Made by a program: the position numbers and the translations under genes. DNA of 64,000 bases from Actinomucor elegans (taxonomy: Eukaryota > Mucoromycota > Mucoromycetes > Mucorales > Mucoraceae): NCBI GenBank assembly GCA_026027325.1, contig JAMSLZ010000010.1:62001-126000 (forward strand), given 5' to 3'. Below are positions 1 through 64,000 of this stretch, one piece after another; positions within the stretch are counted from its first letter, which is position 1; each line of letters begins with the position of its first letter. Under the pieces are notes generated by a model. That model did not search any database. It saw only the letters and a list, made by a program, of their open reading frames with translations, and was not told where the DNA came from.

Positions 1-1314
1 AGGCTTCAGTAGATGCTTCTGGAGTGACGGGCAAACCCTTACGCTTCTTCAAGATATTACCGATATAGAATTCACCTGCCTTATAACTTGATCTGACCAA
101 AGGACCACTTGCAACGTATTTGAATCCCATTTCCATACCTGTTGTTTCCCAATGCTTAAACTTCTCAGGAGTAACATATTCATGAACCTTCATATGTCTC
201 TTGGTAGGTCTCATGTACTGACCAAGAGTAACACAGTCAACATCGGCCTCACGAAGATCTTTCAATGTTTGCAACACTTCTTCATCCGTTTCACCACAAC
301 CCAGCATAATAGAAGTCTTGGTAATCAAATCAGGCTTTACTTTCTTGGCATGCTTCAATACACCAATGGATTGACGGAAACCAGCACGACGATCACGGAC
401 AAAAGGTGTTAAAGCTTCAACTGTTTCGATGTTATGAGCATATACGTCCAAACCAGATAGTGCCACAGTCTCGACGCCATTGAGATTACCACCGAAATCA
501 CCTGTCAAACACTCGACAAGAATATGAGGTGCCTTTTGCTTGATTTTACGAATAGTTTCAGCAAAGTGATTGGAACCACCATCAGTAAGATCATCACGAT
601 CAACACTGGTCAAAACAACGTAATCTAAACCCCAGCGACTGATAGCTTCAGAGGTGTGTTCAGGTTCATGGGGATCTAAAGGTTTGGGTGCTCTGTTGGT
701 CTTGACAGAACAGAAACGACAGCCACGAGTACATTCATCGCCCATCAACATGATAGTAGCTGTAGCAGTTTGATGCTCACCACCACCCCAACAATCACCG
801 ACATTAGGACATCTAGCTTCTTCGCAGACAGTGTGAAGCTTCAAACCACGCAAATCTCTCTTAATTTTACCAAAATTCTTTCCCGAGGGGATTTCTGTCT
901 TTAACCATTCTGGCAAACGAGGTTGTTTTCTATCATGCAATATTTATAATGAGAAACAATATGAAGAAACCTGTCAACTACTTACAATTTAGTAGTCTTT
1001 ACTTTCTTGCCCTCAACCACAGTCTCTCTTAACTCCAAAGCCTCGGTATGAGTCATTTTCTCGTAGCCAGGGTTGACAAATTCATCCAAGCCATTGCTGT
1101 CCTCAGCTTGCAACTTGCTTCGAAGTTCTTGGAGCCTTGAAGACTTTTTATTATCAGGTACAGCAGTAGCATGGTTGCGAATTTGGTGTTGAGTCTAATA
1201 CAAGTATTATTAATTGATTTTCAAGGTTTTGACTAGCTACTGACTTACAGCTACGGTCAATGTACGAGGATAAGAATAAGCAACTCTCGTGGAAATGTTT
1301 CTTAACAACGACAT
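1..1314 (-). CDS. LIP5: Lipoyl synthase, mitochondrial (3' end runs off the window)
   Basis: Radical-SAM enzyme that inserts two sulfurs into octanoyl groups on E2 subunits and H protein to make lipoate, in the mitochondrial matrix. Exons are 1314-1249, 1194-986 and 929 to the window edge; both introns are GT-AG and keep frame. The first exon ([19 protein letters not shown]) is an Arg/Ser-rich presequence. Visible signatures are the auxiliary 4Fe-4S cysteines [12 protein letters not shown] and the radical-SAM cluster CTRGCRFC, followed by family blocks such as [15 protein letters not shown] and [16 protein letters not shown]. The C-terminal residues lie outside the window. Identification is by direct motif recognition and is firm; only the missing end is unknown. 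Confidence 0.96.
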
Positions 1315-3120
1315 GATCTATTATATAATATATACAAAAACAGAGAAACACAAAAAGAGAGCTTGGGAGAAAGGGAGATAAAGATAAAAGATGGGAAGTG
1401 TTGGGGATTTGTTTTTTACCATCAAAATGGAGGAATTTGAATCTCGGTGACTGTCCTTCCACCGAGTTCACATCTGTGCCTTTAAAGGTAACATTTAAAT
1501 CAAAGAAGTATGTGATAGGTACAGAGTTTTTTTTTTTGAGCAAGAACCATAAGAACTTGGGTATACATTAATAAGGTAATGAAGCAGGTATACTCGTTAA
1601 AAAAAGTTGAATGAATCTTTGTGGTGATTGAATTGGAGTAATAAAGAACCTATCTAGCCCTCCTATTATATGAATTTGGTGTTTTAGAGACGTGTATTAA
1701 AGATCAAGTTTAGCTCGAAGACCTCTAAAACAAACTGATATTTACAAATATTTACTTTACATGTCATTGGTTTGCTTTCTCTCTTTATGTTATATTTATT
1801 CGGTTCAATATCAAAGGATTATGCATGAGTAAAAGCGATTTGCGCCTATTCTTTTATACAGGATGTTACTATAAACTGGTAACATTTAATGTTGTGCGCT
1901 TTTAAACCATTGTCTATATTGACTCATACTATTTTCTGACTTTTAGGCTACTTTTTTTTTGTAGTGATAAAGCACAGATCGATAGCTTATCATCATCAAC
2001 AAGTACATAGTAATAGTATCATAGAACTGAAGAATGCGTATAAAGTTCTCCTAGCTGAACCTCTGCTTGAAGTTAGCCAACTCTGTCTTTTTTGGCTCTT
2101 ATATAACAGAATATTCTCTGATGTATAAACTACATTATCCCAAAGAACGTTGAATTATATGAATTATACATCCAAAATGATACAAAGGTATATCATGATT
2201 TTCACTAGCCGTCAGAGAGTTAAAAAAAAACGTCTGGCTGGTGATAGTTTTAGACTTTCTTAACATTTTTACGACGAGCTTTCATATAGAAAAGAATTGG
2301 AGATACATACCACAGGCATATATATAATATATATCAATCAAATTGGTGTATAATTGAATCCTTCATCAAACGATGTAAAGATTATTGGGCATTTCTTTCA
2401 ATTTATAGACATATCGTTGACAGCAAGCTATTTTTCGATTTTTTAAGAAATACAGTATACCATATATGATAAAATCCATAATCTCCTCTACTAACAACCT
2501 TTGCCTTAATGAAAATGAAGGTTTCATGCTGCTGCTGCTGCAAAAAAAAAAAAGGGGAGAAACATTTGAAAATTTGGGCTCTAAAAGACATTTCTTGAAA
2601 TGGTTCCTTTTTAACAACTCTACATTCCTGGAATGATTGAGGTTTAATGTTGCATCTGATGAGTAGTGCAAGTTCAAAATGAACAGCTTCATCTATTAAA
2701 ACCATGCTTTAATTCAAATGCAATCAGTATATCATACATGAGTGACTATTTAAAAACTACAAACATTCTCTGTTAATGTATCCAGATCTATGGAACTCCC
2801 GGCCATTTCCCATCAAATGTCGAATGTGGTTAATATTCCATGCTCAGGATAAGCTGATGCATCTGCTAAAACCCGAATTATCTTTTTATTTATATCAATA
2901 CTAGAGGGCTCACGTTTATACAGGAAACCTATAATAAATGCACTATATTCATACAGTGCTTGATTTTTAATCATAGGATATCGTAGCAATAAAGATTACT
3001 CTGATATATATCGTTCTATATACATCTATTTAAATGTGATTGATGATCTGTATGCATAAAAATTATTGTTGAACCATGCAAATCGTTTGCTTATCAAACT
3101 TGAACCCGTCATGTTTATTT
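1315..3120. other. Intergenic, AT-rich, dispersed repeat copies
   Basis: No convincing gene. It contains the divergent leader of the lipoyl synthase gene, short A/T runs and two copies of a degenerate dispersed repeat (near 2641-2703 and 2826-2880). The open frames here lack coding character. Confidence 0.6.
2641..2703. repeat. Degenerate dispersed repeat copy
   Basis: Contains the recurring pattern TTAATGTTGCATCTGAT ... TTCAAAATGA ... ATCTATTAAA. Similar blocks recur near 18.9, 38.0-38.6, 45.6-46.0 and 48.5 kb. Recognised by eye only; boundaries are approximate. Confidence 0.4.
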
Positions 3121-5191
3121 TCAATACTTTCTCTCTGGTTTGTAGATAACTGAAAAACCACCTAAAGCAAGACCATGTTTCAGACGTCTTTTGATTTCGT
3201 TAGTAGCTTTGTCCTTTAATTGTGTAGCAATATGGGCCCTCAGTCTATTATCTCCCCTTAGAATTTTTTCCCATTGTGTTCCTTGCAAAGCAACGCCCTC
3301 TTCTAAAGCTCGCACTTCTTCATCAGTCCAAGGCACCTTTTCTTTTCGGATTTTGGGAAATGCCTGGATTCTTCCACCTTTATTTTCAAACTTTCCAACT
3401 GGAGGATTTTGTGTGCGATCTACGTCGTCAGGAATATGAACAACGGAACGGCTACTCGATTGATGTTGATTAGGTCTCTCTCTAGTAGAAGGACCTACAT
3501 TTTGTGAGGTAAATGAGGAGGGTTGTACCGGATGACTGGTAGTCTTTTTGCGTTCTAAATACGTTGTAATGGGCTTAATAGCCGCGATTCCTTGAGATCG
3601 TTGCGTTGATATTCCTTGGGAGGTCGAACTCATCTCAGTTGCTACGGCTGCTTCATTTGGTGCGGATGAATTAGCTGCAGTATTAGTTGGCTCAAGAGAT
3701 GAAGATATTGGAGACTTTGTACGTAAAAGGGATGGAGAAGTTTGAGTGTTTTGACTCTGTTCAAAAGAAGAGTGTGTAGAAGGATTGGGTGATAGTGAAT
3801 GTTCTAACTCGTCCACTTCAGTATTATTATTGAGTGATGTGGCATCTTCTTCAAAGCCAGCTTCAACAGGTGACAAAACATGAGCATCTGGATGTGGCGA
3901 AAAGATCGACCTTTGGTGGGCTTGTTCCTCTTGAACCGGTGTTTGAGGCTTACCTGCATTAGGTGATGTTAAGCGAGGCTGTTTATCTGTGTCTTCGTCT
4001 TCATCATCATCGTCTTCCTCTTCATCTGACGTCTGTGACCAATCTGAACGAGGTGAAGTGGCCAGTCTTTTGCTAGGCCGTTCACCTTGGTCTTCTGGTA
4101 TTTGAGAGATAATCAAACTAGGTGAAGTGGCCATTCTTTTGCGAGTTTGTTTTTGTTCAACTTGAGGTTTTTTGTCTTGATATTCATCGGTATTGTGAGT
4201 TTTGTTGTTATCCTGAATAGTTAATTCTTCTTGCTTTTCAACTTCACTATAATTAACAAAAGAAAGGATTAACTAAAGCTGATCGAACTAAAGATTAGTG
4301 TAAGCTTACTCTGTTTTCTCAGAACCTTGACCTATATCACATCCAAACTTATCCTAAAAGTGTCAGGAGAAAAAAAAAGGCAATAAGCATCCTATATCCA
4401 TCGTTCATAAACAAGATACTCTACACATCTAAACTCGATAAACTCTCTTAATTTATCTCTAACTTCATCTTCATTGCTAAACTCTTCAGGATCAAGCATT
4501 TCTACTGGTATTTTCAAAACCTGTAAATCAGATAAGAACGTTAAAACACATCTAGTGCCTGTCATCCTTATTAAGAATCTACCTCGTTACGGATTTCCAA
4601 AAGCTTTTCTATCGTTTTTTTGTTATGAGGTGCATCGGCGCGGAAATAACAGGTAGTAAAATTTTCAGCAGGGAAGGTTATATCAATAATACTCGAAATT
4701 TCTTTATCGATATTATTACTAGCGTTAACGCGTTGGCGAAACAGCGTTTTTCTCAGAATCGTATAGATATTCATTTCCTCAGGACTGTACTCATCAAAAA
4801 AAGGTGCAAAGGTTCGGAAAAACGCGCTCAAGCAGGTGTCGGTTTCCATGCCGTAAAAAACATGGAACGCAAAAGTAGCAAGGTTGATCATTTCCACGCA
4901 TCGTACGAGATCAGTTTTTTCATTTTCGGTTAGATCACCTTTGATATTGGCAATTTCGATTGTAGATTCAAGATCTAAAAACAAAGCATCGCCAAACAAC
5001 TGTCTCCTATTTTCTAAAGAAAAATCAGTACCTTGTTATGGCCAAAATGGCTGCTGTTTTTTTTTACCCAAAGCTGACTTGTAACTCGTTTCAAGTTCTT
5101 CATAATCCTCTTCATCAGCTCTTAATTTCGCCAACAAAGCAATAGCATGATCAGCACTTGACCTCAAAGCCTTTTGGTAAAGACCAGACAT
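3121..5191 (-). CDS. Telomere repeat-binding factor-like protein (TRFH + C-terminal Myb)
   Basis: Predicted 610-aa nuclear protein. Exons on the minus strand are 5191-5068, 5013-4583, 4520-4413, 4353-4310 and 4246-3121; all junctions hold frame, though the donor after 4413 (GTTTAT) is weak. Residues about 40-270 form an all-helical region (for example FGDALFLDLESTIEIA and FYGMETDTCLSAFFR) resembling the TRF-homology dimerization domain. The middle is an acidic, Ser/Gln-rich linker with two MATSPS/LATSPR-type repeats. Residues about 540-595 are a telobox-type Myb domain, VPWTDEEVRALEEGV then QLKDKATNEIKRR. In TRF1/TRF2, Taz1 and Tbf1 this layout binds double-stranded telomere repeats or subtelomeric sites. 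Whether this protein is shelterin-like or a Tbf1-like regulator cannot be read from sequence. Confidence 0.82.
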
Positions 5192-6254
5192 TAGAAAAGC
5201 TGATACGATTTGAAATGGGAACTGGAGAACACAGACTGGTTTATTAGAAAAAGCTTGAAAGTATGCGCCAGTTGATTTTTAAGCAAGTGGTTTTTATTGG
5301 TCGGTGGCGGTGGTAATAAAAATATCTGACAGCGACTTCTTTGACTTAGTCTAAATGATGATCTTTATTGCATGTACATGTAAATAAATGGGCGTTTGAT
5401 ATAAGTGAAAGCTTGTTTTATATAAAAAAAATAAGAAAAGAATAAAGTACACTTTCAAAAAAAATTCCTGTAGAGAAACAAAAAAAGGGAAGTAGAAGTG
5501 TAGAAGAAATAAGAACAATAGACTATTAAGAATGAGTATCGATCTAAAAGGCACAATTAACAGCTAGAAGCTTTTATTTTTACTAATCATCCAGACGATG
5601 TATTTGAAAAACAATTCGTTATTAAGAGATACCGAGTAGAAGCAAACCAAGCTGATTCTGAATTTAGCTCAGGTGCGATAGTGGCAAGCGGATGAACCAA
5701 GCAATCAAATAATTGCATGAAGCAGTGTTAAAAGAGCGGACCAATAGGATAGCAGACCGGGAAAAGCTTAGGCAAGAGATGTAGGACATAATTAATCTTG
5801 TGGGTATTGAACAAAGGTTCGAGAGCATGGCAGATCAAAAATCATCGCATGTAATACGTGCATTACTTTTCAGGCAAGTGTATTATTCTTGCATATTGAT
5901 GAACTGATCCAAGCGCCTTCAACTAAACGACTGCGGGTAGTATGATTGATGTTGTGTAAGTATAGGATTGAATTAGGACGTATTGTGATTAGTCTACAAG
6001 CATGAAGAGACACACTCAATATACTGTTAACTAAAGAAGATAGTTGTTTATTAATGAAGTCTTACCACTAACCCTGAATACATGTGCGCACAGCTGTAAC
6101 AGAGAAAAATGAATAAGGAATGCATGCGAGACTGGTATAATTGTTAAAAATATTAATAAAAGAGCTTGATGCTAAAATACTCATTAAAGATCCATATCAG
6201 AATTTTTCGAGTTGTTTTTCTTAAACAAAAAAGCGGCCTTTTGAGATCTTGAGA

Positions 6255-6388
6255 TTACAAATGTTCGCGAACAATGCTTAGTGTTTCTTCATTAATCCAA
6301 CCTAGCTTAACAAAAGGACGATCAACATGACCAATGTTGATGATAGGGCGCAAGAAGGAAAGAGCGTTGATAATATGCTTGTGCACCA
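6255..6388 (-). pseudogene. Orphan exon-like fragment, unknown protein
   Basis: Following a plausible acceptor (ATTCCAG), 44 codons read as a normal protein C-terminus, including NALSFLRPIINIGHVDRP and FVKLGWINEETLSIVREHL, and end at TAA. No partner exon with a donor could be found upstream on the same strand, so it is either a decayed gene remnant or the last exon of an undetected gene. The family is not recognised. Confidence 0.35.
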
Positions 6389-7147
6389 CTGGAATGCAAG
6401 ATCAGTTCAAGCAGCTTCATTGAGACGAATGAGATATTTCCTTGAATGTTTGTAACTAGTTAGATACATATATAATTAACGAGGCGGGAAACAAGAGTTA
6501 AATTTTATTCTATTACTGCCAAACGTCTATTATTAATACATAGTATAATAATTTCATAATAGATATTTTTATATACAGTTCTAAAGACGAAGGATGTAAT
6601 TCAAATTAAATAAAATAAAAGAATAGACAATAAATGGAATCAGCCTGTTATAAAAAAAATATGTAACAGCGTTATAAGAATACAATTAAAATCCTTCTAA
6701 TGGTTTATTGTATAGAAAAGTAAAAGATGATTCTTAGTTAACTGAATTTCTTTAGATATGAAATCAGGCTCCATATATATTATTGTCGGGTATATAATTA
6801 GTAGTATATACAAAGACCTCGAATGCAGAATTATATTGTTTGTAAGGTGGTTGTTGAGATATATTTGTTAATGGAGTACATTATGATGATGATTATGTTT
6901 TAGGGCAGAACTTATGTTATTATGTGCGAAGTCTAGTTCAGCACACAGCCGTCCTGATAGTAAAAACTATTCTAATATTTATTCACAATCCAAAACTAAG
7001 TCTTTTTTGTATATTGCATTTCATCAGGACTTAATAGAGTAGCATTCAATCTAACGGCCAGTATGGCTGTTCAATGAAGTCCAATACCAACAACCAATAA
7101 CAAGCCTTTCAATTATGAATGATTATAATGGCATAATGCACGCGTTG

Positions 7148-7217
7148 CTTGATATTTAGTTTTTATATTGAAATACACTTGATATTTAGTTTTTATATTG
7201 AAATACACTTGATATTA
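7148..7217. repeat. 30-bp tandem direct repeat (2.3 copies)
   Basis: The unit beginning CTTGATATTTAGTTTTTATA occurs at 7148-7177 and 7178-7207 without a mismatch, then a third partial copy follows. It lies in non-coding DNA. Confidence 0.9.
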
Positions 7218-8168
7218 TTAGATAACATGATGACGCATGTTTCTTGTAATGATTATTGGTTAATAGTTCTAAGGATGATACTTCGTTTGTATTTATGCAG
7301 ATCTCGTTAATCTGTGAACTATCAGATAGAGTTCATATAGAAAATAAATAAACTATTGTTTCCTTACTATTGTTTCGATGGTAGAAAATAGTAGGTGAAG
7401 TACAAGACTGGTATTGGAATTCCTAAAACAGCGAATGAAACTGATGGCCAAAGCAGTCGAACTTTTCGTGAGATACTCAAAACGATGAATGAAAATTTGC
7501 AATATGAGGGGAATCATCTAATCCATCTGAATCTTGAGTATTTTATATTGCCAGAGACGAGCAGTATTGTAATGATATTACCTTTGGTACATGTGAACTT
7601 GCTAATTTTTAAGATATAACAATAAATAATAGAAGAATTTTTGATATATTATTAAGATGTAATAAAGTTTTCTTGAGCCTTATTAACATGTTAGGTTTTT
7701 GTAAATTTAAGTTTTAGTAGTCGTGATTGATTACTCTGTCGCGTGAATGTTGATGTAAATCTTAGTGGTTATCAATAACTTCGGTATTGGTTGTTGTGCA
7801 ATTTTGGATTTATACTACTAGAATCAAGGTTGATCATTATTTGATAGTTGATAATTTGATTTCTATAATATAATTTTATCCAAATGGTTTTCTTTTATTT
7901 CTAAGCAGTAAAGAAGAGTGTTTTGTAACACAAGCAATTGATATATATTTCTTTGGCTGTGATACTACTCTTCGCTATGAATACAATAACAATTATAATT
8001 ATAATCACCTTTCTCCCAGTAAAAACATTTTTACATTTTATCTATTTCTCATACTACAAAGTATAACTAAATATTCTTAAAAACCAACAAGTGATTGGTT
8101 AGTAACTATTTCATTTATTCTAACTTTATGATGTTTACATTTTTATAGTTGGTTTTTTGCTATATCAA

Positions 8169-8237
8169 TAAATATGCAAACTTTTTTTTTTTTTTTTTTT
8201 GTAGGGGAGTAAACTCCGGTTTTAAATATGCAAACTT
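8169..8237 (-). mobile_element. Tiny retroposed insertion with 15-bp target-site duplication
   Basis: Identical 15-bp copies of TAAATATGCAAACTT flank about 39 bp. Read on the minus strand the insert is a short hairpin-forming sequence (GGAG-TTTA-CTCC) followed by about 19 A. A poly(A) tail within perfect direct repeats is the signature of target-primed reverse transcription; the insert is probably the severely 5'-truncated end of a LINE, SINE or other RNA. Confidence 0.6.
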
Positions 8238-8377
8238 AGCAGTCTAAATAACAAGAGCAAGATAAATGTTTGACATCATTGGTAGCGGAATCATAACCAG
8301 AGCATTTTAATTGGATGCTGTGTTTAAATTACATTATTAGAATCAAATATATGACTTTTGTAACCAAGTCAATATCA

Positions 8378-8450
8378 GCTTCCTTGGCTCAGTCGGTAGA
8401 GCGTTAGTCTCATAATCTGAAGGTCGTGAGTTCGATCCTCACAGGGAGCA
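8378..8450 (+). tRNA. tRNA-Met, elongator (anticodon CAT)
   Basis: A 73-nt cloverleaf: acceptor stem GCTTCCT/AGGGAGC with one G-U pair, D arm GGCTCAGTCGGTAGAGC, anticodon loop CTCATAA, and T arm with loop TTCGATC. The discriminator base is A. The anticodon arm TTAGT-CTCATAA-TCTGA closely resembles fungal elongator methionine tRNAs. There is no intron. A T6 run immediately downstream is a typical RNA polymerase III terminator; A and B boxes are internal. Confidence 0.96.
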
Positions 8451-8456
8451 TTTTTT
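8451..8456 (+). terminator. Pol III terminator of tRNA-Met
   Basis: Six consecutive T immediately follow the tRNA discriminator base. Confidence 0.85.
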
Positions 8457-8498
8457 GTTTTTATATTTTTGCTTTTTCGCAAGAAAATGCTGGGAATG

Positions 8499-8876
8499 AT
8501 TGTCGGGTACACACAGATTTGTGCGTAACCTTTTAATTAGTATAAATATCAAATAGAACGCTAAATGAATAAAGATTATAATTTATCTCTTAATTACACT
8601 TTTATATAAATTTACACTAAAATATACATCTCTACTCACGACACTTGAATAATAAAGAGCATCCTTTTATCTCATATATAATCTTTTGTACACATTTATT
8701 GGAATCGACTATAAAACATATATCTCGGTACACGACATGATTTTGTCGTGAACAGAGATGTGGAATTATATAAAAGTGTAATTAAGAAGTAAAATATAAT
8801 CTTTATTCATTTAGCGTTCTATTTGATATTTATACTAATTAAAAGGTTACGCACAAATCCGTGTGTACCTGACAAT
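8499..8876. mobile_element. Non-autonomous element with long terminal inverted repeats (MITE-like)
   Basis: The left arm starting ATTGTCGGGTACACACAG is repeated inverted at the right end (about 8741-8876) over roughly 115-140 bp with only a few mismatches. The block GCGTAACCTTTTAATTAGTA is identical in both arms. The centre of about 100 bp encodes nothing. No clear target-site duplication is visible, so the superfamily is unassigned. It starts 48 bp downstream of tRNA-Met. Confidence 0.85.
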
Positions 8877-10424
8877 TTATTAAATATTGTTACATATAGG
8901 TGGGGGTGGAAGATAATAATATTTAATGTTTATGAAAAGCAAATGACAATCACACATATAAATATGAGTATTGTGTTTATCAAAGAAGATAATAAAATGT
9001 CAATCATATACTATCAATAAATTACTAATTGGTTGATAGATCAGCCGGTAACGTCATCCTTATCAAAGTGTAATTCAAACAATGAATGGTAAAAACGATT
9101 TAGATTGTATGCTAAATGTTTATGTAGCCAATAGTGAATGAATTTAGTTGCACAGTTTGGCGATGTTAGTTCAATTCGCCTTGTAGATAACAAGCTGTAC
9201 GTCGTCTTGAGAAGATTTAAGCTGAATTTCCCATACACTACTATTGATATCCATCATCTTCTTCAAACGGTGAATGATCTATTCGAGCGCCCAAAAAAAA
9301 AGTATACGGCGGGCTGCTTTTTGTTCTTAAGGCTTGATCAAGAAACACAAGCTATATTTACAGGGCCGTACATCTCAATACGCAGCACACAAAACCATGC
9401 AAAAAGACGCTACCTGTTCTCCCCTTTCCTGAACAAATTATGAAATAGCACAAACTTCTAGTTAGTACGGATATCTGGTTATCTACCTCATAGACAAACT
9501 CTTGGAGGAATGCTGCTCTTCAAACGCTTAATGTTCATCAGGATTATAATTATCATCATCCACACCTCCTGGAAAAATATGAACCTTTTAATTCACTAAT
9601 TGGAATACTAGAGTATAATTTAGGCACGCTTTAGATAAATCCTAGTGTATAACTTTTTCCCATGATGTATACCATTTGAAAGAGAATATAATCGTTTACT
9701 AGTTTTATTGGAGACTTTGAACGCCATTTTACGGGTACTGTTTTTTTTATTTCATTTTTTTTTTTAATTTTTAAATGTCACTGTTTGAAGCTTGGCATAA
9801 AGCACTATTTGGCGCGTATGATCTCATTTGATCTTGGTTAAATGTCACATTGGATCAATAGTCGATACTCAAAATGGGTTGCTACAGCTTATGAATATCC
9901 ATTTAGACTATAATTCAAAGCGATGAATGTCATTTCAAGAACATTCGAAAGAGGGAGAATATTAGCGGGGGGAGGGGATTTCAGGTCTATTGTTTTCAAA
10001 AATGTATTAAAGCAATTAGTGATCACTGTATCTTGATATAAATATAGGGTAGCTAGGTGTCTCTTTGTTTTTCAGAAATTATAACTAATACAGTAGGTTT
10101 GGATACTGAGACGTCATAGTAGATGTATTATACTATTATATATCAATACATAAGGGATAAAACTTGTCATGGAAAGAGATAATCGAGACACATCACGCTA
10201 CAATTATGCGCTACATCTTCGGTCCCCTGGGCAAACCATACTGTATCTCAACTAATTGAAGTGTAAATACTTGTAATGAAGTCATGACAATGAATAATTT
10301 CAAGACACTACTGATATAATGACTTAAAAGGCAACCAAACCTGAGAATGAACTTTTTTTAAATAACAGTTCGTGTTTTGAACCACCTTTTCTTCTTTCAT
10401 CTTGGTCTTGAACATTACAACTGA
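8877..10424. other. Intergenic region upstream of SEC24
   Basis: No convincing gene. A 101-codon frame at 9138-9443 (+) overlaps an equally open antisense frame and has no recognisable domain, so it is not called. The SEC24 promoter presumably lies at the right end; no clear TATA element was identified. Confidence 0.5.
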
Positions 10425-13400
10425 ATGAACAATAGTCCATATAGCACACAACCTGCTGTGCCTGCAAATCAAGGTATATCTCCTTTAGGAGCTCCTTCTC
10501 CAGTTTCACCACAGACTGAAACAAGAAAACAAAAGCGTCACTATCCTCGAGTCCCTCAACCTCAACAAGGTTTCCCGCCACAACAGTTACAGCAGCAACC
10601 TTATCAAAGACAAGCTTCGCCTTTTCAGCCACCACAACAGCAGCAAAGCTCGCCTTTTCAGCAGCCTGCTCAAGTGCCTGTTTTCCCGAGACAAGCATCA
10701 CCTTTTCAACCACCTCAACCTTCTTCACCTTACCAGCAGCAACGACCTTATCAGCAACAGCAGCCTTACCAGCAACAACAGCCTTACCATCAGCAGACTA
10801 GATATGCTTCTCCTGTACCTCAAAATGGTTATGTAGGTAATGGCGTTGATTATAATCAAACTTTGAACGGGATAAATCAAATGAATTTGAACCAACCTGC
10901 AAGACAAGATATCTCACTAGTTGGCCAACCAGCCCTTATTCAAGATTTGCATCAAGAAATCAAAACACCTTCTATTCCCTCCAATGTAAGTACACAACTT
11001 TGCTATCGCTTCTACTTGTACTAATCCATGGGCAGGCTACGGCAACAGGATCTAGTTTTGCTCAAGTCGATGCTTGCTTTAATCATGCTACAGTCAGCGC
11101 TTTCCCTTATTCCAACGCGTTATTGAAGAAATCCAAATTACCATTGGCGCTCATCTTACAACCCTACCTCAGTAGCAAGGTCGAGAAGGTATTGAAAGTA
11201 TTCAAATATAACCTTGTTGTGTATTAAACCTGTGAATATCGTAGACAGAAGTACCTGTTGTAACAGATACAGTAGTAACACGTTGTTCTCGTTGCAAGAC
11301 CTATATCAATCCATTCGTACAGTTTACAGCAGGCGCTCTTCATTGGAAGTGTAACATGTGCGGTATCGACAACGATGTGCCGCAAGCTTTTGACTGGGAT
11401 ATCGCTACACAACAGCAAACCGATCGCTACCATCGCCCTGAGCTCAATTATGGCTGTGTGGATTTCATTGCACCTGCAGAATACACAGTACGTCCCCCTC
11501 AACCACCTGTCTATGTGTTTGTAGTAGATGTATCCCATCAAGCTGTTCAAACAGGAATGATTGCTGTAATAGCAGATGCTATCAAATCATCGCTAGACAC
11601 GTTGCCCAATGAGGATGGTAGGACCAAAGTGGCTTTTGTTACAGCAGATAATGCAGTGGGATTTTTCAAGTTGACGGGTGATGAGCCAGAGATCTTGGTA
11701 GTGGGTGATTTGGCAGATATGTATTTGCCACGAGCCTCGTCCGATTTGATTGTTAATTTAGTAGAGTGTAGAGCAGCAGTAGAAAGTGTTTTAGATAGAA
11801 TGAAAACAATGTATGTCAACACACAGACACCAGCCAATTGTCTAGGATCTGCCTTGCAAGCAGCAAGAAAACTACTAGTAAGTGACATAGCGATATAGCA
11901 TTCATATGCTTACAATATGTATAGTCTCCTACAGGTGGTAAAATCGTCTGCTTCCAAGCAAGCGTTCCCAACCTTGGCGAAGGCATGATTAAACCCAAAG
12001 ATATAGCCAATCGATCCACAGTCGACGCACCACTCAATTTAACCTCGAGTAGCTTCTATAAAACCTTTGCAGCAGAATGTACCAAATCTCAAGTTTGTGC
12101 AGACATGTTTATCTTTGGATTACCACAACAACAGACTGCAGAAGTAGCTACCTTAAATATGATACCACGTTATACGGGTGGCCAAACTCATTTCTATCCC
12201 GGTTTTAATGCAGTCAACCAAGCAGATTGTGTGCGATTGAAGCAAGAAGTCATTAGTTTATTATCTGAAGAAATTGGGTTGGAAGCAGTAATGCGTACCC
12301 GTTGCTCGCAAGGCATCGTATGCCATGCTTTCTTTGGTAACTCGACCAATCGTATTCCAGATATTATGGCTTTGCCCAATGTCCCTCGCGACCAAGCTTA
12401 CTGTGTAGAACTGGCTATAGAAGAAGAAATACAATCCAGCTACGTGTATTTCCAAACTGCCTTGCTTTACACGACATGCTTTGGCGAAAGACGTATTCGT
12501 GTCATGAATCTATGTCTGCCTGTTACCAAGAGTATATCGGAATTGTACAATTCAGTGGATCAGATTGCCATAGCGCGCACTTTATGTCATCAGGGTAAAA
12601 GCTTAACAGTCATTATTCGTTAGCAAGCAATAACTAACTAACTAACTCTATCTGTAGCTATTGAAAAGGGTTCGGTTGGTAAATTGCGTGATGGTAGAGA
12701 TTATTTAGCCAAGCAAGTAATCGAGATCAGTGGGGCTTACGGTAAAGAAGTCATGGGTGTTAGTTCTGCCAATGCTCAACTTACTGTCTGTCGTCCTTTG
12801 AGCTTACTGCCTTTGCTGGTATTGGGCATATTAAAAACAGACGCTTTCCAAGATGCACCTACTGTTCATGTGGATATGCGATCACAGATAGCCAATTTGC
12901 TACGTACTTTGCCTACTACAAACTGGCTACAATTAGTGCATGGTAATTTTTATAGTCTACACAATATGCCTCAGTTGGCTGGTACTATAGATACTGTAAC
13001 ACAACAATGTATCATGCCACCTGTGGCTCATCTTTCTAGTGAAAAACTAGAAGCACATGGATGCTATCTGTTGGAAAATGGACAAGCGATCTACCTATGG
13101 ATTGGTAAACAGGCTATACCTCAATTATGTCAAGATCTGTTGGGTGTTTCATCTATTCAAGAAGTAGCATCTGGACAGGTAATATATATGCATGCACGAT
13201 CTTTTTTTACAAGCAGCTTATCGGATTTCTTGATAGATTCCATTATTACCAGAGATCAAATCACCCATATCTGAAAGAGTAAGGGCCATTGTAAATCATT
13301 TACAAAACAATCGACAAGTGCCCTACTATCCTACTCTCTACATTGTCAAAGAAGACGGCGAGCCCATGCTTCGTCATCGATTCCTAAGTCATCTTTTAGA

Positions 13401-13509
13401 GGATCGTCAACCTACAGGACCTAGCACAGCAGGTGCAAATCAACAAACTGTGAGTTCTGGTATGAGTTACTTTCAATGGTTAGGATATATACGATCAAAG
13501 ATTCAATAA
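10425..13509 (+). CDS. SEC24: COPII coat subunit Sec24
   Basis: Cargo-selecting subunit of the Sec23-Sec24 inner COPII coat at ER exit sites. Predicted 934 aa from exons 10425-10985, 11036-11188, 11245-11881, 11935-12594, 12658-13178 and 13237-13509. The N-terminal 140 residues are Pro/Gln-rich. A zinc finger follows (RCSRCKTY ... WKCNMCG, about residues 250-280), then the trunk (PPQPPVYVFVVDVSHQAV), beta-sandwich and helical regions, and a gelsolin-like C-terminus (CYLLENGQAIYLWIGKQ). The third intron must use donor A|GTGACA to give VSGGKIVCFQASVPNLGEG in frame; the more obvious GTAAGT four bases upstream would break the frame. The first methionine of the frame is used. Confidence 0.95.
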
Positions 13510-13543
13510 ATAAACTATATTTATTTAAACAAAAGCAAAAAAA

Positions 13544-14510
13544 TTACTCAGTGGCCATCATTAACTTGATCTTGGCAATAGCAGTACCAGGTTGAAGACC
13601 CTTGGGGCAAGTCTTTGAACAGTTCATGATAGTATGACAACGATAAAGAGACATCTTGTTTTGAAGCTTTTCACGACGTTGAGGACCAAATTGATCACGA
13701 GAATCGATCATCCAACGATAGGCTTGCATCAAGACAGCAGGACCCAAATACTCTTCCGAGTTCCACCAGTAAGAAGGACAAGAGGTAGAACAACAAGCAC
13801 ATAAAATACACTCATAAAGACCATCCAACTTTTTACGATCCTCAATAGTCTGAAGATTCTCTTGGTCTTCAGCAGGACCCTTGGTTTGCTTCAAGAAAGG
13901 TTCAATTGACTTGTATTGTTTGTAGAAATGAGTCAAATCAGGAACCAAATCCTTAACAATGTTCATGTGGGGTAAAGGATAAATCTTAGCAGACTTGCTG
14001 GTATCCTTGTCAATCTTGGAAATACAAGCCAACGTGTTTCCACCTTCAATATTCATGGCACAAGAACCACAGATACCCTCACGACAAGAACGGCGGAAAG
14101 TCAAGGTAGAATCTTGCTCATTCTTGATCTTGATTAAAGCATCGAGGATCATGGGACCGCAAGCGTTTAAATCAACCTTGTAACTCTTGAGCTCAGGTTT
14201 GTCCGTAGGCTTATCAGGGTTCTACAGGTGATACATTCAGTTTATCTTATCATGGTTACTCTATTAAGTAATAGGAATTCATACCCAACGGTAAATCTCG
14301 AAAGTTTTGAATTTAGGTTCCTTGGTTTCAGTACTGGATGCCATCATGTTAACAGCATTAGTATTAAAAGAACGAGCAAGAGGCTAATTACAAACATGTT
14401 AGTATTTTCGTGTCATTTCGCGTCTTTTTTGTTGTTGTTGTTATTACAGCAGCAGAAGCAATCCAACGCTTGTTGAAACTAGTCTTTAATGTTTGAAGGG
14501 CCAAAGACAT
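13544..14510 (-). CDS. SDH2: Succinate dehydrogenase iron-sulfur subunit (complex II)
   Basis: Electron-transfer subunit of mitochondrial complex II, passing electrons from the flavoprotein to ubiquinone. Exons 14510-14448, 14383-14285 and 14221-13544 give 279 aa, the usual family length. The first exons encode a mitochondrial presequence. The three cluster motifs are visible: CREGICGSC plus a later Cys (2Fe-2S), [16 protein letters not shown] (4Fe-4S) and [14 protein letters not shown] (3Fe-4S). It is convergent with SEC24; only 34 bp separate the two stop codons, so the 3' UTRs must overlap. Confidence 0.97.
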
Positions 14511-14706
14511 CTTTTATATATTATTTTAATGTAAGAGTGGGGAGGAATAGGTGTTGGTTTTTTAAATAATATAGAAACAAAGAAGAAAAACAAAAGGAAA
14601 CGTAAGGGAGGGGTATTTGAAAATGCGGGGAAAATAGCGGATTACACAGGCTCAACTCATGTGAAAACCGTAACCAGGGTGCCTTACTGAAAATGAAAAT
14701 TTTTAT

Positions 14707-15748
14707 TCACAGTTGATGTGCAGTATAAACTGGCTCTTTAGGCCCTTCACAAACGACATGGAACTTTTCTCTAGCATCCGCCTTTCTATTGGCAAACACA
14801 ATACGGATAGACTTGTATAGATAAATACGATTCTTTTCGTTTCTGCAGAACTGCAGATGAATGGCGTATCTTAGCACTCGTCTTTCTTCAATAGCATAGG
14901 ACTTTTGACGTAAAAAGGTCTTGGTATTCTTTGGCATATCTGTCAAATCGTATGGAATTAGAAAGAGTTTAACAGCTGTCTTATTTGGATTCTTGACCAC
15001 CACTTGTAATTGACCTTTGGGTGGTATACGGTAACCTGGTGGTGATTTGGGTAATGTAGAAGCGTGTTCTGCAAGGTCTACTGTACCAACATAGGGTGAA
15101 TCCGGTGGAGTTGTTGTATCTTGATTATCTGGCAATTTGTAAAAAGTAGCTGGAAATACAATTGACCAATGAGGTGGACATTTCAGTGAAGGTTTGCATT
15201 CACCAGTACCCAACACACCTATTTGACAATGGAATGTAATTGGCTTGGAAGGCATAGTAGACATACGACCCGAAAACAGTGATTCTTCAAAGCTACCTAC
15301 AAAGCTATGTTGGTGATCAAAAGAAAGCCGACGATGAGGGTGATGCTCTTCCATGTAAGGTGATAATAAGTTGTTTTTGGGTGAAGTAGAGTATGCGACA
15401 TTGGATCGTATAATACCATGACTGTTATGATGATGGGTATATTGCATATGAGGTGTTGGAATAGGTATAGCTGTATTATGTAGATCACTCATGGACGCGT
15501 CTTGCTCTTCACTATCGATAGCAGACAAAGATAATCGAGATAGTCTTCTTACTGCAATCATGGGTGTGCCATTTCTCGGTGGTGAGGTTGCTAAAAGTGC
15601 ATTTCTCGGTGGCGATGTAGCTACAAAGTAGGTAGGTGGTGATATAGCCATAGTTGTTGTTGGGGAACAAGTAGCTAATGGATGTACATGCTGTTCTGGA
15701 AGTTGCTGTTGCTGTTGCTGTTGCTGTTTCTGTTGCTGTTTCTGTTGC

Positions 15749-15779
<31 letters not shown>

Positions 15780-16323
15780 GCATCTTGGACCATGGTATAA
15801 ATGAAGGATTGGATAATGACTGTAAAGATATGATGGGCTTCTTGATTTTCTTTGGATATGCTTCATAAACAATTTCCAAAGATAAGCTTGGCAAATGAAA
15901 TCTTTTCGCTTTTAAATGAGAATCTGCCTTGAATTCAATTGAATCTTGAGTGGATATATGACTATAGCATTGGTGGTTTTGATCATTCAAAGCAATCACA
16001 TAGAAATCACCATTCATATCTGCTGCTGGCATTGTTGGAATGAAATCGGCTACAGTCTGAATAAGTTGCTGTATCTCTTCCTTTGCTGTTTCGCCAGAAT
16101 CAAAAGACATGATCCATCTTTCTAATAAGCAATCCGTCTGCTTTTCCAGAATGTTAATAACGATATTCTTATCATCGCCAAGATGGCAGTGCCGCTCATG
16201 TTGATTCAAGCACCAGCCGGTTTCGCGAAAGAGTCTTGCTTTTAATACAGTCTGAATAATCACTGTATAAGCTTGTTTTGCATTGCATGCAGTAATAGTA
16301 GAGCTGTGAACAGGGATAGGCAT
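14707..16323 (-). CDS. Atos/FAM214-like protein (DUF4210 + Atos C-terminal domain)
   Basis: Intronless 538-aa protein. The C-terminal 170 residues contain the family block PPKGQLQVVVKNPNKTAVKL then LIPYDLTDMPKNTKTFLRQ and RYAIHLQFCRNEKNRIYLYK, characteristic of the Atos/FAM214 'chromosome segregation' domain. A GTGECKPSLKCPPHWSIVFP segment represents the conserved mid-region (DUF4210-like). The centre is low complexity, with an interrupted poly-Gln run and repeats of ATSPPRN. Animal Atos proteins are nuclear regulators of transcription; the fungal role is inferred only. The gene lies tail-to-head upstream of the SDHB gene on the same strand. Confidence 0.85.
15704..15782. repeat. Coding CAA/CAG trinucleotide tract (poly-Gln)
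   Basis: A GTT/GCT-type triplet array on the plus strand encodes an uninterrupted run of about 12 Gln followed by Gln/Lys-interrupted repeats in the Atos-like protein. It leaves all three minus-strand frames open locally. Confidence 0.9.
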
Positions 16324-16424
16324 GATAGTATAGAGAAGAAGAAGAAGAAACGAAAGAATAGATATAAAAAAATTTTCTTATTCTTATGCAAATTTTTTCC
16401 ATCTATTTTGATTGGCCAGTTCTT

Positions 16425-17687
16425 TCACAAAACTTCGTAGTTTATTCGTAGTTGGCTGCCTCGAAGCGCTAATGAGGATGATTTAAACGCATTAGGTAAT
16501 GATTTTTTATCGGGCGGTAAAAATTCCTTGGTGGCTCTTTCTGAATAAAACAGCTTTTGAGTATAGTATAGCTTCCAGCAGTCTTCTTGCAGCTGACACT
16601 GAAGCAGAAACGATTCAAAGTCATTTTTCTCACCTTCTAATAATGGCGATTTCAGTAGTGCGAATGATACCATTTGAGTCCAAAATAGAGTCTGCGTTTC
16701 GGAATAACGAATTGAATCCATTTGCTGCAATCGTTGATGCAATAATAGCTGTTGCTGCTTTCTTTTAATAGGATTATCTTGGTAACTGCTACTGGTCATC
16801 GTAAGATAAATTATACGGATCAAGCACCAATGATCAAAGAACAGAAACTGCTTGATTGAATAGAAACAATGTTTAAATTCTTGATCATTCAAATGGTGTG
16901 GATTTAACTGGTTCTCCCAAGGCGTAATCAGATTCTGCTGTTGAATAGCATACAATGAATCGATACTCGTGCTTTTTCTGTTCAACTTGGCTGATAAATA
17001 ATCGAATATAGTATCTAATCCTTCAGATGTTACAGAATTACAAGGAAATATACGCCAGTCATGGCCTTTCAATAGATCCATCAATGGTTTATCATTGATC
17101 CAACAGTGTGCTATATCCTGTACATCCATTTCATTGCTAATATCTTGCTTGTTGGCTACAGTAATGATGATCGTGTTCTCTAGTTGTTTTTGGAAATGCT
17201 CCAGTAACCAAATCATGTTTTCTCGCGACTTTTTCGCAACGGCTTCTTTATGATATTGACTAGAATCCACCATATATATGATCACCCTTGTGTTATCATG
17301 AATATGGTTCAAGCAATGACTGATTTCTATGATGACAGTTACCAATAAACTTCTAGTATAGTATCATTTATTAATCTACCTGCAAAATCCCATAACTCGA
17401 ACGAGTAGTTACCAAAGGGCACAATTTCGACATTATGATTAGGCGTTGGTATAACATCAAATTCAGTATGAGGTTGGTCGGCATTGTATTTAAAGTACGC
17501 TTTATACAGAAATGAGGTTTTTCCACTTGTACGAGGCCCCAATATACGCACTGGAATGGTTTCTTTCGCTGTACATTGGGTTAATAATTGGAAACGGTGT
17601 GTTATACTCTATATTACCTTCTTTCTCTAAAGTTTGTTGAAGTTCATCGACTTTGATTCGACTCATCAAAGTTGAAATGCGCTTCAT
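16425..17687 (-). CDS. ARF/ARL-like small GTPase with C-terminal extension
   Basis: Exons 17687-17618, 17568-17380 and 17326-16425 give 386 aa. The G domain is seen as P-loop GPRTSGKTS (about residues 33-41), a WDF beta-strand at the G3 position, G4 NKQD and a G5-like NSVTSEGL. About 170 residues of helical, Gln-rich sequence follow, unlike ordinary ARF proteins of about 180 aa. With the 53-nt GT-AG intron at 17379-17327 the G3 motif reads WDFAE, so the DxxG glycine and the catalytic glutamine position are missing; reading through would keep DFAG but hits a stop. It may be a pseudo-GTPase or an SRP-receptor-beta/ARL relative; no family-specific name is assigned. Confidence 0.75.
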
Positions 17688-17690
17688 TTT

Positions 17691-17710
17691 TATATATATA
17701 TATATATATA
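17691..17710. repeat. TA microsatellite just upstream of the GTPase start
   Basis: A run of alternating TA immediately 5' of the minus-strand start codon; it could act as a TATA-rich leader but may simply be a microsatellite. Confidence 0.6.
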
Positions 17711-18899
17711 AAAAAAAGAGGTATATCTCACTAGAAAAAAGGTGGGTATAGGTTTCGATAAAAAAGTAAAGGGAGAATATCACACAAGTTAATTAAGGCA
17801 CTTGATATTGCATGTACAAACGTGTGTTTGAAAGTAACAAAAGAAAGGCTGCACAAAAATGATTGGCTTTACACCCGAGATCAAATAAATGAGCTTTTGA
17901 GGGGCGCGCCTAGGACAATAATAAAGAAAATGCTGTTTTTACTGGATGGCGGTAATTTAAATATTGATGCCCCCCTGAATATTCATTGCTTTTTGAACAA
18001 TATTTATCAATGTTTGTGTATAATGTAATTTTACATTCAATAACATAAATTCTGTTTAATAATTCCTTTCTTCCAAGGCGCCATCCCCAAAAAGCTCTTT
18101 TTTTTAGCGCTTTTAGGAATACAATTGTATTCGAAGTATTCTATATTAAATTAATTTTATTTGTAAGCGCTGAGCAGTTCTGGACCTACAGTCCTTAGAA
18201 TCTATATCATAAAAATTGCGTTATATGCCATCAAACAGGCTAATGAAGATCCATCTGGGTTTTGCAAGGTTAATCTCCTATAATTTCTTCCACTTTGGAC
18301 TTATTTAGAACGCCTCCACATCTCTCAGCAATGCCATATTTGTTGTTAATTAGTACATGTTCAGAATAAACCGCTGTATTTGCTAGATGTCTATTAAATC
18401 GATTTTTAGAGCATTAATTGTCTAGATATACAAAAAAGTAGCTTAGCAAAGAGCATGTAAAATTACGCTGCATATTGATTAATATAAAAAGCAAAAAGTA
18501 TTTCTTTAAATACATTAGAGTGATATTTGATGAAAATTTATATTCATTCAAAACTTGCTTACTTCCTAAGGTAACAAGTCCGCTAAAACTACATTTTTAT
18601 ACTCTCCAATATACTGAATCAAATTAATAAAAATCATGATTCGAAAGTATTATGCTTAAGTTGCATAAAAGAGGCAGGCCTCCAAAAGTTAAGCTTAAAG
18701 GTACAACATTTATTTTGAAATTGGTCATTTTTTGTTTCATTTTTAACATTGCTACATTTCCCCTGCCAATGTCAGTCTAATACTGCATTTGTTAGCTACA
18801 TATTCAAAGTAAACCACTGTATCAAATAGAGCTGTTATTTGATTAAAGTTCAAAAGTTATACGCCATTGAGCGATTGACTGTATAGAGCATGATCTTGT

Positions 18900-19013
18900 G
18901 CTCAAGATGTTTGATCTCTCAACTGATTCCGGTCAAATGTCACATCTGATTGTTATTTCATGTGTGGAATGAGTGACTATACCTATTGAAACCTTTAATA
19001 AATAGTATATTCT
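18900..19013. repeat. Degenerate dispersed repeat copy
   Basis: Carries the shared pattern GTCACATCTGATTGTTATTT ... GGAATGAGTGACTATA ... CTTTAATAAA seen in other intergenic regions of this window. Boundaries are approximate. Confidence 0.4.
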
Positions 19014-19688
19014 ATTAATTGACGCTTGTCATACCCGGAAACATACTTTTTTTTAGTGCATCCGTTTTCGAGAAATGACCAAACAATAATCAGAGGAACA
19101 AGCAAACAAAATCTTCTGACAAGATAGTGCGGCGGCAGGCGTTCAAGGGACTCTAAATGATATATATAATGCTGCTATAGTTGGCTGTAATTTAATGCTC
19201 AAGGTGCCACTAACCCGATATCAGCGTAACGTTTAAGCCACAGTAGTAGTAATAATAGTAGTAGCAGTAGCAGCAAGAAGTACTGTCTTTACTGCGCTGA
19301 ATAATAAAACTACATACGAACTCAATGTACAGTTACAAAGGCTCAATAAGCACTAGCATCAAACAGAAAGGATCGAGTGTCTTATGTTATACGTTGCACT
19401 GCATTAGTGTATCTTTGAATATATAATAACAAGTTTGTTTTCGAAATATACGCCACTTTGAGAAACATATACTAAAGTGGCTCGACTGGCGCTTTAAAAA
19501 AGAATAGTCCAAGGTACCAATACAAATGTCAAGTCGAATCATTCCCTTACGTAGTGCGAGTGAAAATGATAAGGGTTTGTCAGCCACTATTTATGTTTGT
19601 TATTGAGGTGATTCTTGGGTATCGTGCTACTAGGCCAAGAAATGCCTTTTTGCATGATGAGAAATGTAATTAACCTTGTTACAGATAC

Positions 19689-19698
19689 TGCCACGTCG
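19689..19698 (-). promoter_or_regulatory. Candidate UPRE-like site upstream of HAC1
   Basis: On the minus strand the site reads CGACGTGGCA, which matches 7 of 8 bases of the UPRE core TGACGTGG bound by HAC1/XBP1 proteins. It is about 680 bp upstream of the start codon. A single short match in AT-rich DNA is weak evidence; it would fit positive autoregulation. Confidence 0.25.
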
Positions 19699-20175
19699 TT
19701 TTCTTTTTGTGTGCCTGTGCAACTATGCGAACGTGGATATATATATGATTACTAGGATATATAGGCTGTTGTTTGATTATCATATATGAATTGTACATTG
19801 TAATACCAATTGCTTGTGAAAAGAGAGTGCAATTATCGACCGAAGAGGGGGCCATCATCTGTGGCACTCAGTAAAATGTACTGGATTCTTCTAGATCTAT
19901 TCCATTACATCATGAAAGTAATATAGAATCGGAGATGGACTCAATAGATATCTTGAATTTAGCTATAATTCCAAGTGCAAGCTACCATCTAGATTTTGCT
20001 TTTATTAATAAGATGGCTATAAAAAGGAAAATGTTTATATTAATAGAAGTCAATACGTGTTCAATTTTTTTTGTCCTTGGGCTGCCAACCCTGCTAACAA
20101 CAACAGTGGCATTTAAAGAACCGCAGTTTGAACAAGTGTTGTACTCTGATTGGTCGAGCGTCATATACAGTCCCT

Positions 20176-20182
20176 TATAAAA
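20176..20182 (+). promoter_or_regulatory. TATA box candidate for HAC1
   Basis: TATAAAA lies about 190 bp upstream of the ATG and is followed by a pyrimidine-rich stretch (20207-20275) typical of fungal transcription start regions. Transcripts starting there would include the leader pairing arm at 20283-20303. Confidence 0.45.
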
Positions 20183-20282
20183 TGAAAAGGTTTTACTACG
20201 CACATTTTTCTTCTCTTTTCTTTTCTCTTTAGTCGACTTTCTTAGTTTCTTTTTACATATCTTCTTTTTTTTAACGTACTAT

Positions 20283-20303
20283 ATTCCATTGGGTGGTATT
20301 TGG
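20283..20303 (+). promoter_or_regulatory. HAC1: HAC1 5'-leader arm complementary to the unconventional intron
   Basis: These 21 nt are the exact reverse complement of 21119-21139, with no mismatch or wobble needed. The arm ends 64 nt before the start codon. In budding yeast HAC1, a similar leader-intron duplex blocks translation of unspliced mRNA; the same role is inferred here. Confidence 0.85.
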
Positions 20304-20367
20304 TATCTTAAAAAAAAACAAAATCTTACTATATACAAGTCAATATAAATCAATTTGTTATAAAAAA

Positions 20368-21487
20368 ATGATCCACAACGGCAACCCTGGTGCTTTATCT
20401 ACTGGCAATGATCCTTTAACAGAGTTATTATCATTTCCTGTGAACTTCACCGTTGATCCTTTATTAGCAACGCCTTCTGCTACTGTTCCAGTGCCTGCTC
20501 TTCCTTTACCTTCAAAAAGACAGGCTTCGATTTCGTCTGCTTCTTCAGTGTCTTCTGAATATGATACTTCTTCTTCAGAGTCCATCGTGTCACCAAAGAA
20601 GTCTAGATTATCGCTGGATGATAAAGATCAAAAAACCAAAGAAAGGTAATTGGCACAATCAAGTATAATAGAATAGTATACTCACAATTCTTTTATAGAA
20701 TACTTCGTAACCGTGCTGCTGCTCAAGAATCTCGCGATAAAAAGCGTAGATATGTCTCTGACCTTGAAAATTCCAACAAACAGCTCACAGAAGAAAATGA
20801 AAGAGCCAATAAGCGTGTTAAGGCTTTGGAAGATCAAAATGCTATATTACAATCACAATTGGAGGCGTTTACTAGGCAACTAGCAAATTTGCAAGCACAA
20901 ATTAAATTCAACGCTGCTACTCCCATCTTATTTAATGACTTTTGCGATTCAGCACGGATCGCGAAGAAAGAACGTTTGCCATCACTTGAAAAGGATACTA
21001 CACCAATAACGTTAACTATGCGAGAACAAGGAAAAAGAAAACCCCTGTCCAAAGTCGTGTCAATCTGCTACAATCAAAAGAACTAAGTCTGTCGTCTCAA
21101 TGTCCAAAACCCAAAAATCCAAATACCACCCAATGGAATCCCAAAAAAAAGAGATATACAACATTGACACATCTTTTACACTATTCTCTATTACGCCACT
21201 TTATTTCTGTAGATTTATCCAGTTCAATTGCATCGTAAGCTTTTTTTTTCCCTGCAGCGGAGGTTGCTAAACAAGATGAGAGTTGCAAGCCTAGAGGAGA
21301 TTTATTAGTACCTGCCACCATTAGCAATAGTTCGAGTATTGCACAAGCCAAGTTACCTTCACCCATGTTATCACCTTCTTTTTCATCAGATGAAGATTCT
21401 GTGTATTCACCAAGCACAATAGTCAACCAAGATTTTCAATTGGATGACTTGTTCGACTGGGACGGTCAACAATCAGCTGTGTTCTAA
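20368..21487 (+). CDS. HAC1: HAC1/XBP1-type bZIP regulator of the unfolded protein response
   Basis: Transcription factor expected to act in the nucleus after ER stress. Exons are 20368-20645 and 20699-20952 (conventional 53-nt intron), then 21255-21487 after a predicted 302-nt Ire1-type intron, giving 254 aa. The basic region is LRNRAAAQESRDKKRR (N-x7-R), followed by a leucine zipper (LENSNKQLTEENERANKRVK) and a second coiled segment. The spliced C-terminus is Ser/Asp-rich and ends DFQLDDLFDWDGQQSAVF, an acidic activation-domain type. Without the intron removed, the frame instead runs 44 codons beyond the cleavage point to TAA at 21084-21086, giving about 221 aa. The start is the first in-frame ATG downstream of the leader. 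Recognition as HAC1 rests on the bZIP sequence plus both RNA structures. Confidence 0.87.
20944..20962 (+). promoter_or_regulatory. HAC1: 5' Ire1 cleavage hairpin of HAC1 mRNA
   Basis: GCGATT pairs with GATCGC (five Watson-Crick pairs and one U-G; an outer U-G can be added) around the 7-nt loop CAGCACG. Predicted cleavage is CAG^CACG after 20952. Loop positions 1 and 3 fit the CNG^ Ire1 consensus; the usual G at position 6 is C here. Confidence 0.75.
20953..21254 (+). other. HAC1: Predicted 302-nt unconventional (Ire1-type) intron
   Basis: The termini are CACGGA and CCCTG, not GT-AG. Removal joins G(20952) to CA(21255-21256), giving GCA, the same alanine codon as in the unspliced frame, and switches the frame to an acidic tail. 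The length is similar to the 252-nt yeast HAC1 intron rather than the 20-26-nt introns of filamentous ascomycetes and metazoan XBP1. Confidence 0.8.
21119..21139 (+). promoter_or_regulatory. HAC1: Intronic arm complementary to the HAC1 5' leader
   Basis: Perfect 21-nt complement of 20283-20303, located about 167 nt into the predicted Ire1 intron, so the duplex would be lost on splicing. Confidence 0.85.
21247..21263 (+). promoter_or_regulatory. HAC1: 3' Ire1 cleavage hairpin of HAC1 mRNA
   Basis: TTTCC pairs with GGAGG (three Watson-Crick pairs and two wobbles) around the 7-nt loop CTGCAGC. This is the same loop sequence as the 3' site of metazoan XBP1, cut as CTG^CAGC after 21254. Confidence 0.8.
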
Positions 21488-23307
21488 ACAATACTCGTAT
21501 TACTGCTGTTCACTAACACTTGGCCAGGTTTCGTTCACAACAATAATATCGTTATTTGTGCTTCACTTCATTTCTATACATATAATATCATGCATTTATT
21601 CTACCCCGTTTCTTTCCAAACGTCATATTATACTGCTTCTAAATAATACACCTTCATTTTCTTTTCTTACTACATATTCTTTCTCAATAAAAAATACTTT
21701 TAAAAAAATCAGACACATTTTTTTTTTGTGTTTGTTATATGATTGAGTAGGTAAAGACCAATTGCATCTTTACAAATGTTCTACATAAATTTGTCCTTGG
21801 CACTTTGTTGTGACTTTTATTCAGTACATGAGAATATATTGGGCTCTGTCTGATATTGCAGCATATTGCAAAGACAGCTGAATGACGGGCGAATGGAATA
21901 CTTAATGGAAAATAAAATGTATATTTATTAACATTCATTAATATATAGTACACACTCATCATACTCGAGTGGAATAGTAATTCCAGTGAATGCAGCTGCT
22001 CATCCTGAACATGGATTACTAATCAGAACCATGAAGCTGAAATTGGTTGAGAGGAGAGCTATTAAATGTAGAGTCCAAAATGGCCATAGGTTGCACCTTC
22101 GAGTCTTGTCATTTTAAATCCTTTTTTTTTAATCACGCAGGCAGCATTTTCCTGGCCAGATCAGTTAATAACGTAGGTTTCATGTAGTATTTGGGAGTTG
22201 TTGTTCGTATTTATTATTACATTGCATTGAATATATAACAACTGAGCTACAGCTGTATTTCTAAAAGACCCCAGAGAGAGACTTTAATCAATATTAAATA
22301 TGTCAATTGAAAAAAAAAAAAACTTGAAAATGTTTTTACCTTGTACAATATAAATCTAATTCTCCATAGGCTTTGTTAAGGGATATTCTATGTGTAGAGA
22401 ATCGTTTGATATGAAAAGAGCGATATAATTTCCGACCACATTTCACAGTTTACCTTTTTGTTTATAGGGGAGACTCTTCTGCTCCATTTTTTATTTTGGA
22501 GTCTCTTATACGATTTCTTTCCCCTTCTGAAGCGAACTCTGTGATTGACACTCTCACAAATATCAAACGTTCGAAAAGAAACATCCATTTATAACTTTTA
22601 TTAAAGGCTCAAATCGTTAATTCAAATGCACTATAACTTAAAATATAATTGATATTTTGGAGCATAAATTTTTAGACTTTGAGCTCTAGAGTTCTATCAC
22701 AACTCAGGGAATGGATGTGGTGGAATAATTAGTATACAAGATCTCGATTGAACTCGACTCAATTTCGAATCTGATTAGTAATTCTGTACTTAAAATAAGA
22801 TACTACATGGAATAGAGTTTTAATGTGGTTCGAATGCCTATATTGAATTAAGCAACATATATACATTGGTTGATTTATAACCTTCGCTGCATCAATGTAC
22901 CATTTATTTACTTCTCTTTATATAAAAGTCCCAATGTTCAGGGCCGAAAGCTATAACGAATATGTTTTTTGTAGTCAGTATAATGTCAAATATAGCGACA
23001 TATAGTTGTGAATTCATCATCATTTTCATAATAGATAGCATGAAACCAAGAGCTTCGTTTACAGTTACAATGCTCAGAGATTTCAAGTTTCTTATGTGCT
23101 GTATGCCGAGATCCTAACAGTCATGTATTACTGCATGTCTCTCGGTAAGGACCAGAAATATTTACATGTTTTAAACTATGTATAAAGAGATGTCAATCAG
23201 ACAAACGCTTGTATTATGTAATAATACAGTCACGATGCCCGCTTCCGACATTTTTTGTCAGATCTCCAGCCTTAATTGCTTTCGTATTGAATTCATAGTT
23301 ATCAGCG
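21488..23307. other. Intergenic region between HAC1 and the MYSM1-like gene
   Basis: No supported gene. The 3' flank of HAC1 is T-rich (to about 21730); the rest is AT-rich with short homopolymers. A 66-codon minus-strand frame at 22388-22588 has no recognisable domain. The upstream ORF of the next gene lies at the right end. Confidence 0.5.
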
Positions 23308-23315
23308 ATGAATGA
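23235..23315 (+). promoter_or_regulatory. Upstream ORF overlapping the MYSM1-like start codon
   Basis: ATG at 23235 opens a 26-codon frame that stops at TGA 23313-23315, overlapping the main ATG (23308) by 8 nt in another frame. If it lies within the transcript it would reduce main-frame initiation. Confidence 0.35.
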
Positions 23316-26099
23316 AGAAGAGGAAATTATAGACATTGGTGACGATCACGTCATAAAAGCAGATACGGAAGCATCAAGCCCAGTGTAAGTTTGCAAAGTT
23401 CAATATAGATCCCCAAGAACTAATGAGGAAGTCCATTGTACTATAGTAGAACTGCTTCTCCAAACATAACCAAGCCACGTTCACCCTCACCCTCACTAGC
23501 ACCACCACCACCACCCCCAGCAGCTCTTGCAGCATTAGATACAGAAATGGACGAGGAATCGCGTAAACTGATTGAACAAATGCTTGCTGAAGAACAATAC
23601 TATTATGGAACTGATACGATCACCTCTTTAAAGAAGAAAAAGACAGCTACTAAGCGAAAGAGCGAGACGATCAAGGATGATGATTATGAATTTAGTCAAG
23701 AATCAGTCGGTAAAAAGTCTAAAAAAGAAGGTAGGTGTTGGATAAGGATATATACACAATGCTGATGGTGTGTTTATAGGTACCACCACTGCTACTACAG
23801 CTGCTTTATCATCAGCTTCTTTACCATCTCATAAAACACGCTGGAACCAAGAAGAAGACGATCTTCTTAAAGAAGCTCTGGTAAGTGCATAAGCAAAAGG
23901 GTTACACGCTGTTAATCAATGGTATCATTAGACAAAGTATGGATATGGCAATTGGAAAATGATTTCTGAATATGTAAAGACAAGAAATCCATTGCAATGT
24001 AAAAACCATGCAAGACATCTCCAGCAGACCGATAAAGTAAGTGCTCTAAACTGTATATTAAATGCAGCTAATAGCGATTCTATATAGATTGATACGCAGA
24101 CGATTCCTTTGAAATCAAAGGTTGTGCCCCCAGTAACTAAGAATGATCAAAGTGCTGCGGATACCATCGAAAATTCTTCACCAGTGCTAAAGGAAGCTGA
24201 ATCATCGAAAGAAACCAAATCAGAACTAAAAAATGAAGACACCGAAATAAAGAAAGATGTCGAAATAAAGGAAGAAATCGAAAAAAAGCAGCTTGCTGAA
24301 CCAACGAAAGATGATGCTATGGATGAAGATGATTTATCAATAGATGGAGACTTGATTGAAGAAAGTGCAGAGGAACTACCGCCGCAATCAGATACTATAC
24401 CCAAAGAGACACCCTCTGCATCTGAATCTTCTCCTATCTTTCACAATCAGTTCCCTCCATATGAAGCTACGCAGGATGAAATGATCCATAATCCAGAATG
24501 GTTCAAACATAAACACAGCAAGACACCAGACCGTTACTTAAAAATTCGCAATCATATGCTGGCCTGTTGGCAGCATTGCAAGCCAAAGTACCTGACTAAA
24601 ACAAGCGCTCGTAAAGGTCTCAAGGATTGTGGTGATGTCAACGCGATCGGTCGAGTACATGGTTATTTGGAAACAGTAGGCGCTATCAATGTGGACTGTG
24701 TGACAAATGCACCACGACCTCCTAGACGGGTCCCACGCGAGGTTTATGAGGAAGAGTTTGATAGTGCAGCTGACCTGGTATTAGACTACGATGGACCTCG
24801 TAAACGTAAGGTCAGAAATGAACGAGGAGATTGGTAAGTGTCCCATCATTTTACCTATATCGTTTTTTTATATATGTATATATATATATATGTTATTCAT
24901 TCATCATAGGGTGGATCCAAAGGAACTAGAGGGAAGAGTGATTGAACATGGTCAAGTGGTCGTTCGATTAGGTAAGTTTGTTATGATCTATAGTGTTTCA
25001 TATGTATAACAATCCAGATAGACTCAAAGCCGAAACGTATTGTGAGAAGACATCATCATCATCACCAGTATTACGGCGGAGACGACTTTGGAAGAGGTTA
25101 TGATCCTTTTCGACTGGTCCCCACCGAGCATTATAGTGAAGAAACACCTGCACCATTTGAAGTAGAAATCAATAGTGATGCACTCGTAAGTCTATATTGT
25201 AAATAGATATCTGTTGATTAACAATCCATAGTTGGTAATGGACTTTCATGCTCATTTAGCTCACACTGAGATTATTGGTTTACTCGGTGGAAATTTTATC
25301 CAACGAGACTCAACCAAGATATTACAGGTAAAACTAGTTTTTCCCTGTCAAAGCACTAGCACAGGCATACAATGTGAAATGGACCCCGCATCAGAAATGA
25401 AGGCACGCGAAGTTTTTGCAGAGAAAGGCTTTAATGTAGTTGGCTGGTATCATTCACATCCTACGTTTGAACCCCATCCAAGTATACGTGATATAGAAAA
25501 CCAAACATCCTATCAGGTAAAGCTGACTCTATCAGAGTATAACGCATCTAACGCCTTGATAGACCTTATTTAGAGAAGAAAAACAGGCGATGAACCATTC
25601 ATTGGAGTAATTGTCACACCATACGACCCTGAAATACTTAGTGATCACTCACAAATTCAGTATTTGCATATCAGTAAAGAGTGGAATGAGTTACACTCAT
25701 TTCGTAAGTTGAAATAGCCTACATAGATGACATTTGAGGTAACATTTTCTTATTGTTAGGCGTCCCTTATGCCTGTCGTAGAACAGTGATACAAAATGAG
25801 CGCATATCAGTGGATATCCTGAATCAATTACTTGATTTAGTTCAAGAATATAAAGATTATGAGCAGTAAGTACATCTATCTCAGCGAAATACTTTGGTAT
25901 TTAGTTTTTCTATAGTAAAGTAAACATGCTGCTCTCATTTGGCTCGCAGACAAGATTACAAAAACTGCTCGACTCTTTAAAAGCTCATTTATTCATCCAT
26001 AGTCAAGATGAACACGTCTTTCTCGAGACTATCAAGAACGCAATTATAAAGGACTTTGTAGACAAAACTGAACCAACTGCAGCTAAAGAAGATGAATAA
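23308..26099 (+). CDS. MYSM1: MYSM1-type histone H2A deubiquitinase (SANT-SWIRM-JAMM)
   Basis: Predicted 747-aa nuclear metalloprotease from eleven exons: 23308-23384, 23447-23730, 23780-23880, 23932-24036, 24088-24833, 24910-24971, 25022-25185, 25232-25516, 25574-25703, 25760-25865 and 25916-26099. All introns are GT-AG and the total is in frame. A SANT/Myb domain ([14 protein letters not shown] then [13 protein letters not shown], about 138-187) is followed by an acidic Lys/Glu linker, a SWIRM domain ([20 protein letters not shown], about 310-400) and an MPN domain. The JAMM zinc motif is intact: Glu526, His587-Ser-His589 and Asp600 ([14 protein letters not shown]). Human MYSM1 has the same domain order and removes ubiquitin from H2A; activity here is inferred from the conserved catalytic residues. 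Confidence 0.93.
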
Positions 26100-26331
26100 T
26101 GTTTTTTAATATACCAATGCCTAGGTTGATTTATTTTCAAAAATACAAGTTTCTTTTTTTTTCTTTGCTTTCTCTCTTTCTGGGGGGGGGGGTTAAATAA
26201 TAAGTATATATATATTTATATTTATAAGAACAAGTAATATAATAGTAATAAGTGTGGTATGATTTTTTAAGAAAAAAAAAGAAAGAGTTAAGGATAAAAT
26301 ATATAATAGTAAGAATTACAAAAGAGAGGTT

Positions 26332-28403
26332 TTAAGCTATCTGCTGCTTGACTGCAGTGCTGTACTTTCTTATCACAGAAGGTGAATAGGTAGGTGTGGT
26401 AGGTGAATAAGAGCGGTTTCCATCTGCACCAAAGTAGGCCTGTTGTGGCTCACCTGGTTGAGCTCCAGGTGATGGCACTGAGGATGATCCAGAAGAAGAA
26501 CTGTTATAACGAGCACGCTGCCAATCATAGCCACTGTGTGGGGATTCAATAGGGCCTGTTTGTTGCATATGAAATGGATGATGCATCTTAGGTTCTTCGG
26601 TAGTAGGCGTTGTGCTGCTGTTATGATGCTGGTATACAACCTCATTTGCATAAGGACTGGCATCGTGTACAGCGTAATTAGGTACTTGAGCATGATGAGC
26701 ATAAGGCGAAGGAAGAGGAGGGTGCGACATGGGAGAAGAAACATTAGAGGGCATCTGCTGCTGCTGTTGTTGTTGTTGTTGAACATGAGCATATTGAGGA
26801 TAAGGTGAGTAGTAAGGATAGCCTTGAGGCGCTTGATGTTGTTCGTAACCAGGTTGCATCATAGATTCTTGTTGCTGTTGTGGTTGGGAAGAATTAGGCT
26901 TGGGGTAAGAAGAAAACATATGCTGACGGTTTTCTTGTGGTGTTTGAGGTTGTTGTTGAACAAGAGGTTGAGTAGGTTGAGGTGTCATTGGCTCAGAAGT
27001 ACTCGTAGAAGAAGTGGCAGCAGGGGCATTAGCAGCAGCGGCAGCAGTAGTGGTACTAATGGCAGCAGGTGTAGTATAAAGATGAGAACGTTCATGCTGT
27101 TGGTTATCGGCGTAATGACCAGGGCTTCTGCCTCTTACTACGAGAGGAGCAGATTGGCAAGAAGCAATCTTGATAGTTTGACCTCGATCTGTTTCAGCAA
27201 AGAGCTCAATGATACAGATATAGTACTGTTGAGCAGCTCTTCTTTTGCCATTATTTGCAGTGGCAGTCTTGAATTGAACACGTTCAAACGTAACGATGTT
27301 TTGATTATTGGCTACTGAGCTCATTGTAAGGTTTCCACCGGGAGCAATAGGCTTTGGCTCGGGTCTAAATTGGGGACCTTTATCACGCTTAGGTGTGTGT
27401 TGAATCAATTCGATCTCTTTCTCGCTATTGGCTACACGAGCAGAAACACCAAGCAAGAAACGTTGGACAGGTTGAAGCGTGCCATCTTCATCCGTCTTTA
27501 CAAATACATGGGGTTCATTGACAGAGTAATAGTGATTGAATCCATGAACAGAAAAGACACTGCTTACTTGGAAATAATTGCGTCTATAACACGTCCAGTC
27601 ATTGTCAGCCAAAAAGAAACCACGATCCATTTTTGATTGCACACGGACAGATAATCTAGGAGGTATTAGTAATACGCCTCTACAAGTTCGCTTTAGACTT
27701 ACAAGGTGGATTTATCTGAAGAGTAAAGATTATCGAATGGTTTAGTGGAGCTAAAGTAAGGACCTGTTTCATTGGCAAAAAGGTTGGCTCTACCGCGAAC
27801 AACAGTACGAGTAGCAAAAGGGGCAGGTTGATGGTACAAGGGCGTATCTTCGGGACGAGGTGTGCTTGGTTGAGAGTGAGCAATCATACTATATTTAAAG
27901 GAACTTCTTTAAGTATCAAAAAGGAAAGAAAGGCCAAAAGAATAAAGAATCAGGGAGGTTTAAATATAAGAAATATACAGTCGAACCAATGATATCAGAT
28001 CATAGATCGAGATTCTGATAGGTTGATAAAAACAACGTAAAAAACAAATAAGAAACTTACCCAGGTAATCTGCTCGTATTAGCAATAGATTCAGTTGGAG
28101 AATAGCCTTGTCTATATAGATATCAGTATTATATACTATTTATTTTTTCTTTGTAGTACCTGTTGCACTAAACAGCGACAGGTACAGCATAATTGACACA
28201 CGAAAAATGCACGGTCATCACAAATTACAAATAGGAACTTACAAGTTTTGTTGAGGTTGATAGACACTTTGTGCTTGGTATTCCATGACAGGAGAAGTAT
28301 TGTTGCTTTGTTTAGGTGAGGCGTCTGCTAAGGCAATGGGAGGGGTTTGGAGCGGAGCTTGACCGTTAAATCCGTTACTACTGCGCCAATCTTTAGAATC
28401 CAT
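26332..28403 (-). CDS. NDT80/PhoG-domain transcription factor
   Basis: Exons 28403-28243, 28111-28061, 27888-27703 and 27655-26332 give 573 aa. The Ndt80-type Ig-fold DNA-binding domain spans the centre: WTCYRRNYFQVSSVF, NIVTFERVQFKTATANNGKR, RRAAQQYYICIIELFAE and VVRGRSPGHY. The C-terminal third is Gln/Pro/Ser-rich with a poly-Gln run, as expected for an activation domain. Ascomycete relatives control meiosis (Ndt80), programmed cell death and protease genes (VIB-1) or phosphate responses (PhoG); which applies here cannot be inferred. It is convergent with the MYSM1-like gene; 232 bp separate the stops. Confidence 0.92.
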
Positions 28404-31400
28404 GTTTGTTTAAGAGAGAAAGAAAAGAAAAGAAGAGAAAGTTTTTTTTCCAAGTTAAATAACGCATCGGAAGCTCAATAGACAAAAGTATAGAAGCAAA
28501 AGCAAAGAGTATTATTAGCCATTTTTATGCCCGGTTATACGCCTCTCTTGATTTTGCAAGATCTACCAAGTTTTAAATCACTTTTTTGTGTACCTTTAGC
28601 TGAAAGAATGTTATTGTGATTTAAAACCATGTCTTGTATAATACAAAAAAGCCTGATTCTTCATCTTTCCATCTATTTATTGAAGCGGGGAAAAGATTTC
28701 TTTGTTCTCGTGTTACATTACAGTAAACCTTCTTGTTCAAATTCAGACCATTCTGATACATACTTTCGGACCGAGTTGTTTGAATATTTGGTCGATAACT
28801 TCACCTTTTTTAAATGCAGACGTGCATACCTAATTCAAAGCAAGATACTGTCTCTGAAACACGCCAGCTTCTGAAAAAATTAATATAGTTTCATAAAAAA
28901 GGATTCACTGATCAGGCAAAATACTATTTTATATATTTCCAGGAAATAATGCGCTTCTCTTGGCTAGTTATCGACCTAGAAACGATTATTTAACAGTTAT
29001 GATGTGTCCCTGACAACGAATTCATTTTCCGATATGCCCCTGGCAACTATTTCATTTTCCGCTACCTTTTCAATTTTCAGAGTGTACCATCTTTAACACC
29101 TATAATCCCAATGTATGCGTATAAAAACAAATCTGTTCAAAAGAAAATACCGTCTACTATGTTTGAACTGAGAATAATGAGTATATCTCTATTCATTATT
29201 GTTCTAGATAGATTTTCATAATAAAAACGCGTCTTACTATTAATCTCCGTTTAGGCCGCCGACTAATATAGTACATTAAGCTCTAGAACCTGTCAGTACC
29301 ATTATATCGTTATAAATGCTTATTCATTGAAAAGAGCACAATTGATTTTATATCTTGTCCGAAAATGATTATTGAGTCTTGATGTACTGTTAAACTGAGT
29401 ACGATTACAAGATTTTAGGAGAATATAGCGTTCAGTTACCGTCCGCCAATGAACTTTTATTAGCTCATAGAGTACTGACTTATACTCCTGTTGAGCGTAG
29501 ATAGATGCTATCAGTGTGGGTAAAAGGTTGAGAAAAAATGTTACTTGTATTTTCACAGTTTACCAGGGATCTTACAAAGTGTTGATCCAATTGGATGTGT
29601 AAAAAGTCCAGTCTATTTTATTTGTTAATTGAAAAGATGCAGTAAAATCGTTTCAAATTGAGTTTAACAAAATTCTATCATCAAGCTATAAGTCCAAACC
29701 TTGAATATTTCAAAATTTTATTGACTGATATGGTTATTCCGACAGACTATCTACCTAGACGTGATAAAAAAAAAAAAAGCTATTTTATTCCCATAGTCAC
29801 ACATAAGCGCAGGGCGCTTTTTTAGAACGGAGACCTAATGTATCATCTTATTTTTTTTTTTTTTGCGTGATAATCAGTTGACCTGATTCACTGTTTAACA
29901 GTAGTAGTTATCCCTTTCAAAATTATCAGTCTGTGCGTGTTTACATTGTGTTCATCTTTTCTTGTGTGTCTTTATCAAAAGTAAATCAAATAAGATTGGG
30001 TGCCGTAATATACCGCTAAAAGCTGACTCCGATCCTATTGATCAGAAAGACAAGTATCTTGTTTGTTTGCCATCCGAAACTTGGCTGTAAGCAGAGATAT
30101 TTACTAAACAGGTTTACTTGCTATATATAATAGAAAGGCTAGAATAAAAAAAAAACCTTAATCTCAAAAGACTGATTATTACACAAGGAACAAAGAGAGG
30201 GAAAGCCACAGTTTGTACTCTCACTATATCTTCATTATATAAAGGGAGCCAATATCTGCAATACTTTATTATGTTTTGCTTGGTTTCAATATTGTTTGAT
30301 AATACTAAAAAAACGGTAAAAACCTAAATCATAGGATGTGTTTCGGATATTAAGAATCTGATAGACTTGATATTAGTCATAATGCACGTTGGGCGAAAAC
30401 CTCACGAATCGCTTATACGCAACTTTGCAGTGAGTTTCATATCCTTGTCCCGAACTTCTATTGAGCTCCAGAGTATATCTATTAATTTAAATCCGGTACT
30501 GCTTTCAAGTTTGCCATCGAATTTGGAGCGCCAATTGAACGGTTTTACCCGCCGATCTTTGGAAAACAATACAGTAGCTTAGCAAAGCTAAGCAATATGA
30601 GATTATAATAGCACTAGAAGGCAAATATGGCTCTTCTTTCGAGAAGTCTTTTGGGCATCAAGTAGTCTTGGGCTTAGATCAAGGCTCAGAGGCACATTAT
30701 CAGCTATTGTTGATGTGATATACCATTCATTCTAGCAAACGCCGAAGCCTGGTATGATTATGTACTAATTAAATTACTAAACATATGCAATACAGAAGCT
30801 ATCGGGTCTACGAAACAACGCTATCTACGATTCGTTTCATCGAATGATGGCTGCGTTCAATTGCTAGAAAGTAGTATGCGTTACGCCATTTTCATCTCAG
30901 ATGTTTATCAATTATAGTTCTTGGTCCTGTATGCTCTCAGGCACATAATTGTTTTTCATTGCTCTTGAACTGTCTGTGTTTCGACTGCTTGTCGCTATGA
31001 GATTGAATGATATGAGACCGAACCGCTTCTAAAAGAATATCGTTCAATTGGAAAAAGTTTGTTCATAATTACAATAACAACAAAGATCTAAACGCACTAT
31101 ACTACATACATGCATATAGCTAGTATGATAATCAAATAATAGTTTTTACAAGTACAAACTCGTATATTATATGTATATACACTCCAAATATAGGGCTCAA
31201 TGGCTACAACTGTATCTATCAAATGAACAGATAGTAATACTGACTTTGTGTGCTATGATCTATACTAGTAGATGTTTTACTAGTTGCAAAATAGCGACAT
31301 GTATGTACGTACTATGCATCTAGTCATACATGCATTAAACGTGCTTGGGTTACATGCACGTCTATTAGATGGCTATACAAATCGTCAGTCTTGTGTAATT

Positions 31401-33229
31401 AAATATGGTGGTTTTTTTTTTACTCTACCATGTCCGAAATTGTACAACCGTGGCTGGTTGGTATCGATTTACCACTTCAAATCATGATTAATATGAATCT
31501 ACTTTCATGCTGTGTGACGTATCGCAGCAACATGATAGGGATATTGTGATCTAATTGAACATAATGACAGTCTTGTATCGCATCCTCTTCAGTAATACTC
31601 CATCCTTTATGTACCACGGGTTGAGGTCATGAGTTGCATTCGAATTGAACTCGAACGAGCTGAGTGCTCAACTCTGTAACAGTACACTATTGTAGCAATT
31701 AAGCGCAAAAAAAAAGTAACGGAAGGTCTATTATAAGGTGTAAATCGTTACTATAATAATAAAAAAACTATACTATTAAAATCGAAGCAAAAGGTAACAA
31801 TCATTGGTAAATGCAGGCTATGAATTAACAAAACCGAGTCTAACATCGACTGTAATAAAGTATCTTGATCATATTGGATCCTCATTCTAAACATGAGCTA
31901 TCAATCAGTTACAATTTTGATTGGGGGGAGATCAAGAGGTCTACTGATCACTTCATTATTATAATGAGGTGTTTTGATATGAACGTATACTGTTAATCAG
32001 ATATGATGTTTGGTTGAGTGGTTAGTAGAAAGAAAAAAACACCATCTGCACTAGTAATTGTTTAAGGGATTTCGCAAAAGGTGGTAGAATCATACAAAGA
32101 CCATATGACATATTCATTATTGAAATACTTCAAGAAATTAGCAAGAATCAATACTGTAGCTGTTTCCAATATTCCGATGATTTTCAGAAGTAGCATTATA
32201 CATGTATATGTATTAGTGAAACAAGGGAATGCAACCAAGAGAGCATTAGTGTGTCAAATATGTAAAAATCAAGACCTTAGCGGTACAAAGATCGTAAAAA
32301 GATGCATTGCACCCGTATGCGAAAATTATCATCATCTACATTTGTATGAAGTTCTTCAAACATAAACACAGCTAAATAATTTTTATATGTCATATTTTTT
32401 ATTTATATAAATATTGAAAAATAAAGTTGCACTATAGTATATTTATTAGTTAGTTGATGAGGCTGTCAATTTCGCTGCTTGTGCGTAAGATTTTGGTCTT
32501 GGTTTTTTAGTAGAAGAAAGTATGAATGTCAGAAAGATAAGAACACTTCCTGTAGATGGATGTTTCAAGCATACCATCACCTCAGCCATTTATATTTCCA
32601 GAGACCAAAAGAATGTTAATCATAGATATCAAAATTCAGGTTAGCCATCTTACATTGACTCCAGCATTAGGGATATTTTACATGTATTTATTTCTCTTTT
32701 CTTGGACTTCACAAGTTTATATTTCTTGTGGTTGGCCCCTTCTAAAATACAGTCAATATTAGTATGGTAACCATAATATAAGAGTCAAAACTCTTTGTCT
32801 CTACCTTGCTCCAATTGAACTTGTATTAGACCCAAGCCCTTCTTTTAAGAAGATAACGATAACTAAGGTAGGCTTGATTAGTAGGTCTCTATAATCGAAA
32901 GATCCCTTTTCCTTAAGTGTGTTGGTGATAATTGGTAAGCTAACTTCTCTGCCTATCATTTTGACTAACGCTTACTGGTGAACTCAATAGGTATCCTATA
33001 CTCAAGTAAATGCACATTTCAAAGAATGTGTGTTCTAGGCTTTTTTTGGATGAGACTGAGCAGTTCTCTAACCGTATCTGCAATACTTTATTATTACATT
33101 AACAGCTGAAGTTGGAATAAGTTCATTTGAGATTTCGATTTACTTTAATTTAGTCTTAATAGCTAAACCGCAAAACATACCTTTTTTTTCCGTGATATCT
33201 GAAAGTGCCCTGACTGATTGAATTTTACA
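28404..33229. other. Long intergenic region with possible decayed coding fragments
   Basis: No intact gene is recognised. Isolated stretches read like protein, for example on the plus strand near 29999-30090 (ending SETWL and a stop) and a 94-codon frame at 32081-32365 with paired cysteines (LVCQICKNQD ... RCIAPVC). None has a recognised family, a clear start or partner exons. The rest is AT-rich with homopolymer runs. Confidence 0.45.
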
Positions 33230-33562
33230 ATGTTCGTTAAAAGACACGCAAAAGTGAATAGTGTATTCCAAACTTTGATCGAGTTGTATATGTCACAAAG
33301 TGGCTTGGTTCTTTTTCTTCAACCACCTCGCTCAGAAGGTCGTATGTCATTTCTCTATGTCAAAACCGTATTAATACCCACAAGCTAACCGTTATACCCA
33401 AAATCATTACCAGAAGGAGTTCTATTCAGTTCTTTTGAGCACGTTTCTTGTGTTGTTCTCTGTTATCAAACCATAGATAAAGACCAAAAATGCATCTATC
33501 TTACTGCATTTACCTACAAGAATATTAAGCTTTCTTGTGGACAAGATCAAGCACCAACTTGA
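33230..33562 (+). CDS. Small two-exon protein of unknown function
   Basis: Exons 33230-33341 and 33414-33562 encode 85 aa. The intron has a strong donor (GTATGT), a CTAAC branch-like sequence and a TACCAG acceptor, and frame is kept. The protein starts MFVKRHAKVNSVFQTLIELY and the second exon reads GVLFSSFEHVSCVVLCYQT, with normal amino-acid usage for a globular protein. No domain is recognised. Transcription is not demonstrated; the splice signals are the main support. Confidence 0.45.
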
Positions 33563-34385
33563 GAGCTATGCCTTGCCATATGTCAAGCTTTTACTTGCGC
33601 ATAAAGCTTTAAACAAACTAAAAATCGCATCTTTTGACGGATCATCTATTTTATTTTTTTATCAAATAACCTCTGCGTTCAGATAGAACGCAAAGTATAA
33701 ATAAATGATATAAAACAAAAGAAGGACAAAAAAACAGGATCATTACGGGTAGAAGAAAAAATATCAAATCTAGATGCAAAAAAGTGAGTGGTTCATACAC
33801 AGAATTCCACTTGATGATGGTTCGTATTATTAATTTGCTTTTGTTTATTGGGCCATGAAATGTACTATTACTAGAGAACTTCTATCTCGTAAGCCCATAC
33901 ATAAACCAAACGTAATAATATGGCATATGTTTACTATTAGTGATTGGCAACGATTAAATGAATGTTACAATCAATGCAGTAGTTGATTCTGAGTAAAAGC
34001 TGCTTATCAGATGCGACATTTGATCATTAGTCGAATCTATAGATCATTGGATCAATTGCTTATGAAGTGCATATATAATTTACTACCAATCATTCATATT
34101 CAGTATATTATCGTAATTCGGATCAATAGTACTTTTGGTAGATGCAATAACCCACTCTTCATATCAAAGTCAACGCCAAAAAAAAAATTCGACTTGAGCG
34201 AAATCCGATGATAGTGATGATTTGCTTGTTTAGATTACTAACAACCAATGAAAGCCTGGAATACGTGTTTAATAATAATAAAGTGAAGTTTTTGTATTAT
34301 TAAAGTGAGTAACTGACATTGGTGAAACATGACTTATTATGCAACAACTATATTTATTAAGTGTGATGTTTTATTTTACGTGTGT

Positions 34386-34429
<44 letters not shown>

Positions 34430-34887
34430 TATATAAAAATCTTGACAGAATGCCATTAAGTATAGGAAGCCATATTATAGAAGTCACAATATCGACTTCG
34501 GCAAAGAAAGATCCATAATTTCAAATGAAATATAACAAGAATATTGTACCATTCGATAAATAGGTATATGGGATATAAACTTTGATATTACACTTGCGTA
34601 TTTATCCAAAAACTGGATGGAAAAATGTGAAATTCAAACCTGATGATTAACACTAGTGATATTCTGATTAAATTTGATCAAGCAATACTCTAGCACTAGA
34701 TAAAGAAACTCCCACTTTATAGCCGTCAATTATAGCCGTTATTAAGGTTGGCATACATTCGTGGTACTCCCCATCAGCTATAGGCTAATGCGTTATTATT
34801 CAATTTTTTTTATTTATTATACTACATGGTGATGAGGATTACTATTTAAATATTATGTATATGACAACTGAGATTCTTTTTCTCTTT
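33563..34887. other. Intergenic region with a 38-T tract
   Basis: Nothing coding recognised. It contains a 38-base T run at 34389-34426 and otherwise AT-rich unique-looking DNA. Confidence 0.55.
34389..34426. repeat. Homopolymer T38
   Basis: Uninterrupted T run. Two further long runs (34 T each) occur at 53901-53934 and 62408-62441, all with T on the plus strand. Confidence 0.95.
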
Positions 34888-36655
34888 CTAGGCTTGATCA
34901 GCTGAAGCAAGGTACGAAAGTGTTGAAGTAGTAACAACTTTAGTCTTGGGTTCATGCAACATTGTATAAGTCAAACTCCACTGGATACGATGGATTGCCC
35001 ATAGGCCCAATTGCCACCACTTTAAGCTGTCTTTTTCAAAATTATGCATTGCTCTCAAACCATCCCAATAACCAAGGCCTTCTTTATGACCATAAGTCTT
35101 TACCATTTTTTCCATTTGTTCTTTCTTTTGACGTAACATAGGGGTCTTGTATGTCAATGCCTTGCTCAAGTTCTCTGTATAGATGGGAAGCAAAATCAGG
35201 TCTGAAAGAGATCGGTAGATGAAAGGAGCTCGGTAAGGTGAAGTCAAAGGCGATAAACGTAAGTGCATCAGCAAAGCACCAGGGATAATGGCGATCCAAG
35301 AGTAACCAAGGCGATATAAGGCTGCCATGGTTTGGAAAATGGTAATTTTTCCGGTCTGGTTCGTATCAAATACGCTATAACGCGTAACCTTTTTGTCCTC
35401 TTTCACTATACCTCGGCTCTTTTCGCGTACTTGTTCCTTTTCTACTTCTTGATCCTTTTGTTCTTTAGTAGGCTCTTCTTGCTTGAGCTCTAAGCCAATG
35501 TTAGTCGCTACCAAGTGAATATGAATACTGTCCATACCTTCTTCTTGGATTAATTGCTCATTGTTTCCATGTGGAATCTGAAGATTCTTTTTTTCTTCTC
35601 TCTTGACATTTTCCAAGTAGACAGTCTCTCCATCATAGACAGGGTGTTGATCAACGTGTGATTTGGCAGCCGGAGGAGCATTTTCCAGATTAGAACTGGT
35701 AATGTCGGCAAAAGACTTGTTCAAATTAGGATCTATTATCAAAAAAAAAAATGGGTTCAACCATTCCCTATTTACTTGATCCTTAAGAGTTACCTTTATT
35801 TTCCTTGGTTGATTCTTCGTCTTCTTCATGCACTTGGTTAAACCTCTCAATTTCAGCATAAACTGCTCTATCTTCATCAGAAGCATTCTCTTGCGCCATC
35901 AAGTTGGATTGGCCCAAGGTAGGGAAGTTCTCATGCGTCATGGCCAAAGGTTCTTCCTTAGGTTGATTGTTAATGATATATTGCGCACGTTCACTCAAAG
36001 GTTTCTGTTCAGGTGGAATCTCTTTCGCTGCTACCTTTGCAAAACTTTGAGCTGGAGGAACAGGAGGCACATGAACCGAAGGTTGACTCAACATATCCTT
36101 GACATCAGGTAAATCGGATAAAGATGGCTCATCAGATGATGCTAAGGGAGTATCATGCTCGGGCTTGGGGAAATCCTTATTAGAGGTCACATCAGCAAAT
36201 GAGCGATCGGGATTAGGTGGTTCTGTTGGGTCTATTCGAAAAAATATGAGAAAAAAGCTTCTTACTGGATATAATAACTTACCTGCTGTTGGAGCATTTG
36301 TGCTGTTTGGTAATAAATCACCCACGCCACCAGAAGCAGGTAATGGTTCAGTATCAACTTGCTTAAGACTTTGTTGAGGTGTGGGGAATTCCTCCTCTTG
36401 CCTTTTCTCGTGTCCTGCAATTTCTGCAAAAGAAGCATTTTGTTTTGTAGCCTCCCAAGCGTCTGAGTTATGGTTCACAGTGGATGATTGTGTTTGAGAT
36501 TCTTGTTCTGGAACAGACACATCTTGACTATCGCTATTGCTATGAGGTTGTGCAACTTCTGCCCACGAAGAACCTAGAGTAGTTGACTTTTCTAGATTTC
36601 CATTGTTAGAGGTAGTGTTCGCTTCAGCAAGACTAGGAAATTCTTTTGGGTCCAT
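34888..36655 (-). CDS. Caleosin-like protein with repeat-bearing N-terminal extension
   Basis: Exons 36655-36283, 36231-35794 and 35732-34888 give 551 aa. The first intron is 51 nt and stays open by chance, so it could be missed. The N-terminal 350 residues are Pro/Glu/Ser-rich and hold five copies of a short motif: SWAEVA, SFAEIA, SFADVTSNKDFP, SFAKVAAKEIPP and SFADITSSNLENAP, interspersed with FPSL/FPTL motifs. The C-terminal 190 residues resemble caleosins: an EF-hand-like loop (VFDTNQTGKITIFQ), a hydrophobic hairpin (YRLGYSWIAIIPGALLMHL) and a terminal helical segment. Caleosins bind calcium and lipid droplets; peroxygenase activity is not established because the expected heme-binding histidines were not verified. 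Confidence 0.7.
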
Positions 36656-38039
36656 TGAGCTATGCTATATGTTAGTTTTGGCTGAAATCTTCCTTTTATT
36701 CGACTTACTTGAGTTTAAAGATAATGAAAGCTTGTCTGTTTGTACGTATTTGGGGAGTAAGTATAAACGAATACAACTACTATTTACTTTACCTTTTATC
36801 GTTTGTATAAGAGAGAAATAAAAAATAAAAATAGAAAAGAGGCGAGATGCTTTATTTTATGTTTGAAACCTGAGAAACCCAAAGACCAACAAGCAGTAAG
36901 CATGATGTCATGCATCTATTTCAAATCCCATTTATTGTTCTACAGCCGCAAACGCTGAAACATTAGATGCAATTCCTTTCAAATTGCCATTGCCTTTTTC
37001 TTGTTGCTATATGCTTTTCATAATTCAACCACTGACAGCTAGGACTTCTCGAGTCAAAACAATAGTGCATTTTGTACGACTGACGAAAATCACTTTCTGG
37101 TTAAGGCGCCGCTAAAACCATTGTAATACTGATACGTCATTTCCAGACCGTTGGTGTGCCACAGGCTTTCGAATGAGCTGATATAATGAGCTCGAGCATC
37201 ATTTATGACTATATCAAAGAAACCTTTGAAGCACTAAGGGCAGTGTGCTTGAGCATTATTTCTGTTTTATATGTAAACATGCCATATATTGCATATTTAT
37301 TAATAATGAATCCTTAAATATTGGATAACCACTCGTATTAAAAGCTCCTATGCATGCATACGCGATTTTGTAATGCTCGCTGGCGGGCTCAATGAGCAGC
37401 TTTCTATTGAGATCAACCATGAAGTTCAAAACTCGATCTGAAGGCTGGAGCTTGCTCAAACTTGGTATCTCGGATCCTATTCGCTTATACACAATAAATA
37501 AAACAGCAGTAAATACACTGAAAAAGCATCCAACGTAATGGCATTAAAAGTCGCACTTCTAAAATGTCTTTTATACCATTAAAAAGCAATTCAAAGATAT
37601 GATACTACAAAGTTTTATTTTATTTCTATTTAGCTACCAGTAGCAAATATCAATCCTCTTCCTGGCTAGCTCAGAAAAGTGAGAATCAAAATTTTTGACG
37701 TGAGCTTTGATTTCATTTTTGACAACAAACAATTTATGATAAACCCGACACATATCAACAAAATTTGTGCAAATGAAAATAGAGAACCTAATGGTCAACA
37801 TAACATCAAATATTTCCTATTCTCAATGAATATATCATTAGTAAAAGCCGAGTGATGAGATGTGTTAGAAGTTGAACTGTAGTTTAAGCAAGTACTTGGG
37901 CATGACATCTAATTCATAAGAATCCTCACAAGTACACGAAACTTACGTTATCAATGTAACATACATCAAAACAGCCGTCTTTCGCGCTCTATAAAAGTGA
38001 CTCTTCTGAAATAATTGAACTATTTTGACACCAGCCCCC

Positions 38040-38160
38040 GTTTAATATCACTTCTAACCACACGCTCAGAATAAACGTCTGCATCTATTAGGAGCTGTAT
38101 TTGACTGAAAAATAACAGCATTTTACACACTAATGATTGACAGCAATTTACTTACAATCC
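38040..38160. repeat. Degenerate dispersed repeat copy
   Basis: Shares the segment GATTGACAGCAATTTACTTA with the copy at about 48719-48740 (GATTGACAGTAAGTTACTTA) and a central block, CGCTCAGAATAAACGTCTGC, with other copies. Confidence 0.45.
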
Positions 38161-39034
38161 ATGTAGAATGGCACCTAAATGACCAATAGATCCCACAACC
38201 AATAATGCCAGTCAGATGCTGCAACTGATAAGTAATACGTACTTAGAATGAACTTTTGGATTTATTAAAATCTTTGCACAGTTTTAATGCATTCAATATA
38301 TTGCATGCGTTGCTAATTAATAGCAAATTCATATATACTTCTTATACCAGAGCTAATTCCATCTCTTGTCCCAATGTGATAGCTGATTAATTTTCAATGC
38401 TCAGAATGAGAAGCTACATTGGTCAAACCATTTATTTAACTGCGACAAGCAAAGAATAGCACTACAAATGTTTGCATATGACACTATTGATTTGTTTAAA
38501 GATCTCTCAGCCGATCTCGATCAAACGATGCATCTGATTAGCAGCTCCTATTCAGAATGAGTTACTGTATCCAATAAACCTTAATTGGGCCTCACTTTCT
38601 ATGAATGCATTGCACACATCAATCAAACCCTCTCAATAGAAATTTTATAGTCTGACCAGTTAAAGATGAAATCCATAGAAAAAAAAAATATGATCGTCTA
38701 TGCAGTGTTGGATCAGCCCGAACAATAATAAAGGAGAGGTTTTGCCTATTAGTTATTGCCCCTTTTAATCAAGGTACAAGTTGAACAACAAAAAATACCC
38801 CATTTTCTTTCGTTATATGCACGAGAAATACAAGTCTTTCTATTTTATTTCTTACGCTTACAATAATCAATACAATGGATTAATTGACATTTGAAGCACA
38901 ATGACATACAAGATCATTTCAAGTGCGAAACAGTCGGAATTACAGTATTTGTAAATGAAAGTAAGTTTAAAACACTGTCTTTTTTACACTATATTGAATG
39001 ATATGATTTTAGATGAAAGATAGTTATCGATACA

Positions 39035-39232
39035 ATGAAGTCATACGTGAATAGTTGCAAAGTATTGATTCAAGATATAGACGAAAAGATGGTACAGGCG
39101 TGTCAAGTGCTCCATTATAACATTGCCTTGCAGGAACTGCTTCTAAATTATCAGCATCCCACTTTAGATAGGATCAATCACACAAGTGTATTACCCAAAA
39201 AAAACCCTTTTTCCTATTCACTTCCTGATTAA
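39035..39232 (+). CDS. Possible small protein, unknown
   Basis: A 65-codon frame starting MKSYVNSCKVLIQDIDEKMV with a helical, coiled-coil-like centre. A plausible leader intron (donor GTAAGT near 38960, acceptor TTTTAG near 39013) precedes it. There is no domain and no second evidence of coding. Confidence 0.3.
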   Translation: MKSYVNSCKVLIQDIDEKMVQACQVLHYNIALQELLLNYQHPTLDRINHTSVLPKKNPFSYSLPD

Positions 39233-40262
39233 GTATGAGTCCAATACCATATCCTTGAAGGCCCGAGCGTTACCTTTTCCCTTCAGTATGATCCATTACT
39301 ATTTCAAATGAACGTTAACTTGATAGTTTGACTATATAATACACTTATATCGAAATTTGTGTAATACAAGCCGTTGTATGGATAGTAAAGCATTGCAGGT
39401 TTCTACATGCAATGTACGTTATTATAATTATTTTATATCGTCTCTTTTCGATTCATCGCATGCTCATATTATGATATATTAGTCTCAAGTAAAAGAGAAA
39501 AGGTCTAGATCTGTAGAAAGGGGAAGCCTTGCTTCGCGATCATCAGGTGCAAGCTTATGTTTTGGTGAAACCCCAAGGTAATTGCACCCAGTGTCGGCCT
39601 CGACTCATGATAAAGTGCATCAAGGTTGCTGCAAATACTGCAGTAGGTTTCATTACATGATGTATAATGCATGTACTCTCTTGCCAGTTTGGCGCTTTTT
39701 TCACGACATCTGTGATCAATCGACCTTTATGTAAGTGTTTGAAGATACCTTATGCCATTTTTTTTTACAAGTGTTTCATGTGGGCCGTTATCAAGCCAAA
39801 TCTAGGCAAAAAGACATAGAATTTCAATGATCATTTGAAGGTTAAAAAAGAAGGTCTTCTTTATTTGTACCATCTCCGAGATTAATGTGATGATGAATTC
39901 AAATGACTCAGGGCTGACTGTAATGAATTGACAGTGTGCTTGAATAAGGCGCATAATGGGCCATTGCTCTAGAAGCCAAAAATAAAAAGTAAAATAAAAA
40001 ATAAAAAAATTATATTACCCGTTAGTACAACCTACGCCCCTTTTTCTTTAAAGATCACTCTTGATCCCGGGTTGTCTTTAAATATTCTTTGTCTCACTCC
40101 CACTTTATATTTCGCTCTTTTTTTTCTCTTCTTCTTTTTTCTATGAGTGAAAAAAGAAACCTCTTCTAATACACTTTTTTCGTTTTGACACTTGAAACTA
40201 AACATTCAATATCCGGGTCTCTATCCGAATTGGATAGACATAAACGTAGAAAAATAACCGAA

Positions 40263-40899
40263 ATGGCACGTCCACTACCATCTCCACCAGACCTGAAGAT
40301 AACATACGAATACCCAAAATTAATACATAATAATAATCATCATAATCATCATCAGCATAATAATAATATACCATTGACACCACCTACAAATACTTGTAAC
40401 CAATATCATAATACACCCAAAAGACCAAGGCTGTTGCATCGACAAGAAACACTATTATTATCAAAGGATTTTCATGCAGTGGATATCATCCATGACCCCA
40501 GTTACTGTATGTTTAAAATTTCATTAGATTCCAAAGGGACTACAGGTAATATAAAATGTATACTACAAAACCAAGTTGCTCACATTTATATCATAGCTGC
40601 ATTATGTTATTTACCTACGAGATACAAGAATATCATCGAGTTTTATCATATTGTAAGTAAAACTAATATTATTACTCTAGTATACTCACACCCTTACCTA
40701 TTCAGGAAATACCAGTTGCATACAGACACCAAGGTCTAGGCGACCTTTTATTATATCGAGCATTCCAATGGGTAGAAAATCAAAATTACTGGTGATACCA
40801 ACTTGTCCCTTTGTTCGTAAATACTTGCAAACACGTTTTCCAGATCAAAAGAGTGGAGATTGGTCATGTATCATATTAAGTGAGAAAAGAGCCTCTTAG
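40263..40899 (+). pseudogene. GNAT-family N-acetyltransferase gene with apparent 1-nt frameshift
   Basis: Exons 40263-40545, 40597-40652 and 40706 onward. A His/Asn-rich N-terminus precedes a compact GNAT domain with EIPVAYRHQGLGDLLLYRAF (acetyl-CoA loop) and, in the next frame, VIPTCPFVRKYLQTRFP, the conserved end of the Acetyltransf_CG (YjdJ-like) family. At about 40790 the frame hits TGA at 40793-40795, whereas a single extra base would restore the conserved continuation to TAG 40897-40899. This may be a recent inactivation or a one-base assembly error. The ATG at 40263 is used; a short uORF starts at 40144. Confidence 0.7.
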
Positions 40900-40962
40900 G
40901 CTTCACAACACTTTCTTTTTTAACATATACTAGAAGAGAAAGATATTACATATCGTATATTA

Positions 40963-41020
40963 TACACACACACACACACAAACACACACATATACACACA
41001 CAAACACACACAGACGCACA
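40963..41020. repeat. (CA)n microsatellite
   Basis: Imperfect CA dinucleotide array directly 3' of the GNAT gene. Confidence 0.9.
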
Positions 41021-41068
41021 CTGAATAAACCATCCAAAGACAATATCCATGTTATATGACTTATACAC

Positions 41069-41230
41069 ATGCTGCAAACTGCTCCCGTGGCTCATATCCT
41101 TTATATTTGGTTAGACCGTACCACCAACAATGGTCATAAAGGTAAAAATAGACTCTCCGATTCTCAAGCTCTAGAACGAACGGTTGCACTTTCTTTGTTA
41201 CATTCTTTTGTGCAATCTCTTGATAAATAG
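41069..41230 (+). CDS. Short ORF or terminal exon, unknown
   Basis: A 53-codon frame with normal protein composition (MLQTAPVAHILYIWLDRTT ... ERTVALSLLHSFVQSLDK) ends in TAG. It may be an independent microprotein gene or the last exon of an undetected transcript. No family is recognised. Confidence 0.35.
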   Translation: MLQTAPVAHILYIWLDRTTNNGHKGKNRLSDSQALERTVALSLLHSFVQSLDK

Positions 41231-41519
41231 CGTATATTTTATCAATTATGATTCTGTAATGTATCAGTACTTAGCCCATAAGTGAAAAGCTATAGACTAT
41301 CATAAACAAGTAATATGTAACGATATAGCAATATATCAGTTCATATTTTTATTGATAAATAAACCTTCTTCTTGGGTATCTTTGTACAGCCAATCATATT
41401 ACAAGCATTCGCCCGATAATAAATATTTGTCAAGAGTGGGTCCAGGCACAATCTTCCCTTAGTTCATTTGCTTCTTTCTTTACGGAGAAAAGGGTTGCAC
41501 CGTGCGATTTATGCACTAA
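41231..41519. other. Intergenic spacer before the transposase relic
   Basis: AT-rich, nothing recognised. Confidence 0.5.
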
Positions 41520-42841
41520 CAATTCAAGTTAGACGCGAAGCACAGTTTCTATTGACGGAGGATCTAAATATAAATGACATATATACACTGGATTTTTCAA
41601 AAAAATTTAGCACACATTTTGAAAATTTTGGCAAGATAATTATCTTAATTTGGGAAGGGTCAAAGAATAAATTAGCAAGAATTTTAAAATTAATAGAATA
41701 TCTAATCCACCCTTTGTAATCATTCAAGGCTTCTTTCAAATATGAATCAGTTATCTAAGGAATTAAGATATCTTCTATATTAAAAGGCTGTTGATTAACA
41801 CTAAACTTGACTTTCGTCCGAAATTCTTCAGCTAAGTTGAGGAAAAGTGAATGTGAAGGCAAATAAACATACTTGCATTCTCTATTTTCAACAACACTTT
41901 GAATAGTGGCTGCCTTATGAATGAGTGCATTATCTTATAATCTTTGGAGATTATTTTTGTCTAAAATATCAAGTACATTGTTTAGATAGCAAATGTAGTA
42001 TTCAGCTCTAATGCCAATCCTTGCTATGGTTTCAACTTCCATACCATCCGCTCTTCCTTTACAAGTTTTCTCAAGGAAATGTTAATATTGCCTCGAGAAG
42101 GGATAGCCTCGAGTATAGTACTGGTTGTCCCTCTTGAAATTGGCACTACTATATCCACTAGGTCTCCCTTCCTTTATCAACTTCTATTACGGGTGATGAG
42201 AAGATTAAGTCCAATTTCATCAAGAAAACACAATTTTCTCGAAATCCATCTTTTTGTTTTCTAAACATATTTGTATATATTCTTTTTAATAAAACTTTCT
42301 CTACATTTCACTTTTTTTTGACAATTTCTTTTCTAGTTTTTTAAGCTTAGTGTACGATTATGCTTTATATAGCAATAAAATATAGACATGCTATATCCAA
42401 TTTTAGGAATTTAGATTTAGTCAGTTCATACATTGTTGAAAGAAATTTGGCTGGATTTTTATCGACAATACTAACAGCTTTCTAACCAGTAATATCTAGA
42501 GTTATTTCAAGTGGTCGGCCTTAAGGCAACTTGGGCGCTATACCAAGTTCATTTCAATGTTGTCTAGACTAGTAAGCAATTCTTGTAGCGACATGAGCAG
42601 CAGTTTTTGGTACAGATATCATTTCTATGATTACTGAAATAAATCTTGCTATTTGCTCAGATGTATATTTGCTATATTTTCCTCGCTTAGTTGATCTTTC
42701 AGTAGTACTTACTGTAATATTTTTATACTCTTTACATATTACAACTTCAGGTTTTTCACTAGCAATAGCTTCTTCAACTTCTGCTTTTATATAAAATATT
42801 CCAATGTCTGTATTTAAATTTCTTTTGACTTTTATTGACAA
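41520..42841 (-). pseudogene. Decayed Tc1/mariner-type DDE transposase
   Basis: Minus-strand translation shows the family in order but with stops and frameshifts. An N-terminal HTH-like part (KRGKYSKYTSEQIARFISVI) is followed by the first catalytic block CVFLDEIGLNL, a VPISRGTTSTILEAI block, the second block DNALIHKAATIQSVVE, and SLFLNLAEEFRTKVKFSV carrying the third acidic residue. No terminal inverted repeats were found. The copy cannot be active. Confidence 0.85.
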
Positions 42842-43960
42842 CTTTTTTCTACAATCAAAATTTTCAAGTAATTCATTATCTACAAGTAAACAATAAGGAT
42901 CCAGAAGACAAGTCTTATTATCACAAGTAAATATATCAAGGACTATTTTTTTTATTTTATAAAAGGATAATCTAACAAGTCTCTTACGTGGTGGGCTTAG
43001 TAAGAAAGGCCAGCAAAATCCAGCGACATCAAATAAACATTATGATTGGTGATTTGAAGATATTCTTGCATGTCTATTATAAATCAAATAAAATGTCAAA
43101 GAAGAATTTTACAGTTTGGGTGTTTTTAACTTACCTGAAGTATCATCAGAAACATTTTTAAATTTGTTTCTAATTTTGACGCAGAATGGGGAAGCATGAC
43201 TGGATACTGATAGACCCTTTCAGCGAGGGACTAACAACGAACTTTTTATTCTGATTCAGTGTCAGAGGGAGGAACCTAGGGCATAGTCAATGATTTCAAA
43301 TTCAAAATTGATGCTTTGTATCAGGACAAATAATCGCAAATTGTCTTCAGAAGGGCAACAATAAAGAAAAACGTATTAATTGTACATTTTAGTTATGCCA
43401 TTTTTTTCCAATTTATTATGGTAAATTCCATTTAACGCGAAAGGTTTTTTTGTTCTACTTTTTGCGTTTTTGTCTTTTACTTTTAAAAATTACAAGTTAT
43501 TTATAGAGAGCCACCTTCCCAAGGATTGGTTAAATCGATCTTTAAATAATGCCATATAATATTTTATAACTTCAAATATTCTGGCAGCGGACACGCCTTG
43601 TTATTATTGGGATCTTGGTAAAATGCCTCTATACAGCAAAAGTCATTAGTTAGAGATTAAGAACAGGTATTCTTTTATCTTTATTTAGCTCAATTATTTT
43701 TCTTTTTCGTCTTCTTCATTGTTACCTTGAGGTTCTCAGTATTTTCAATACATGAATTGATCACCAGCAATTCTCAGACACGAAGACAGGCCCATTGGGT
43801 AGATATTGTAACAGATTTCCATATTGTCCTAGTTTTAAATACTTTTTTCGGTATTCTTTGGTATTCATCTTGTATATTTATTTAAAGCATAAATAAGGCC
43901 TAATCACTTGTAATAACCATTTTATATATAACAAAAGATGATTATATATTTAAAAAAAAT
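42842..43960. other. Degenerate transposon flank
   Basis: Continuation of coding-like minus-strand sequence upstream of the transposase relic for about 150 bp, then AT-rich DNA with no recognised feature. Confidence 0.4.
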
Positions 43961-44035
43961 GGTCCCGTTACCGGGGAAGGGCCTCCGATATGGTGTTTAT
44001 CTCCACTGTAGTATCAGGCAAGAGTTTAGAGCCCT

Positions 44036-44540
44036 TTTGCTGCTAATTATAAGGCTTCAGATAAAAACTGTTCAAGTGTATTTGCCGATGAAGTCCAATT
44101 GGCGTGAAGTTTAATTTGATCAATGACATTTCCTTTCATGTATGTCTAAGTAATAGATGCATATCTAAAACTATGCGCTTTGTGAATCGAGTTATCCACC
44201 CATCCTGCTGCCTTCAACGCCTTCAATAGTCACGAAAATATTGTTGTTTAAAATGTCTCGCAAGACTTCCCTTGTTCCATAATGCATACATTGAACAAAG
44301 GCTTAATGTTGTTTATCTTCTAAACATCTTAGGATGACTGTAAAAATTATTCTGTAATAGCAGTAGGGCAAACCTTGATTTGGAGCTAATTTAGTCAATT
44401 GTGATTTCTTGAATATATTTTCATTTGACATCGATATCATGGTTAATCCATAAGAAGAAAATTCGAAATTTTGAATCTGAAGCTTACCAATATCCGATCT
44501 TGGACGCCGTATTATAGCTTAACACAAAAACATAATGATA
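44036..44540 (-). pseudogene. Decayed tyrosine recombinase (Crypton-like)
   Basis: On the minus strand, ALKAAGWVDNSIHKAHSFRY ... QIKLHANWTSSANTLEQFL matches the catalytic C-terminal part of tyrosine recombinases: the H-x-x-R pair in HSFR, the later H/W position in HANW, and a phenylalanine near where the nucleophilic tyrosine is expected. Upstream, RPRSDIGKLQIQNFEF fits the box I region. Several stops interrupt it. In fungi such genes come from Crypton or DIRS elements. Confidence 0.7.
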
Positions 44541-45237
44541 TTTTCTTGTAATCTTTGCAAATCTTATTTCTTTTTAAGGCCTATTGGGAACGCGCATTGA
44601 ATTTTCCTTTCTGCTTGAAAAAAGCAATGCAAGCAATAATTGAGCTTCAAGCCTGGTTGTTCAGGGCGAATAATAATTGTGTAGAACTTGTCTATTACTG
44701 TTCTATATTAATAAAAATTTCTTGCTAATTTATTTTTGGTTTTGACCAAATTAGAAAAACTTCTTTCAAACTTCTCAAAAGTTTGTACTAAACTTTATTG
44801 AAAAAAAATCCAGTGCATAGCTGCGTCACCTTTCCATCTATGTTAATTAGATCTTCCTTGATCAGTAAACGGGCTAGAACCTCTCATCTGATGACTTTTT
44901 TTTTTTCGAACAGAGCGGATAGGAAAAAAAAAGAATTAATACAGAATTCATTCGCGCATCAAATGATGTAAGGACTATACTGCATATCATTTGAAACTAC
45001 GGAGTTGCCTTTATTAATACGAAGACTTTAAAAGTTTTACCTTACAATCATTCATTATTTTTTTCATAAAATGCAAGGCACATGAAACATCCCAATACAT
45101 TCTTTGGAATATAACAAATAAATGGATATTAAAAATTATGCCTCTAAAGCCTTTTTAATATTATAAAAGTGATGCAAAGACATACTAGGGCAAAGGTCTC
45201 TGTAGTTTCATTGGCAGTAAGCTAATCAAGAAGATGA

Positions 45238-45276
45238 CCACCACCTCCTCAAGCTCCTCCTCAAGCTCCTCCTCAT
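45238..45276. repeat. CTCCTCAAG minisatellite
   Basis: Three imperfect copies of an 11-12-bp CTCCTCAAGCT unit in AT-rich DNA. Confidence 0.6.
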
Positions 45277-46244
45277 GGCAAACGAGATAAACTAGAAAAA
45301 GTTTGCATAAAATTTAATATCGCATCAATGGCATAACTGCCACTTAATATAATCTGAACTTGATAAAAATACTCTTCATAGCATTTAGTTTTTTGGTACT
45401 TTTAAAATTGCAATAGTATCTCGAGTGTCTTATATTAAATAAAGTATATAAAAACGATTATTATATACACTTCAATTGATTAAATTGACAATAATGAAGA
45501 ACTATCTTTCGACAATATGAACTATATCATAATAAATGCTAAAAAACAAACCTCATATTTAAACAAGCGATCATTGGAAACATTTTCGTAGTTCATCTCT
45601 TATGCACATCTTACTTTTTGGCCAATGCCAGCTTTATGTCGCATTTGACTGCTATTACATGTTTAAAATGATATATTTACTCTTAGTGCAAACCTGATTT
45701 AACTGTAGCAAAGCGAATGTATTTATACATCAACAATGACATATATTTCAAACAATGATTGACCAATCTCCGCTTAATACCATATCTCTAGACTTGTTCA
45801 TGTTTAGAATAAGTTGCTGAATCTTACAACTATTGTTTAGCTGTATTACATCCGTCTATAGTTGATATAAATATTAAACCTTCGATTTAATTTTGATACA
45901 ATGGCCAACCAATCTCTACCGAACTTGACCTCACAGGACATTTGATGGCTAGTGCATACGCAAAATGAGCTATTGAATCTATTAAAGCCATTGTACTGCA
46001 GTCAAATCAATACAATTTTTTTAAATAATTAATCATCACTTTCTACGCTATAATGTACTATTTCTCATCTATAAAGTGCCAGAAAACATCTTTGGATATG
46101 TTTTAAGAAATTTAAAAGCTAATATTAATTATAGCTTCGAAAACGACATATACAGGCGTCGGTATCTCCCCCTAAACATCTAGATGACGCATTGCGATTA
46201 ATATGAAAGCTGGGTCCCCGCTTAATCGGGGATAATTCGGGACC

Positions 46245-47090
46245 TATTAATTTTGAGCTGCAGACTAGGAATTACTACATACGCCAACAAAGGTGCATTA
46301 TCAACCAGGCATCAAGAATGTCGTTAGTACTGTTAAAAAATGAGATTCAATTGCACGCCATCACTGTCCTGAGATTCCCTCAATTGCTATTGGCTGTTGA
46401 CCATAAAAATAGTTTTTGTAGCGTTTCTCCGAATTACCGGGAATTTTAGGTTTGCATTTTGACTATGTTTAAGCTAGTAAAGAAGTGTTGATACACCTTT
46501 GCTATATATGTGACATATATATATATATCAGATAGGACACTATTTCTCTGAATTGTGCGACACATTTTTCTAAAAACATACAACCCTGTCTTTTTGAAGT
46601 GCAACACTTTTTTTTTTGGTTTCTTTATTGACCCGTTTACATGTGCTATTTTCTATGAACTGGATTACATTTCCCACAATGATCTTCCTTCTTCTACCTC
46701 ACCTCCCTTGAGTTTACGTCTCTTAAATTGGCTTCCCTAGAATACATACAACTAAATCGTTAGTATTTCCCTGATTTCATTTCTGTTGATTTTTTATTCT
46801 TGATCTTAAAGGAATCTTTAAACACCATTTTCCATTTGATTTAGCCTGGGTAGTATACGTATGCCTAATTAAATACCAAGCGCTCTCCAAGGTTCTTTTT
46901 TTTTTTTTTTTTAGAAAAAAATGTTTGTACAATATTCCCTCTCCCCCCTCTAATTCATAGTAGCAAATATAATAAACTGACAACATGAAAAGGTCATCAT
47001 ACCTTGAATTTTTTTATGGAATAAATCCTTTTATTTATTAGATTCTTTAAATTTTGTGATGAGTGTTTTAGAAGTCTGTGCTGATTATAT
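46245..47090. other. Intergenic region
   Basis: No supported gene. It contains a second GC-rich CCGAATTACCGGGAATT block (46424-46442) similar to the element end at 46213-46244, and an A/T-rich stretch with an 18-T run near 46890. Confidence 0.5.
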
Positions 47091-48190
47091 TTAGATGTAG
47101 CTTGAATATTCCAGCGATAGAGAACTGGTAGGAGATCCATTGAATAGTAATGATTTAAGACGCTTGCAAATTAAAGTAGTTATCTTTTCTATTGTCATCT
47201 TGATACTGGTGTATCCTTAGAATAATTTTTGCAGCATCGTCAATTAGTTCTTACATTTCTGTAACTGTGATCTACTGATGTTTGGCAAAATCACGAGCGA
47301 CTGCAATCTCAACTGGAAACTGAAAAAAAAAAAAACGCTTTTGAGGCTGTGCTAGTGCTAGATCTCAAGAAGTTCGACTTTTCAAGGTTCGTCATTTAAG
47401 TCTTGATACTTTGGATCCCTAAGAACTCTAATATGTAAAGTATCAAGTTGGATCGGAAAGACTCGAGCCACTGAAAGCAGTCGAAGAATTTCTGCTACAC
47501 AGGCACTGTGAACCAAAATGACCTTAACATTCTGGTCAGATTAATTAACATCAATCATGCACCCTCATTTGATACCTAGACGAAATAAACATATACGCAT
47601 GACCTTGGCAAGGTATTGTTTATTTGTAGTAGATGGATATACTGAAAGCCCTGTTCATCAAAGGCGGAGCGGAAACGTGAACAATACACGGAAGTTCCCA
47701 TACCCTTGGTCAGGATCTAGTTGCTTTAAGTTTATTAGTATAAGTGGTAACAGGTTTAATATTGGCTGTTGAAAGCAAAAATGCGGTAGAATAAACCAAA
47801 TTTTCGATAACAATGGCTTGTTCTGACAGTGTTATGATAGTTTGACTTCCACACCTGATAGTCGATCTTATTGGGCAGTGGAGTAGTAATATAATACGTT
47901 GAATTCAGGGCGAAAAGACGTATCTCTGTTTCTATGAGTTGTGCTTGTGAGCCAATTAATTACTAGGTTGTGTGTTTTAACTGTTGAGTAGTATGTTCTA
48001 CTTGTGTATGTAATACTTCTACTTGTTGAAGAAAATGTCGAGTATTACATTGGTATATAGTTTTCCATGCACCGATAGGCATACTAGGATGTACAGTATC
48101 TTTGGTAATAGCGACTGGATGGGTCGAGATCGTCATATTTAGTTTTTTGACAGTGCGTATAGATTTAGTGACCTTCTTTGAATGAAACAT
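47091..48190 (-). CDS. Probable multi-exon gene of unknown function
   Basis: Several consecutive minus-strand segments look coding and can be joined by short GT-AG introns. It starts MFHSKKVTKSIRTVKKLN. A middle exon reads QLIETEIRLFALNST and joins across a 46-nt intron to CGSQTIITLSEQAIVIENL. A further exon reads AEILRLLSVARVFPIQLDTL, and the end is probably SPTSSLSLEYSSYI with TAA at 47091-47093. Junctions near 48050-47945 and 47400-47200 are ambiguous: two frames look open, and an in-frame TAG-TAA must be removed. It may be a real gene with tiny introns or a decaying one. No domain is recognised. Confidence 0.4.
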
Positions 48191-48439
48191 TTATAATGAG
48201 TGGGTTGTTTAAAAGATAAGGAAGGCGGTTATTCAGGTACTAAATCTAATATATTCGAAATGTCTAGTTTTTAAGTCGACAGACTAACGCCTTAAAATCG
48301 GAATAAAACCGAAAGTTATCGGTTCTTATTAGATAATACCTTAATGACGCCGTTCTGGCGTTTCACAAAAAGTTAGCGACTTGGATAATAAAAATTTAGT
48401 CCCGAATACTCTTCAGAAATCATGCCATTTCAACATTAC

Positions 48440-48530
48440 AACATTAGTCGACTAATGTAAGCTTAATATCGCATCTGATTGCTATTAAATATTTATAATG
48501 AACCTTTGCGCTTACTAAAGTTAATTTTTT
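48440..48530. repeat. Degenerate dispersed repeat copy
   Basis: Reads TTAATATCGCATCTGATTGC ... TTTATAATGAAC, the clearest copy of the shared pattern. Confidence 0.45.
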
Positions 48531-48552
48531 TTTGACTGAGCTATAATGCATA

Positions 48553-48554
48553 TG

Positions 48555-48585
<31 letters not shown>

Positions 48586-48586
48586 T
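48553..48586. repeat. TA microsatellite
   Basis: Alternating TA/TG dinucleotide run in intergenic DNA. Confidence 0.8.
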
Positions 48587-50417
48587 ATGCGTTGGATTTT
48601 GCACATTTCTTGACATCTGGATATAATGATCTAATAAATCTCCAATCTAATTACTTGTATACATCGCAATGAGTCAACGCGTGTATCTAAGGCGCAAAGG
48701 GAATATTTCACTGTAGTGATTGACAGTAAGTTACTTACATTTCATGTAAATTAGATATGGAAATCTATACATTTGCTGGCTTTTCTTGGTTCAATATTAC
48801 ATCAGAAAGTCAGTCTATACTCAACGCAAGACACTGTATTTAGTGATCCCTGCGTTTAACGGCTACGCAATAAGTATATTATATATTTAATATTACATCA
48901 CAGTATTAGTATTGGATTGGACTATTTATTGTATAAATTACAATAGCATGAGATTGCTTACAATTTGCTTAGGTTATGAAGTATACTCTTTTAGGAAGGC
49001 TCACGGCTCCGTTAGCCCTTGTAATCACAAATGAACCTCAAGCGATATATTGTAATTGAGCTTAAAGTTGAAAATAGGGTATATAGACTTAATGACTGGT
49101 ATGAATTGTAAAGTACAACTTTCGCTTTCGAATGGTAAATAAAACACCCTGTTCTGAGACTGAAAACAGTATGCCTTGGAAATGATCTAGAGGTTTCTTT
49201 TAATGTAACAATGACTACTTGAAAAAACAAGTTTATCAAACAGATCGCGTTTTAATTTGTACTTGTTTATCAAATACTAATCAATTGCATCAGTTATTAG
49301 TGGAGATCTAGATCCACTTTTATAGAATTAAAGTAGAAGTTGCATAACTACATTTGGTGTTGACCAATAGAATTTACGCAAACAAATGTTTGTTATCATG
49401 AATCAGTGTTGACAAATGAGACAAGTATGATTTAATGCTGAACATCAAGTTATAGCAATAAATAAGCACATGACATTGCATATGCCTTATATAATTGCTC
49501 AGATTTTCATTCGATTTAGTGGACACCTCGATTGTGTCTCAGTAAATCCAGACCAGCGAATTAAGAAATAAAGATCTGACTGCTACCATATGTCGTAAAT
49601 AAGCATAGAGGAGTTTTGGATTTGACAGAATAATAGCGGGTATTTCAATAGTGACACACTATATATGTAATATTGTATATATATGTGTGTATTGTTTGAA
49701 ACACATGGCTATACATACGGTTAGTATGAAACAAATCAACACTATAGTATCTGTTAGATTAATATTGTTCCCCCAATAGTAATATTAGTAAAATACAGTA
49801 GAGATTCCACGGTAGTTTTCTTGCTGCCATATTGTATACAGACATTTGAAAGTTTAATAAAATATAAGCCATGGCGCTTTATGTGTATCAGATCATATTA
49901 TTTTTTTCCTGTTTCCTACGTCATGTACAAGATATGAAAAGGAAGATCATGTTATCTATGCGTTATATACTAGCCTATAGTATTTTACAAAAGGTTGCCT
50001 GTTTCAGATGTTGAAAGAAGAAAAAAGAGCTCTTTGTATTTACAACAAAGCTTTGTCTATTTGACTCTGCTGTGCATACATTATATTTACCTTCTTCCAC
50101 GTGGATCAAAACGTTTTTCTATTGATATACTGACACGGCTTGACACTATGTGAATATTTGTTTGTATTTGTCGCATGCTGTGTGATGAGAACATTTTGCT
50201 CAAGGTACGGAACCAATAATGATATAAATCTACCCGCCATTATTGTACTGTGTCACGAGCTAAGCCTGTTACTCAAAAGTAAAAAGATACTTTTTTGGTG
50301 ATTTAATGTGAGGTAAATCTGTTCAATATTATATGGGTTTATGGGTATAAATCAGTCTTTTTTTTATATTATTAATACTGGTAATTCCCATCCTCTTTTA
50401 TTTATTGGTTTTTGACA

Positions 50418-53400
50418 ATGTCTGGTGAAAAGAAAAAGGATCCGATTCTTCAGCAAGAACATGGTGATGTCCCTCAGAGTACTTCTTCAGAACAGAAACA
50501 TTATGATTCTGAAAAAACATTTCCTGCTCACGATGATGATCTCCCTGTTGTTCAACAGCTGACAGTGGAAGAGCTGTATAACAAAGAAAAGTACGATCTA
50601 TCTACTATGGAACCAGGGAATATTTTTGTTTTTTTACAGTAAGTCATTGCACCATGTAATAAGATGCAGTTTATTTATCAAAATGCAATAGAACGTCGAC
50701 AGACGGCCTTAACTCTGAAGAAGCCGCTTCTCGTATTGAGAAATTTGGCTATAATCGACTTGAGCATAAAGAGGTCAATCCTATCTTACAGTTTCTTGGT
50801 TTTATGTGGAATCCTTTATCATGGGTCATGGAAGCGGCCGCCATCGTCGCAATTGCCTTATCAAATGGCGATAATAGGCCGCCAGACTGGGAGGACTTTA
50901 TTGGCATTATTCTTTTACTCTTGGCTAACGCTACCATTGGTTTCTGGGAAGAACGTCAGGCTGGCAATGCTGTTAAAGCATTGATGGACTCTTTGGCTCC
51001 CGAATGTAAAGTAAAGCGTGATGGTGAATGGCGCACAATGGAGGCTGCTGAGCTTGTTCCAGGCGATATTATTTCTATCAAACTCGGTGATGTAATTCCT
51101 GCGGACGGTCGTCTTATTTCTGCTCACGGTCAAGTATCCATTGATCAAGCAGCGCTCACTGGCGAATGTTTGCCTGTAGGGAAAGATGCTGGCGATGAAA
51201 TCTTTTCTGGATCTACTGTTAAGCAAGGTGAAGCTGAAGCTGTGGTCATTGGTACTGGCCTCAACACGTTCTTTGGTAGAGCAGTTAAACTGGTCGGTGA
51301 CGCTGGCGATGATATAGGCCATCTACAGTCTATTCTGGCAAAGATCGGCAACTTTTGCTTATGCAGTATTGGTATCTTTTTAGTGGCAGAAATTTTGGTG
51401 ATGTATGCTGCATTCCGTTATCGTTATAGAGACGGCATTGATAACTTGCTTGTCTTACTCATTGGTGGTATACCTATTGCAATGCCTACTGTCTTGTCTG
51501 TTACACTGGCTATCGGCGCAAAGCAATTGGCAGAACACAAAGCTATTGTAACTCGTATTACAGCCATTGAAGAAATGGCCGCAGTGACTATTCTGTGTTC
51601 TGATAAAACAGGTACCCTGACCTTGAATAAGCTCATTGTTGATAAGCCCACTATCAAGGCTTATGCTGAATACGATGCTGAAGCTATCATCTTGATCTCT
51701 GCTTATGCATCACGTACCGAAAACCAAGATGCTATTGATTTCTGTGTTGTCAATTCGCTAGCTAATCCAAAAGAAGCTAGAGAGGGTATTGAAGAATTGG
51801 CTTTTGAACCTTTCAATCCCACAATTAAACGCACAGAAATTACCTATAAAAAAAATGGCAAGCTTTACCGTGCTACCAAGGGTATGTCTCATTTCATCTT
51901 GGATCTCTGCACACGTGATAAAACAGACGATCAGGTCCGATTACTCAATGATAATGTCGACGAATTTGCCCGCCGAGGTTTGCGTTCACTAGCAGTTGCC
52001 ATTGAAGAAATTGAAGGCGATGACTATAAAGCGAAAGGTACCGGGTTCCGTTTGATTGGTCTTTTGCCCATTTATGACCCACCTCGTGCCGATACAAAAG
52101 AAACGATCGACCGTGCTATTGCATTAGGAGTCCAGGTCAAAATGATCACAGGTGATCAGCTTGCGATCGCTAAAGAAACTGGTCGTCGTCTTGGTATGGG
52201 TGAGAATATGTATTTGTCAAAAACTTTACAAGATGGTCCTCCACCAGGCTCCGGCTACAGTAATGTAGATGAACTTGTCTTACATGCTGATGGTTTTGCA
52301 GGCGTATATCCTGAGCACAAATATGAAATCGTACAGCGCTTACAGAACATGGGCCATATGACAGCTATGACAGGTGATGGTGTGAATGATGCGCCTGCAC
52401 TCTCCAAGTCTAATGTCGGTATTGCCGTAGCTGACGCTTCAGATGCAGCACGTTCCGCTGCCGATATTGTTTTGACAGAACCTGGTCTTTCAGTCATAAT
52501 CGAAGCCTTGATCCATTCACGTCAAATCTTCCAACGTATGCGTAATTACTCTATCTACACTTGCTCCGTTACTATTCGTGTGGTTGTTGGTTTTGCTATT
52601 ATGGTGTTTGCATTCAAGTACAATTTCCCTCCATTTATGGTCTTGATTTTAGCTATTCTCAATGATGGTACCATTATGACCATCTCTACTGACCGCGTCA
52701 GGCCTTCGCCTTTCCCTGATCAATGGAATCTTTTTGAAATTTTTTCCTATGCTATTGTCTATGGTCTTTATCTAGCTGCTTCGACAGTTGCCTTTTTTGC
52801 TGTCATTATCGAAACTGACTTTTTTGAATCCCATTTTAGTGGCCTTCCACGTATCACCAACCCAGATGGTATCGAGGAAAAGTATGTCAACCATGGCATC
52901 TATCACTCTATCATCTATCTTCAAGTTTCAACTATCTCTCAAGCTCTGATATTTATCACTCGTTCGCAAGGCTGGTTCTTTACTGAACGTCCCTCAGTAT
53001 TGCTAATGTGTGCTTTTATCTTTGCTCAATTGATTGCCACTTTTATTTCTGTTTACGCCACTTGGCAATTTACCGACATGGTTGGATGTGGATGGCAATG
53101 TAAGTTATTACCTCTGGGATATATACATAGTGATGTTGCTAACATTTCTTGTTTCTTAGGGGCTGGTATCGTTTGGATTTGGTAGGATGGTCATTTATTG
53201 CCTTTAAATCATTGTACCTAACATTTCTTTTCTTAGGAACATTTGTTGGTTTTTGCCTATGGACTTCATCAAGTTTGGTATGCAGCGCATCTTTAAGCCC
53301 AAGACTGACTCGAAGGGTGCCAAGGCACCTATGGGTGGTCAATCTCGTCGTGCCTCTACTTCCTCTTCGGCTCGCTACTATGCTAATCGCACACGTTCTC

Positions 53401-53537
53401 TAAAATCTCTTGTTCGCCCGCAAAACTTTGCTCAGAAACTGATGGGTAATAGTCATAAAAGAATGGACCCAAAGGAAATGCGTCGTTTCTCTTCTATTCA
53501 GAGCTCTATTACTGCTCAGGTTCTGAACAGAGAATAG
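50418..53537 (+). CDS. PMA1: Plasma-membrane H+-ATPase (P3A type)
   Basis: Electrogenic proton pump energizing the plasma membrane. Exons 50418-50638, 50692-53099, 53160-53181 (22-nt micro-exon) and 53237-53537 give 983 aa. Visible features are an acidic cytosolic N-terminus, the first membrane helices ([20 protein letters not shown]), the phosphorylation motif CSDKTGTLT with Asp378, MITGDQ, and the hinge [11 protein letters not shown]. The actuator loop reads ALTGECLPV, with Cys where Ser is usual, but Glu is kept. Sequence blocks resemble plant and protist H+-ATPases more than ascomycete Pma1. The C-terminal tail is Ser/Arg-rich, suited to regulation by phosphorylation. The micro-exon is required to keep the last membrane segment WAGIVWIW in frame. 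Confidence 0.95.
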
Positions 53538-53899
53538 TTCTTGAGCATTAGTTATAACTAGAATCTAATATAACCTTGTAAACTTATTGTTTTTACCAAC
53601 ACTACTACTACTATATTCACTTATCATTCTTTTGAGAAATAAATAATCACACATATGCTGATATTAATTACTATCCCTAAACTTTGCACTTGCTATCGTG
53701 AACTACAGCTTGTTCTGAGTATGCAATACTTGACAGGATTGACGTAAAGGTCTCTAAATCTCTACATTTAACTTGTGCAAAACATAAAAGATTAATTGTA
53801 TAAAAGTCCTAATCACAGTAGTAGGTTATTTTTGTATTTCTCATCAAATACTACATTTAATCGGGTTCGACCGAAAAATCGATACATCAAGGACACATG

Positions 53900-53934
<35 letters not shown>

Positions 53935-55383
53935 CTTTTACGTAGTATCTTGACTATAATACATTTCACCCAAGTTAGTCATGTTATATTCAAGACATCA
54001 GAAACTCTGCGATAAACAATTGCAAGCCTTTCATTTATGTAGCTATAATAAACTACAAGTCCGCGTTTAGAATGATTTTATTTGCTATAATCTCTTTCCT
54101 TAACGGTTTAGTATGTAAATCTGCAAAACCCTCTTCTACTAGTTCATATATGAAAAGCATGCATTGTACATTTAATCGCGCAAATATAATATGTCTATTG
54201 AACTGTTGTCAATTAAGGGCTGTAGCAGACGTACTGACCATCAAATATCACCAGGGTTAGTCGAGAAGTACAGAGATGTTAAAAATGAATCAAAATCCCA
54301 AGGGTTACTTCAGGCCCAAATTTTCAAAAAGAAATATATATATATATATTTGTGTAGCAAATAAATAGTATTAAGGCTTAGTTTATAAGTAATATAGGGA
54401 AATGAAGTTCAGCAGTATGTAAATATATTTTTATTCTATTTTTCATCTTAAGAAACATACGAGTTATGGACACGTTTGAAATATAGAAAAAAGCTACTTT
54501 TTAACAAAATAAAGTCTATGTGCTAATGGAGATACCAGCAGTCCTTTACATGATGAGATGCAGAATTTTATTTTGGACAAACGTTATTAAAAGAATGCGT
54601 TTTATTTTGTACTTAAAAAGTTTTTATTTATTATTTATTTAGCGGATATCACGGCTTTTTTCCATAACCATAGTGTAGTGTGGTGTTGATGATGAACCAA
54701 ATATTCAATAGCCGGTGCCCAATAAAATCCAATGATTTAGCATAAACAACCAAGAACTACAGTGACACTACAAAGACGCTATATACGAGATAGATAAGCT
54801 CATTACCGAGTCGACAACCGATTAGATATACGACAGAGCCGATAATAAATTGGACATAATGATATAGCAGGCTTATAAAAGGCCTAAATAACGTACTGGC
54901 GCGTTTGCGCTGTCAACCCTTTCATTGGAATTAATGTCATTTGAAAGAAACACTTCAAAATAGACAATCTGTAATGTAATGCAATATATAATAAAGTATG
55001 ATTTCGACCTAAAAATACTGCATAGCATCCACTCCGCATACACAAGGTACACTGGCTGAGCACGGTGCTACCATGTCACCAAAAGATAATTGATCGTATA
55101 TGATAGACACACGTTTCCTATGCCAAATCAAGCCATGAATACTGTGTTTCAGTAGTAAAGTCGCGCCTTTTTACTGTGATTGTTTAAGTAAAATACAATG
55201 ATCTATCATTTAAGCAAAAGAAACGCCTCAATCCGCTAAAAGGAGCTACTCCTATTGTTCCATCGACTCCTCTGCATCATATATTTCATCTTACGCACAG
55301 CCGTAACACAAAACTTTGTCTGTAAAAAGGAACCAAGCATACCTTTTTGTTTTTGTATTCTCTTTCTTCTCGCTATATACATC
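53538..55383. other. Intergenic region upstream of the kinase gene
   Basis: Holds a 34-T tract (53901-53934) and an AT microsatellite near 54337. No coding feature is recognised. Confidence 0.55.
53901..53934. repeat. Homopolymer T34
   Basis: Uninterrupted T run in intergenic DNA. Confidence 0.95.
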
Positions 55384-58065
55384 ATGTCAGAAAATACAGC
55401 ACAAGAGCACCGTCGACGCTCAAGTTCAGTCTCTACTAAACAAAGTCTTAGTCGAAAGCATTCTGAACGTCATCAAGTAATGAAGATTCAAAACTATGTC
55501 ATTTACAGAAAGACTATTGGTGCTGGTTCTATGGGAAAAGTAAAGCTAGCTGAATGTTTAACTGATATTCACAAGCAAAAAGTAAATAACTATTGACTAT
55601 CCATATAAATGTATCCATCCATCTATATATATATGTAGACTAACACACTACTTAAAGTACGCAGTGAAAATCATGCCCAAAGTTGACCTTGAGCTGGCCT
55701 CGAGAGACACAAAAGCAAAAGATCCAAAAGATACACCAGAAGAGCGAGAACAACGCACTATTCGAGAAATGGCTATTATGAGACTACTGAGGCATCCTAA
55801 TATCTGCCAATTAAAAGAATATATCACTGAAGGTGATAAATACTACATGTTTCTCGAGTATGTAGATGGAGGACAGCTATTAGACTATATCATCAAGCAT
55901 GGCAAACAGCGCGAAAAACAAGCTAGAAAGTTTGCACGCCAGATAGTGAGTGCATTAGGTATGTAGATTGTACAAAAGCGTGTCTGGTCTAACGATTCTT
56001 ATTGGGAATAGACTACTGCCATAGAAACTCCATCGTGCATCGAGACTTAAAAATCGAAAATATTCTTATTACTCAGTCAGAACAGCTGAAAATCATTGAT
56101 TTTGGCTTATCCAACGTCTATTCACCTACACAGCAATTAAACACTTTTTGTGGATCTCTTTACTTTGCTGCACCAGAGCTTTTGCGTGCTAAACAATATA
56201 CAGGCCCTGAAGTAGATGTTTGGAGTTTTGGCGTGGTTTTATTTGTATTAGTGTGTGGAAGAGTACCGTTTGATGATACCAATTTACCAGCATTGCATGA
56301 GAAGATCAAGTCTGGCATCGTAGAAGATTATCCTGATCATTTAGGCAAAGGTAGTACATCTATATTGATAGATGCATAAACTAACTTGTATTAGATTGCC
56401 TGGATCTATTATCAAAGATCTTTGTAGTAGATCCCAATAAGCGTATCACACTATCAGCTATTAAAGAACATCCTTGGATGAACAAGGGCTATGAAGAGCC
56501 TATTCAAAACTATTTGCCTCATCGACAGCCATTGGAAACCATTGACCCAGAAATTGTGAAAGGCATGCATGGATTCGGCTTAGGAAGCCCTGAAGAAATA
56601 GAAGAGAAACTGCAAACCATCATCTCTTCTCCTGCTTATCAAAATGCTGCGTTAAAGATAGATCAAAACTATCAGAAAAAGGCAAACAATGATCAGTCGC
56701 TTGCTAATAAACCACGTTGGAGACGTACATTATCCACACGTAAAAAAACTGTTGCGCAAGATGACTTTCAATCACTACCAGCCATGTATGATCCACTAGT
56801 ATCCATCTATTATTTGGTCAAGGAAAGAAGAGAGTCTGATCAAAGAAAACAACAGCTACTCAATGCAGAGCCTAATCCGTTGGCTCTCAGCCGATCTACT
56901 AGTACGTTAGTCGTGAGGGATACATCGCCTATTGCATCAGGTTCTCTGACAAGAAGAAGAACTTTTGACACCTCGAAAAAGTTACCCGATCTACCGTCAC
57001 CTGAAACCCGTGTACCTGGTAACCATTCACCACCTGCAACTCCTATACCAACCATGTCCAAGAGCGAACGAACTATTCGGCGACCTACTTTGATGAGGAA
57101 AAAGAGTTTGCAGGCTGCTGCCAAGAAACTTGGTATAAACAAACTGCTTTCAACAAGTATGCATAATGATTTGTCCTCTCATGCTGCTGATAGCAAAGCT
57201 TCTTCTGTCAGTATTCCTGCCTCTTCCTCTTCTTCTTCGGCCACCACAGCTCCTCCCCCAACAAATGAGAAGCCCTCGATTGATTCAGATAACACAACCA
57301 AAAAGTCTTGGCTCAAATTGGAACTAAGCACCAATACAAAGCAGCAGCAAAAGCGCCAATCTGCCAACTCAACCTCCAGCAACTCCAACCGTCCAGCTTG
57401 GAGAAAGTTATCTGTTAGCCGTAGTAAGAACACAAGACTTTCCTTTGATCATTCTACTGGTAATTTACCTACACAAATCGATCCTATGCTTATTCAACAA
57501 GATGAGTCTTCCTGCAAACTTGAAGGTACGTTTTTATTTCTATCATACTAAATAAGCTCATTTTACTCATCTGTCTATTTCAGACAATAAACCACCTTTG
57601 ACCTTGAAATCCAGCAAGTCAGAACACGTCCAATCCATCAAGACACATAAAAAATCCACTTCTATCACATCAGCTACACCTAAAAGCCTATTCCAATTCA
57701 ACCGTGGTCATCTATTCCGTTTAGCACCCCAACAAATGATGGCTGATTTGTTACATGTACTTGGCTTACTGAGCATTGAGTATGATACTACAGCTGAACA
57801 GTTTACTTTGAACTGTCACTGTGATCATTCAGTGTGGACCAAATATGCGCTCCAACAAGAAATTGTGACAAAACAAATCGATGTGTTGCGGTTTACTGTC
57901 ATGATCTATGAAGCTCGCTGGGCAGGCGGAAAGATTGGTATCAAGGTGAAAGAAGTAGATGATGCTTCAAATCCCAGCAACCTGTACACAAAGCAAGTAC
58001 TGCGAAATGTATATCATGCTATAGTAAAAGAAATAGAAAATATTGCTCATCCTGATGCACTATAG
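55384..58065 (+). CDS. KIN1: KIN1/PAR-1/MARK-family serine/threonine kinase
   Basis: Exons 55384-55581, 55658-55958, 56012-56350, 56395-57525 and 57594-58065 give 816 aa. The kinase domain has the glycine loop [12 protein letters not shown], catalytic Lys in YAVKIM (about residue 70), HRDLKIEN with Asp178, DFG at 196-198, and the activation-loop end [13 protein letters not shown] carrying the T-loop Thr/Ser. A long Ser/Lys-rich linker follows. The last 100 residues form a KA1 domain ([20 protein letters not shown] ... [13 protein letters not shown]), which binds acidic phospholipids and inhibits the kinase in MARK/Kin1. Kin1/Kin2 act in polarized exocytosis and, in yeast, have been linked to HAC1 mRNA processing; that link is not testable here. 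The start at 55384 is preferred over extended upstream reading because it begins a typical Ser/Arg-rich leader. Confidence 0.94.
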
Positions 58066-60409
58066 AAGAAGCAATATTATCATTGCCTACTTAATCTCAT
58101 TTATACGTATATATATATATATAGCTTTTCCTTTTCTTTTCTAATAATACCCTTAAAACATGACCATATTCTACTATCTACAAATATGATACCAGAAGGT
58201 TTCTATTTGATAATTATCCCTTAGATTTGCTCGTTTACAAACCTAAATACTTGTTATGTACTATATCACTACTAAAGAATCACGGGAAAAGCTGAAGCAT
58301 TGCCTATATAATGTTTGCACAATAAATATTATGTATGCACTGACTTGCTGTGATGAGCAACGTAATGCAGTGCAATACGTATTAAATCTTTTAAGACGAT
58401 TTTTTTATCGCTTGATCTGTTCCTTTCCCATTTTGTTTTAGATTCCCGATCGGCCTTTTAATTCCCTTTGATACAAATCATTCATTTTTGAACATTGTAA
58501 ATCTCAATCAGCCATGGCACTTTTAGATATCATGAAAAAAAAAAAAAGAATAAGGGAAACTTGGCATTTCAACTTCAATTTTTAATGATGTAATAATAAA
58601 GTATTGTAGATACGGTTGGAAAACTGCTCAGTTTCACCCAGGAAGAACTAAACACTCATACTTTGAAACATGCATTTACTTGAGTATATGATTCGAAAAA
58701 AATAATCTTATGATACATATGAGTTTAGAAACAAGCATTATGTGGCCAAAGCTGTATGAAGAGGTGTTAGCTTACCAACTATCATTAATGAGCTTCAGAG
58801 AAAAAAACTTTAAACCGTATAGATCTACTAAGAAACCTCATCTTAGCTATCGTAACCATCTTAAAAGAAGGGCTTGGGCCCAAGACATAATGATGGTGGT
58901 GTCATAGTAAGAAAAATATTTTACAGTAAGCTCTATATACTTACCTTCAAGTTTAGAATAGGTTCCATCGTGATATGGAAGTTGTTTCTGAGCTAGAGGT
59001 TTGGATCCGTTGGTTATTCTTCACGAGAATGACAATTAAGGCAAACATGTCCAACGTGTGAACAATAAATTCCTTCTCCTAGCTCCATTAACTTATTCAA
59101 GGATATAGCCCAGACTGTATACTCCGAGAATATGGTACTTTCTGACCATATAGAATCGTATGATCGCTGGTGGAAGGGCATAACAAAGATTAAGGATTTT
59201 GACTACTGGGCTTTGAGAAACCCAGGTCTAAACAGCCATCAAAAAGCTTTGACGTTACCTGGAAGGATGTGTAGCAAAGTGTAAGAGTCAAATCAATTTA
59301 CTGGAAGAATAGGGCTTTGATATCTATAGTAAACTTGCTCTCAGGGCTTTGAAACTACAAACATGAATATTATATGGTGTTGCTAAATGATGTGTATGCC
59401 GTCGTATGTGCCTACCAATCATTCTTCTCAAACATTTCAACATAGCATACCAATATCATTCCTTCAATTTCGGAATTTCCACGGCACCACTTGTATTTAC
59501 AAAACTCGTATATTTTGGAAAGACAACAACAAAGGTGATATAAAAATCAAGTTTACATATAGATTTTTGAAGGGCCTGACGATGATGGCTGCAATGGCAA
59601 ACCAAGACATGAGAGACTCTGTGCGCAGCAGATATAAGCCTTGATCGCCTCAGTGACATCTTTGTTTGGAAGAACAGAGAAAGCCTTGATATGCGAGCGG
59701 AAAGAGGGCTGTTGCGAAAACAAACAGTAGCCCTAATAGCTGTAGTAATCGCGGGTATCGCTGGCTCAGAATTCTTTGGTAACTTCTTTAGAAACTTGAA
59801 TATACTGTATACCCAGTATGTGATATCGTACTATACTGCTCCTTGAAAAACCATTACGTTGATTTGTTCACAAGGTATAGCCCATTGCTTTTATTCTTCT
59901 AAATTTGATCGAATAGTTTGTCTATTTAATATCCAACTTTGAGCCACGGTTTATAACACGAAAAGATGATTGTATAAATTAGGTATACGGGAATATTTGT
60001 TTTGTATAAATATTTCTATAGTTTGAACGTAAACCAAAATGCAGCAAGTCAGCACTTGATTCAAAACATTAGATGTAGAAGCAACACAATTTTCACAGCG
60101 TTCAATACGCAATACTACTTAATTCAGGCTATGTTAATAAGCTTGATATCCATCTAAACTTTTCTATTACATTAACCTGTGTAAAGACATCATTTCGATG
60201 GGTTTCTTGGCAGAAACAAGTTTCAGAGGTCAAGAAGCAAAAGTTCATTCAGAAGGCGGAGTATTTCACTCTTTCCAGCCCAATCAAAATTATTTACAAA
60301 TTATGCCCCGTCTTAAAAATCCAAGGTATAGACTTGCAGTATATAATGTATCCCGTCAAAGTTCACTATACGTTTTGTCTTTTTCCTCCTCTTCTAATTT
60401 GAGAAAATC
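58066..60409. other. Intergenic region with coding-like remnants
   Basis: No intact gene. On the plus strand, stretches near 58710-58907 and 59110-59284 (containing YDRWWKGITKIKDFDYWALR) and 59387-59644 are protein-like but lack a family match and consistent splice joins; they could be remnants of a repeat-associated gene. The rest is AT-rich. Confidence 0.4.
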
Positions 60410-61273
60410 ATGCTTTCTACTACAAGAAAAATAGCCATGAAAAGGCCAAACCCAACTGCCTTGTCTCTACTTCGATCTTTTGCAACTCAACCGACATTGG
60501 CACGTCGTTGTGCTGTTCATGTACCACCGCCCTCATTACTGCGAATGGCGACAACGCGTCCTTGCTACGCACTAGCATCTCGATTACCTATGGCATTTTT
60601 ACAGCAACAACGCGCTTTATCATTTTGGAACATTCCTGTAGCTCTCATGACAGCGTCACCGCTCAAACGTCGTATCGCTTTAGTCGCCATGGGCGGCGTC
60701 GGGTTAGCGGTGACCATTGTGCTGGGTCCTTTTCTTCTCTTAGGTATTGGAGGCCTAGCAGCGGTCATGGGTCTAAGGTTATGGCGCTTTAAACGGCAAT
60801 TGATGCAACAAAGTGGAGCTCAAGACTGGCCTGATTTTATGCACGCGTTTTTGCTGCAACAACAACAAGGCAGTGGCCTATTTGGTCAGGATCAACAGCA
60901 AGTTCAGAAAGAAGTGTTGCGTCGCTTGGATGCTTGGGCACAATCAGATAGAGGAAGATACCAGTTGATTGAATATGGATTACATCCTGATCGTATTCTG
61001 CAAGATGTTTCAATGCGGGGTTCATCTTATGCTTCCATCATGACCTCCTCATCGAATAGCGCAACTGAAATCAAGATCGAGTTGGATTTAGGCACTTCAC
61101 CTGGTGCAGTATTGATTGCTGTGGCACAATTGGATAAAGAAAGTAATGATATGCTTATCAAAAGTATCCGATTAGTGACGGAAACGGGTCATAGCTTGAC
61201 AGTGCCGCTGGATGTATTACACCAAAATCATAGTGGAGGAAGAGTGATAGAAGGTGAATTTCGCGATGTATAA
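60410..61273 (+). CDS. Mitochondrial membrane protein of unknown function
   Basis: Intronless, 287 aa. The N-terminal 70 residues are rich in Arg, Ser, Thr and Ala without acidic residues (MLSTTRKIAMKRPNPTALSL), a strong mitochondrial presequence. A Gly-rich hydrophobic hairpin (IALVAMGGVGLAVTIVLGPF and LLLGIGGLAAVMGLRLW) at about 88-125 suggests two membrane spans, followed by a soluble alpha/beta C-terminal domain (RGRYQLIEYGLHPDRILQDV; SIRLVTETGHSLTVPLDVL). I do not recognise the family; composition and GC content indicate a real gene. Base composition is clearly higher in GC than its flanks. Confidence 0.8.
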   Translation: MLSTTRKIAMKRPNPTALSLLRSFATQPTLARRCAVHVPPPSLLRMATTRPCYALASRLPMAFLQQQRALSFWNIPVALMTASPLKRRIALVAMGGVGLAVTIVLGPFLLLGIGGLAAVMGLRLWRFKRQLMQQSGAQDWPDFMHAFLLQQQQGSGLFGQDQQQVQKEVLRRLDAWAQSDRGRYQLIEYGLHPDRILQDVSMRGSSYASIMTSSSNSATEIKIELDLGTSPGAVLIAVAQLDKESNDMLIKSIRLVTETGHSLTVPLDVLHQNHSGGRVIEGEFRDV

Positions 61274-61532
61274 ATAATAGTAAAATACCGATCAATTGGC
61301 CGCCTATACAATAACTGACATAATAAGTAAGCAAATGACCTTTTGCTTTATGTTTCATTGAAGAATGAGTCAATTTTACTTGAGAATTGTGTTAATGAAT
61401 GTACATAAACGTGACTATGGACTAGGAATCCCATGATTGCTCACTTATCTATATCATTTGTACATAACTGTCTTTTTCTTTCCTTCTCTCTTTTTTTTTC
61501 TAATGTATGCAACATAGCATATGTATATAAGA

Positions 61533-61930
61533 ATGGATAACAAGAAGAAACATAGAATATATCTGGATACACAGCATTTATTTACTTGCAGTTCATGCCA
61601 TTGTCATTTATTAGACCAAACAGCCATCATATCAAGGAATTTTCAGGGCCGTGTAAGTCAACTGCAATAAGTGATATATCTTTTCTTCTAATAGAATGAT
61701 AGAACGGCCCTGCTTTCCTCGTAAATCATGTCGTAAATGTTACTGTCGGAACAAAAGAAGAAAGAATGCTTTTGACAGGTATCCATACAGTAGCTGATAT
61801 CTTATGTAACCATTGTCAGGTCAAAATTGGTTGGAAATATCTTAGAGCACTAGAAGAACCTCAGAAATATAAAGAAGGGAAATACGTAGTAGAGAAAGCA
61901 AGAGTATCAAAGGATTTTGAATGGGACTAA
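61533..61930 (+). CDS. Yippee-family zinc-binding protein
   Basis: Exons 61533-61652 and 61703-61930 give 115 aa, the usual Yippee length. The zinc ligands are CSSC in the first exon and CNHC in the second, with about 52 residues between them as in the family. Other family blocks are AIISRNFQGRNGPAFLVNHV, ERMLLTGIHTVADILC and GWKYLRALEEPQKYKEGKY. Both exons are short, so each is easily overlooked as an open frame. Yippee/YPEL and Mis18-related folds bind zinc and are found in nuclear and CTLH-complex proteins; the role here is not known. It starts 260 bp downstream of the mitochondrial protein gene on the same strand. Confidence 0.93.
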
Positions 61931-62404
61931 TATAATAAACTTACAATAATAACAAGATAGACAAGAAGTTTAATTGGAACAACCCGTCTGTAAGGGAAGC
62001 TAGATATAGGGAAAAAGAATTGAACGATACTACTGAATATTCAATTTAAATAACCAAGTTCTACAACATCTAATGATAAATAGACAGTGAGATATATAAG
62101 AATACTAATGATTAACTATCAAATAATATATTCACTATATATTCTGATTTCAGACTGTTCATTGGATAAACTGAGCCGATCTAGTTACAAGTAATCACTG
62201 TTATATAATATATATAACTAAACTGTTAATCTTTAACTAACATATTTTTCAGACATTAAAACGAGAATTCGTTCGTATATATAAATTTGGGGAAATTAAG
62301 CTTTCTCTTCATCGAGAGAAATGCATGGATTTAGCGAAATATAATATTTACATCACTAATATACAAACTTGTTAAAAGACATGTTGCGTATAGTCACTAT
62401 GTTG

Positions 62405-62442
<38 letters not shown>

Positions 62443-62958
62443 AAAAAGTATCTAACTGGAGTAAAAATATTGACATTACCATCAGCTAAATAGCAAAAAG
62501 CTAAACACCCGACACAAGAAAGATGAAACCTTGGTATTATTTCTCTGGTGTACATGCATGATACTTTAGATAAAATAACCTATACTGCTTCAGTTACAAA
62601 AAATAGTGATGTATTGATTTGCATATAATATATGATTAAAAAGAATGTAGAAAATGCTTCAACCTTATATCAAAGAACATATTACGGTTATGAACTGAAG
62701 GTATTATAGCCTTTCTATCTTTGGATGTGCAAATGAGCTCTGCATAAGCGCTGTTAGTATATTGTTTAGTTACTTGGAAGAAATTATATTACCCAATCAT
62801 TTTAACATCAAAAAAGCAGTCTTTCTCGTGCGTATCATGGTTTTTGAGCACAGCAAGAACAATCAGATACGTTGCATTTTTCTGCTACAATCTTGTATAG
62901 ATCTTTACATTAGAAGCTTATATTATACATATAAAAATCTGCGTATTGAATATCTACC
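61931..62958. other. Intergenic region with a T34 tract
   Basis: Nothing coding recognised; AT-rich with a 34-T run at 62408-62441. Confidence 0.55.
62408..62441. repeat. Homopolymer T34
   Basis: Uninterrupted T run, the same length as the tract at 53901-53934. Confidence 0.95.
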
Positions 62959-63745
62959 ATGGCTGGTAAGTTGAGAGCAACCAAAGTTCATACACTTTGT
63001 TGACTGAATCCAACACCTTATAAAAGGCAATCATTCTAAAAAATCAACCGAGAGAAGAGATTCGTCTGCTTACAAACAGCAACAACAGCAACAACATCAG
63101 CAACAGCAACATCAGCAGCAACGTAAGAATTCTTCAGGTAAACTATTACAAAATCAAGCGCTTCTAGTAACAGATACTGATGCCTTGCAGGTGGACCAGG
63201 CATGAAAAAAGACAATATCCTTCATAGTAACAGTAACCCAAATAACAACAACAACAAGCTTTTAAACAACCAAAAAGCACAACAAGCAGCAGGTGCAGCG
63301 ATATTGTCTGCAGTCACTTCTCCTCAAGCATCAGGTTTGATTCAACCACAGCAGCAGTCAGTTGGTTTGAATGGATTCAATCGCGGTGATCTCGTCGAGT
63401 TCTTAAATATGCGTATGTCTTTCATTTAGACTATTCAAGTTTGAAATACTCATAACGAATTAATGATAGGCTTTTCAGCTGCATTGACAGCTTATCATGA
63501 TACCAACTTAGACCCTACGATGAGACCTGAAAAATATGAAAGTGCTGTTAAACCACCACAAAACGCTTGGAGTAAGAATGGCGTACATAATGCGTGGGGC
63601 CAGCAACCAAAGCAGCCCAAAGGAGGTAGAGTGCATCTGCTGTAATTTGAAGACCAACATACTGACTCAAATCATAGATACCACTGGAGTAATGGCAAAC
63701 GGTGTCGACTTTTTAACTGAATTGTCCAATCGTTCGTCGAAATAA
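62959..63745 (+). CDS. Gln/Asn-rich protein of unknown function
   Basis: Five exons, 62959-62965 (a 7-nt first coding exon), 63027-63137, 63191-63412, 63470-63625 and 63678-63745, give 187 aa in frame; all introns are GT-AG, and the last has a TACTGAC branch-like site. The N-terminal half is Gln/His- and Asn-rich, prion-like. The C-terminal half is more ordered: NRGDLVEFLNMRFSAALTAY, then HDTNLDPTMRPEKYESA and PQNAWSKNGVHNAWG, ending DFLTELSNRSSK. The conserved-looking block suggests a real fungal family, but I cannot name it. Confidence 0.75.
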
Positions 63746-64000
63746 AGCAATAAAATAGTATATAGTATAGCAGTTGGGAGAGGATATTGTATGCAAATCA
63801 TTGATTTTGTTCGTGTTTGTCTACAAAACAAAAACAAAAAAAAAGACTAAACTTGGCCGAGCTTATTTGATAATAGCTATTAACATATGGATCTCAGCGA
63901 GTCATTGTAATGATGCTAGCTCTATGTATAGTTCTCGGTAGACCTCAGTTTCTATAGTAGGTCTTGTGCACAATAAGCTACTACCTACTACTACCTACCG

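Follow-up and report, generated by a model that had tools for sequence, protein, structure and literature searches.

The HAC1 gene of Actinomucor elegans contains two 21-nt sequences that are perfectly complementary to each other, one in the 5' leader and the other within the predicted Ire1 intron. The best reading is that they form a yeast-like leader-intron translation attenuator outside Saccharomycotina, and we consider this probable. Its observed parts are the complementarity itself, the anatomy of the intron, the conservation of the arms as judged by back-translation of relatives' proteins, and a Trl1-type RNA ligase domain in the assembly. Leader-intron attenuation has so far been described in baker's yeast and its relatives; the Mucorales pairing is probably a clamp of this type. 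A conserved Mucorales case would mean that a ready-made stress mRNA, kept silent by an RNA clamp, is ancient or evolved more than once. It would also offer a natural comparison for studying the silencing of translation by a leader-intron duplex and the release of the intron once it is cut.

HAC1 Gene and Its Layout

The window is the whole stretch of DNA analysed here, 64,000 nt in length, and all positions are those of the window. The features are as follows.

20176..20182, + strand: TATA-like box TATAAAA, read from the sequence
20283..20303, + strand: leader arm of the putative leader-intron duplex, positions -85 to -65 relative to the ATG, exact complement of 21119-21139
20368..20645, + strand: HAC1 coding exon 1 (translation, homologues)
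20646..20698, + strand: ordinary GT-AG intron, 53 nt (translation)
20699..20952, + strand: HAC1 coding exon 2, bZIP (translation, bZIP domain match)
20940..20966, + strand: 5' Ire1-type hairpin, 10-bp stem, loop CAG/CACG at 20950-20956 (hairpin scan)
20953..21254, + strand: predicted Ire1 intron, 302 nt (two hairpins, frame switch, DSAAEV junction in P0001 and P0037)
21084..21086, + strand: TAA that ends the 221-aa unspliced reading frame, 32 nt upstream of the intron arm
21119..21139, + strand: intron arm, covering nt 167-187 of the predicted intron, with the conserved core CCACCCAATGGAA at 21126-21138 (complementarity, conservation)
21247..21263, + strand: 3' Ire1-type hairpin, 5-bp stem, loop CTG/CAGC at 21252-21258 (hairpin scan)
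21255..21487, + strand: HAC1 coding exon 3, spliced form (254 aa in total; translation)

The translated gene contains a bZIP domain (PF07716, E 4.3e-10; PF00170, E 1.6e-8; domain profiles). A search of 5.8 billion proteins yielded 58 matches, and the named ones among them are all from Mucorales save Endogone, Mortierella, Paraphysoderma and one fly. Judged by its sequence, the gene is HAC1 of a Mucorales fungus, and its membership in the family of HAC1-type Ire1 substrates is strongly indicated. The homologues, the bZIP domain and the Ire1-type intron anatomy agree with an earlier note, made from the letters alone, which had called the gene HAC1.

The coding sequence begins with the ATG at 20368, and no ATG is present in the leader at 20190-20367. 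The TATA-like box at 20176-20182 makes a predicted transcript start upstream of the leader arm plausible. Rfam models were compared with 19800-22000 and none matched, even with E values as high as 1 allowed. Other bZIP matches in the assembly (L003-L006) were considered as paralogues and set aside as weak, with 30-33% identity and E values of 1.5e-9 to 4e-4. A strand-independent scan of these four for inverted repeats found nothing longer than 13 bp, except poly-T-based matches in L003; the hairpin scan covered their + strand only, and just one of the four genes is encoded there, the other three being on the - strand.

Complementarity of 21 bp

The leader arm at 20283-20303 reads ATTCCATTGGGTGGTATTTGG, to which the 21 nt at 21119-21139 are perfectly reverse-complementary. 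This exact pairing and the 64 nt (20304-20367) separating the leader arm from the ATG are as the earlier note had given them. The distance between the arms is 815 nt. The duplex ends abruptly, and the flanking positions 20282/21140 and 20304/21118 are unpaired. In the 36.5-Mb assembly, the 21-mer is seen at the two arm sites and at one site with 3 mismatches; there is no further site within 2 mismatches.

The region 20181-21490 was simulated in 400 first-order Markov copies, and the longest perfect inverted repeat per copy ranges from 8 to 14 bp. A scan of the window itself for perfect inverted repeats of 14 bp or more around loops of 60-1500 nt shows only two that are longer than the HAC1 pair, of 65 and 22 bp, and they lie within a repetitive foldback element at 8499-8876. 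A sample of 200 kb from the assembly (20 stretches of 10 kb) contains 7 perfect inverted repeats that are 18 bp or longer and have a dinucleotide entropy of 3 or more, the entropy of the HAC1 arm being 2.95; the five of these that were listed all come from two repeated units. Length alone is therefore not unique in this genome, and what counts is that a match this long lies in a single-copy gene and is conserved.

The foldback element at 8499-8876 has 118-nt arms that are 93% complementary, and at least 152 related matches are found in the assembly, with both orientations and separate pieces counted. It looks like a MITE-type repeat.

Predicted Ire1 Intron

A scan of 20201-21500 for CNGC-type 7-nt loops on stems of at least 4 bp returns two matches only, which are the two Ire1-type hairpins. 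The 5' loop CAGCACG deviates at position 6 from the loop consensus CNGCNGN. Cuts after the third loop base in both hairpins would take out 302 nt and join GATTCAG to CAGCGGAG. The spliced junction then reads DSAAEV, and the protein has 254 aa with the C-terminal end DDLFDWDGQQSAVF; removal of the intron shifts the frame and exchanges the C-terminus of the 221-aa unspliced form. The 3' hairpin has a low probability in global folds.

The DSAAEV junction is also seen in relatives' protein records P0001 (Mucor lusitanicus) and P0037 (Hesseltinella vesiculosa); P0002, P0003 and P0005 are relatives' gene models with different junctions. In the sequence of the window, no GT-AG or GC-AG placement can yield the DSAAEV product, and for this reason the P0001 and P0037 models probably had transcript support. 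The stretch 20699-21254 has 20 GTs, and not one of them agrees with the donor pattern GT[AG][AT]G[TA]. The closest is GTAAGC at 21235, just 20 nt upstream of the cut site. The two hairpins, the frame switch and the shared junction support the Ire1-type intron that had been proposed from the sequence, and the pairing serves, as was also proposed, as independent support for the intron call.

Conservation of the Arms in Relatives

The arms were read in relatives through open reading frames. The proteins were back-translated, and any codon choice giving the core was counted as a fit, which means compatibility and not a sequence that was read. Many of these frames run from a retained intron into exon 3, and two run from a long leader into exon 1. 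The 13-nt intron core fits 12 of 107 proteins with at most one mismatch, always in an intron-derived stretch. The leader core fits 2 of 107, in leaders only (P0054 exactly, P0053 with one mismatch). The inner 11-mer fits exactly in 10 of the 12 intron matches and in the 2 leader matches. Records fitting the intron core include P0026 (Apophysomyces ossiformis) and P0073 (M. lusitanicus CBS 277.49). The 12 fitting records are not independent, as four are Rhizopus-like and P0090 and P0093 are a pair. Exon 3 of P0079 is identical to that of Rhizopus arrhizus P0023, and P0075, P0077 and P0078 differ by one residue.

When permuted motifs are compared with whole proteins, they fit a median of 4, a 95% value of 25 and a maximum of 51 of the 107 proteins, against 12 observed. 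Under this null 12 is inseparable from chance, but the null is weak, since a single hit in a conserved exon is scored again in each of many homologues, and a test restricted to intron-derived segments was used in its place. There are 36 such segments with 1073 residues in all, and the intron core CCACCCAATGGAA fits 12 of them when one mismatch is allowed and 7 when none is. On the same segments, 1000 permuted motifs give a mean of 0.2 and a maximum of 5, with at most one exact fit, and shuffling of the peptides over 200 rounds gives at most 2 fits. As for the leader core, none of 200 permuted motifs fits both leaders and 7 fit at least one.

All 13-mers of the intron were compared with the 36 segments in the same manner. 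Those starting at 21125 and 21126 fit 12. Only the one at 21236 is higher, with 14 segments, and part of it is the poly-T tract adjoining the 3' hairpin. Among the leader 13-mers (from 20205), both leader readings are fitted only by those in the CT-rich 20206-20230 and those covering 20282-20298. With every 13-mer scanned, the arms stand out without being assumed, low-complexity tracts apart. This supports the view that the arms are the best conserved parts of the intron and the leader in relatives, again apart from such tracts and as far as back-translation can read them, and it partly supports the leader-intron logic suggested in the earlier note.

In segments of at least 30 residues, the core is found with at most one mismatch in 10 of 18 and is missing in 8 (P0059, P0062, P0063, P0065, P0074, P0076, P0085 and P0094). 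P0062 and P0063 begin at the ATG inside the arm and are therefore unable to show the core; their start was placed by eye against P0073 and the frame 21016-21270 of the window. P0074 lacks the core, yet its exon 3 is Rhizopus-like. P0085, P0091 (25 residues) and P0094 (Halteromyces, Cunninghamellaceae) suggest that the core may be absent or elsewhere in Cunninghamellaceae. The ATGGAA of the arm predicts E after the start, and weakly in line with this, 10 of the 24 frames listed with an M start inside the intron have E next. P0069 and P0094 probably start outside the arm. The intron-derived N-terminus of P0069 reads MEAFFFPAAEV, and either its start is unrelated to the arm, or the intron is shortened and the arm lies beside the 3' hairpin.

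The leader core is spaced 71 nt from the ATG in the window, against 79 nt in P0054 and just 5 nt in P0053. An A-to-G change seen in P0078 and P0079 would be tolerable as a G-U pair; in any one relative, a single arm at most was readable. HAC1 queries against viral and genome contig databases gave no match. Two viral contigs matching an 18-mer of the leader arm are taken for chance matches.

Elsewhere in the leader, the sequence TTCTCTTTAGTCGAC at 20223-20237 is readable as FSLVD, which is also seen in the P0054 leader. Its 13-mers fit one of the two leaders. It is possibly a transcript-start or other leader element.

Folding Energetics

The arm duplex alone has a computed energy of -35.3 kcal/mol. 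Local opening costs 9.1 kcal/mol for the leader arm and 2.8 kcal/mol for the intron arm, and the net value is about -23 kcal/mol (folding window 240). In transcripts with a 3' end at 21145-21200, the mean probability of the duplex is 0.98-0.99. Once the 3' end lies at 21260 or beyond, the probability is at most 0.04 and different long-range pairings prevail. The nested global fold of the full-length RNA does not include the duplex (-287.3 kcal/mol, against -267.7 kcal/mol when it is forced, or 19.6 worse). Nested global folds of 1.4 kb are unreliable, but the omission of the duplex does count against an attenuator.

The leader-intron energy is -45.2, compared with -32.0 +/- 4.2 in shuffles (minimum -49.2), and at least 8 of 1274 tiles of the window outscore it through simple tracts. 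The energy is just moderately unusual, and thermodynamic ranking by itself fails to single out the duplex. The leader arm is a near-palindrome and can fold on itself at 20276-20306 with -6.8 kcal/mol. Owing to this self-folding, the RNA might switch between two states, one with the leader paired to the intron and one with the leader folded on itself.

Proposed Mechanism and Alternative Explanations

In the proposed attenuator, the leader arm of the unspliced mRNA would pair with the intron arm, looping around the start codon, and ribosome loading or scanning would fail on this closed loop. Under ER stress, Ire1 would cleave both hairpins and a Trl1-type ligase would join the exons. The intron arm would depart with the excised intron and the leader would be released, while splicing would shift the reading frame, so that the protein with the acidic C-terminus is made. 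We infer from the parts described above that the arms pair in the cell, that translation is thereby blocked, and that splicing lifts the block.

The strongest competing idea is that the pairing is real and acts chiefly as a splicing aid, presenting the hairpins or delivering the mRNA to Ire1 with little effect on ribosomes. The partner does sit within the intron itself, and the structure that stalls translation in yeast also helps to bring the mRNA to Ire1 (PMC6116095). One arm, however, is placed in the leader 5' of the ATG, which is a costly place for such a role, and the equivalent yeast layout blocks ribosome loading (PMC5114014); we regard this explanation as unlikely. The complementarity could instead be a by-product of two separate sequence-specific sites, either CCAAT-type DNA sites in opposite orientation or protein-binding RNA motifs. 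CCAAT is a known factor site; it is contained in the core, which is nearly fixed in relatives (the exact 11-mer being possible in 10 of 12) with few visible compensations. Yet CCAAT would leave unexplained the 21 matched bases, the conserved flanks CCAC and GGAA, and the fixed places in leader and intron, and two separate sites are very unlikely.

It is highly improbable that the second intron is an ordinary spliceosomal one, removed in the nucleus, in which case the duplex could affect nuclear splicing only. Its 3' end, TTTTTTTTTCCCTGCAG, is a typical acceptor, but the 0 of 20 GTs fitting the donor pattern, the presence of two Ire1-type hairpins and the DSAAEV junction of P0001 and P0037, for which the window offers no GT-AG or GC-AG placement, all speak against it. 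Least credible, and hardly to be expected, is chance or a recent functionless inverted duplication. Perfect inverted repeats of at least 18 bp do occur elsewhere in the genome, 7 in 200 kb and others in foldback elements, but the 21-mer is not a dispersed repeat and both arms are conserved in relatives, which strongly disfavours this origin.

Comparison with Known HAC1 Systems

In Saccharomyces cerevisiae HAC1, the block is relieved on mutating either arm and regained on restoring the pairing, and the pairing can be rewritten provided that complementarity is maintained (PMC5114014). The same paper describes that the unspliced-form protein is also kept low by degradation and suggests that marginal stability of the duplex is possibly required. 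The yeast duplex has 15 bp in about 19 nt at -38 to -20, with -25.15 kcal/mol (PMC8881652). It lies about 30 nt from the cap, 24 extra nt ahead of it relieve the block, and its leader arm has C at -23, -27, -29, -30, -32 and -33 (PMC8881652).

As in S. cerevisiae, A. elegans has one arm in the leader and the other within an Ire1 intron of considerable length, the yeast intron having 252 nt and the predicted one here 302 nt (PMC6627864, PMC5114014, PMC8881652); the unspliced frame stops in the intron, and splicing adds a new C-terminus. The anatomy also runs parallel in having an ATG-free leader with an arm, a partner in mid-intron and an unspliced stop 32 nt before the partner. By analogy, the A. 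elegans pairing likely works like the yeast attenuator. The two differ in the duplex, with 21 perfect bp against 15 bp and -35.3 kcal/mol (from a different program) against -25.15 kcal/mol. In A. elegans the arm is further from the ATG (-85 to -65 against -38 to -20) and G-rich rather than C-rich, and the core is nearly fixed in Mucorales whereas the yeast pairing is rewritable. This last difference suggests that the Mucorales strands may have a second, sequence-specific job.

HAC1 of Kluyveromyces lactis and Hansenula polymorpha resembles that of A. elegans in its long introns (297 and 177 nt) and proposed leader pairing (PMC6116095, PMC10608004); unlike A. elegans, both are budding yeasts, and their pairing was proposed from sequence. 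The hacA/hac-1 genes of filamentous ascomycetes share an Ire1-spliced bZIP mRNA and control through the leader, but their introns of 20-23 nt are too short for such pairing, and they are controlled through where transcription starts, through an inverted repeat in the leader or through an upstream ORF (PMC6627864, PMC4488935). Candida parapsilosis HAC1 likewise has a very long Ire1 intron of 626 nt, and no report of leader-intron pairing was found in the consulted part of PMC6222058.

Regarding the origin, we lean to convergence over ancestry. This is based on the introns of about 20 nt reported for filamentous ascomycetes (PMC4488935) and on the yeast leader arm, which has C at the positions named above (PMC8881652), against the G-rich arm here. 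The C-rich and G-rich leader arms give no support to common descent with the yeast attenuator. It can be speculated, although we think it rather doubtful, that the attenuator is Mucorales-wide with a nearly fixed core of 11-13 bp, being either independent of that of yeast or older than the split of Mucoromycota and Dikarya and lost elsewhere. In the literature searched, no paper on leader-intron pairing in Mucorales was found; the survey of HAC1/XBP1 introns in PMC3225973, which may hold Mucorales introns, lies outside that literature. A search of PMC4891664 for six terms on early fungi found none of them.

Splicing Machinery in the Assembly

The Trl1-type RNA ligase domain PF09511 is found in the assembly with E 1.1e-31, and two more pieces lie beside it. 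Ire1 was not found in the assembly by family and KEN-domain queries, in searches that ignore introns and had no working positive control for the nuclease domain. A kinase query gave 69 kinase matches, of which one was examined; this match on contig C27, with 47% identity, looks like a PAK-type kinase and was rejected as Ire1. Two further regions fetched alongside it were searched by tblastn for the KEN domain only. Sites with a degenerate KEN pattern were also considered. One falls in a tyrosyl-tRNA-synthetase-like locus and another, on C23, is without a long frame, and both were rejected as Ire1; one more such site is on C22.

Unspliced-Form Tails of Relatives

Of 45 unspliced-type proteins of relatives, 17 have C at one of their three final positions, often as MCI, VCV or SVC. 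These proteins are related and not independent, and P0005 among them is actually joined to exon 3. The tails considered include those of P0007, P0009, P0010, P0012, P0013, P0016 and others. The frequency of C is 1.1% overall and 5.0% in the tails. The C-containing tails could be a C-terminal degradation signal analogous to that of yeast Hac1u, or could reflect a constraint on the RNA.
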